38,393 nt of DNA from Oscillospiraceae bacterium (lineage in GTDB: Bacteria > Bacillota > Clostridia > UBA1381). The translations under genes and the position numbers were made by a program. Each line of letters starts with the position of its first letter. Position 1 is the first letter of the stretch. Positions 1 to 38,393 of this stretch are shown piece after piece. The stretch covers positions 1 to 38,393 of the forward strand of contig SVJN01000005.1 of NCBI GenBank assembly GCA_015068965.1, written 5' to 3'. The notes beneath the pieces are model-generated. The model saw only the letters and a list, made by a program, of their open reading frames with translations, had not been told where the DNA came from and made no database searches.

Positions 1-853
1 TTCTGTCATAAACAGACATCCCCCATGAAACAAGTATGCCGATATAAATAATCAGTACGACTATGTGGGAAATCACATACATAGTAGGGGTAGTTCCCTT
101 GGTAATGATTCGGACACAGTTCGCAAATAAAAGCAGGAATATAACCAACAAAACATCAATTGTGTAAGAAGAAGGTCTTGGTTTATTGAACATAAGCCCC
201 TGCCGTTGCATAGACCGGTACAACATAAGAATCAAGCACTCGGTCAGTATGTATGAAACAGAAAGCCATTCAAAACCTCTTGGCAAAAATTGCTCAACAA
301 GCCATATTACAATGTTGCACAGTACCGCACTCAAAAGAAGAAAAGTGTGAAGATGCGATGTGACTTTCTTTTTTGCAATGGCGAAAAGTGTCATTCCTAC
401 CATTGATAACATATAAAGAACAAGGTAAACATAGTAAAGCATATGAAGCGGCCCGTATTCACGAACAAGCTTTGTCGCTCCGCCTGCAAATTCAATGTCC
501 ACCGTTTTATAATAAATGGGAAGAATACCCGGACTTGTGGTGATACCGAGCATAACGACACCAAGTAAGATAAGTAATGTTGTTATCTTTTTATTGCTCT
601 TTATTTTGCAAAAACGCTGTACCATCATCAGCAAAAAGAACGGAAGAAATACACTTCCGAGATAGGCTATTCTGTTTGAGTTCAGCGCTGCATCAAGTTC
701 CTTTGATACAGACAACATAAAGTAACCGAGATTACATATAGCTACCGAAACAAATAACCAAATCAGCCATTCATCACGCTTTTTATCTGCAAGAACACAA
801 ATTCCAACCATTGATAGAGAAATAATGGCGATAATTCCGTATGCTAAAACCAA
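1..853 (-). CDS. Multi-pass membrane sensor/regulator, N-terminal part (runs off window)
   Basis: This is an open frame of 284 codons with no stop before the window edge, so the C-terminal output domain is missing. The start is a TTG at 851-853, chosen because a strong GGAGGTG site lies 8 bases upstream (860-866) and no ATG fits. The translated part is almost entirely membrane: about seven or eight hydrophobic segments separated by short charged loops such as ADKKRDEW and AIAKKKVTSHLH. The pattern resembles the 7TM N-terminal region found in some Clostridia on histidine kinases and LuxR-type regulators (HisKA_7TM-like). The family assignment is inference from hydropathy pattern and length; the ligand is unknown. 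It has its own promoter at 920-948. Confidence 0.6.
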   Translation of the reverse strand, partial: MVLAYGIIAIISLSMVGICVLADKKRDEWLIWLFVSVAICNLGYFMLSVSKELDAALNSNRIAYLGSVFLPFFLLMMVQRFCKIKSNKKITTLLILLGVVMLGITTSPGILPIYYKTVDIEFAGGATKLVREYGPLHMLYYVYLVLYMLSMVGMTLFAIAKKKVTSHLHTFLLLSAVLCNIVIWLVEQFLPRGFEWLSVSYILTECLILMLYRSMQRQGLMFNKPRPSSYTIDVLLVIFLLLFANCVRIITKGTTPTMYVISHIVVLIIYIGILVSWGMSVYDR

Positions 854-919
854 GAGGGACACCTCCTTTTTTATCAGTTTTGTATGTCAATATGTATCTA
901 TATACAAAAATCCATATAT

Positions 920-948
920 ATCATACCAAAAAAGTAACAAAAAATCAA
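920..948 (-). promoter_or_regulatory. Sigma-A-type promoter of the 7TM membrane gene
   Basis: On the minus strand there is a -35 TTGATT (943-948), a 17-bp spacer and a -10 TATGAT (920-925). It lies about 55 bp upstream of the ribosome binding site of the membrane protein gene. The hexamers and spacing are seen directly; activity is inferred. Confidence 0.55.
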
Positions 949-1077
949 TCGTAATACCCAACAAAGTTATTAGCCCATTTTATTGCTACCTCCACAATCG
1001 AACAACCCGATATATAAAAAAGCTTCTGATCGAAGCCCCGCCTGCGGGCGTGAGATTAAGGAAGCAATTTTGTTATT

Positions 1078-1119
1078 CCAGAAATTACAACATAAATGTT
1101 GTAATTTCCTATATAATAA
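1078..1119. repeat. 42-bp palindromic dispersed repeat, copy 1
   Basis: The core at 1081-1108 is a perfect inverted repeat with 13-bp arms (GAAATTACAACAT and its complement) around a central AA. It is followed by CCTATATAATAA. The same 42 bases recur at 38101-38142 with a single difference (A/G at 1111 versus 38134). Both copies sit immediately beyond the terminator of a leftward operon. This is probably a small repetitive element; function unknown. Confidence 0.8.
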
Positions 1120-1158
1120 AAAAGCAGGGGGTGTAAAAAACTCAGTTTTTTACACCCC
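1116..1158 (-). terminator. Rho-independent terminator of the GH2-ROK-SIS operon
   Basis: The perfect 13-bp stem has arms at 1128-1140 (GGGGTGTAAAAAA) and 1146-1158, with a 5-base loop. Read leftward, the stem is followed after three bases by a run of six T's. It is about 75 bp downstream of the SIS gene stop. Confidence 0.75.
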
Positions 1159-1233
1159 TTATAAGTTTGAATCAAATATACACAATGTTTCATAAACAGC
1201 CTTTTTTGTACTTTTATCGTTTCATTCTGTCGA

Positions 1234-1854
1234 TTAACCAAAAATTCTGCGTTCCACCTCTGCACAAAGATAATGATAAACCGGCAGGTGCAATTCCTGG
1301 ATTTTATAGGTTTCGGTTTCAGGCACACGGATGGTCACATCGCAAATTGCAGACAGCTTACTCTCCTTTGCTCCGGTCATTGCAATGGTTGCAATGCCCA
1401 AGGCTTTTGCAGTCTTTGCCGCAAAGACAACATTTTTAGAATTTCCTGAGGTGGAAAGTCCAATCAGCAAATCATTTGGTGCGGCATAGCCGTAAACCAT
1501 TTGTGCATACATCATATCGGGCGCAACATCGTTACAGAATGCAGTTAAAATTCCGGTTTGTGCGGTCAGCGAAATTGCCGGCAATGCACCCTGCATATGG
1601 GATGCCATATATTCTGCATCCTCAAAGCCCTGCTTCTGGAATTTTTCCAGCAGTTCTTTTTCCATTTTTCTCTCAGACAAAAAGCCCTTCATTAATTCGC
1701 CGACAATATGGTCGGAATCTGCACAACTTCCACCGTTTCCACAAGCCAAAACCTTTCCTTTTTTCTGATAAGTTTCATAAATCATGTCTGCCGCTTTTTC
1801 GATATCTGCACGGCAAACCTCCAGTTCCGGATAACGCTCATATAAATTCATCAT
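1234..1854 (-). CDS. SIS-domain sugar-phosphate isomerase (GmhA/phosphoheptose isomerase-like)
   Basis: The protein has 206 residues, about the length of sedoheptulose-7-phosphate isomerase GmhA. Family motifs visible include ACGNGGSCADSDH near residues 37-49, the usual sugar-phosphate loop, then LTAQTGILTAFCND and the second loop GLSTSGNSKNV. The family isomerises ketose and aldose phosphates in the cytoplasm. It is the last gene of an operon with a beta-mannosidase-like GH2 and a ROK kinase, so a hexose phosphate may be a more likely substrate than a heptose phosphate; that is inference. Its AAAGGAG site (1861-1867) overlaps the stop of the ROK gene, which suggests translational coupling. 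Two adjacent ATGs (1854 and 1851) are both possible starts. Confidence 0.8.
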   Translation of the reverse strand: MMNLYERYPELEVCRADIEKAADMIYETYQKKGKVLACGNGGSCADSDHIVGELMKGFLSERKMEKELLEKFQKQGFEDAEYMASHMQGALPAISLTAQTGILTAFCNDVAPDMMYAQMVYGYAAPNDLLIGLSTSGNSKNVVFAAKTAKALGIATIAMTGAKESKLSAICDVTIRVPETETYKIQELHLPVYHYLCAEVERRIFG

Positions 1855-1865
1855 TTTCTACTCCT

Positions 1866-2804
1866 TTACATTCCGGCAACTGCAAGTGCCGCATAATCTC
1901 CGATTTGTTCTCCCAATTCTGCCGGTACAACCTTACAAACCCGTGCTGATGCCGGCAAGCATTCCCGGTCAATCACCGCTTGCATCGGTTCACGCAGCAG
2001 ATTCTCAGCACGTTGGAAAATACTTCCGATTACAATCCGCTCCGGATTTAAAATATCAATCAGCACCGAAAGTCCGCAACCCAGCCGTTCTCCGCAGGTG
2101 CGATAGACCTCGATTGCATCCTCGCATCCCTTCCGGGCACATTCTGCAATGGATTTTGCTGTGATTTCCGAAAGCTTTTCCATATTCTCACAGTAGGACA
2201 CACTTTGTCCCGACTGCAGTTTTTCCCTTGCAAGCATCTGACCGAGTTGAGCAATGCCGTTCCCGGAGCAGAAGCCTTCAAAGGAGCCTGCCTTTCCGTA
2301 GCCGACCGGTCCATACTGGCTCAGACGGATGTGTCCGGCCTCCCCTGCCATATCATTGGTTCCGGCATAGAGCTTGCCGTCCAGAATCAATCCTGCGCCC
2401 AGTCCGGTTCCAAAGGTCAGAAATACCATGTTCTGACACCCTTTTCCGGCACCATATTTCCATTCCGCCACAGCGCAGGCATTTGCATCATTCTGGAGCT
2501 TTACCGTTCCGCCATATCGCTTTTTCAGGTACTCTACTATTCTTACATCATCCCAGCCAACCAGATTGGGCGGAGATTGAATGACTCCGGTTTTAGAATC
2601 CAACGGTCCTCCACAGCTGATGCCGATTTTTGAAAAATCATCGGTCATGGACTCTGCCAGCTCACACATCCGGTCTATCATTTCATACGGTGAGATTTTC
2701 AAATCTGTATCTATCACCTTTTTATTCAGAATGTTCAATATGCCATTCTGCTCCTCACCGATACAGGCTGCACATTTTGTTCCGCCAATATCAAATCCTA
2801 TCAT
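1866..2804 (-). CDS. ROK-family sugar kinase lacking the zinc cysteine cluster
   Basis: The 312-residue protein has the ROK layout: an N-terminal phosphate loop FDIGGTK (residues 4-10), a catalytic-aspartate block LQNDANACAV, a second phosphate loop TFGTGLGAG, and GEAGHIRLS. ROK kinases usually carry a zinc motif CxCGxxGCxE just after this histidine. Here the corresponding stretch reads GYGKAGSFEGFCSG, so most zinc cysteines are absent. The expected reaction is ATP-dependent phosphorylation of a hexose or acetamido sugar in the cytoplasm. No DNA-binding helix-turn-helix precedes the kinase domain, so it is an enzyme rather than a ROK repressor. It lies 12 bp downstream of the GH2 gene and directly upstream of the SIS isomerase. 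The exact sugar is not readable from sequence; mannose is a guess from context. Confidence 0.8.
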   Translation of the reverse strand: MIGFDIGGTKCAACIGEEQNGILNILNKKVIDTDLKISPYEMIDRMCELAESMTDDFSKIGISCGGPLDSKTGVIQSPPNLVGWDDVRIVEYLKKRYGGTVKLQNDANACAVAEWKYGAGKGCQNMVFLTFGTGLGAGLILDGKLYAGTNDMAGEAGHIRLSQYGPVGYGKAGSFEGFCSGNGIAQLGQMLAREKLQSGQSVSYCENMEKLSEITAKSIAECARKGCEDAIEVYRTCGERLGCGLSVLIDILNPERIVIGSIFQRAENLLREPMQAVIDRECLPASARVCKVVPAELGEQIGDYAALAVAGM

Positions 2805-2816
2805 TGTTTTCCCTCC

Positions 2817-5129
2817 TTAAAACCCTTCAAACTCATCCATACCGCATTGCTTCAACGCCTGCATATAGCTTGTATAATCAATGTCGATAATGTTGGTGAA
2901 ATAGTGGTTTTTGTATGTTTTTCCGTCTCTTTCCCATGTAATCAGATAGAATACCTTTTCGCCCTCTGCTATCTGCATTTCTCCGATTTTCTGTGCTGAA
3001 TCTGCACGCAGGTGCGTGATACCGTCAAGCACCTTTTTTCCGGAAAGAACATCGGTTACGGTGTAGGAAACATCCGCATCCTCCGACAAATCATTCACAC
3101 CCATCAGGGACAGATAATTTTCTGTCGGTTCATCAAACATCAGACAAACCGGCTCCTGCGAGCGCTTGATATAGTGATATGCAAGCTTTTTGGTAAAATA
3201 GTAATCCACTACCGCATCAGACACCTGCGGCCAACCGTCTAAAATATTCCACCAAATAATTCCGGTGCGCTTCCATTTTGCCACACGGAACCGCTCGATG
3301 AAATATTTCTTTGCTTCTGCCTGCGAAATCTGACTCTGACGTACAAACTCCGAAAGCTCTTCCGAGGCTTCCCCGAACAAGGTCACCACCTGATTGTGTG
3401 CCAGACGGATACGATACGCATAATCAGAATGAACATCCAACTCAGACGAGCTTGCGTGTACCAGATATTCATCCGTCGGATGTCCGTCCTCCCGGAAAAT
3501 CTGTTCCGGATTTTTTAAAAATTTATGGAGCGATTCCGGGGACGGAAAACCGTGATATCCGGTTTCGCTTGCAAAATGACAAAATGCCTTTTTGTAGTAT
3601 TCGCCCTTGAAATAGTCTCTCGGTCCCCACAGATGATCCTCGGGCAGAACATCAGCCACGACACCGCTTAGGTCAATATTCATATCAAAAGCCGCCTGAC
3701 TGACATAAGGAGAGCTTGGCAGATAATCTCTTGCATAATCATGTGTTTCCACCGCCTGCGCCAGCACACGTCTGGTCAGGATATTCTTGTTCGGGTCTCT
3801 GCGGAATCTGCCCCATTCCATATAGCACAAATCCCCTTCATTATCCCCTGCCCACAGTGCAAGGCACGCATGATTCCGAAGCCGTTTAATCTGATAAACC
3901 GCCTCTTCCTCCAGCATTTTTGCAAATTGCTCCTCCTGAGGATAGACCGCACAGCCCATTGCAAAGTCCTGCCATATTAAAATGCCCTTTTCATCGCACA
4001 GCTCAAAGAAGCGGTCAGACTCATACACATTACCGCCCCAGCAACGAAGCATATTACAGCCGATATCCTCCACCAAATCCAAAGCCTGCTCCAGCCGGTT
4101 GATGTCGTTAGAATGCAATGCATCCAATGGCACCCAATTACTGCCCAGTACAAAAATCTTTTTGCCGTTGACTCGGAAGCAAAATTCACCCGAACCGTTG
4201 GTGTCGGTAACATCGGTTCGCTCCAGCTTCATGGTGCGGATTCCGAGCTTTAACGAATAGGTGTCACAAAGCTCACCCTGATAATAAAGTGAAATTTTGG
4301 TATCATATAAATTCTGTTCTCCTGCATTTCTCGGCCACCAGAATTGTGCATTTTCTACCGTAAAAAATTTCTGTTGTTGGGTATGCCAGAGTTGTTCTGA
4401 GAATGCGAACTTATTCTCTCCGCAAACACCTTCGACGGTATAGGAGTAATCCTTCATAAAGTCGCCCTCTGCATCAAGGTCGATAAAGAAACGAAGCTCT
4501 GCTGTTTTGTTTTCTAAATCAATGTGGTTGGTCACAAAGTAAACATCATGAATCTGATTTTTCTTGCTGGGTTGAATGCTTACTTCCTTCCAGATACCGG
4601 CGGAAATGATTCTGGGCATAATATCCCAGGTGTACATATGTGCGGCTTTACGCACATACAACGAACCACCGTTATATTTCGGCGCATTGGAAGATGCCGG
4701 GATGCGGTACTTTCTTGCCTCGATACAGACCGGCTTGATATGTACCACCAGCTCGTTTTCTCCCTGCTTCCAGTCAGGATAGACATCATAACCCAAAAAC
4801 ATATTGTCTACCGATTTTACCAGCACACCGTTTACATAAATATCAGCAATGGTATCAATGCCGTCAAAATGCAGAAGCGAATCCACATCTTCAATTTCTA
4901 CCTTGGTAAAGTACCATAAATGCAGATTTTCCAACTCCTGTGCCTTCAGCGTATTGGTAGAGTAATAAATATCCTCTAACTTTCCTGCCTTCATCATGTC
5001 AATTTCAAAATTTCCGGGAACAGCTGCCGGAATTACATCGTAACCGGATGCAGCAATTTCTGCGATGGTTGTGATTCTTTGTTCCTTGCAAAGATAATTC
5101 GGTGCATATGCTACCTGCCAGCAAAACAT
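2817..5129 (-). CDS. Glycoside hydrolase family 2, beta-mannosidase-like (first paralog)
   Basis: The 770-residue protein has the GH2 architecture: an N-terminal jelly-roll sugar-binding region (about 1-190), an immunoglobulin-like domain, a TIM barrel (about 310-610) and a C-terminal beta domain. The barrel contains GSNWVPLDAL and LRCWGGNVYE, both typical of beta-mannosidases. The probable acid/base is Glu431 in WAGDNEGD, where most relatives read WxGNNE. The probable nucleophile is Glu522 in FASETGYHGFPS. No signal peptide is seen, so it likely acts in the cytoplasm on imported short mannosides. The ATG follows AAGGAGG by 8 bases. It leads the operon with the ROK and SIS genes from the promoter at 5158-5186 and is divergent from an AraC-type regulator. 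Other GH2 specificities remain possible. Confidence 0.85.
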   Translation of the reverse strand: MFCWQVAYAPNYLCKEQRITTIAEIAASGYDVIPAAVPGNFEIDMMKAGKLEDIYYSTNTLKAQELENLHLWYFTKVEIEDVDSLLHFDGIDTIADIYVNGVLVKSVDNMFLGYDVYPDWKQGENELVVHIKPVCIEARKYRIPASSNAPKYNGGSLYVRKAAHMYTWDIMPRIISAGIWKEVSIQPSKKNQIHDVYFVTNHIDLENKTAELRFFIDLDAEGDFMKDYSYTVEGVCGENKFAFSEQLWHTQQQKFFTVENAQFWWPRNAGEQNLYDTKISLYYQGELCDTYSLKLGIRTMKLERTDVTDTNGSGEFCFRVNGKKIFVLGSNWVPLDALHSNDINRLEQALDLVEDIGCNMLRCWGGNVYESDRFFELCDEKGILIWQDFAMGCAVYPQEEQFAKMLEEEAVYQIKRLRNHACLALWAGDNEGDLCYMEWGRFRRDPNKNILTRRVLAQAVETHDYARDYLPSSPYVSQAAFDMNIDLSGVVADVLPEDHLWGPRDYFKGEYYKKAFCHFASETGYHGFPSPESLHKFLKNPEQIFREDGHPTDEYLVHASSSELDVHSDYAYRIRLAHNQVVTLFGEASEELSEFVRQSQISQAEAKKYFIERFRVAKWKRTGIIWWNILDGWPQVSDAVVDYYFTKKLAYHYIKRSQEPVCLMFDEPTENYLSLMGVNDLSEDADVSYTVTDVLSGKKVLDGITHLRADSAQKIGEMQIAEGEKVFYLITWERDGKTYKNHYFTNIIDIDYTSYMQALKQCGMDEFEGF

Positions 5130-5157
5130 AACAAACGCCTCCTTCTTTTTTAATTAA

Positions 5158-5186
5158 ATTATACAACATAATTTTATACTTGTAAA
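5158..5186 (-). promoter_or_regulatory. Promoter of the GH2-ROK-SIS operon
   Basis: Minus strand: -35 TTTACA (5181-5186), 17-bp spacer, -10 TATAAT (5158-5163), ending 29 bp upstream of the GH2 start. Its -35 box occupies the same base pairs as the -35 of the divergent regulator promoter. Confidence 0.75.
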
Positions 5187-5208
5187 TTCGGATAATACAT
5201 GATATAAT
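5180..5208 (+). promoter_or_regulatory. Promoter of the AraC-type regulator
   Basis: Plus strand: -35 TTGTAA (5180-5185), 17-bp spacer, -10 TATAAT (5203-5208). Five of its six -35 positions are shared with the leftward promoter, so the two polymerase sites overlap back to back. A short inverted repeat AAATC-AAC-GATTT at 5214-5226 falls near the expected start of transcription and could be an operator. Confidence 0.75.
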
Positions 5209-5247
5209 TAAGAAAATCAACGATTTCTGCAAATGGAGGTGATTTTT

Positions 5248-6069
5248 TTGGAAACTGACTTACTACTCTTTGAATCCGATTTATTCGGAAATGAATCTTT
5301 GGTGGTGCAAAAACACTTTGTTCCCTGTGGAAAAAGCTTTCCACCGCATTGGCATGACTTTCTTGAGTTGGAGATGATTGTTTCCGGCGAGGGCGAGCAT
5401 ATTCACAATAATCAGAAGTACAAAATCGGTCCGGGAGATGCGTATCTGATGTCCTATTATGATTTCCACGCCCTGACTGCAAATACCGATCTTGTAACCT
5501 ACTGCATTCATTTTAATGAAACAGTTCTGGATGAAGAAATTTCAAGATTTCTTTCGTCGAGCTTACATCGGTTTCATTGTCGGTTTGACACCGCAGAAGC
5601 AAAAAATATCTGTAATAAAATTGAGCAGATGTTGTTTGAATCAACGCATCAGGAGCCGTTTTTCCGACAGATGCAGATGAACCTGATTTCCTCCCTGGTC
5701 ATCTCGGTTATCCGCAAAACTGCCAAGCACACACAGGTACATACCCCAAAGCTGATTCAGCAGGCAATTGCATACACGCATTCCAATTTCCGTCAGGATT
5801 TATCCTTAGAAATTTTGGCAAAGCAGCTTTCGATTTCCAAAAACCACCTGGGTGTGACCTTCAAAAATTGGATTGGCTCCTCCTATAACGATTATCTGAA
5901 TACCATCCGTTTGAAATATGCCTGCAATCTGCTTACTGTTTCCGATTTATCGGTAAAAGAAATTGCGTTTGCTTCGGGTTATCATTCGGTGGAATATTTT
6001 GTTTACCGATTTAAGTACAACCTGAATGTTACACCCGGCGAGTACCGTCAACAAACAAAAAAAGAATAA
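5248..6069 (+). CDS. AraC-family transcriptional regulator with cupin sensor domain
   Basis: The N-terminal half is a cupin-like sugar-sensing domain, with HWHDFLELEMIVSGEG and GPGDAYLMSYYDFH marking its strands. The C-terminal ~100 residues hold two helix-turn-helix units, including LSLEILAKQLSISKNHLG and VKEIAFASGYHSVEYF. An ATG at 5233 is in frame, but the GGAGGTG that it contains (5235-5241) is itself an ideal ribosome binding site for the TTG at 5248; I therefore use 5248 (273 residues). The gene is divergent from the GH2-ROK-SIS operon and directly upstream of a second GH2 gene. It most likely controls both in response to a mannoside or mannose. Confidence 0.85.
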   Translation: METDLLLFESDLFGNESLVVQKHFVPCGKSFPPHWHDFLELEMIVSGEGEHIHNNQKYKIGPGDAYLMSYYDFHALTANTDLVTYCIHFNETVLDEEISRFLSSSLHRFHCRFDTAEAKNICNKIEQMLFESTHQEPFFRQMQMNLISSLVISVIRKTAKHTQVHTPKLIQQAIAYTHSNFRQDLSLEILAKQLSISKNHLGVTFKNWIGSSYNDYLNTIRLKYACNLLTVSDLSVKEIAFASGYHSVEYFVYRFKYNLNVTPGEYRQQTKKE

Positions 6070-6098
6070 ATGGCTACAAATTTGGGACATTTTCGCAC

Positions 6099-6127
6099 TT
6101 GACTTTCAAGAAAGACTTTTCTATAAT
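6099..6127 (+). promoter_or_regulatory. Promoter of the second GH2 gene
   Basis: -35 TTGACT (6099-6104), 17-bp spacer, -10 TATAAT (6122-6127), lying 29 bp after the AraC gene stop. A short palindrome CTTTC-AA-GAAAG (6103-6114) overlaps the -35 edge and spacer and is a possible operator. Confidence 0.7.
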
Positions 6128-6157
6128 AAAATCAAGAAACAAAAGGAAGTGAAACAA

Positions 6158-8308
6158 ATGAAATTTTTTCAGACCTGGCAAGGTGCCTGCATCACAGACG
6201 GAATCACCGGCGAATTTTTTCCGGCTCAGGTTCCGGGTAATATCCAGAACGATTATGCAAAGGCATTTTCCTGGGGCGATGTCAATTATGCAGACAACTG
6301 CAAACAATATGAAGCACTTGAGGACTATGCATGGCTTTATCGCACAGAATTGATATATGAACAAAACGAGGGAGAACGCATTTTCTTTGTAACCTACGGA
6401 ATCGAATATGAATATGATATTCTTTTAAATCATAAAAAACTGTTACACCATACAGGAATGTTTTCCAAGGTAGAATTAGACATTACCGACGAATTAAAAA
6501 ACGGTACTCTGTTAGAAATCTATCTTTATCCGCATCCGAAGCGTGAGGGTGCAGACCCTTGCCGTGACCAGGCTGACCAGAGCTGTAAGCCTGCTGTCTG
6601 CTACGGCTGGGACTGGCATCCGAGGCTGTTGGTTTCCGGCATTTTTGACGAAACCTTTATAGAAACCCGAACAGATGCTTCCATCACCTTCTGCGAGCCC
6701 TCCTATCAATTGTCGGAGGATTTTAAAAAGGCAGATTTGCATTTTGAAATTGACTGTGGCGAGACGGTCTCCATTTCCCTCTATTCCCCCGACGGACAAT
6801 GCATTTATGAGGGAACTTCTCACGATATCCACCTGGAGGATGTTGCACTCTGGTGGTGTAACGGTCAGGGAAAAGCAAACCTCTACCGCTATCAGGTCAG
6901 AAGCAGCCGTGATACCATTGAGGGACATATCGGGTTCCGCCATATCCGATTGGGAATGAATGGTGAACACGCATGGAATTATCCCTCAGAGTTCCCGAAA
7001 TCCAGAAGCTATCCGCCGATAACCATCGAATTGAACGGCAGACCGATTTTTGCAAAAGGCTCTAACTGGGTGAATCCGGAAATCTTTACCGCAACCATCA
7101 CCGAACCACTTTACGAAGAACAGCTACAGCTTGCAAAGGATGCAAACATGAACATCCTGCGTTGCTGGGGCGGTGCGATTGTCAATAAGGAATACTTTTT
7201 TGAACTCTGTGACCGTTTAGGCTTAATGGTCTGGCAGGAATTTCCGTTAGCCTGCAATAACTATGTCGGAACACCAGATTATCTTGCGGTCTTAGAGCAG
7301 GAGGCAACTGCAATCATTCGCAGAATCAGACGACATCCTTGTCATGTTCTATGGTGCGGTGGAAACGAATTGTTCAACGGCTGGTCCAAAATGACAGACC
7401 AATCCCTTGCACTTCGGCTTTTAAATAAGCTTTGCTATGAATATGACCGTGAAAAACCCTTTATTCCCACCGCACCGATTATGGGCATGGGACACGGACA
7501 CTATTTGTTCTACGATCAGGAAAGCAAGCAAAGTGTTTTTGAATTATTCCGGCAATCCGACAATACCGCTTATTCTGAATTCGGAATTCCATCCATTGCA
7601 CCAATGGAAATTTTAGAAAAGGTTTTGCCACCCGAATTGATTCAGACACCCACTCCCGACACAGCATGGGAAACACATATGGGCTACAATGCCTGGACAC
7701 CCGATTCTTGGCTCTGCTTAGGTATCATAGACGAATTATTCGGAAAACAGACCTGCATTGAGGATTATATCGAAAAAAGCACATGGACACAATGCGAAGG
7801 CTTAAAATGTGTATTTGAGGAAGCTCGCCGTCAAAAGCCGCATTGCTCTATGGCAATCAACTGGTGCTATAACGAACCGTGGAATAACGTCGCCGGAAAC
7901 TCTCTGCTCCGGTATCCTACTCTTCCCCAACCCGGATATTATGCCGTCCGGGATGCGTTGAGAAATGTGATGCCCAGTGCAAGAATTGAGCATTTTTCCT
8001 ACGAAGCAGGCGAAACACTCTGCGCAGAGCTTTGGCTTTTAAATGATTCCGATTCGGAGGTTTCCCAAACCGTCCGGGTATATCTTGAAATCAATGGACA
8101 AAAAGAACCGGTGCTTACCTGGGAAACCGGTACGATTCCTGCAAACACCAACAAAAAGGGTCACAAAATACAAATTGAACTGCCCCAAAATGCACCAACT
8201 CAGGCAATCATTCTGCATTTAGAGGCTGATTGCGGAAATAGCAGCTATAAGCTTTTGTTAAAAGCAACCAAGCAGGAAGAAATCAATCAACATCGTTTAA
8301 ATGTTTAA
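6158..8308 (+). CDS. Glycoside hydrolase family 2, beta-mannosidase-like (second paralog)
   Basis: The 716-residue protein belongs to the same broad family as the gene at 2817-5129 but is clearly a different subfamily. Barrel signatures are GSNWVNPEIF, LRCWGGAIVN and the probable acid/base Glu404 in LWCGGNELFNGWS; the probable nucleophile is Glu474 in AYSEFGIPS. The N-terminal sugar-binding domain contains CYGWDWHPRL, a common GH2 mannosidase motif. No signal peptide is present. The frame stays open 44 codons upstream, but those codons lie across the promoter; the ATG at 6158 is preceded by AAGGAAGTG and is the supported start. Convergent with the response-regulator gene, with a shared terminator between them. 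The substrate may be a mannoside from plant mannan or host N-glycan; the sequence does not decide. Confidence 0.85.
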   Translation: MKFFQTWQGACITDGITGEFFPAQVPGNIQNDYAKAFSWGDVNYADNCKQYEALEDYAWLYRTELIYEQNEGERIFFVTYGIEYEYDILLNHKKLLHHTGMFSKVELDITDELKNGTLLEIYLYPHPKREGADPCRDQADQSCKPAVCYGWDWHPRLLVSGIFDETFIETRTDASITFCEPSYQLSEDFKKADLHFEIDCGETVSISLYSPDGQCIYEGTSHDIHLEDVALWWCNGQGKANLYRYQVRSSRDTIEGHIGFRHIRLGMNGEHAWNYPSEFPKSRSYPPITIELNGRPIFAKGSNWVNPEIFTATITEPLYEEQLQLAKDANMNILRCWGGAIVNKEYFFELCDRLGLMVWQEFPLACNNYVGTPDYLAVLEQEATAIIRRIRRHPCHVLWCGGNELFNGWSKMTDQSLALRLLNKLCYEYDREKPFIPTAPIMGMGHGHYLFYDQESKQSVFELFRQSDNTAYSEFGIPSIAPMEILEKVLPPELIQTPTPDTAWETHMGYNAWTPDSWLCLGIIDELFGKQTCIEDYIEKSTWTQCEGLKCVFEEARRQKPHCSMAINWCYNEPWNNVAGNSLLRYPTLPQPGYYAVRDALRNVMPSARIEHFSYEAGETLCAELWLLNDSDSEVSQTVRVYLEINGQKEPVLTWETGTIPANTNKKGHKIQIELPQNAPTQAIILHLEADCGNSSYKLLLKATKQEEINQHRLNV

Positions 8309-8362
8309 AAAGAGCCTGTTGCGTTATGATATATTCCCCTTAGCATATACCTTGGCATAATT

Positions 8363-8409
8363 AAAACCTCCAAAATGATATTTTCATTATATATCATCTT
8401 GGAGGTTTT
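8363..8409. terminator. Bidirectional terminator between convergent genes
   Basis: Outer arms AAAACCTCCAA (8363-8373) and TTGGAGGTTTT (8399-8409) pair perfectly, and inner arms ATGATA (8375-8380) and TATCAT (8392-8397) extend the stem. The A/T-rich flanks give a T-run in both directions, serving the GH2 gene (plus) and the response-regulator gene (minus). Confidence 0.8.
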
Positions 8410-8411
8410 GT

Positions 8412-10022
8412 TTATGACAAATCAGTCATTTTATTTTTTTCACGTTTTGGACTATGTCCGGTCACCTTTTTATAGATGTAACTGAAATATGCCGAATCTC
8501 TATAACCAACTGCCTGCGCAACCTCATAGATTTTATATTTTCCCGACTGAATCATTTCCTGCGCCTTTTCGATCCGGATTTTGGTCAGGTACTGGTTAAA
8601 GGTCATTCCCATTTCTTCCTTGAACAAATGCATCAGATAATAAGAGCTGATATGCAGTTGTTCCGCAACGGATTCCGCTGTCAGCGAAATGCTGTACTGC
8701 CGGTCTATCATTTCCTGAATCCGGATGACATAGTTCCGCTTATCCCGTTCTCCCTTTGCCGCAAACATTTTTTCCACGATTTCATACACCCAATGCTCTA
8801 CCGCCTCTACATTTCCAAGCTTACGCAGTTCGTTGGAGGGAACAATCGGACGTCCGTATATTTCATTGATTTCTTCGACATTTTTAAAATGCAGTCTCAA
8901 AAGCATCACCGTCATTTCCAGGATAACATCCTTGAGACTTTCCAGGTCAACGGCGGAATTTTTCTTGACCTTATCAAAAAAGTTTTCCAGAATCTCCTTC
9001 GCATCTGCATAACGGTCATTCCTGACCGCATCTAAAATGCGTTCAATATCCTCATTCGGAATTACCAAAGCCGCATTCATCACCTTCGGCACACTAATGT
9101 AATCTACAATGGTATTATCTCCGACAAAGCTTTTGTGTGCCAAGGCACGTTTTGATTCCTCATATGCCTCATGAATTTCCGAAATACCTCTGTGTCCCAT
9201 GGAATAACCTGCAGAGATTGTCCGGGAGGTTACGGCTTCAAACTGCTCCTTGATAGTCAGCAAGAAATCGTTCAATAACGAAAGCGAAGACTGTAGCAGC
9301 TTATAGTTATCATCATGATGATACACCAATAGCACCACATGGCATTCTGCCATTGTGCAGGACAAAAATTTCAGGGCATTCGGCAATTCCTTACAGTAGG
9401 AAAGGGTTTCCTCCAGATCCTGATGCAATTGCTTGATATTTTCCGTAGTATTGACAACATGGTCCAGTTTAATAGAAACTACGGTATATTCCTCTGTCGG
9501 CAAGGAGATTTCAAACAGACGGCATTGCTGGAGCAAATCGTCCTCCTGCATCTGCTTTCCTTCAAAGAGTGCCTTTAAAAAATCATTCCGCATCATCGGA
9601 AGCTGTTGTACCATATTTTCAACCAGATGGTCTTTTCTACGCTTTTCCTGCTGAACACTCTGCAGACGAAGCATGGCAGAAAGCAGTTCCTTTTCCTGAA
9701 TCGGTTTTAAAATATAGGCCCCGACATGGAATTCCAATGCTTTTTTGACATATTCAAAATCGTCATATGCCGAAAGAATAATTACCTCAGAATCAAAATC
9801 GGGCAGGTTTTTCAGCTTTTGTATCAAATCAAGTCCCGTTGCCCGCTTCATGCGGACATCGGTGATAATGATATCCGGACGAAGCTCCAGATACCGTTCA
9901 TACGCATCATTTCCGTTGGAAGCCTCTCCGACAATTTCAAAGCCGTACTCCCCCCACGCAATTGTTTCACGAAGTCCACGCCTTGTCAGATATTCATCAT
10001 CTACAATCAAAACCGTAGTCAT
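8412..10022 (-). CDS. YesN-like response regulator (receiver plus AraC-type DNA-binding domain)
   Basis: The receiver domain occupies about residues 1-120, with the acidic pair DDE at 8-10, phospho-acceptor Asp55 in IIITDVRM and the conserved lysine in YILKPIQ. A central region of about 280 residues follows, typical of the YesN group, then a C-terminal AraC-type double helix-turn-helix (LTAESVAEQLHISSYYLMHLFKEEMG and KIYEVAQAVGYRDSAYFSYIYKK). I place the start at 10022 because AGAAAGGA (10031-10038) sits 8 bases upstream; the ATG at 10031 directly abuts that site. It is the second gene after a membrane sensor and is likely co-transcribed with it. The expected role is transcription activation after phosphorylation, but no partner kinase is encoded here. 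Confidence 0.85.
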   Translation of the reverse strand: MTTVLIVDDEYLTRRGLRETIAWGEYGFEIVGEASNGNDAYERYLELRPDIIITDVRMKRATGLDLIQKLKNLPDFDSEVIILSAYDDFEYVKKALEFHVGAYILKPIQEKELLSAMLRLQSVQQEKRRKDHLVENMVQQLPMMRNDFLKALFEGKQMQEDDLLQQCRLFEISLPTEEYTVVSIKLDHVVNTTENIKQLHQDLEETLSYCKELPNALKFLSCTMAECHVVLLVYHHDDNYKLLQSSLSLLNDFLLTIKEQFEAVTSRTISAGYSMGHRGISEIHEAYEESKRALAHKSFVGDNTIVDYISVPKVMNAALVIPNEDIERILDAVRNDRYADAKEILENFFDKVKKNSAVDLESLKDVILEMTVMLLRLHFKNVEEINEIYGRPIVPSNELRKLGNVEAVEHWVYEIVEKMFAAKGERDKRNYVIRIQEMIDRQYSISLTAESVAEQLHISSYYLMHLFKEEMGMTFNQYLTKIRIEKAQEMIQSGKYKIYEVAQAVGYRDSAYFSYIYKKVTGHSPKREKNKMTDLS

Positions 10023-10036
10023 CCGTTCCATCCTTT

Positions 10037-10909
10037 CTATCGGTCCGCCACAGGGCTTCTCGCATATTTGTCCATCTTTTCCTTAAGCTGTTCTAATTCT
10101 CCGGTAAGCTGATTCACCATATTCCGGACAACAACCGAACAAATCAGCATAAACGCCAATGCCAGTAAAATCATCCAGATGAGGACATTTCGCAGATTCT
10201 GATACATTCCGGTCATCGGGAATTGGAACACAAGCTCCATCCCTTCCTGAATTTCCCGCCTTAAAACCATTCCGAAGGAGGAATCCTCCTGCTTGGGAAT
10301 TTCGTTCTCCTCTCCCATTAACCGCAAGGATTCTCCACCTGCTGAAAGCCAGACCGTTGCATCCTCAAAAAAGAGGTTGTCTGAAATCAGCCCCTTTTTC
10401 AACCCCGAGGTATCCACCGCAAAAAATCCGTGTCTGTCCGCTTCCTCATAGGGAATCACTAAAAACAGATATTGGTTATAGGGCATTGTCTTTTCTATCG
10501 TCCAGAACGGCTCACGCCCACGCAGGTCTGTTTTTCTCAGTTCCTGGAACATTCTGATGTATTCGCTGGTGGAGGTGTTCTGTACAATATTGTTTTCAAT
10601 ATGGATTGCTCCCTGAATATTCTGGTTGAATATCTTAATCCGGTTTACGTCAGAAGCAAATTCCAGCTGCGTCATTTCGGGATTCGCCGTTTCCATTTCC
10701 TTGACAAACAGCTCTGCAATATAGTTTGTGTATTCGGTACGGGTTTGCATATCGGCAGTAACCTTATCCGCAAAATCCACCGTCTTGGTGGTGTAATCAT
10801 TCATCAGGGTATGATAAATCAGATAAAATGTTACCGTCAGAACCACTAAGAGTAAAATTCCGATTACCAGTATGACAGAAAAAAACTTACGCCTTAACAG
10901 TTGAAACAT
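10037..10909 (-). CDS. Membrane-anchored extracytoplasmic sensor without kinase domain
   Basis: The 290-residue protein has a membrane segment near residues 10-33, an extracytoplasmic region of about 200 residues (35-238) of Cache-like character, a second membrane segment near 240-262, and a short cytoplasmic tail rich in charged heptads ending at residue 290. This is the N-terminal half of a YesM-type sensor histidine kinase. The HAMP, His-kinase and ATPase parts are missing. The downstream response regulator begins 14 bases after its TAG, so there is no room for a frameshifted kinase. How the signal crosses to the regulator is unknown: it may work with an unlinked kinase or by contact. The domain name is inference from layout; no family match could be run. 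Confidence 0.65.
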   Translation of the reverse strand: MFQLLRRKFFSVILVIGILLLVVLTVTFYLIYHTLMNDYTTKTVDFADKVTADMQTRTEYTNYIAELFVKEMETANPEMTQLEFASDVNRIKIFNQNIQGAIHIENNIVQNTSTSEYIRMFQELRKTDLRGREPFWTIEKTMPYNQYLFLVIPYEEADRHGFFAVDTSGLKKGLISDNLFFEDATVWLSAGGESLRLMGEENEIPKQEDSSFGMVLRREIQEGMELVFQFPMTGMYQNLRNVLIWMILLALAFMLICSVVVRNMVNQLTGELEQLKEKMDKYARSPVADR

Positions 10910-10986
10910 ATACTCCTGCTTTCCTTTCTGCTATTTCGTTATAAAAGAAAAATCTTTCACAAATACCACATAGCATCCATAATTTT

Positions 10987-11015
10987 ATTATACAACTTTC
11001 ACAAAGAAAAATCAA
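10987..11015 (-). promoter_or_regulatory. Promoter of the sensor/response-regulator operon
   Basis: Minus strand: -35 TTGATT (11010-11015), 17-bp spacer, -10 TATAAT (10987-10992), about 75 bp before the sensor start. Confidence 0.7.
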
Positions 11016-11019
11016 TGTA

Positions 11020-11053
11020 AAATCCTGCTATCTTTCTTTTGAAATCCTGCTAT
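11020..11053 (-). promoter_or_regulatory. Paired 12-bp direct repeats upstream of the -35 box (probable operator)
   Basis: ATAGCAGGATTT (minus-strand reading) occurs at 11042-11053 and again at 11020-11031, exactly 22 bp apart, two helical turns. The nearer copy ends 4 bp before the -35 box. This is the usual placement of AraC-type activator half-sites, which suggests autoregulation by the response regulator of this operon. Confidence 0.55.
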
Positions 11054-11055
11054 TT

Positions 11056-14000
11056 TTACCGGAACAACTCCAAAAGCTCCTCTGTGGAAAGCTTCGTCAG
11101 CAAAGCAGTATTCTCGCTGATAATCTGATTTGCTAAAAACCGTTTCTTTTCAGATAGCTTTAAAATCTGTTCTTCGATTGAATTTCTCACCGCAAGCCGG
11201 ATAATCTGCACCGCCTTAGTCTGACCAATCCGATATGCCCGGTCAGATGCCTGATCGGTTACGGCAGGATTCCACCACGGGTCGTAATGAATGACCATAT
11301 CTGCCCCGGTCAGATTCAGACCGGTTCCGCCTGCCTTTAGGGAAATCAGAAAAATGTCTCCTTCACCCTGATTAAACCGCTCCGCCAATGCCACACGTTC
11401 ATACCCCGGTGTGGAACCGTCCAGATAGAAGGTGTTCATCCCCAACTGCTCAAACCGTTTTTTCAGAATGGTAAGCATGGAGGTGAACTGCGAAAAAACC
11501 AGCACTCTATGACCGGATTCCCGGGCAGAAACCAAAAGCTCCTCCAATAACTGCATCTTGCCGCTCCCCTTCTGATAGTCCTCGTCAATCAGTTTCGGAT
11601 GACAGCAAATCTGCCTCAGTCGCATTAAAAGTGCCAGAATCCGCAAATGGTTTTCTGTACCTGCGGCAATGATTTCCTCCAGCTCATTGCGTGCCGCTGC
11701 CAAAAATGCCTGATAGAGCTTTTCCTGCTCCGGTTCAAAGGATGCCAGTACCGTGGTTTCAATCTTTTCGGGCAATTCTGTTAAAACCTCCTGCTTCATT
11801 CTGCGCAGAATAAAGGGATGTACCCGACGTTTCAAATCCTCTGCCGCTTCCTTGTCATCCTTTCTGACCATAGGATTTTCATACTCCTGCACAAAACGCC
11901 GTTGCTCATAAAGATAACCCGGCATCACAAAATCAAAAATCGACCAAAGCTCTCCAAGGGTATTTTCAATCGGTGTGCCGGTTAAGGCAAACCGACGGTC
12001 TGCACGGATTTTTTTCACCGCAATAGAATTCATTGTCCGTGGATTTTTGATATACTGAGCCTCGTCAATGAAGCAGGCTGAAAAATCCATTTCCTGATAA
12101 TGGGCAATATCCCGTCGTAAAAGTGCATAAGAGGTCAGCACAAAATCATTGCCGGAAACCTCCTTTAAGAGTCGTTCCCGCTCTTCTGCAGGGCCTTCAA
12201 TCACCAGCACCCTTGCCCGGGGTGAAAACCGGTGAATTTCCTGCAGCCAGTTATAGACCAGCGCACTCGGTGCAATCACCAGAGCAGGCTTTTCTTTTTG
12301 TTCACTCATCACAAACGCAATGACCTGCAAGGTCTTTCCAAGTCCCATGTCATCCGCCAAAATACCACCCAGTCCCAGAAAAGAAAGCTGTTGCATCCAA
12401 TGCACGCCTACCTTCTGGTATGGGCGAAGCACCTCGGAAAACTCCGGTGCAATTTCTGCTTGAAAATCAGACAAGCTCTTGCATAGATTGTGGAAGTTCT
12501 CATCTGCTGAGAGCAGTCCCATCTCGGTCAAGCCCATCATATAAAGAGTCTGTTGCTTGGATAACTCCTTGTGTCCGGTCAAAAGCTCCTCTTCTGTCCA
12601 ATCAAGTCGTCGAAGTAGCGAAATCACCGGAATTTCCTGCTCTAAATCCAAGAAGTTTCCGTCCCGGTACCGATAAAAGGATTTTTGCAGATGAATAGAC
12701 TGCAAAATCTCAATCAGCTCTTCCTTGGAAAATTCCGTTTCAAAAGAGACCTCCAACAAATCCACATCCATACGATAGCTGACATTACCGGAAATCGACG
12801 GTTTTTTCCCGATACGCATTTCTTCAAATCCGGTACTGGTGTGCAGGGTACAAAGCTTCGACAAGCCAGGCAAGGCTTCGGTTAAAAAGCGGTAAATTTC
12901 TTCATCAGTATCAAGTGTAAACTCCTCATGATTTTCCTGAAATTCTGAAAAGTAAGAAAGCACCTGTTCCTCTTTTTCGGTATCCCGGATCAGAATCTTT
13001 TCACTGTACTGCTCCCGATACGGAAGCTTTAAGGAAATTCCGCCGTAATGTACAAATATCACCGCGCTGATTCCGGAACCACGACGGTCAAAAAAGACAT
13101 CAAACTGTGCATTTTCCCGGATGATAACATCCTCTATTCCTTGCAAAATCACACCATGACGGTTCTGCAGAGACGGTAAAATTTTAGTTGCAAATTCCAT
13201 CCGACTATTTCCGACAAAATCAATCTGCGTCCGCTGTGCCTCCACAACCGTCCGATAAATCGGCATAAACCAGCTTCTCCATTCTGCATCGGTATGGAAA
13301 ATGGTATTTTCATAAAAGAACCAGCTACCGTCCGGAATCAGGGCGATTCCATTTTCGGTCAGCGATAGGTTGATACTCTCATCCGTTGCGGTCACATCCA
13401 CTAAAATATCCGGATTATCCTCAACAATGGTCACCTCCGGAATACTCATTCCGTCAATCACAAACTCACATGGAATCTGCGATAATAAATCAAATAACCG
13501 TTTTGCCGTATGCACACCGAAATCCGTTTCGGTCAGCTTTGGTGTATAGTAAAGCATTCCGCTTGATTTATTCTCATAAGCTTCGGCAAGAATCTGCAAC
13601 ACCTCTGCCTGCGCCGGAGAAAATTGGTAGCAATGCGGATAGATGCTTTTATGACGGGAAATCTTGAACTCTTTTTGCCGGATATATGCCTCCAAAAAGC
13701 TTTCTACGCCTTTAATTGGCTCCAGGCGCAGATGTCCGAGCCGGATAACAGCTGAATAACAGCATTCATGCCTGGAATTATGCGAAATACGCATGGTAAG
13801 ACCAAGATTGCAGGCTTGCATTTCCAACATGGAAAAATCAAACTGCCGGCAAAGCTCCGCCGCCAATCGCTCATTTTCACTTTGAAATCCGTCAGATGCA
13901 CAGTCTGAAAGCTCTGCCTGGCGCATCTTCAAGGTCGCAACAATATGCTTGCACGCCACCCCCATTGTCTGATAATAGGGACAGGTACAAATCATATCAT

Positions 14001-14181
14001 GAATATGGTCCTCTGAGAAGGTAATCCGGACATTGTAAAGCTGCTCGCCGTCCACAATCGCACCGATTGCGTCCTTGTCCCGAAGACGCAGATGTACCCT
14101 GCCTTCCCGGAAATATTCCAATCCTCTTTTATAAATCGCCGCAGAACAGTTTCGCTTGATTTCTTCCTCGCTGATTTGCAT
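11056..14181 (-). CDS. SNF2-family DNA helicase with N-terminal SWIM zinc finger
   Basis: The 1041-residue protein begins with a SWIM zinc finger, CTCPYYQTMGVACKH, cysteines and histidine near residues 65-79. A long variable middle region follows, then a two-lobe SNF2 ATPase: Walker A ADDMGLGKT (about 610-618), Walker B-like IDEAQYIKN (about 705), the ALTGTPIENT motif, SLKAGGTGLNLTGAD and the arginine-finger motif QASDRAYRIGQ. The family translocates on double-stranded DNA; bacterial members of this type are linked to recombination, transcription recycling or defence, with no fixed role. The frame starts with TTG at 14208, but the ATG at 14181 follows AAAGGG by 9 bases and is preferred. It is transcribed alone from the promoter at 14240-14268; no defence genes are adjacent. 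Confidence 0.85.
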   Translation of the reverse strand: MQISEEEIKRNCSAAIYKRGLEYFREGRVHLRLRDKDAIGAIVDGEQLYNVRITFSEDHIHDMICTCPYYQTMGVACKHIVATLKMRQAELSDCASDGFQSENERLAAELCRQFDFSMLEMQACNLGLTMRISHNSRHECCYSAVIRLGHLRLEPIKGVESFLEAYIRQKEFKISRHKSIYPHCYQFSPAQAEVLQILAEAYENKSSGMLYYTPKLTETDFGVHTAKRLFDLLSQIPCEFVIDGMSIPEVTIVEDNPDILVDVTATDESINLSLTENGIALIPDGSWFFYENTIFHTDAEWRSWFMPIYRTVVEAQRTQIDFVGNSRMEFATKILPSLQNRHGVILQGIEDVIIRENAQFDVFFDRRGSGISAVIFVHYGGISLKLPYREQYSEKILIRDTEKEEQVLSYFSEFQENHEEFTLDTDEEIYRFLTEALPGLSKLCTLHTSTGFEEMRIGKKPSISGNVSYRMDVDLLEVSFETEFSKEELIEILQSIHLQKSFYRYRDGNFLDLEQEIPVISLLRRLDWTEEELLTGHKELSKQQTLYMMGLTEMGLLSADENFHNLCKSLSDFQAEIAPEFSEVLRPYQKVGVHWMQQLSFLGLGGILADDMGLGKTLQVIAFVMSEQKEKPALVIAPSALVYNWLQEIHRFSPRARVLVIEGPAEERERLLKEVSGNDFVLTSYALLRRDIAHYQEMDFSACFIDEAQYIKNPRTMNSIAVKKIRADRRFALTGTPIENTLGELWSIFDFVMPGYLYEQRRFVQEYENPMVRKDDKEAAEDLKRRVHPFILRRMKQEVLTELPEKIETTVLASFEPEQEKLYQAFLAAARNELEEIIAAGTENHLRILALLMRLRQICCHPKLIDEDYQKGSGKMQLLEELLVSARESGHRVLVFSQFTSMLTILKKRFEQLGMNTFYLDGSTPGYERVALAERFNQGEGDIFLISLKAGGTGLNLTGADMVIHYDPWWNPAVTDQASDRAYRIGQTKAVQIIRLAVRNSIEEQILKLSEKKRFLANQIISENTALLTKLSTEELLELFR

Positions 14182-14239
14182 GATTCTTTTCCCTTTCATA
14201 CTTCGCAATCAATCCACGTTTAAATTTGCTTTTCTTTTT

Positions 14240-14268
14240 ATTGTAACATACTTTTTTTGCTTTTTCAA
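14240..14268 (-). promoter_or_regulatory. Promoter of the SNF2 helicase gene
   Basis: Minus strand: -35 TTGAAA (14263-14268), 17-bp spacer, -10 TACAAT (14240-14245), about 60 bp before the ATG. Confidence 0.65.
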
Positions 14269-14275
14269 TCGTTTC

Positions 14276-14298
14276 GGGGAAAATTTCGTTGTTTCCCC
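14276..14298 (-). other. Short hairpin just beyond the terminator
   Basis: GGGGAAA (14276-14282) pairs with TTTCCCC (14292-14298) around a 9-base loop. It directly follows the T-run of the terminator at 14299-14361 in the leftward direction, upstream of the SNF2 promoter. It could be an auxiliary part of the terminator. Confidence 0.4.
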
Positions 14299-14361
14299 AA
14301 AAAAGTACGCACCGAAATTCATTTCGATGCGTCCGAAATTCATTTCGATGCGTACTTTTTT
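14299..14361 (-). terminator. Terminator of the dprA-topA-trmFO operon with an internal tandem repeat
   Basis: The outer stem is formed by AAAAAAGTACGCA (14299-14311) and its complement (14349-14361), giving a T-run leftward and overlapping the stop codon of the upstream gene. Its interior contains two perfect tandem copies of a 21-bp unit (14312-14332 and 14333-14353), each with a small palindrome GAAAT-TC-ATTTC. Confidence 0.75.
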
Positions 14362-14905
14362 AAAATGCATTTTCAATTTCCTTTTTAAGCTGTGCTTCAT
14401 CACAGTTCTTGAAGCAGAAATTATTGATATCATTCGAGCTGTTGAGCATAATCAAAGCAGGAGTCTGCCCGTCTACCAATGCAAAGTTTTCAAGGATGGT
14501 CGGGTCCTTGGTTACATTCTTTAAATCAAAGTTTACCCGGTCACCGTACTCTTTTTTCAGATTTTCAAACACTTCTACTGCCTTTTTATAGTCTGCATCC
14601 GCTTCGGACACAAAGTACATAAAGGTCGGCTTTACCTTGACCGGTTCTTCGGTCTTTTCCGCCGGCTTCTGAGGTTCTGCCGTTTTTTCCGGTGCTTTGG
14701 TTTCTTCTGCCGGTTGTTCCGGTGCCGGTTCTGCTTCCTTTGTTGCCTCCGGAGTTCCGATTGCTTCTTCCGGTGCTTTGGTCTGTTCTACCACCGGTGT
14801 TTCTGCCGGTTGTTCCTCTTTTTGGGAGAAGGACAACGCCAACACAATTCCGACCAGAACCAGAATAACGATAGCTACCACCAAAATGATTTTCTTCTTT
14901 TTCAT
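14360..14905 (-). CDS. Membrane-anchored thioredoxin-fold-like protein without CxxC
   Basis: The protein has about 181 residues: a lysine-rich start, one membrane segment (about 5-27), a low-complexity linker of repeated Pro-Ala-Glu-Thr-Lys (about 30-90), and a C-terminal globular region of about 90 residues. The latter has thioredoxin-like features (TFMYFVSEADADYKKA, YGDRVNFDLKNV, VDGQTPALIML) with the cis-proline-like TPA. The redox CxxC expected after the first strand is absent; only an FCFKNC pair lies near the C-terminus. Likely extracytoplasmic, tethered on a flexible stalk. It is the last gene after trmFO. Of two adjacent ATGs, the one at 14905 has the better distance to GAAGGG. The fold is inference; no function is claimed. 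Confidence 0.6.
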   Translation of the reverse strand: MKKKKIILVVAIVILVLVGIVLALSFSQKEEQPAETPVVEQTKAPEEAIGTPEATKEAEPAPEQPAEETKAPEKTAEPQKPAEKTEEPVKVKPTFMYFVSEADADYKKAVEVFENLKKEYGDRVNFDLKNVTKDPTILENFALVDGQTPALIMLNSSNDINNFCFKNCDEAQLKKEIENAF

Positions 14906-14921
14906 CATATACCCTTCTTTC

Positions 14922-16226
14922 TTACTTTGATAACTGTTCCTTTACAATATCTAACGCCCTCTCAGCGATTACCCGATAACGCTCAGTCTTTTTTCCCTTG
15001 ATACGATAATCCAAGCCTTCAATGATGCCGAAATTTGCATTCATCGGCTGGAGCTTATCAGTCACCTGCTCGGTAATATACAAAGGCAACGAACCGATTG
15101 CCGTTCTTCTGTCCGGCTCGTACATCGGGCATCCCTGCAGTTGATTCGCCATATTCAAACCTGCCAGTATCCCGGAGGAGGCTGATTCCACATATCCTTC
15201 TACCCCGGTGATTTGTCCGGCAAAATAAATCTTCGGATGCTTTTTCATTCTGTAATAGTGATCCAACACCTTTGGTGCCTGCAGATAAGTGTTCCGATGC
15301 ATAACGCCAAGTCTTACAAACTCAGCTTCCTCCAAGCCTGGAATCATCCGGAATACCCTCTCCTGCTCGCCCCATTTTAAATTAGTCTGGAACCCGACCA
15401 GATTATAAAGCGTTGCCTCCCGGTTATCCTGCCGTAACTGAACCACGGCATAGGCATCGTCCTTTCCGGTTTTGGGATTAACTAAGCCGACCGGCTTTAA
15501 GGGGCCAAACAACAAGGTTTGCTCTCCTCGCTTTGCCATGACCTCAACCGGCATACACCCTTCAAACACCGTCTGATTCTCAAACTCCTTCAGAGGTGCA
15601 GTCTCGGCATGAATCAACGCATCATAAAATACATCATATTCCTCTTTGGTCATCGGACAATTGATATAATCCGCCGTCCCCCGTCCGTAGCGTGCCGCAT
15701 AGAACACGCGCTCCATATTGATGCTCTCCCGGCTGACCACCGGTGCTGCCGCATCGTAGAAATAAAGCTGTTCATCTCCGGTCAGGATTCTGATTTCCTC
15801 ACTCAACGCATCCGAAGTAAGAGGTCCGGTTGCGATGATGGTTTCCTGCTCCGGATTTATTTTGGTTATTTCCTCCCGCTTCAAGCTAATCAGCGGATGC
15901 GCTTCAATTTTCTTGGTAATATATGCCGAAAAAATCTCACGGTCAACTGCTAATGCACCACCTGCCGGAACTCGTGCCGCATCTGCTGCCTCCATCATCA
16001 AAGAGCCGAACAGACGCATTTCCTCTTTCAAAAGACCGCAGGCATTTTCAATCCGGTCTGCCTTTAAGGAATTGGAGCAGACAAGCTCTGCCAGCATATC
16101 GCTTGTATGTGCCGGAGAGAATTTTTTCGGTTTCATTTCATACAGGACAACCTCAATGCCTCGTTCTGCCAGCTGCCACGCCGCTTCGCATCCGGCAAGG
16201 CCTGCCCCGATTACTTGCACTGTCAA
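14922..16226 (-). CDS. trmFO: Methylenetetrahydrofolate-tRNA uracil-54 C5-methyltransferase (FADH2-dependent)
   Basis: The 434-residue protein matches TrmFO in length and motifs. There is an N-terminal FAD-binding [12 protein letters not shown], the family block [11 protein letters not shown] with a conserved cysteine, [28 protein letters not shown] with the second conserved cysteine, and a C-terminal [20 protein letters not shown]. The enzyme forms 5-methyluridine (ribothymidine) at position 54 of tRNA using methylenetetrahydrofolate. It starts with TTG at 16226, 9 bases after an AAAGGAG embedded in the last codons of topA, so it is probably translationally coupled to topA; the gap to the topA stop is 2 bp. 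Gene order topA-trmFO is common in Bacillota. Confidence 0.95.
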
Positions 16227-16228
16227 GC

Positions 16229-18295
16229 TTATTTGCTCCTTTCGTAATCGCAGTTTTCCGATGCACAGATAATGCGTTTTTTTCTACCCTTTTTCTTCAA
16301 AAGCAGTCCGCCGCATTTCGGGCAGGTTTCCTTTGCCACCGGCTCATCCCAAATCATAAAATCACATTTCGGAAGATGCTCACAGCCATAATAAACCTTT
16401 CCTTTTCTGGACTTTTTCTGCAGGATTTCGCCGCCGCATTTCGGACAGCTTGCGCCGGTTTCTTCCCGGATTGCCTTGGTGTTACGACACTCCGGATACC
16501 CGGGACAAGCCAGAAATTTTCCGAATTTACTCAGCTTATAAACCATTTTACGTCCGCATTTTTCGCAGACAACATCTGATTCCTCATCCTTAATCTGAAT
16601 CTTTGCAACCTCTGCAACGGCACGTTCCAAATTCTCGGCAAAGGGCGGGTAGAATTTCTTCAAAACCTTTACCCATTCTAAGGTTCCTTCTTCTACAGAG
16701 TCAAGCTCCTCCTCCATTGCCGCAGTAAATTCAATGTCAACAATATCTCCGAAATGGTTTTTCATGATTTCGGTCGTAATCATTCCAAGCTCGGTCGGAA
16801 TGAGTTGTTTTTTATTTCTCGCAACATATCCACGGGAAACGATAGTGGAAATCGTCGGTGCATAGGTACTCGGCCGTCCGATTCCGTTTTCCTCCAAAGC
16901 ACGTACCAGAGCCGCTTCGGTGAAACGTGCCGGCGGTTGTGTGAAATGCTGTTTCTTTTCAATTTCCTTCAGGGTAAGAATCTGACCTTCCTTCAAGTCC
17001 GGAAGCATCTTTTCTTTTTCCTTGACTTCGTCGCTCCCCTCAGTATATACCGTCGTAAAGCCTGCAAATTTTACCGCAGAACCGCTTGCACGGAAAATTG
17101 CAGTATTCGCTTCCACCGAAACATTCATGGTGTTATAAATCGCCGCAGACATCTGGCTTGCGATAAATCGCTCCCAGATCAGCTTATAAAGCTTGTACTG
17201 GTCAGAGGTCAGCTTTTCCTTTACCATTTCCGGACGGATATTCACATCGGTCGGACGGATTGCTTCGTGTGCATCCTGAGCATTCTTTTTGGTTTTATAC
17301 TGTCTTGCGTGCACATATTCTGCACCGTAGTTTTCACGGATGAATGCAAGTGCTTCTTTTTGTGCATCGTCAGAAATCCGCAGGGAGTCCGTTCTCATAT
17401 AAGTAATCAGACCGACAGTTCCAAGCTTTCCTCCAAGCTGAACACCTTCATAAAGAGTTTGTGCAGTCTGCATGGTACGGCCGGTATTGAATCCGATTTT
17501 CCGGGATGCATCCTGCTGGAGAGTACTGGTGGTAAAGGGTGGGGGCGGATTTTTTGCCGCTTCGCCTTTTTTTACACTGTTTACCACAAAATCATGACCG
17601 CTCACCAAATCAATAATTCTTTGCGCTGATTCTGCATCCGGAAGTGTTTCTTCTTTTTGGGTGCAGGAGAAGAATTTTGCCAGAAAGCTCTTTTTGGAAT
17701 CCTTTAAATTCGCTTCTACTGTCCAATATTCACGGGGAACAAAATTCTGAATTTCCTCCTCACGGTCGCAAATCATCCGGGTTGCTACCGATTGAACACG
17801 TCCGGCACTCAAGCCTTTTTTTACCTTTTCCCAGAGAATCGGGCTGATTTTGTAGCCCACAATCCGGTCAAGCACACGTCTTGCCTGCTGGGCATCCACC
17901 AAATCCATATCAATACTTCTGGGTTCCTTGATTGCCGCCTTGACGGCATTTTTTGTAATCTCATTAAAGGTGACACGACACTTTGATTGCGGATCAATCT
18001 TGAGTGCGTTTGCAAGATGCCAGCTGATTGCCTCTCCCTCACGGTCAGGGTCCGTTGCCAGATAAACCATGTCGGCATTTTTTGCTTCCTTTTTGAGTTG
18101 TGCGAGCAAATCCCCTTTCCCCCGGATTGTGATATACCGTGGGGCAAAATCATGCTCTAAATCTACTGCAAGCTGACTTTTCGGCAGGTCAATCACGTGT
18201 CCCATCGACGCTAAAACCTGATAATCCTTCCCCAGATATTTTTTGATTGTCCCTGCTTTTGCAGGAGACTCTACAATTAAAAGCTTTTTTGGCAT
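16229..18295 (-). CDS. topA: DNA topoisomerase I
   Basis: The 688-residue type IA enzyme relaxes negative supercoils. The TOPRIM domain spans about residues 1-140 with [10 protein letters not shown] (catalytic Glu) and [11 protein letters not shown]. The active-site tyrosine lies in [10 protein letters not shown] near residue 300. The C-terminus holds three four-cysteine zinc fingers ([37 protein letters not shown]). The ATG follows AAAGGAA by 8 bases. It sits between dprA and trmFO in one leftward operon, a standard Bacillota arrangement. Confidence 0.96.
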
Positions 18296-18322
18296 CTTAT
18301 CTATTCCTTTCTTCCTTGATGT

Positions 18323-19465
18323 TTATGCTAACACAAGCTGATAATAATCGCCCGGTAACTTACAAATCAAATCATACATTTCCAACAACGGGAGTGTTGC
18401 ATTGATGCTTGCAATATCCATTCCGCTTTTTGCCTGGAGCTGTTCAATGTGCATATCACACTCCATCAGCAATGCAATAATTTTCTTTTCCTGCTCGGAC
18501 AAATCCTGATAGCGTGCATCCTCCATAGAAAGCTTACGCACCGGAATCTGTTGCTTGGTTTCTCTGGTAATGGGTGTCAACTGTGACAAGGCAACCGGAT
18601 ATTCGTCTAAAATATCCTGCCCGCAGGTTACCAGCTTTGCACCCTGCTGGATGAGCAGATTGGTTCCTGCGCTGGTTTTGGAGTGAATCGGACCAGGTAC
18701 AGAAAAAACATCCTTTCCGCTTTCTAACGCATACTGTACCGTAATGAGTGTTCCGCTCTTTTGCGGTGCTTCTACTGCCAGCACTCCACGAGAGAGTCCA
18801 CTCATAATCCGGTTCCTTAGCGGAAAATGCCATCCGGACGGCGGTGAGCCTAACGGATATTCCGAAAGAATGGTTCCATGCTCCAGCAGTTGATAGAATA
18901 AATTCTTTTTCTCGGGCGGATAGATGACATCCACACCGCATCCCAACACCGCAATGCTATAGCCTCCGGCATCGAGTGCCGCTTCTGATGCTGCAGAATC
19001 AATGCCGCGTGCCATTCCGCTGACCACACAAACTCCACGTTGTGCCAGCTCATAGCAAATTTTCCTGGTCGCATTGATTCCGTAATCGGTACATTCTCTT
19101 GTGCCAACCACTGCAATTCCGAAAATCCGCTCCCATGGCGGTAATTTCCCACGCAAATAAAGCACATAAGGCGGATCCGGCATACGTCGGAGCATTTCCG
19201 GATAACGGGGATCCTCAATATGAAGAACCGTACCACCCAGCTTTTCGGTCTGGGCAATAATCCGCTCCGCAGTTTCCAGAGATTTGATACCAAGTGCCGT
19301 AGCCTCGGCGTGCGTCAGGCGGATACGCTCCCGCAGAGCTTTCGCATCTGCTTTGTAAATCGCTTCCACACTTCCAAAAACCTCTAACAACGCAGTAATC
19401 TTTTCAGTTGTCATCATCGAGCAGGTTGTCAGCCATACCCATAACTGTTTTTTCATTTCATTCAT
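18323..19465 (-). CDS. dprA: DNA-processing protein DprA
   Basis: The 380-residue protein has an N-terminal helical region, a Rossmann-like core (about 105-290) and a C-terminal winged-helix domain (about 315-380). Core signatures are VVGTRECTDYG, VVSGMARGIDSAAS, AVLGCGVDVIYPPE, LSEYPLG, FPLRNRIMSGLS and SGTLITVQYALESGKDVFSVPG. DprA loads RecA on incoming single-stranded DNA in transformation; it is present in many Clostridia not known to be competent. No clear ribosome binding site precedes either ATG (19465 or 19456), so the exact start is uncertain. First gene of the dprA-topA-trmFO operon. Confidence 0.93.
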   Translation of the reverse strand: MNEMKKQLWVWLTTCSMMTTEKITALLEVFGSVEAIYKADAKALRERIRLTHAEATALGIKSLETAERIIAQTEKLGGTVLHIEDPRYPEMLRRMPDPPYVLYLRGKLPPWERIFGIAVVGTRECTDYGINATRKICYELAQRGVCVVSGMARGIDSAASEAALDAGGYSIAVLGCGVDVIYPPEKKNLFYQLLEHGTILSEYPLGSPPSGWHFPLRNRIMSGLSRGVLAVEAPQKSGTLITVQYALESGKDVFSVPGPIHSKTSAGTNLLIQQGAKLVTCGQDILDEYPVALSQLTPITRETKQQIPVRKLSMEDARYQDLSEQEKKIIALLMECDMHIEQLQAKSGMDIASINATLPLLEMYDLICKLPGDYYQLVLA

Positions 19466-19510
19466 TTTTCTTTTGTTTTTTGTTTCTTCTATTAAATACG
19501 TCTATGATTC

Positions 19511-19539
19511 ATTGTAATATGATTTTTCATTTTTGTCAA
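19511..19539 (-). promoter_or_regulatory. Promoter of the dprA-topA-trmFO operon
   Basis: Minus strand: consensus -35 TTGACA (19534-19539), 17-bp spacer, -10 TACAAT (19511-19516). It begins 20 bp past the pyk stop, with no intrinsic terminator visible in between. Confidence 0.8.
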
Positions 19540-19558
19540 CATAATTTTTCCGACAACT

Positions 19559-21316
19559 TTAGCTAAGGCTCTCCTGACCGCTGTAAACATGACCATGCGC
19601 ACCATCCATGGTGACGGTTGTTCCGGTCTTTAAAATCTTGGTTGCACCTGCCGCTCCGTTGATGACCGGGATATCGAGCGCAAGCCCTACAATTGCCGCA
19701 TTATTCCCCTCGCCGTCCTCTTCACAGATAATTCCGGCAGACTGCTTTAAATACGGAACCATATCCCTGGTTGCGGTGCGAAGTACAACAATGCATCCAG
19801 GCTTGAAATTCTTTTTTAATTCTTCACAATTTTCTGCAACACAAACTTCTGCCGTTGCAGAAAGCTTGACAATTCCCTCACCGCTGACCAGCACATGACC
19901 AACCAGATGTACCTTCATAATATTGGTGGTACCACTCATTCCCATCGGTGCACCGCCGGTAATAACAACCAAATCACCGGTTTTTAATAATCCCGTTCTT
20001 CTTGCCACATCCACGGCGTGTTCAAACAATTCGTCGGTATTATCCCGCAATTCACTCACAATCGGAACCACACCCCAGGAAAGATTTAACTGCCTTCTGG
20101 ATTTCTGGCTGATGGTCGGGGCAATAATCGGGCAGTTGGGACGGAATTTTGAAATCATATGCGCCGTTCTGCCGCTATAGGTGAGTGCAATAATTGCAGA
20201 TGCATTCATATCATGGGCTGTAGTGCAGGTTGCATGACTCAAGGCATTGGTCACATTCTGCTCCATCTCAAAATCGGGATTTCTGGCAAGCCGTTTTACA
20301 TAATCAATATCCCGCTCGGTACGCTCGGCAATCATCGCCATCGTCTTGACCGTCTCCACCGGATAACGTCCGATTGCGGTCTCACCCGAAAGCATCAACG
20401 CACTGGTGCCGTCATAAATTGCATTGGCAACATCGGTGGTTTCTGCCCGGGTCGGACGTGGATTTCTAATCATAGAATCCAGCATCTGCGTCGCGGTGAT
20501 AACCACCTTTCCTGCAAGATAGGTCTTTTTAATAATCATTTTCTGGAATACCGGCACATCCTCCAACGGAATTTCTACACCCATATCACCACGGGCAACC
20601 ATAACACCGTTGCTGGATTTTAGAATATCGTCAATGTTTTCAACACCTTCGGCATTTTCTATTTTGGAAATAATTCTGATATCCTCTCCGCCGTTTTTGT
20701 TCAGAAGCTCTCGTACCTGCAGAACATCCTCCCGGGTACGGACAAAGGATGCCGCAATAAAATCCACATCCTGCTCAATGCCGAACAGAATGTCATCCAC
20801 ATCCTTCTGACTCATATAGGGAATATTTAACGAAACATTCGGCACGTTCACACCCTTGGAATCGGAGAGTACACCGCCGCTTTTTACCTCGCATACAATC
20901 CGGTCACTTTTTACGCTGACTGCCTCCATTGCAATCAGACCATCATCCATTAAAAGCATGGTTCCTGCACGAATGTCCTTCGGAAGCCCTGCATAGGTAA
21001 TGCTCACCTGCGTTTCATCCCCGATAATATCATCGGTACGAAGAATAAACTTGTCCCCTTCTTTCAGTTCAACCTTACCGTTTGCAAAATGTTTAATCCG
21101 CACCTCCGGTCCCTTGGTATCCAACAAAATTGCAACCGGAATATCCAACTCCTCCCGGATTCGTTTAATCCGTGCAATCCGTTCTGCCGCCTCCTGATGC
21201 GTCCCGTGCGAAAAATTCAGACGTGCCACATCCATGCCTGCAAGCATCAGCTCACGCAAAACAGTATCATTATCGGTTGCCGGTCCCATCGTACAAACGA
21301 TTTTTGTCTTTCTCAT
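19559..21316 (-). CDS. pyk: Pyruvate kinase with C-terminal PEP-utilizer-like domain
   Basis: The enzyme converts phosphoenolpyruvate and ADP to pyruvate and ATP. The start MRKTKIVCTMGPA is set by the ATG at 21316, 7 bases after AGGAGG; the open frame runs 55 codons further upstream through structured DNA and that part is not coding. Motifs include ARLNFSHG, LDTKGPEVR, the active-site block KIENAEGVENIDDIL, MVARGDMGVEIPLE, TATQMLDSMIRNPRPTRAE and GETAIGRYP. At 585 residues it carries the extra C-terminal domain (GAAGATKILKTGT, DGAHGHVYSG) related to the swivelling domain of PEP synthase, as in Bacillus-type pyruvate kinases. It follows pfkA after 250 bp of structured sequence. Confidence 0.95.
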   Translation of the reverse strand: MRKTKIVCTMGPATDNDTVLRELMLAGMDVARLNFSHGTHQEAAERIARIKRIREELDIPVAILLDTKGPEVRIKHFANGKVELKEGDKFILRTDDIIGDETQVSITYAGLPKDIRAGTMLLMDDGLIAMEAVSVKSDRIVCEVKSGGVLSDSKGVNVPNVSLNIPYMSQKDVDDILFGIEQDVDFIAASFVRTREDVLQVRELLNKNGGEDIRIISKIENAEGVENIDDILKSSNGVMVARGDMGVEIPLEDVPVFQKMIIKKTYLAGKVVITATQMLDSMIRNPRPTRAETTDVANAIYDGTSALMLSGETAIGRYPVETVKTMAMIAERTERDIDYVKRLARNPDFEMEQNVTNALSHATCTTAHDMNASAIIALTYSGRTAHMISKFRPNCPIIAPTISQKSRRQLNLSWGVVPIVSELRDNTDELFEHAVDVARRTGLLKTGDLVVITGGAPMGMSGTTNIMKVHLVGHVLVSGEGIVKLSATAEVCVAENCEELKKNFKPGCIVVLRTATRDMVPYLKQSAGIICEEDGEGNNAAIVGLALDIPVINGAAGATKILKTGTTVTMDGAHGHVYSGQESLS

Positions 21317-21341
21317 TCTGTTTCCTCCTATTCTAAGCCAG

Positions 21342-21516
21342 AACAAAGCGGCTTCGCCGCAACCGCTCCATAAAATTATCGTGTACTTTGAACTGTTACA
21401 GAGCGGTAAGAAGAAGCATAACGCTTTGTTACGCCCATGTGCGTTTCCGCTATTAGCGGAAAATTTCGCACGGGCATTCAATTCTTTTTACTTTATAGGA
21501 ACGAAGTTTCCTATAA
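21342..21516 (-). other. Structured intergenic segment upstream of pyk (candidate leader RNA or repeat element)
   Basis: Several nested inverted repeats pack into 175 bp: AACAAAGCG/CGCTTTGTT (21342-21350 with 21422-21430), a GCGG-CTTCG-CCGC hairpin inside it, ACCGCTC/GAGCGGT (21362-21368 with 21401-21407), a long hairpin at 21433-21476 with the perfect inner arms TTTCCGCT/AGCGGAAA, and CTTTATAGGAA/TTCCTATAAAG (21491-21516). It lies between the pfkA terminator and the pyk ribosome binding site. No matching riboswitch class was recognised and no clear promoter was found. Confidence 0.5.
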
Positions 21517-21519
21517 AGC

Positions 21520-21559
21520 AAAAAAGGTGCCTTCCACAAATTCCCAGGAAAGACACCCT
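21520..21559 (-). terminator. Probable terminator downstream of pfkA
   Basis: GGTGCCTTCC (21526-21535) pairs imperfectly with GGAAAGACACC (21547-21557). Leftward, the stem is followed by six T's (21520-21525). It would separate pfkA from pyk partly or fully. Confidence 0.6.
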
Positions 21560-21566
21560 TATATTT

Positions 21567-22538
21567 TTATACAGATAATTTTTTCGCCAATTCAATCAGC
21601 TCTTCTGAAATGGTCTTCTTCATCTGCAGACCTTCCTCAATGTCTACATCAACCACCTTGGCATCCTGCATACATACGATTCTGTTTGACTTTCCTTCCA
21701 AAAGCAGTTCTACTGCTCTTCCGCCCATACGGCTTGCAGTTACACGGTCACGAACAGTCGGTCTGCCACCTCTTTGGATATGTCCTAAAATAGTGGTTCT
21801 GGCTTCAATTCCGGTTTTTTCCTGAATCATTTTTTCCAGATTTTCAACACCCTTTACACCCTCGGCAACAATAATAATCGTATGCCGTTTTCCTCTTGCT
21901 TTACCTGCCAGAACAGGACGGAGAACATCCGTTTCAAAGTCAAAGGGCTTTTCCGGAATCAGGCAAACCTCTGCACCGCAAGCAATTGCTGCATTGATTG
22001 CAATATAGCCTGCATCTCTGCCCATTACCTCGACAATCGAGCAACGAGCATGGCTGGAACAGGTATCACGAAGCTTATCTACCGCATCCATAACAGTATT
22101 TAAACAAGTGTCAAAACCAACAGTATATTCACTACAGCTGATATCGTTGTCAATCGTTCCCGGCACAGCAATAGTAGGAAGCCCTTGACGGCACAAATCC
22201 CTTGCGCCACGGAAGGAACCGTCTCCGCCAACAACAACCATACCGTCAATTCCTGCCGCTTTTGCATTTTCCACTGCCTTTTTTACGCCTGCTTCTTCCT
22301 TGAATTCCGGGCAACGTGCAGTATAGAGAATAGTTCCACCCTTTTGCAAGGTTTCTCCTACACTTCTTGCGTTCATTTCAATCATGTTATTGTTGATCAG
22401 ACCGCTATAACCGTCTAAAATACCAACAACCTCTAATTCATGATAGCATGCCACTCTGACAACCGCACGGATTGCGGCATTCATGCCCGGTGCGTCTCCG
22501 CCACTTGTCAGGACTCCGATTCTTCTGATTGTTTTCAT
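21567..22538 (-). CDS. pfkA: ATP-dependent 6-phosphofructokinase
   Basis: The 323-residue protein is the usual length of bacterial PfkA. Visible motifs: GVLTSGGDAPGMNAAIRAVVR (ATP site), VVVGGDGSFRGA with GGDGS, which marks ATP rather than pyrophosphate users, the catalytic VPGTIDNDI, VMGRDAGYIA and a C-terminal GHIQRGG. It phosphorylates fructose 6-phosphate to fructose 1,6-bisphosphate, the committed step of glycolysis. The ATG follows AAGGAAG. It is preceded by a small DUF2007-like gene in the same leftward unit. Confidence 0.95.
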   Translation of the reverse strand: MKTIRRIGVLTSGGDAPGMNAAIRAVVRVACYHELEVVGILDGYSGLINNNMIEMNARSVGETLQKGGTILYTARCPEFKEEAGVKKAVENAKAAGIDGMVVVGGDGSFRGARDLCRQGLPTIAVPGTIDNDISCSEYTVGFDTCLNTVMDAVDKLRDTCSSHARCSIVEVMGRDAGYIAINAAIACGAEVCLIPEKPFDFETDVLRPVLAGKARGKRHTIIIVAEGVKGVENLEKMIQEKTGIEARTTILGHIQRGGRPTVRDRVTASRMGGRAVELLLEGKSNRIVCMQDAKVVDVDIEEGLQMKKTISEELIELAKKLSV

Positions 22539-22556
22539 AATTTATCTTCCTTCTTT

Positions 22557-22760
22557 CTACATTTGTTTGAATTCCGCTTCCAATATCATATCATGTGCCG
22601 CAGAAACCTCTGCTGACGGAACCAATATTTCATAACAGCAATGCTCCTGATCCCTTTGCTTCAAGGTCCGTACCTTCGTAATGATACGGTTTTCTTCCAG
22701 CGTACTGCGTATATTGTCCGCAAGGCTCTGATCCTGCACCATATAAATGACAGTCCACAT
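22557..22760 (-). CDS. Small DUF2007-like protein
   Basis: The 67-residue protein begins MWTVIYMVQDQ and includes a helix LADNIRSTLEENRI and VPSAEVSAAHDMILE. The alternating strand-helix-strand layout and VxxxxA-type C-terminal end resemble the DUF2007 putative signal-transducing proteins; this is a weak match by eye. AAGGAGAG lies upstream of its ATG and pfkA begins 18 bp after its stop, so both appear co-transcribed from the promoter at 22851-22879. Function unknown. Confidence 0.7.
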   Translation of the reverse strand: MWTVIYMVQDQSLADNIRSTLEENRIITKVRTLKQRDQEHCCYEILVPSAEVSAAHDMILEAEFKQM

Positions 22761-22850
22761 TATAAAATTCTCTCCTTAAATATTGTACCGGATATGCTTT
22801 TCCGATAAACATATATTGCTTACATTTTTATCCTTATTACGCCATTGTAT

Positions 22851-22879
22851 ATTCTACAACATTTTTTTCCAAAATGCAA
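22851..22879 (-). promoter_or_regulatory. Promoter of the small protein-pfkA unit
   Basis: Minus strand: -35 TTGCAT (22874-22879), 17-bp spacer, -10 TAGAAT (22851-22856), in the 144-bp gap after dnaE. Confidence 0.65.
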
Positions 22880-22904
22880 GCATTTTTTTAAATCTTTTCT
22901 GAAC

Positions 22905-25900
22905 TTATGACCATTTTACATTTTCCTGACCAAAAAGCTCCGACAGTTCCCGAACCAAATCCTCTGAATCCGAAACCGTTACCGGTGCCGTTCCCCGTTG
23001 CTTGGTATCGGCAAAAAACAGACAGAGCGGATATTTCCCGGGGAATTTTTTTACAACCGTCAGAATCTGCTCTAACGTTTCTTTCTGTTTACAATCCAAG
23101 CGAACGAATAGCTTCTTTTGTTTTTGCTCCGGTTCCGGGTTTACGGAATCTAACAGCAATACCTTTTCGCAGAGAATTTTGGGTTCTTCATCCTCACGGA
23201 TACTGATTCTTCCCTCAATCACAACCACATTCTCCTCCACCAGCAGATGACTGCAGGCAGAAAGATTTTTCGGGAACACAATCACCTCAATTGCCGCATA
23301 CAAATCCTCCAGCCGGATAAACGCCATCTGTGCATTACTGCGTGTGGTTTTATTCTTCCGGTTTGCGATAACACCGCATAGCTTTACAAACTGTCCGTCC
23401 TGCAGACCGCCCTCTACCGACTGGTAGAGACCATCCTCATTCCGTTCCACCGAAGAAAGCACCATACCAATGTGATAATTTGAAATCTTCTTTGCCTTCT
23501 CCTCATATTCTTCCATCGGATGTCCGGAAAGATACATTCCAATCGTCTGTTTTTCCATTTGCAGTAATGTTTTTTTGTCATATTCCGGAATATCGGGAAA
23601 TTGTATTTCCTCTACAACTGCTTCTTCAAAGAGGGAGAGCTGTCCCGGAATCAGCCTTCTTTGCTGCTGTGCTTCCCCATCAATCAAGGCTTCAAACACA
23701 TTCATTAACTGTGAACGCCGTACACCCATCGAATCAAATGCACCACAACAAATCAGCGATTCTACTGCACGTTTATTCATATCCTTTCCGGTCATACGAG
23801 TGATAAAATCTGCAAAATTCAAGAATTTACCGTTTGCCTCCCGCTCCCGGACAACACTCTGGATGAATCCGACACCGACATTTTTTACACTCGCCATACC
23901 GAATCGGATGGCTCCGTTTTCTACCGTGAACAAATCCTCACTCTGATTGACATCCGGCGGCAGACGGTCGATGCCCATTTCCTTACAGTTCATGATGTAC
24001 TGGTTCATCTTATCCATATCGCCGGCATTGGAAATCAATGCCGCCATATATTCCACCGGATAAAAGGTTTTTAAATATGCAGTCTGGTAGGTAATATATG
24101 CATATGCCGCTGCGTGCGATTTGTTGAATGCGTAGTTTGCAAAATCATACATTTCGTCAAAGACTGCAATTGCGGTTTTTTCGTCGATTCCCCGATTGAT
24201 ACAGCCCTCAATCAGTTGATTTCCGTTCTCGTCCTTTTTTCCATAGATAAAATTCTGGCGTTCCACCTCCATTAAGGCGGTTTTCTTTTTACTGATTACC
24301 CGTCGCAGAAGGTCAGCATTTCCCAGGGAATATCCTGCCATCACACGCACGATTTCCATAACCTGCTCCTGATAGACCATACAACCATAGGTAACATTTA
24401 GAATTTTCTCCAAAAGCGGATGCTTATAGGTTACCTGCTCCGGATGCATTTTATTATTTACATAAGTCGGAATCGAATCCATCGGGCCGGGACGGTAGAG
24501 TGCAATTCCTGCGACAATATCTTCTAAGCAGGACGGCTTTAATTCCTGCATAAATGCTTTCATGCCGGCACTTTCTATCTGAAAAACGCCATCGGTATTT
24601 CCGGATGAAATGGTCTCGTAAACTTCTTTTACCCCATAATCCAGATGGTCAATATCAATTTTGATGCCCCTTGTTTTTTCAACAATTTTGACTGCATCTG
24701 CAATAATGGTCAGGTTCTTCAAACCCAAAAAGTCCATTTTTAAAAGCCCGAGTCCCTCAACTGTATCCTTGACAAACTGTGTGGTTACCACATCTTCGTT
24801 GGTCTGTAGCGGAATATATTCCACCGTCGGCTCCTCAGTAATCACAACACCTGCGGCATGAGTAGACTTATGCCGCGGCAAGCCCTCCAATGACCGAGCC
24901 GTATCAATCAGGCGTTGAATCTTCGTATCGCTTTCATACAGCTGTCGCAATTCGGTGCTGATTTCCAACGCTTTATCAATGGTGATACCCAAATCCATCG
25001 GAACAAGCTTTGCAACCTTGTCCACCTCTGCGTATGGAATATTCAAAGCACGTCCGACGTCCCGGATTACCAGCTTTGCTTTTAAGGTACCAAAGGTAAT
25101 AATCTGTGAAACATGGTCGGCACCGTATTTTTCCACCACGTAATTGATAACCTTCTGTCTGCCCTCCGGTTCAAAGTCTACGTCGATATCCGGCATACTG
25201 ACACGTTCCGGATTTAAGAACCGTTCAAAAATCAGATTATAGGCAATCGGGTCAATGTCTGTAATTCCCAATGAATACGCTACAAGACTGCCTGCGGCAG
25301 AGCCTCTGCCCGGTCCGACACGCACATCATGGCTTTTTGCATAGTGGATAAAATCCCATACAATCAGGAAGTAATCCACAAAGCCCATACTGTTAATGAC
25401 CGAAAGCTCGTACTGCAGTCGCTCGGAAAGCTCCGGTGTGACCTCATCATACCGCTTTTTGATTCCCTCGTCACAAAGCTTTTGCAGATATTCTGATGCC
25501 GTATACCCCTCCGGCACATCATAGGACGGCAGGTGACGGCTGTGAAAATCAAAATCTACACAACAACGGTCGGCAATTTTTTGTGTGTTTTCCAACGCCT
25601 CCGGAATATAGGAAAACAGAGCTTGCATCTCCTCGGGAGATTTTACATAGAACTCCTCGGTTTCAAAACGCATCCGCTCCGGATCGTCTACTGTTTTTTC
25701 CATCTGGATACACATTAAGACATCCTGCGCCTCGGCATCCTCTTTCTTAATATAATGAATGTCATTGGTGGCAACGACATCAATTCCTAACTCCTTTGCA
25801 ATCCGTATCAGCTGCGGATTGGTTTTTTTCTGCTCTGTAAGTCCGTGATCCTGAATTTCAATATAGTAATGTTCTTTTCCGAATAAATCAAGATATTTTT

Positions 25901-26375
25901 TTGCAATCCGCTTCGCATCCTCATAATCCTCCCGCAAAAGTGCCTTCGGCACCTCGCCGGCAAGGCAGGCAGACAATGCAATCAAGCCCTCGTGATGCTC
26001 AGATAACAATTCAAAATCAATTCGGGGTTTATAGTAAAATCCCTCGACAAAGCCGGCAGTAACCAGCTTAATCAGATTTTTATAACCAATTTCATTTTCC
26101 GCCAGCAAAACCAGATGGCTGTATCTGGCGTTTGCGTCATAGCTTTTATCAAAACGGCTGTTGGGTGAGACATAAACCTCACATCCGATGACCGGATGAA
26201 TGCCCGCATCCTTTGCTTCCTTATAAAAATCCACCACGCCATACATCGCTCCGTGGTCGGTAATTGCAACGGCATTCATGCCCAGCTCCTTTGTCCGGGC
26301 AATCAGACGCTTGATGGATGCCGCGCCGTCTAACAAGCTATATTCCGTATGTGTATGCAAATGTACAAAAGACAT
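22905..26375 (-). CDS. dnaE: DNA polymerase III subunit alpha, DnaE type
   Basis: The 1156-residue protein has an N-terminal PHP domain (about 1-270) starting FVHLHTHTEYSLLDGAA, the polymerase core with GPGRGSAAGSLVAYSLGI, and catalytic aspartates Asp396 and Asp398 in MPDIDVDFE. It continues with the helix-hairpin-helix region and a C-terminal OB fold (about 980-1060). Lacking an inserted exonuclease, it is DnaE rather than PolC. It extends DNA chains at the replication fork; in Bacillota DnaE typically extends primers before PolC takes over. The ATG is 21 bp after the whiA stop with a GGGAGGG/AAGG site, so it probably belongs to the hprK operon. Confidence 0.95.
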   Translation of the reverse strand: MSFVHLHTHTEYSLLDGAASIKRLIARTKELGMNAVAITDHGAMYGVVDFYKEAKDAGIHPVIGCEVYVSPNSRFDKSYDANARYSHLVLLAENEIGYKNLIKLVTAGFVEGFYYKPRIDFELLSEHHEGLIALSACLAGEVPKALLREDYEDAKRIAKKYLDLFGKEHYYIEIQDHGLTEQKKTNPQLIRIAKELGIDVVATNDIHYIKKEDAEAQDVLMCIQMEKTVDDPERMRFETEEFYVKSPEEMQALFSYIPEALENTQKIADRCCVDFDFHSRHLPSYDVPEGYTASEYLQKLCDEGIKKRYDEVTPELSERLQYELSVINSMGFVDYFLIVWDFIHYAKSHDVRVGPGRGSAAGSLVAYSLGITDIDPIAYNLIFERFLNPERVSMPDIDVDFEPEGRQKVINYVVEKYGADHVSQIITFGTLKAKLVIRDVGRALNIPYAEVDKVAKLVPMDLGITIDKALEISTELRQLYESDTKIQRLIDTARSLEGLPRHKSTHAAGVVITEEPTVEYIPLQTNEDVVTTQFVKDTVEGLGLLKMDFLGLKNLTIIADAVKIVEKTRGIKIDIDHLDYGVKEVYETISSGNTDGVFQIESAGMKAFMQELKPSCLEDIVAGIALYRPGPMDSIPTYVNNKMHPEQVTYKHPLLEKILNVTYGCMVYQEQVMEIVRVMAGYSLGNADLLRRVISKKKTALMEVERQNFIYGKKDENGNQLIEGCINRGIDEKTAIAVFDEMYDFANYAFNKSHAAAYAYITYQTAYLKTFYPVEYMAALISNAGDMDKMNQYIMNCKEMGIDRLPPDVNQSEDLFTVENGAIRFGMASVKNVGVGFIQSVVREREANGKFLNFADFITRMTGKDMNKRAVESLICCGAFDSMGVRRSQLMNVFEALIDGEAQQQRRLIPGQLSLFEEAVVEEIQFPDIPEYDKKTLLQMEKQTIGMYLSGHPMEEYEEKAKKISNYHIGMVLSSVERNEDGLYQSVEGGLQDGQFVKLCGVIANRKNKTTRSNAQMAFIRLEDLYAAIEVIVFPKNLSACSHLLVEENVVVIEGRISIREDEEPKILCEKVLLLDSVNPEPEQKQKKLFVRLDCKQKETLEQILTVVKKFPGKYPLCLFFADTKQRGTAPVTVSDSEDLVRELSELFGQENVKWS

Positions 26376-26396
26376 CCTTATTCCCTCCCAAAATTT

Positions 26397-27269
26397 TTAT
26401 TGGATTGCGTCTGCAATTTCAATCAATCGGTTCAGACGGTGATTAACACCTGATTTTCCAATCGGTGTCATCAGCCGTTCCCCCAACGCCTTCAGGCTCT
26501 CGTCCGGATATTCCAGCCGTATCAATGCAATTTCCCGCAAGGCTTCGGGCAAAGCATCCAAGCCAATGGTTCTCTCAATCTTCCGGATTGCCATGATATG
26601 CTTTCCGTAAGCCTTTACAATCTTGTCCATATTGGCATTTTCACAGTTCATCCGCCGGTTGACATCGTTGCGGATTTCCTTTTCGATTGAGACATTATAA
26701 ATCTCCATTGCCGCACCACCGGCACCGATTCTGCCTAATAGCTCTGCAATGGCTTCATATTCCTTTAAATAAACAATCTGATAATGCTTGCGTTGGGTGA
26801 TTTTTGCTTCTATCCCAACCTCGGCAAGTATGCTGCAAATCAACTCAGCCATCTCGGATGTCTTTGCATCAAATTCTAAATGATAGCTCTTTTGCGGATC
26901 GCTGATAGAACCACCGCCTAAAAATGCACCGCGTAAAAAACTGGTCTTACAACACAAAAAAGGCATCAGTGCTTCCTTGCTCTCATCCAAAAGTCCGGCG
27001 TAGAGTCTGTCTATGCTCACCTCATCACAGATGCGAAGCTGGATACCGGCTTTTTTTTCACTCCGTTCAGGAAGGGGTTGTCCCATGCACTCTTCCCATA
27101 GGGTGACAATCCGCTCAGCAACATCCTCATGCTCGGTTACTATATAAAATCCGTCCTTTTTTTTCTGTCCTGCCATGCACAAAATCCCGTACAACTCTGC
27201 AGCGGTACAGTAATTGCATTCCGATAACGTCTTTCCAAGACGGCTCTTGATATCATAGGAAAAAGACAT
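26397..27269 (-). CDS. whiA: WhiA-family DNA-binding protein
   Basis: The 290-residue protein has an N-terminal degenerate LAGLIDADG homing-endonuclease-like domain (FLRGAFLGGGSISDP near residue 110) and a C-terminal helix-turn-helix (LRLEYPD...LGERLMTPIGKSGVNHRLNRL). WhiA controls sporulation in Streptomyces and links to division and chromosome segregation in Bacillus; its exact role in Clostridia is open. It occurs in the conserved rapZ-yvcK-whiA cluster, here 18 bp downstream of yvcK with AGGAGG before the ATG. Confidence 0.95.
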   Translation of the reverse strand: MSFSYDIKSRLGKTLSECNYCTAAELYGILCMAGQKKKDGFYIVTEHEDVAERIVTLWEECMGQPLPERSEKKAGIQLRICDEVSIDRLYAGLLDESKEALMPFLCCKTSFLRGAFLGGGSISDPQKSYHLEFDAKTSEMAELICSILAEVGIEAKITQRKHYQIVYLKEYEAIAELLGRIGAGGAAMEIYNVSIEKEIRNDVNRRMNCENANMDKIVKAYGKHIMAIRKIERTIGLDALPEALREIALIRLEYPDESLKALGERLMTPIGKSGVNHRLNRLIEIADAIQ

Positions 27270-27287
27270 TTTCCTGCTCCTCCTGTG

Positions 27288-28229
27288 TTAAAGCTTCATC
27301 AGAACCTCAGCTAAGGCGGCATTATCATGCCGTATGTAACGGTTCTTCTCAAATGAAGCAAGATTCTTTAAAATCACCCGAATCCGATCCTCGGCAAAGC
27401 TTGCCACATCCACACGCACCCGTTCTGCACCGTCAGCACGGTAGATGGCTTCAATCGGCTCCGGAATTTCCTGGATATTTGCCACCACATAGTCAATCAG
27501 GCCGGCACCTGCGTGCTCCTTGATTGCACGAATATGGTCATAGAGGGTATAGCCCTGCGTTTCTCCGGGTTGTGTCATGATATTACCAACATATACTTTT
27601 ACTGCAAGACTTTCCCGGATTGCCTCTGCAACACCCTCCACCAAAAGATTTGGCAGAATGCTGGTGTAGAGACTGCCCGGTCCTAAAATAATCATATCCG
27701 CATCGTAAATCGCCTGTAACACCCCATCTGCAGGCTTCGGAGCTTTTGGAATCAGCTCCAGTTTTTTTATCGGGGCGTGACCGACAGAGCCGATTTTGGA
27801 CTCGCCAATCACCTCTTGTCCGTCTGACAAAGTTGCTTTTAAGCGGATATCATCATTGCTGACCGGAAGCACACTTCCGACCACGCCAAAAGCCAGATTC
27901 ATTTTCCGGACTGCTTCTTCAAAATCATCCGAAATGCCGCAAAGTGCCGCCAGACAAAGGTTTCCGAAGGCGTGTCCCTTCAGGCTCCCCTCCGGAAAAC
28001 GGTAGTTTAATAATTCTCCTAAAATAGAGTTGGTTTCTGCCAAAGCACTGATGCATTGCCGGATATCCCCCGGCGGAAGCATTCCCAAATCCTCTCTGAG
28101 GACTCCGCTCGAACCGCCGTCATCACCAACCGTTACAATTGCAGTCAACTGATTGGTATATTTTTTCAACCCACGCAACAGAGTAGAAACGCCGGTTCCA
28201 CCACCTATGGTTACAATTTTTCTTTCCAT
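27288..28229 (-). CDS. yvcK: YvcK/GlmR family UDP-sugar-binding morphogenesis protein
   Basis: The 313-residue CofD/UPF0052-like protein has the signature IGGGTGVSTLLRGL at the N-terminus, followed by TVGDDGGSSGVLR and GDIRQCISAL. Relatives bind UDP-GlcNAc and adjust carbon flow into peptidoglycan precursors; needed for growth on gluconeogenic carbon in Bacillus. It is between rapZ and whiA, 11 bp after rapZ. Confidence 0.93.
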   Translation of the reverse strand: MERKIVTIGGGTGVSTLLRGLKKYTNQLTAIVTVGDDGGSSGVLREDLGMLPPGDIRQCISALAETNSILGELLNYRFPEGSLKGHAFGNLCLAALCGISDDFEEAVRKMNLAFGVVGSVLPVSNDDIRLKATLSDGQEVIGESKIGSVGHAPIKKLELIPKAPKPADGVLQAIYDADMIILGPGSLYTSILPNLLVEGVAEAIRESLAVKVYVGNIMTQPGETQGYTLYDHIRAIKEHAGAGLIDYVVANIQEIPEPIEAIYRADGAERVRVDVASFAEDRIRVILKNLASFEKNRYIRHDNAALAEVLMKL

Positions 28230-28240
28230 GACTGCCTCTT

Positions 28241-29107
28241 CTATTTTCTTTTTCCCCGTTCAATGTCACGGTTAATCAGGTTCACACGATAGCCTTTTTC
28301 CGAAAGGGTATCACTCAAAAGCTTTGCCATCGTGACACTCCGGTGCTTACCGCCGGTACAGCCGATTGCAATGCTGAGGCTTGTTTTGCCCTCCTCGGTG
28401 TAGAGCGGAACCAGAAATAACATCATATCCTCTAACTTCTTCAAAAATGCCTGCGACTCTGCAAAGCTCATGACATAATCCCGTACCTCCTGCTGCATTC
28501 CGGTTTTATGCTTCAACTCCGGAATGTAGAAGGGATTGGGAAAACAACGCACATCAAAGACCAGATCCGAATCGAGCGGAATCCCATATTTAAACCCGAA
28601 CGAAATCACATCAATCCCCATCTGCTCCCGTTCCTGTTCCAGATAAATCCGCTTTAATTCCTTGGACAAATCATGCAGAGATAAATCGGTGGTATCCAAT
28701 ACCTCGTCCGCCTCAGAGTAAAGCTGCTCCAGCATCTTCCGCTCCTGACGGATGCTTTCTAAAAGTCCCTGATTCCCAGAAAGCGGATGCACTCGTCTGG
28801 TCTCCTTATAGCGTTTCACCAGGGTTTCATCGCTTGCATCCAAAAACAATAGCTTGCAGGGGTATCCGCTTTCCCGTAAGGATTTGATATTATCCAACAA
28901 CTCGTTGATTAACTCTCCGACCCGGATATCCACCACAAACGCAATTTTTTCATATTTTCCATTCATCGAAAAAAACATATTTGCAAACTGCGGAATCAGC
29001 ATCGGAGGCATATTGTCAATACAAAAAAATCCTGCATCCTCCAAAAAACGAACCACCTGCGTTTTTCCCGAACCGGACAATCCGGTTACGACGGTAAACT
29101 GTCTCAC
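28241..29107 (-). CDS. rapZ: RapZ/YvcJ family nucleotide-binding protein
   Basis: The 288-residue protein has a Walker A GLSGSGKT (residues 9-16), the family segment FCIDNMPP, and a C-terminal domain with GCTGGKHRSVTMA. In Enterobacteria RapZ binds a small RNA to control glmS, and in Bacillus YvcJ hydrolyses GTP and ATP. It starts with GTG at 29107, with AAGGGA 10 bases upstream, and only 6 bp separate it from the murB stop. Confidence 0.93.
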   Translation of the reverse strand: MRQFTVVTGLSGSGKTQVVRFLEDAGFFCIDNMPPMLIPQFANMFFSMNGKYEKIAFVVDIRVGELINELLDNIKSLRESGYPCKLLFLDASDETLVKRYKETRRVHPLSGNQGLLESIRQERKMLEQLYSEADEVLDTTDLSLHDLSKELKRIYLEQEREQMGIDVISFGFKYGIPLDSDLVFDVRCFPNPFYIPELKHKTGMQQEVRDYVMSFAESQAFLKKLEDMMLFLVPLYTEEGKTSLSIAIGCTGGKHRSVTMAKLLSDTLSEKGYRVNLINRDIERGKRK

Positions 29108-29113
29108 AAATTA

Positions 29114-30016
29114 TCATTCCCTTCCTATCAGCCGAACCTCCGGTTCTAACTCCACCTGATATTTTTCCCGGACAACCTTCTGAATGTATGCAATCAGATT
29201 CAGTACATCCCTTGCCGTTGCATCACCGCAATTGACAATAAAGCCTGCGTGCTTTTCCGATACCCGGGCACCGCCAATCTGATATCCCTTCAAGCCTGCC
29301 TGCTCCACCAAAGCACCTGCAAAATGTCCTTCCGGACGTTTGAATACACTGCCTGCACTCGGCATGGTAAGCGGTTGTTTTTCGGCGCGGCGTGTCTGAA
29401 AATCACGCATCCGCTCCCGGATTTCTTCCGGATTATCCTCTTCTAATTCAAATACGCCTGACAGAATCACTCGATTATTTCCGACAAACGGGCTTTTACG
29501 ATAGCCAAACATTTCCGGCTCTACCTCGAGGGTGTGAAATTCTCCGTCCGCATCTAAATACTGCACCTCTTTTAAGGTGTCGGAAATTTCACCGCCGTAG
29601 GCACCGGCGTTCATATAGATAGCACCCCCTAAGGTTCCCGGAATGCCACCTGCGAATTCCAGACCGGACAAGCCATGCTTGTGTGCCTCATTTGCAAGCT
29701 CGGATAATAAGATTCCAGCCCCGGCTTTTAAAGAATTTCCTTCCCTTTTGCAGGTACGGAATTTTTTCGCAATCCGGATAACAACACCCTCAATTCCTGC
29801 ATCACTCACCAGCATATTCGAGCCATTCCCCAAAATCATAAAGGAAACACCTTCTTCCCGACAAAGCGAAATGATTTGCCGGATTTGTTCTTCATTCTCC
29901 GGCTCGCATAAAAAATCTGCCGCTCCGCCAATCCGGAAGGTTGTATATTGCTTCATCATTGCTTTTTCGGTCGTATCGGGACATATGCCCTTGAGTTTTT
30001 GCAAAAACACTGTCAT
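29114..30016 (-). CDS. murB: UDP-N-acetylenolpyruvoylglucosamine reductase
   Basis: The 300-residue flavoenzyme reduces UDP-GlcNAc-enolpyruvate to UDP-MurNAc in peptidoglycan synthesis. Motifs are TFRIGGAADFLCEP, ILGNGSNMLVSD, LSGLEFAGGIPGTLGGAIYMNAGAYGGEISD, YRKSPF, PSAGSVFKRPEGHFAGALVEQAGLKG and a C-terminal SEKHAGFIVN. The ATG at 30016 follows AAGGAAAGG. The frame stays open 22 codons further upstream, but those codons are made of heptamer repeats and are not part of the protein. Second gene of the hprK operon. Confidence 0.95.
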   Translation of the reverse strand: MTVFLQKLKGICPDTTEKAMMKQYTTFRIGGAADFLCEPENEEQIRQIISLCREEGVSFMILGNGSNMLVSDAGIEGVVIRIAKKFRTCKREGNSLKAGAGILLSELANEAHKHGLSGLEFAGGIPGTLGGAIYMNAGAYGGEISDTLKEVQYLDADGEFHTLEVEPEMFGYRKSPFVGNNRVILSGVFELEEDNPEEIRERMRDFQTRRAEKQPLTMPSAGSVFKRPEGHFAGALVEQAGLKGYQIGGARVSEKHAGFIVNCGDATARDVLNLIAYIQKVVREKYQVELEPEVRLIGRE

Positions 30017-30053
30017 AGCCTTTCCTTTCTTGATTTCATACTTTTTTAATGAA

Positions 30054-30081
30054 CTTTGCATTTTGCATTCTGCATTTTGCA
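30054..30081. repeat. Four tandem heptamers between hprK and murB
   Basis: The plus strand reads CTTTGCA, TTTTGCA, TTCTGCA, TTTTGCA in direct succession, directly before the hprK stop codon. Such degenerate heptamer tracts are known as intergenic short repeats in many bacteria. They create a false N-terminal extension of murB. Confidence 0.7.
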
Positions 30082-30082
30082 T

Positions 30083-31027
30083 TTATTCAAGGTTGTTCTG
30101 CATCTCACGCATCAGGCGGTTATTCAATTCCACCGCCGCATTATATCCCATCCGCTTCTGGCGGTTATTCATAGATGCAACCTCTATAATCACTGCAAGA
30201 TTTCTTCCCAGCTTGACCGGAATGGTTAAACTGGGGATATTGATTCCCATAATATTGGTATACTCATCCACCATGCCCAGACGGTCATACTGGGTATTTT
30301 CCTTCCACGGCTCTAAATGGATGATCAGGTCAATGCTCTCGGTATCCTTAACCGCACCGATACCGAAGATTTCCTTTACGTCAATGATGCCGATACCTCG
30401 AAGCTCTACAAAGTGCCGGATAATCGCCGGAGAAGAGCCAACCAGAGTACGGTTGGAAACTCGCTTGATTTCTACCGCATCGTCTGCTACCAGACGGTGA
30501 CCTCTTTTTAAAAGCTCGATTGCCGTCTCACTTTTGCCGACACCGCTCTCGCCTAAAATCAGGATACCTTCACCATACACCTCCACTAAAACACCGTGGC
30601 GTGTGATGCGGGGCGCAATCTGCACATTCAGATAACTAATCAGCGAACTCATGATATTTGAGGTAGATTCCTCTGTCCGTACCAGAGTGACATCATATTT
30701 TTCTGCCAGCTCCTGCATCTCAGGTCCGACCTGCATTCCACGGGTAATGACCAGCGCCGGGATTTTTTTAGAAAAGAGCTTTTCCAAAAGTTCATATCGC
30801 TTTTCACTCGGGAACTGTTCCAAATAGGTCAGCTCAACCTTTCCCATCAGCTGAATCCGTTGCGGATCAAAATAATCATAAAAGCCTACAATCTGCAATG
30901 CCGGACGGTTCAAATCCGATGTGCTGATTAAAACCTTGTCAACATCGGTAGATTCATAAAGCTTTTCAAACTGAAATTCCTCCAAAATTTTGGAAAGCGG
31001 AATAGAAAAATGATTTTCGTTCGTCAT
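30083..31027 (-). CDS. hprK: HPr kinase/phosphorylase
   Basis: The 314-residue bifunctional enzyme phosphorylates and dephosphorylates Ser46 of HPr, setting carbon catabolite repression in Bacillota. Motifs are the Walker A GESGVGKSETAIELLKRGH and the HprK signature VELRGIGIIDVKEIFG, with RHGVLVEVYGEG before the P-loop. I prefer the ATG at 31027, about 11 bases after AGAAAGGA; the open frame extends 25 codons upstream across the promoter -10 box. It leads the operon hprK-murB-rapZ-yvcK-whiA-dnaE. Confidence 0.95.
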   Translation of the reverse strand: MTNENHFSIPLSKILEEFQFEKLYESTDVDKVLISTSDLNRPALQIVGFYDYFDPQRIQLMGKVELTYLEQFPSEKRYELLEKLFSKKIPALVITRGMQVGPEMQELAEKYDVTLVRTEESTSNIMSSLISYLNVQIAPRITRHGVLVEVYGEGILILGESGVGKSETAIELLKRGHRLVADDAVEIKRVSNRTLVGSSPAIIRHFVELRGIGIIDVKEIFGIGAVKDTESIDLIIHLEPWKENTQYDRLGMVDEYTNIMGINIPSLTIPVKLGRNLAVIIEVASMNNRQKRMGYNAAVELNNRLMREMQNNLE

Positions 31028-31093
31028 TCGTATCAATATCCTTTCTGCAGGCGGCAAGGATGAAATCCTACTACACCCATTTTCTCTCTTTAC

Positions 31094-31122
31094 ATTATAC
31101 ATGATTTTTTCCGAATTTAAAA
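31094..31122 (-). promoter_or_regulatory. Candidate promoter of the hprK operon
   Basis: A consensus -10 TATAAT is seen on the minus strand at 31094-31099. The matching -35 region, 17 bp further up, reads TTTTAA and is weak, so an activator or another start is possible. Confidence 0.4.
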
Positions 31123-31243
31123 TAGTATTTTTAAAATTTATTAAAATTTATAACTTTTTACGAGAAAAACGCAAAAAAATCGGCTCTTTTCCCCTCTTTG
31201 ACAGAAAAGACCAAAAAAAGATTTATTTTTTTTTCAAAAACAC

Positions 31244-31272
31244 TTGCATTCTTTTAAAATTTGTGGTAAAAT
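31244..31272 (+). promoter_or_regulatory. Promoter of rpmB
   Basis: -35 TTGCAT (31244-31249), 17-bp spacer, -10 TAAAAT (31267-31272), 45 bp before the rpmB start. Confidence 0.7.
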
Positions 31273-31317
31273 ACTTTTGTTTTGATAATGAATCATCGGT
31301 TTAGGAGGTGTAGACAC

Positions 31318-31506
31318 ATGGCAAAGTGTGATATTTGCGGAAAGGGCGTTGCCTTTGGTATCAAGGTGAGTCACTCTCACAGAAGATCAAACAGAACCTG
31401 GAAAGCAAACATTCGGAAAGTAAGAGCAATCGTTAACGGAACTCCGAAGTCTGTCAACGTTTGTACCCGTTGCTTGCGTTCGGGAAAGGTTACCCGTGCG
31501 GTTTGA
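31318..31506 (+). CDS. rpmB: 50S ribosomal protein L28, zinc-binding form
   Basis: The 62-residue protein starts MAKCDICGKGVAFG at an ATG 8 bases after AGGAGGTG. Basic segments SHSHRRSNRTWKANIRKVRA are typical of L28. CDIC near the start and CTRC near the end form a four-cysteine zinc site, so this is the zinc-containing version. Single-gene unit ended by the terminator at 31531-31560. Confidence 0.97.
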   Translation: MAKCDICGKGVAFGIKVSHSHRRSNRTWKANIRKVRAIVNGTPKSVNVCTRCLRSGKVTRAV

Positions 31507-31530
31507 TTTTATCAAAAAATGAAGATAAGG

Positions 31531-31560
31531 CAGAGAGCATTCTTGCTTCTCTGTTTTTTT
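31531..31560 (+). terminator. Terminator of rpmB
   Basis: CAGAGAGC (31531-31538) pairs with GCTTCTCTG (31545-31553) with one bulge, followed by seven T's. Confidence 0.75.
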
Positions 31561-31624
31561 CTTTGCTTTTTTATCCCCCACGGAAAGTAGAATTGAAATT
31601 TTTTTATTTTTTTCAAAAAATAGA

Positions 31625-31653
31625 TTGGCTTTTTGAAAAAAGTATGATATAAT
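31625..31653 (+). promoter_or_regulatory. Promoter of the murA operon
   Basis: -35 TTGGCT (31625-31630), 17-bp spacer, -10 TATAAT (31648-31653). It leaves an untranslated leader of roughly 115 bases before murA. Confidence 0.7.
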
Positions 31654-31659
31654 GGTTCA

Positions 31660-31761
31660 TGTGTATCTATCCCGCCGATTCGCGGCAACAAAAAATAATG
31701 AAATCTTGACCAGGACGGCTTGTTTTATTTCGTTTACTTTGGTTTTTTGCCGTCTCTTACA
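31660..31761 (+). other. Structured leader of murA
   Basis: The segment between promoter and ribosome binding site contains a CCGC/GCGG hairpin (31672-31685) and a longer closing stem GACGGC/GCCGTC (31714-31719 with 31749-31754) whose loop is T-rich. No known riboswitch was recognised. Low support beyond the visible pairing. Confidence 0.35.
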
Positions 31762-31775
31762 GAGGAGTGAATTGA

Positions 31776-33053
31776 TTGGAAAAGTTAGTGATTAAGGGGA
31801 AACGCAGACTTTCCGGCGAAATCATGATCAGCGGTGCAAAAAATGCCGCTGTTGCAATTATTCCGGCGTGTCTTTTGATTAACGGGCTCTGCCGGTTGGA
31901 GAACTTACCAGACATCAAGGATGTAAATCTTTACTTAGATATTTTAAAGGACCTCGGAGCAGAAATCACCTATATTGACAATAACACCGTTGATATCGAC
32001 TGTTCCGCTGTGACCAGCCATGAACCGAACCCGCAGCTGACACAGAAAATGCGTGGTTCCTCCTACTTAATCGGGGCATTGTTAAGCAGATGCAATCACT
32101 GCATCATCCCGCCTCCCGGAGGCTGCGATTTCGGAACCCGCCCGATTGACCAGCATATCAAGGGCTTTGAGGCTTTGGGTGCAACGGTGGATATTTCTTA
32201 CGGTAAAATCCATGCAAATGCAGACAAGCTTACCGGTGCCAACATTTATTTTGACGTGATTACCGTTGGCGGTACCATCAATGTGATGCTCGGTGCAGTC
32301 AAGGCACAGGGAACCACCATCATTGAAAATGCCGCAAAGGAACCGCATATTGTTGACCTTGCCAATTTCCTAAATGCAATGGGTGCAAACATCCGTGGTG
32401 CCGGAACTGATACCATTAAAATCAAGGGAGTTTCCCAGTTACACGGTGGAAGCTACTCCATCATTCCGGATCAGATTGAAGCAGGAACCTTTATGATTGC
32501 CGCCGCCGCTACCCGCGGTGATGTGCTGATTACCAATGTCATCCCCCGTCATTTAGAGCCGATTTCGGCAAAGCTGATTGAATCGGGCGCAAAGGTGGAG
32601 GAATTTGACGATAGTGTCCGTGTCTGGGTTCCGGAAGGTACTGAATTTAAAAAGATTTCCTTTACCGCACTTCCCTATCCCGGCTATCCGACCGATATGC
32701 AACCGCAGTTGGTTACCTTTTTGAGTACAGTTCCCGGTTCCAGCTCAGCAAGAGAGGGTGTCTGGGATGACCGGTTCCGTTATGTGGACGAGCTAAAACG
32801 CATGGGTGCAAACATCCGGGTAGAAGGAAAGCTTGCTCTGATTGAGGGGGTTCCTCAGCTAACCGGTGCATCGGTGCGTGCAACCGACCTAAGAGCCGGA
32901 GCGGCAATGATTATCGCAGGTCTGATGGCAGACGGAACGACAGAAATCAACAACATCTACCACATCGACCGTGGTTATGAAAATTTTGAAGAAAAGTTCA
33001 TTCGCCTGGGTGCAGACATTCACCGTGTTCAGGTAATGGATTCTGAGGCATAA
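31776..33053 (+). CDS. murA: UDP-N-acetylglucosamine 1-carboxyvinyltransferase
   Basis: The 425-residue enzyme transfers enolpyruvate from PEP to UDP-GlcNAc, the first committed step of peptidoglycan synthesis. It starts with TTG at 31776, 8 bases after GAGGAG. Motifs are SGAKNAAVAIIPA near the N-terminus, the loop PPPGGCDFGTRPIDQH with the PEP-reactive cysteine (the fosfomycin target), and DLRAGAAMIIAGL near the C-terminus. It is followed 2 bp later by a beta-lactamase-fold gene and then rlmH. Confidence 0.95.
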   Translation: MEKLVIKGKRRLSGEIMISGAKNAAVAIIPACLLINGLCRLENLPDIKDVNLYLDILKDLGAEITYIDNNTVDIDCSAVTSHEPNPQLTQKMRGSSYLIGALLSRCNHCIIPPPGGCDFGTRPIDQHIKGFEALGATVDISYGKIHANADKLTGANIYFDVITVGGTINVMLGAVKAQGTTIIENAAKEPHIVDLANFLNAMGANIRGAGTDTIKIKGVSQLHGGSYSIIPDQIEAGTFMIAAAATRGDVLITNVIPRHLEPISAKLIESGAKVEEFDDSVRVWVPEGTEFKKISFTALPYPGYPTDMQPQLVTFLSTVPGSSSAREGVWDDRFRYVDELKRMGANIRVEGKLALIEGVPQLTGASVRATDLRAGAAMIIAGLMADGTTEINNIYHIDRGYENFEEKFIRLGADIHRVQVMDSEA

Positions 33054-33055
33054 TT

Positions 33056-33862
33056 ATGTTTTTATCTTTGATTAGCGGTTCTTCCGGCAATGCAACCCTT
33101 TTTTCGGACGGAAAAACCAATATTCTGATTGATTGCGGTATGTCCGGAAAACGGTTGGAAGCAACCTTAAATACGCTGGATTTATCCTGTTCGGATTTAT
33201 CAGCAATTCTCATCACGCATGAGCATACCGACCATATCGGCGGTGCAGGCGTTGTTTCCAAACGGTACAAGCTTCCGGTTTATGCAACCGAAAAAACCAT
33301 AGCGGCTTTTCCTGCCGGAAAGATTCCGGAGGAAAACTGCAATATTCTTACACCGAACCATACCTTTGAAATCGGGCAGATTGGCATCTGTCCTTTTTCG
33401 ATTTCTCACGATGCGGCTGACCCGGTTGGCTACACCTTTTTTTCAGACAAAAAAAAGTACGCACTTGCAACCGACACCGGAATCCTTTCTGAGGAGATTT
33501 TTTCTGCCATTTCCGGAAGTGAACAGGTGCTTTTAGAATCGAATCACGATGTTGATATGCTGATGTACGGAAGCTATCCCTTCTTCCTGAAAAAAAGAAT
33601 TTTAGGTGAACACGGGCATCTGTCCAATCGTTTAGCGGCACAAACTGCCGTACGTCTTTTAAACAGCGGTACACACCAGATTATGCTCGGGCATCTGAGC
33701 AATGAAAATAATACGCCTCAGATTGCGTACCAGACGGTAAAAAATGAATTAGAAGCAGTCGGTGCAAAGCTGAATACCGATATCACCCTGCAGGTTGCAT
33801 CCCGACACGATATTACGAGGTTTGAAGCATGGAAATCACAATCATTACTGTTGGAAAATTAA
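33056..33862 (+). CDS. Metallo-beta-lactamase-fold protein, WalJ/YycJ-like
   Basis: The 268-residue protein has the metal motif ITHEHTDHIGG (HxHxDH) near residue 60, a later histidine in FSISHDAADPVGY, ATDTGILS and LLESNHDVDML, then GEHGHLSN and LGHLSNENN. This matches the YycJ/WalJ group, an exonuclease-like protein near the walRK-rlmH region in Bacillus, thought to act in DNA or cell-wall related processing; the biochemical role is not settled. Its last 34 bases overlap the start of rlmH, in keeping with the walJ-rlmH neighbourhood. The ATG lies 2 bp after the murA stop. Confidence 0.88.
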   Translation: MFLSLISGSSGNATLFSDGKTNILIDCGMSGKRLEATLNTLDLSCSDLSAILITHEHTDHIGGAGVVSKRYKLPVYATEKTIAAFPAGKIPEENCNILTPNHTFEIGQIGICPFSISHDAADPVGYTFFSDKKKYALATDTGILSEEIFSAISGSEQVLLESNHDVDMLMYGSYPFFLKKRILGEHGHLSNRLAAQTAVRLLNSGTHQIMLGHLSNENNTPQIAYQTVKNELEAVGAKLNTDITLQVASRHDITRFEAWKSQSLLLEN

Positions 33863-34305
33863 AAGAAGCCTTCTTCCGGGATGCGGTTTCGGAATATATC
33901 AAACGCCTTTCCCGGTTTGCAAAATGCAATATCATTGAATTGCCGGACGAAAAAATTCCGGATAACCCAAGCGAAAAACAAAAGCAACAGATTTTGGAAA
34001 AGGAAGGAAATGCGATTCTTGCACAATTAAAGGAACGGAGCTTTTTTGTTACGCTATGTGTGGAAGGAAAAACCCTTTCCAGCGAAGAGTTTGCACAAAA
34101 AATTGCAGATAGTGCCATGCAGACCGACCGGATTTGTTTTGCAATCGGTGGTTCATTGGGACTTTCCGATGCCGTAAAAAATGCATCTCAGCTCCGGCTG
34201 AGCTTTGGCAGAATGACTCTGCCGCATCAGTTAATGCGTGTTGTTTTGTGCGAGCAAATCTACCGTGCCTTTAAAATCAACGCAAACGAAACCTACCATA
34301 AATAA
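33829..34305 (+). CDS. rlmH: 23S rRNA pseudouridine-1915 N3-methyltransferase
   Basis: The 158-residue SPOUT-family methyltransferase matches RlmH in length. Motifs are the N-terminal ITVGKLKEAFFRDAVSEYIKRL, the AdoMet knot FAIGGSLGLSD and the diagnostic C-terminus LPHQLMRVVLCEQIYRAFKI..ETYHK. It methylates pseudouridine 1915 in helix 69. It overlaps the preceding gene by 34 bp in another frame, implying translational coupling. Confidence 0.95.
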   Translation: MEITIITVGKLKEAFFRDAVSEYIKRLSRFAKCNIIELPDEKIPDNPSEKQKQQILEKEGNAILAQLKERSFFVTLCVEGKTLSSEEFAQKIADSAMQTDRICFAIGGSLGLSDAVKNASQLRLSFGRMTLPHQLMRVVLCEQIYRAFKINANETYHK

Positions 34306-34329
34306 AGCACTTTTCAGAATCATAAAATA

Positions 34330-34359
34330 GAATAGAAACTCCAAAAATTCCTCATAATA
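34330..34359 (+). promoter_or_regulatory. Sigma-G-like forespore promoter of gpr
   Basis: GAATA (34330-34334), an 18-bp spacer, and CATAATA (34353-34359) match the B. subtilis sigma-G consensus as I recall it (GHATR, N18, CATNHTA). Position fits a transcript starting just before the gpr ribosome binding site. In Bacillus, gpr is transcribed in the forespore. Confidence 0.65.
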
Positions 34360-34391
34360 CTGTTAATGACAACATGACAGGAGGAATTTTT

Positions 34392-35324
34392 TTGATTCGA
34401 ACCGATTTAGCCTTAGAAGCACATGACATATACAGAACCTCTGACAACACAAATGATTCAGACGGCATCTGTTCCGAAACAGAAGAAAAGGACGGGCTCT
34501 GTGTTACCCGAATTCATGTCACCAACGAAAACGGCGAAAAAAAACTCCAAAAGCCGATTGGGGCATATATCACCATCGAAGCACCCGATTTAAAATACAG
34601 TCTTGAGGTATACGAGGCAGTTTGCCTGCAGATTGCAACAGAGCTCAAGAAAATGCTATCCCTTGCTCCGGAGGATACCGTTTTTGTTGTTGGCTTGGGA
34701 AACCGTGACATTACCCCTGATGCACTCGGTCCGCAGGTAATGTCTCATCTGATGATTACCCGGCATATGAAGCTACACATGAGCGAATATTTGGATGAGG
34801 GTATTGCCGGTGTCTGTGCCATTGCCCCCGGTGTTCTCGGCACAACCGGAATCGAAACCGCTGAAATTATCCGTGGTGTTGTAGAGCGAATCAAACCAAA
34901 GGCGATTATTGCGATTGATGCCCTTGCATCCCGCAGCTTGGACCGTATCAGCACAACCGTCCAGCTTTCCGATACCGGAATTGCTCCCGGCGCAGGTGTC
35001 GGGAATCGTCGTGATGCTCTGAACCGGGAAACATTAGGGATACCGGTTATCGCCATTGGGGTTCCAACCGTTGTGGATGCGGCAACCATCGTCAGCGACA
35101 GTATGGATTCTGTCATTGCCGACTTAGAAGCAACCGACCTTCCTAAAAAGCAAAAACAAACTTTAATCCAGAAAACACTTTCCAAAAACATCGAACGGCT
35201 CATGGTAACCCCCAAGGATATCGACCTGGTGATTGAGCGAGCCGCAAAGACCGTTGCAAACGGAATCAATCTTGCTCTGCACAAAGACCTTACTTTTGAG
35301 GAAATTGAGAGCTTTGTGGGTTGA
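34392..35324 (+). CDS. gpr: Germination protease GPR
   Basis: The 310-residue protein begins IRTDLALEAHDIY, the hallmark N-terminus of the spore protease. Further family blocks are VVGLGNRDITPDALGPQV, GVLGTTGIETAEII, AIDALASRSLDRI, GVGNRRDAL and IPVIAIGVPTVVDAATI. GPR is made as a zymogen in the forespore and degrades small acid-soluble proteins during germination. An upstream in-frame ATG (34374) contains the GGAGG ribosome site for the TTG at 34392, so the TTG is the supported start. It is the window's best evidence that the organism belongs to an endospore-forming lineage. Confidence 0.95.
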   Translation: MIRTDLALEAHDIYRTSDNTNDSDGICSETEEKDGLCVTRIHVTNENGEKKLQKPIGAYITIEAPDLKYSLEVYEAVCLQIATELKKMLSLAPEDTVFVVGLGNRDITPDALGPQVMSHLMITRHMKLHMSEYLDEGIAGVCAIAPGVLGTTGIETAEIIRGVVERIKPKAIIAIDALASRSLDRISTTVQLSDTGIAPGAGVGNRRDALNRETLGIPVIAIGVPTVVDAATIVSDSMDSVIADLEATDLPKKQKQTLIQKTLSKNIERLMVTPKDIDLVIERAAKTVANGINLALHKDLTFEEIESFVG

Positions 35325-35349
35325 CAAACGGAGGTTTTCAGAGTAAAAT
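35321..35349 (+). promoter_or_regulatory. Promoter of the M16 gene pair
   Basis: Consensus -35 TTGACA (35321-35326), 17-bp spacer, -10 TAAAAT (35344-35349). The -35 box overlaps the gpr stop codon. Confidence 0.75.
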
Positions 35350-35380
35350 AAAAGAGATAATGAAAAGGAATGGTAACAAT

Positions 35381-36649
35381 ATGATACAAACAATGCAAAT
35401 CAACCCGAATGTGTCACTTTCCTACATTCCGATGGAATGGCTGAAAACAACCACACTCGGCATTTATATCCACAGACCGTTAAAGGAAGCGGATGCATCC
35501 ATGAACGCACTGCTTCCCTATGTATTAAAACGAGGCTGTGGTCTTTGTAAAAACACCACCGAAATGGCAAAATACTTGGAAAACCTTTATGGTGCAAGCC
35601 TTTCTGTCGGTGTTGTAAAAAAGGGAGACGACCAGATTTTAGCCTTTGATGCGGAAAGCATTTCCGATTGTTTTGCACCGAATCAGGAGCCACTTACTGC
35701 ACAGCTTTGCGAGCTTCTGCTCTCAATTCTGACTACACCGGTCACCGAAAACGGTGCTTTTTGTAATGAGTTTTTCACACAAGAGCAGAACAACGCAATC
35801 GACCGGGCACAAAGTGTAATTAATGATAAACGCACCTATGCCGGACTGCGTTGCTTAGAGGAAATGTGCAAGGGTGAAGCCGCTGCGATTTCCAAGCTCG
35901 GAACCGTTGAGGGGCTTCGTCAGATTACACCGCAATCACTTTATGCATATTATCAGAAACTGCTTGGCGAATCCGTAATTGATGTGTTCATCTGCGGACA
36001 GACCGATATTGAAAAGATTCGAAAAATGCTTGCTACAACGCTCCCGACGGTTTCTGAGAATGCACTGATTCCGTCCGAAGGAATTTTCCGGAAGAATGCA
36101 TCGGTACAAACCGTTACCGACCGCATGGACGTAACACAAGGAAAGCTCTCCTTAGGCTTACGCACCAACATCGCCCCGACTGATGAACGTATGTGGGGCT
36201 TGATTGTCGGAAACAGCATTTTCGGTGCAGGTGCACACTCCAAGCTATTCAACAATGTGCGTGAAAAGCTGAGTCTGTGCTACTATGCATCCAGTCAGCT
36301 GGAAAAGTTCAAGGGACTGATGTTTGTCAATGCCGGCATTGAATTTGAGAATTTCCAGAAAGCATATGATGAAATTCTGGTACAGTTGGATGCCGTCAAA
36401 AAAGGTGATATCTCGGATTTTGAACTGGAGTCCTCCATCAATGCTTTGTTGAATACCTATGAATCCGCCTATGACGACCAGCGGATGCTGCAGGGCTTCT
36501 ACTTAGGAGAGAGGCTTGCAGGAACTGATTATGAGATTGCTGACTATATCGAACACATCCGGAAGGTTACAAAAGAGGATGTTGTGCGTGCTATGCAGGC
36601 AGTTGAGCTGGATACAGTCTATTTCCTGACCGGAAAGGAGGAGCAGTAA
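35381..36649 (+). CDS. M16-family protein without zinc motif (YmfF-like partner)
   Basis: The protein has about 422 residues and the two-lobe layout of an M16 peptidase half. It lacks HxxEH: the corresponding region reads LLPYVLKRGCG, with no histidine pair. Family features remain, such as NNVREKLSLCYYASSQLEKFKGLMFVNAGIE in the second lobe, the usual RxxxxY substrate-binding region. In Bacillota an inactive and an active M16 protein are encoded together (YmfF and YmfH, related to AlbE and AlbF). The ATG at 35381 follows AAAAGGA by about 11 bases; an earlier ATG at 35321 lies in the promoter. The next gene starts 1 bp after its stop. Confidence 0.85.
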   Translation: MIQTMQINPNVSLSYIPMEWLKTTTLGIYIHRPLKEADASMNALLPYVLKRGCGLCKNTTEMAKYLENLYGASLSVGVVKKGDDQILAFDAESISDCFAPNQEPLTAQLCELLLSILTTPVTENGAFCNEFFTQEQNNAIDRAQSVINDKRTYAGLRCLEEMCKGEAAAISKLGTVEGLRQITPQSLYAYYQKLLGESVIDVFICGQTDIEKIRKMLATTLPTVSENALIPSEGIFRKNASVQTVTDRMDVTQGKLSLGLRTNIAPTDERMWGLIVGNSIFGAGAHSKLFNNVREKLSLCYYASSQLEKFKGLMFVNAGIEFENFQKAYDEILVQLDAVKKGDISDFELESSINALLNTYESAYDDQRMLQGFYLGERLAGTDYEIADYIEHIRKVTKEDVVRAMQAVELDTVYFLTGKEEQ

Positions 36650-36650
36650 A

Positions 36651-37937
36651 ATGCAGTTACGAAAACGTACCAACACAACCACACAAGAAACTGTTTATGA
36701 GGGAACGCATCCGAGCGGACTTCGCATCTGCCTGATGCCGAAGGCAGGATATCGGCAGAATTATGCCATTTTCGGCACTCGCTACGGCTCTGTTGATTCT
36801 GAATTTATTGTCCCCGGCGAAACAGAAATCACCAAGGTTCCGGACGGAATTGCACACTATTTAGAGCATAAAATGTTTGATATGCCGGACGGCAGTAATA
36901 TCTTTGACCGCTTTGCACAGTACGGCGCCAATGCAAACGCATTCACCAGCTTTAACATGACGGCATACCTGTTTTCTGCCACCTCTAACCTTTACGAAAA
37001 TCTTTCCACGTTGTTAGAATATGTGCAGACACCGCACTTTACGCCTGAGAGTGTAGAAAAGGAGCAAGGAATTATCGGTCAGGAAATCCGGATGTATGAT
37101 GATAATGCAGGCTGGAAGGTATTTTTTAACCTCCTTGGATGCTTGTATCAGAATAACCCGGTCAAGCTTGAAATTGCCGGAACCATCGACAGTATCGCAC
37201 AAATTACCAGCGATTATCTTTATAAATGCTACAACACCTTTTACAATCTCTCCAACATGATGCTGATAGTAATCGGAGATATTGACATCGAAAAAACGGT
37301 GCAGACGATTGATGCAGGAATCCGCTCTAACAAACCGTTTGACGAGGAAATCAAACGGATTTACCCGCAGGAGCCGGAGGCAATTGCCAACGCATATTCC
37401 GAACAGAAATTGAGTGTTGCACAGCCATTATTTATGATTGGCTTTAAAGACCGTGATGTCGGCTATGGCGGCAAACCACTCCTGATTAAGACCATTGAAA
37501 TGAATATTCTTTCTACCATGTTGTTCGGCAAAGGCTCCGAGCTTTATAAAAAGCTCTATGACGAAGGCTTGATTAACGCAACCTTTTCTGCGGAATTCAA
37601 TCCGCAGATAGACTATGGCTTTACCGCAATCGAGGGTGAATCCAAAAATCCAAAAGAGGTTTATGAAATCATTACTTCGTATTTAGAAAGCTATACCCCC
37701 GAACGTGATGCGTTTGAACGAATCAAAAAGGTAATCTGGGGTGATTATATCCGCTCACATAACGATATCGAGGAATATGCACACACCTACCTCACCACCG
37801 CATTTTTAGACGGGGATTATTTTGATTACCGTTCTGCTTATGAGCAGGTCAGCTTTGAATCGGTTGTAAAACGCTATCAGGAGCATTTTAAAAAGGAATT
37901 TTCGGCACTTTCGGTTATTTTACCGACTGAAGCATAA
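36651..37937 (+). CDS. M16-family zinc peptidase (YmfH-like)
   Basis: The 428-residue protein has an intact zinc site HYLEH (HxxEH) in GIAHYLEHKMFD near residue 70, with the downstream glutamate in EQGIIGQEIRM about 70-80 residues later. The second lobe has KGSELYKKLYDEGLIN, the family's binding region. It is the catalytic partner of the preceding inactive M16 protein, with which it probably forms a heterodimeric clamshell in the cytoplasm. The substrate is unknown; relatives act in peptide maturation. GGAGGAG lies just before its ATG, inside the end of the preceding gene. Confidence 0.88.
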   Translation: MQLRKRTNTTTQETVYEGTHPSGLRICLMPKAGYRQNYAIFGTRYGSVDSEFIVPGETEITKVPDGIAHYLEHKMFDMPDGSNIFDRFAQYGANANAFTSFNMTAYLFSATSNLYENLSTLLEYVQTPHFTPESVEKEQGIIGQEIRMYDDNAGWKVFFNLLGCLYQNNPVKLEIAGTIDSIAQITSDYLYKCYNTFYNLSNMMLIVIGDIDIEKTVQTIDAGIRSNKPFDEEIKRIYPQEPEAIANAYSEQKLSVAQPLFMIGFKDRDVGYGGKPLLIKTIEMNILSTMLFGKGSELYKKLYDEGLINATFSAEFNPQIDYGFTAIEGESKNPKEVYEIITSYLESYTPERDAFERIKKVIWGDYIRSHNDIEEYAHTYLTTAFLDGDYFDYRSAYEQVSFESVVKRYQEHFKKEFSALSVILPTEA

Positions 37938-37948
37938 AGACACATGAC

Positions 37949-37967
37949 GGGCGGATAATATCCGCCC
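37949..37967. repeat. REP-like short palindrome
   Basis: GGGCGGATA (37949-37957) and TATCCGCCC (37959-37967) form a perfect 9-bp inverted repeat around a single A, followed by TACAA. GC-rich palindromes of this style are common dispersed repeats in gut Clostridia. There is no T-run, so a terminator role for the M16 operon is unlikely. Confidence 0.55.
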
Positions 37968-37983
37968 TACAATCACAAGGAGG

Positions 37984-38118
37984 ATTGCATACTTTGTTGA
38001 TTGTGTCAAGAATAATAAGCAACCGGAAATTGTAACTCCCGAAAGCTCAGAAAACAGCATCAAACTGATTGAGCGAATTTTAGAAAAAGCCATTATATTA
38101 CCAGAAATTACAACATAA
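37984..38118 (+). pseudogene. C-terminal remnant of a Gfo/Idh/MocA-family oxidoreductase
   Basis: The plus-strand frame reads IAYFVDCVKNNKQPEIVTPE followed by SSENSIKLIERILEKA. This is the typical C-terminal end of Gfo/Idh/MocA sugar dehydrogenases, where a YFVDCI-like segment, a lysine/proline turn and an ESA-like helix occur. There is no start codon in frame and the rest of the protein is absent; a REP-like palindrome lies immediately upstream and the 42-bp repeat supplies the last codons and stop. It is called a decayed fragment. Confidence 0.6.
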
Positions 38119-38142
38119 ATGTTGTAATTTCCTGTATAATAA
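38101..38142. repeat. 42-bp palindromic dispersed repeat, copy 2
   Basis: Identical to 1078-1119 at 41 of 42 positions. The perfect 13-bp arms span 38104-38131. It interrupts the 3' end of the oxidoreductase remnant and its last two bases overlap the accA terminator. Confidence 0.8.
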
Positions 38143-38186
38143 CAACCCCCAAGCCTCAGACAAGCATCTGATGTTTGGGGGTTGTT
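38141..38186 (-). terminator. Terminator of accA
   Basis: AACAACCCCCAA (38141-38152) and TTGGGGGTTGTT (38175-38186) are perfect 12-bp arms, with a smaller CAGA/TCTG hairpin in the loop. It starts 3 bp after the accA stop and ends leftward in TTGTTATTATA. Confidence 0.7.
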
Positions 38187-38188
38187 AA

Positions 38189-38393
38189 TTATTCTTCCAG
38201 CACACCAATTTTCCGGAACCGATGATAGCGTTCCTCCAATAGGTCTTTTTCACTCTTCTTTTCTAACTCAGCAAAGGCTGTTACCAGCTCCTGCTTCATC
38301 AGACTGCAAATCTGTTCTGCAGAACGGTTTTCCTCGGGCAATACCTTTTCAATCACACCAAAGGACAATAAATCCTGTGCAGTCAGCTTCAAA
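38189..38393 (-). CDS. accA: Acetyl-CoA carboxylase carboxyltransferase alpha subunit, C-terminal end (partial)
   Basis: Only the last 68 codons lie in the window; the gene continues past the right edge. The fragment reads LKLTAQDLLSFGVIEKVLPE and ends KDLLEERYHRFRKIGVLEE. Both are characteristic of the AccA C-terminus, where LTAxDLLxLGxID and the final RYxRFRxIG are conserved. It makes malonyl-CoA for fatty-acid synthesis together with AccD. Whether alpha is separate or fused to beta cannot be told from this part. Confidence 0.88.
   Translation of the reverse strand, partial: LKLTAQDLLSFGVIEKVLPEENRSAEQICSLMKQELVTAFAELEKKSEKDLLEERYHRFRKIGVLEE

Follow-up and report, generated by a model that had tools for sequence, protein, structure and literature searches.

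A probable miniature mobile element inserted between stop codons and terminators in an Oscillospiraceae genome and its relatives

Results

The palindrome and its surroundings

The window, a stretch of 38,393 nucleotides from an Oscillospiraceae bacterium, carries two copies of a 42-base palindromic repeat, one at 1078-1119 and the other near the far end (Table 1). The two copies differ by a single mismatch (CCTATATAATA versus CCTGTATAATA). The 13-bp arms GAAATTACAACAT and ATGTTGTAATTTC flanking AA and the TATAATA on the right were seen just as the original prediction described them. That each copy lies beside the terminator of a leftward operon held for copy 1, where the predicted stem is followed by CTGCTTTTTT, and was less secure for copy 2, since no clear T-run is present and the terminator scan was silent there. 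The flanks beyond the 42 bases had been called unrelated, which is true of the window pair but not in general, as the left flank of copy 1 (1015-1077) is itself repeated in the genome.

Two further features lie close to copy 2. An open frame at 37990-38118 reads ...LIERILEKAIILPEITT up to a stop codon placed within the second palindrome; it had no Pfam match and resembles what is left of the 3' part of a lost gene. At about 37950-37970, just 3' of an M16 peptidase gene, is GACGGGCGGATAATATCCGCCCTACA, a repeat of the RAYT-associated type.

Table 1. Features of the element and its neighbours in the window
Feature	Position	Strand	Evidence
Full-length element copy: TAAAAAAGCTTC ... GTTATTCC, palindrome, CTATATAATAAA	1015..1120	+	97-100% identity to most other full genome copies; model R1, 118 bits
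Left end TAAAAAA; TAAA also at the right junction and in the empty target	1015..1021	+	Alignment of 97 copies; empty sites
Terminator-like hairpin of the element, then T-rich tail	1019..1039	-	Terminator scan
Right-hand hairpin (core of the 42-base palindrome); arms vary by species with complementarity kept	1081..1108		Core search, arm comparison, fold
Right end CTATATAATAAA, continuing into the A-tract of the host terminator	1109..1120	+	Copy alignment, empty sites
Hairpin predicted as the terminator of the SIS/ROK/glycoside-hydrolase operon (leftward), adjoining the element	1128..1158	-	Terminator scan, Pfam
Second window copy: solo palindrome and right end, no left half	38101..38142	+	Sequence comparison
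AACAACCCCCAA ... TTGGGGGTTGTT, a long inverted repeat immediately beyond the stop codon of an accA-like gene (leftward); probable terminator, no clear T-run	about 38141..38186	-	Sequence; Pfam ACCA; absent from terminator scan
Copy of the second palindrome family, TTTATAGGAACGAAGTTTCCTATAAAG, right end of a related element	21492..21523	+	Pattern search, 75 genome places

Copies and structure of the element

The host genome (G000; 2.3 Mb in 165 contigs, 86% complete) was searched for the 28-base palindrome core, which was found at 27 forward places with up to 3 mismatches, in addition to one degenerate full element; the reversed control gave 0. The genome thus holds about 28 palindromes in 2.3 Mb, more than the two of the window. 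Nearly all oriented copies extend left into TAAAAAAGCTTCTGATAGAAGCCCCGCCTGCGGGCGTGAGATTAAGGAAGCAATTTTGTTATTCC and have CTATATAATAAA as their right end. The repeat unit is about 96-108 bp (~106) long and contains no genes. As the palindrome is one hairpin in the right-hand part of this larger element, the 42 bases had been mis-delimited when they were taken as the whole unit.

We counted 25 full element copies in the host genome and several solo palindromes besides, among them copy 2 of the window. Further solo or partial copies are on contigs C154, C158, C145 and C96, left-half copies are on C90 and C108, and a copy on C149 has no palindrome. Tandem units have one TAAAAA in common. At one place (L091, C96:8448-8503) two left ends stand head to head with the right half missing, giving a perfect-looking, terminator-like palindrome.

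The element begins with TAAAAAAG and ends, beyond the hairpin, with CTACATAATAAA. Copy alignment revealed no terminal inverted repeats (left TAAAAAAGCTT; right, as reverse complement, TTTATTATGTAGG). Subterminal hairpins are present: one lies near the right end, and the left domain folds too. The plus strand was predicted to fold far better than shuffled sequences (z -6.0), into the left domain and the right hairpin, whose outer stem (TTTTGTTATT / AATAATAAA) returns the right end onto itself; the minus strand ends with a hairpin and TTTTTT in the terminator scan. Differences among the arm sequences kept RNAalifold from finding the right hairpin in a MAFFT alignment, for which the consensus was poor. 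No Rfam family matched at or above its gathering score, and the only matches were two to snoRNAs at chance level.

Position relative to stop codons and terminators

Simple stem rules were used as terminator criteria. By these rules 59 of 90 copies had a hairpin that began no more than 13 nt from the right end, compared with about 8% of random positions. Among copies of relatives the count was 49 of 66 (p 2e-36 against random positions), and at their left end it was 6 of 66. Adjacency was weaker in the own genome of the window (10 of 24; p 3e-5 against about 8% at random), where the difference between right and left ends was not significant. When a T-run was demanded as well, the counts were 48 of 90 at the right end, 5 of 90 at the left end and 130 of 3420 at random positions.

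Copies are concentrated extragenically, at gene ends and intergenic sites. In 32 of 79 copies an open frame of at least 60 codons ends at the element's own TAA; the same holds for 71 of 1575 control TAAs. The insertion site is a TAAA(AAA), usually made up of a stop codon and the A-tract 5' of a terminator stem. The right end faces that stem, the TAA of the left end often provides the stop codon anew, and the terminator is left intact.

Empty and shared insertion sites

Orthologs of the gene on the left were collected within the same genus for ten loci and inspected for empty sites. Clean orthologous empty sites were obtained for five of the ten, each consisting of stop codon, A-tract and terminator stem. 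Occupied G092 reads aaacag, element, AAATCGGAGC, versus aagcagTAAAAAATCGGAGC in empty G089; aaacag, element, AAATCGGAGCTTAAATGCTCCGATTTTTTTT in G092 corresponds to aagcagTAAAAAATCGGAGCTTACTTGCTCCGATTTTTTTT in G089, and G034 reads the same as G089. Empty sites were also seen for L172 (in G091, G034, G002 and G017), L159 (in G089), L163 (in G034, TGAAAAAGTGAACGG) and L161 (in G089, which has a decayed copy across the terminator at this locus). Most orthologous genes have the terminator alone, without the element.

Four intergenic sites were occupied in two species, and in all four the copies were in opposite orientation with the terminator between them. The terminator stems themselves had diverged in three of these pairs, so identity of the terminator is inferred from position. 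The copies in opposite orientation are independent insertions under a constant rule, with the right end toward the stem. Together with the many copies, the empty sites and the terminator adjacency, they lend good support to one option of the original prediction, a mini-element that targets terminators.

Distribution and related repeats

The metagenome-assembled genomes are incomplete, and each species is represented by one genome. With a covariance model, 17 of 70 genomes of the family, in 10 of 17 genera, were found to contain relatives, at up to 23 copies per genome. Occurrence was patchy within a single genus: G002, G090 and G092 had 23, 22 and 19 copies, and the model had no match in G017, G034 or G093. 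A 21-base signature from the right end of the core matched 39 places, spread over 13 of the 95 order genomes, and none in the reversed control. Named records with relatives, such as RUI406 and RGIG8725, are metagenome-assembled, several of them from deer gut. G002 and G006 have identical stretches in common (L061/L062, L077/L078), which suggests cross-contamination of one assembly. No match was found in viral contigs by pattern search or in plasmid and phage records by distant BLAST, and no description of this element turned up in the literature that we searched.

Copies within a genome are alike, and the hairpin arms vary among species groups (ACAACA/TGTTGT, TCTCA/TGAGG, ATTGC/GCAAT), mostly still complementary. 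Such a pattern is what spread within genomes leaves behind.

Elsewhere in the order, other families have the same core behind payloads that differ, each lying within a covarying A-tract/T-tract stem (AAAAAAGTC/GACTTTTTT, AAAAAAGTT/AACTTTTTT, AAAAAAGATTT/AAATCTTTTTT, AAAAGTG/CACTTTT and AAAAAAGCTT/AAGCTTTTTT; this table was read by hand, and the automatic per-position tally mis-indexed the row starting AGAAAAG, L241). Units also stack head to tail, with equal payloads in G002 and G060 and different payloads in G041.

A second palindrome family, TTTATAGGAACGAAGTTTCCTATAAAG, is more abundant in the host genome (75 places, one of them in the window). Its palindrome is the right end of a larger repeat starting GAACAAAGCGGCTTCGCCGC, and the element studied here often follows directly after it. 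Variants with both arms changed occur (TTGATAGG/CCTATCAA and TGTATAGG/CCTATACA). Another repeat, GGCTGTTGCGTGAAACATTTTTGTGTATA, was noted at L094, L006, L022 and L025; it forms long inverted arms around REP-like repeats and in many cases adjoins the element on its right.

Candidate enzymes

No transposase gene with the ends of the element was found in the genomes searched. The host genome has one Y1 gene above the cut-off; it is of REP type and flanked by other repeats, so the REP-associated transposase that the original prediction proposed to look for exists here with a different repeat. G002 carries 23 copies, yet only an IS200 gene with different ends, and the IS200 ends in G091 and G092 differ from those of the element as well. 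Core-related repeats are present in G060 and G011, where no Y1 match was obtained. Within one genus, full-length IS200 genes occurred in the four genomes with at least 8 copies and in 0 of 3 copy-free genomes, a pattern broken by G000, G024, G027 and G089. The Y1 transposases examined were either weak REP-type genes carrying other repeats or IS200 genes whose ends differ; the Y1 proteins of G000 C88 and G091 C5 are candidates.

RAYT-like genes with what appear to be their own REP-like repeats within the coding sequence were noted at L082 (G000 C88; for example GGAACGACACATAGGTCGTTCCCTACA), L081, L084, L088 and L089.

Discussion

The element is very probably mobile and inserts beside terminators at a TAAA(AAA) target. 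Because it has subterminal hairpins and no terminal inverted repeats, we favour single-strand transposition of the IS200/IS605 or REP-like kind, acting in trans; that a Y1 enzyme moves it in this way is close to an even call. We read the palindrome as the hairpin at the right end of a small mobile element that is non-autonomous. Its folded single strand would be cut and joined at TAAA-like sites, presumably by a tyrosine transposase (Y1, of the IS200/IS605 or REP type) supplied in trans. The central TTTTGTTATT can form pairs with the AATAAA on the right and weaker ones with the A-tract on the left, and might act as the guide for both cuts. Terminators may be used because insertion there harms neither gene, and also because the enzyme or the exposed strand presents a hairpin next to an A/T tract.

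Alternatively, the element could be a MITE that depends on a DDE transposase for movement, in which case TAAA would be a target-site duplication of 4 bp. TAAA occurs at both junctions, the empty sites are compatible with its duplication, and copies within another repeat (TTTCCTA, then TAAAAAAG...AATAA, then TAAAG) permit at most 4 bp; no target-site duplication longer than this ambiguous TAAA was found. However, TAAA is also the invariant end of the element, so a 4-bp duplication and an end that mimics the target are inseparable, and both the absent terminal inverted repeats and the fixed orientation toward the terminator stem make a DDE transposase unlikely.

Insertion might also be RNA-mediated, a transcript ending at the minus-strand terminator of the element being copied back into A/T tracts beside terminators, as for group IIC introns. 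The hairpin and TTTTTT that end the minus strand, placed 3' of the terminator T-tract, do have group IIC polarity. By inspection, however, the element has neither the 5' end of a group II intron (GUGYG) nor a domain V. An RVT_1 gene was found only in G000, G010 and G092, and in neither G002 nor most copy-rich genomes; reverse transcriptases did not correlate with element copies and were rejected as the mover. We regard this route as improbable. One reverse transcriptase of ~360 aa with a retron-like look (L218, G000 C64:4713-5285) lies on a contig with two element copies.

It is still less probable that the repeat is not mobile now and is a structured 3' element (acting as terminator booster, as mRNA 3' end or as processing signal) that selection maintains and gene conversion keeps uniform. 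Its position after stop codons, its strong fold and its covarying hairpins would suit such a role, but most orthologous genes do with the terminator only, shared sites have opposite orientation, and three genomes of the same genus lack it. A site for a nucleoid or regulatory protein with the palindrome as operator is hardly credible: the palindrome is near-perfect and occurs several times per genome, but its arms differ in every species group with complementarity kept, which fits a hairpin better, and copies are located at gene ends rather than promoters. Neither the protein-binding site nor the processing signal that had been put forward gained direct support in this analysis, and the element may have a secondary effect on RNA.

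Returning to mobility by insertion at terminators, we tentatively place the element in an order-wide superfamily of modular, terminator-specialised mobile elements. Each unit would combine an A-tract/payload/T-tract domain, with payloads unrelated between lineages and a covarying closing stem, with the conserved hairpin core; units would stack head to tail, and the inserting enzyme would read TAAA plus terminator stem and so restore both stop codon and terminator. Its empty sites make it a clear example of a miniature element for which stop codon plus terminator serve as a safe harbour in gut Clostridia, a group from which few such repeats have been described. Through it, many operons gain sequence between gene and terminator, and it could alter 3' ends and read-through. 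It is also a natural probe for a putative terminator-reading integration enzyme.

Comparison with known systems

Group IIC introns recognise a DNA hairpin such as a terminator as a determinant of their target (PMC3898094). The element likewise has a terminator-type hairpin at its target, but it differs in showing no intron features and no linked reverse transcriptase. Pneumococcal SPRITE, RUP and BOX are also short intergenic repeats of Firmicutes; SPRITE is terminator-like, and the three cluster and insert into each other (PMC10969869). They belong to another host group, and the descriptions consulted do not mention insertion at the stop codon and A-tract of a terminator for them.

REP/REPIN sequences and their RAYT (TnpA-REP) enzymes offer a further parallel, as they too are multi-copy extragenic palindromes with species-specific arms and preserved complementarity. 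REPs have GTAG 5' of the hairpin (PMC2817692; PMC8266576); the head that precedes REP palindromes can also be GTGG. On the minus strand the core of the element often has GTAG in the same place, as in many relatives (CCTAC), whereas most copies of the host genome read ATAG. In contrast to REPs and REPINs, the element is a ~106-bp asymmetric unit, neither a REP nor an inverted REP pair. No RAYT gene bordered by the element turned up in the genomes searched (the host genome being 86% complete), and a different repeat accompanies the local RAYT.

Non-autonomous IS200/IS605 derivatives (PATE-like) are comparable in another way. Unlike the IS200/IS605 family, the element had no autonomous copy with its ends in the genomes searched, and the ends of IS200 in the same genus differ. 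A fixed short target sequence at the junctions, with no proven duplication, may also link it to the PATE-like derivatives, with which it shares the absence of terminal inverted repeats and the hairpins near both ends.
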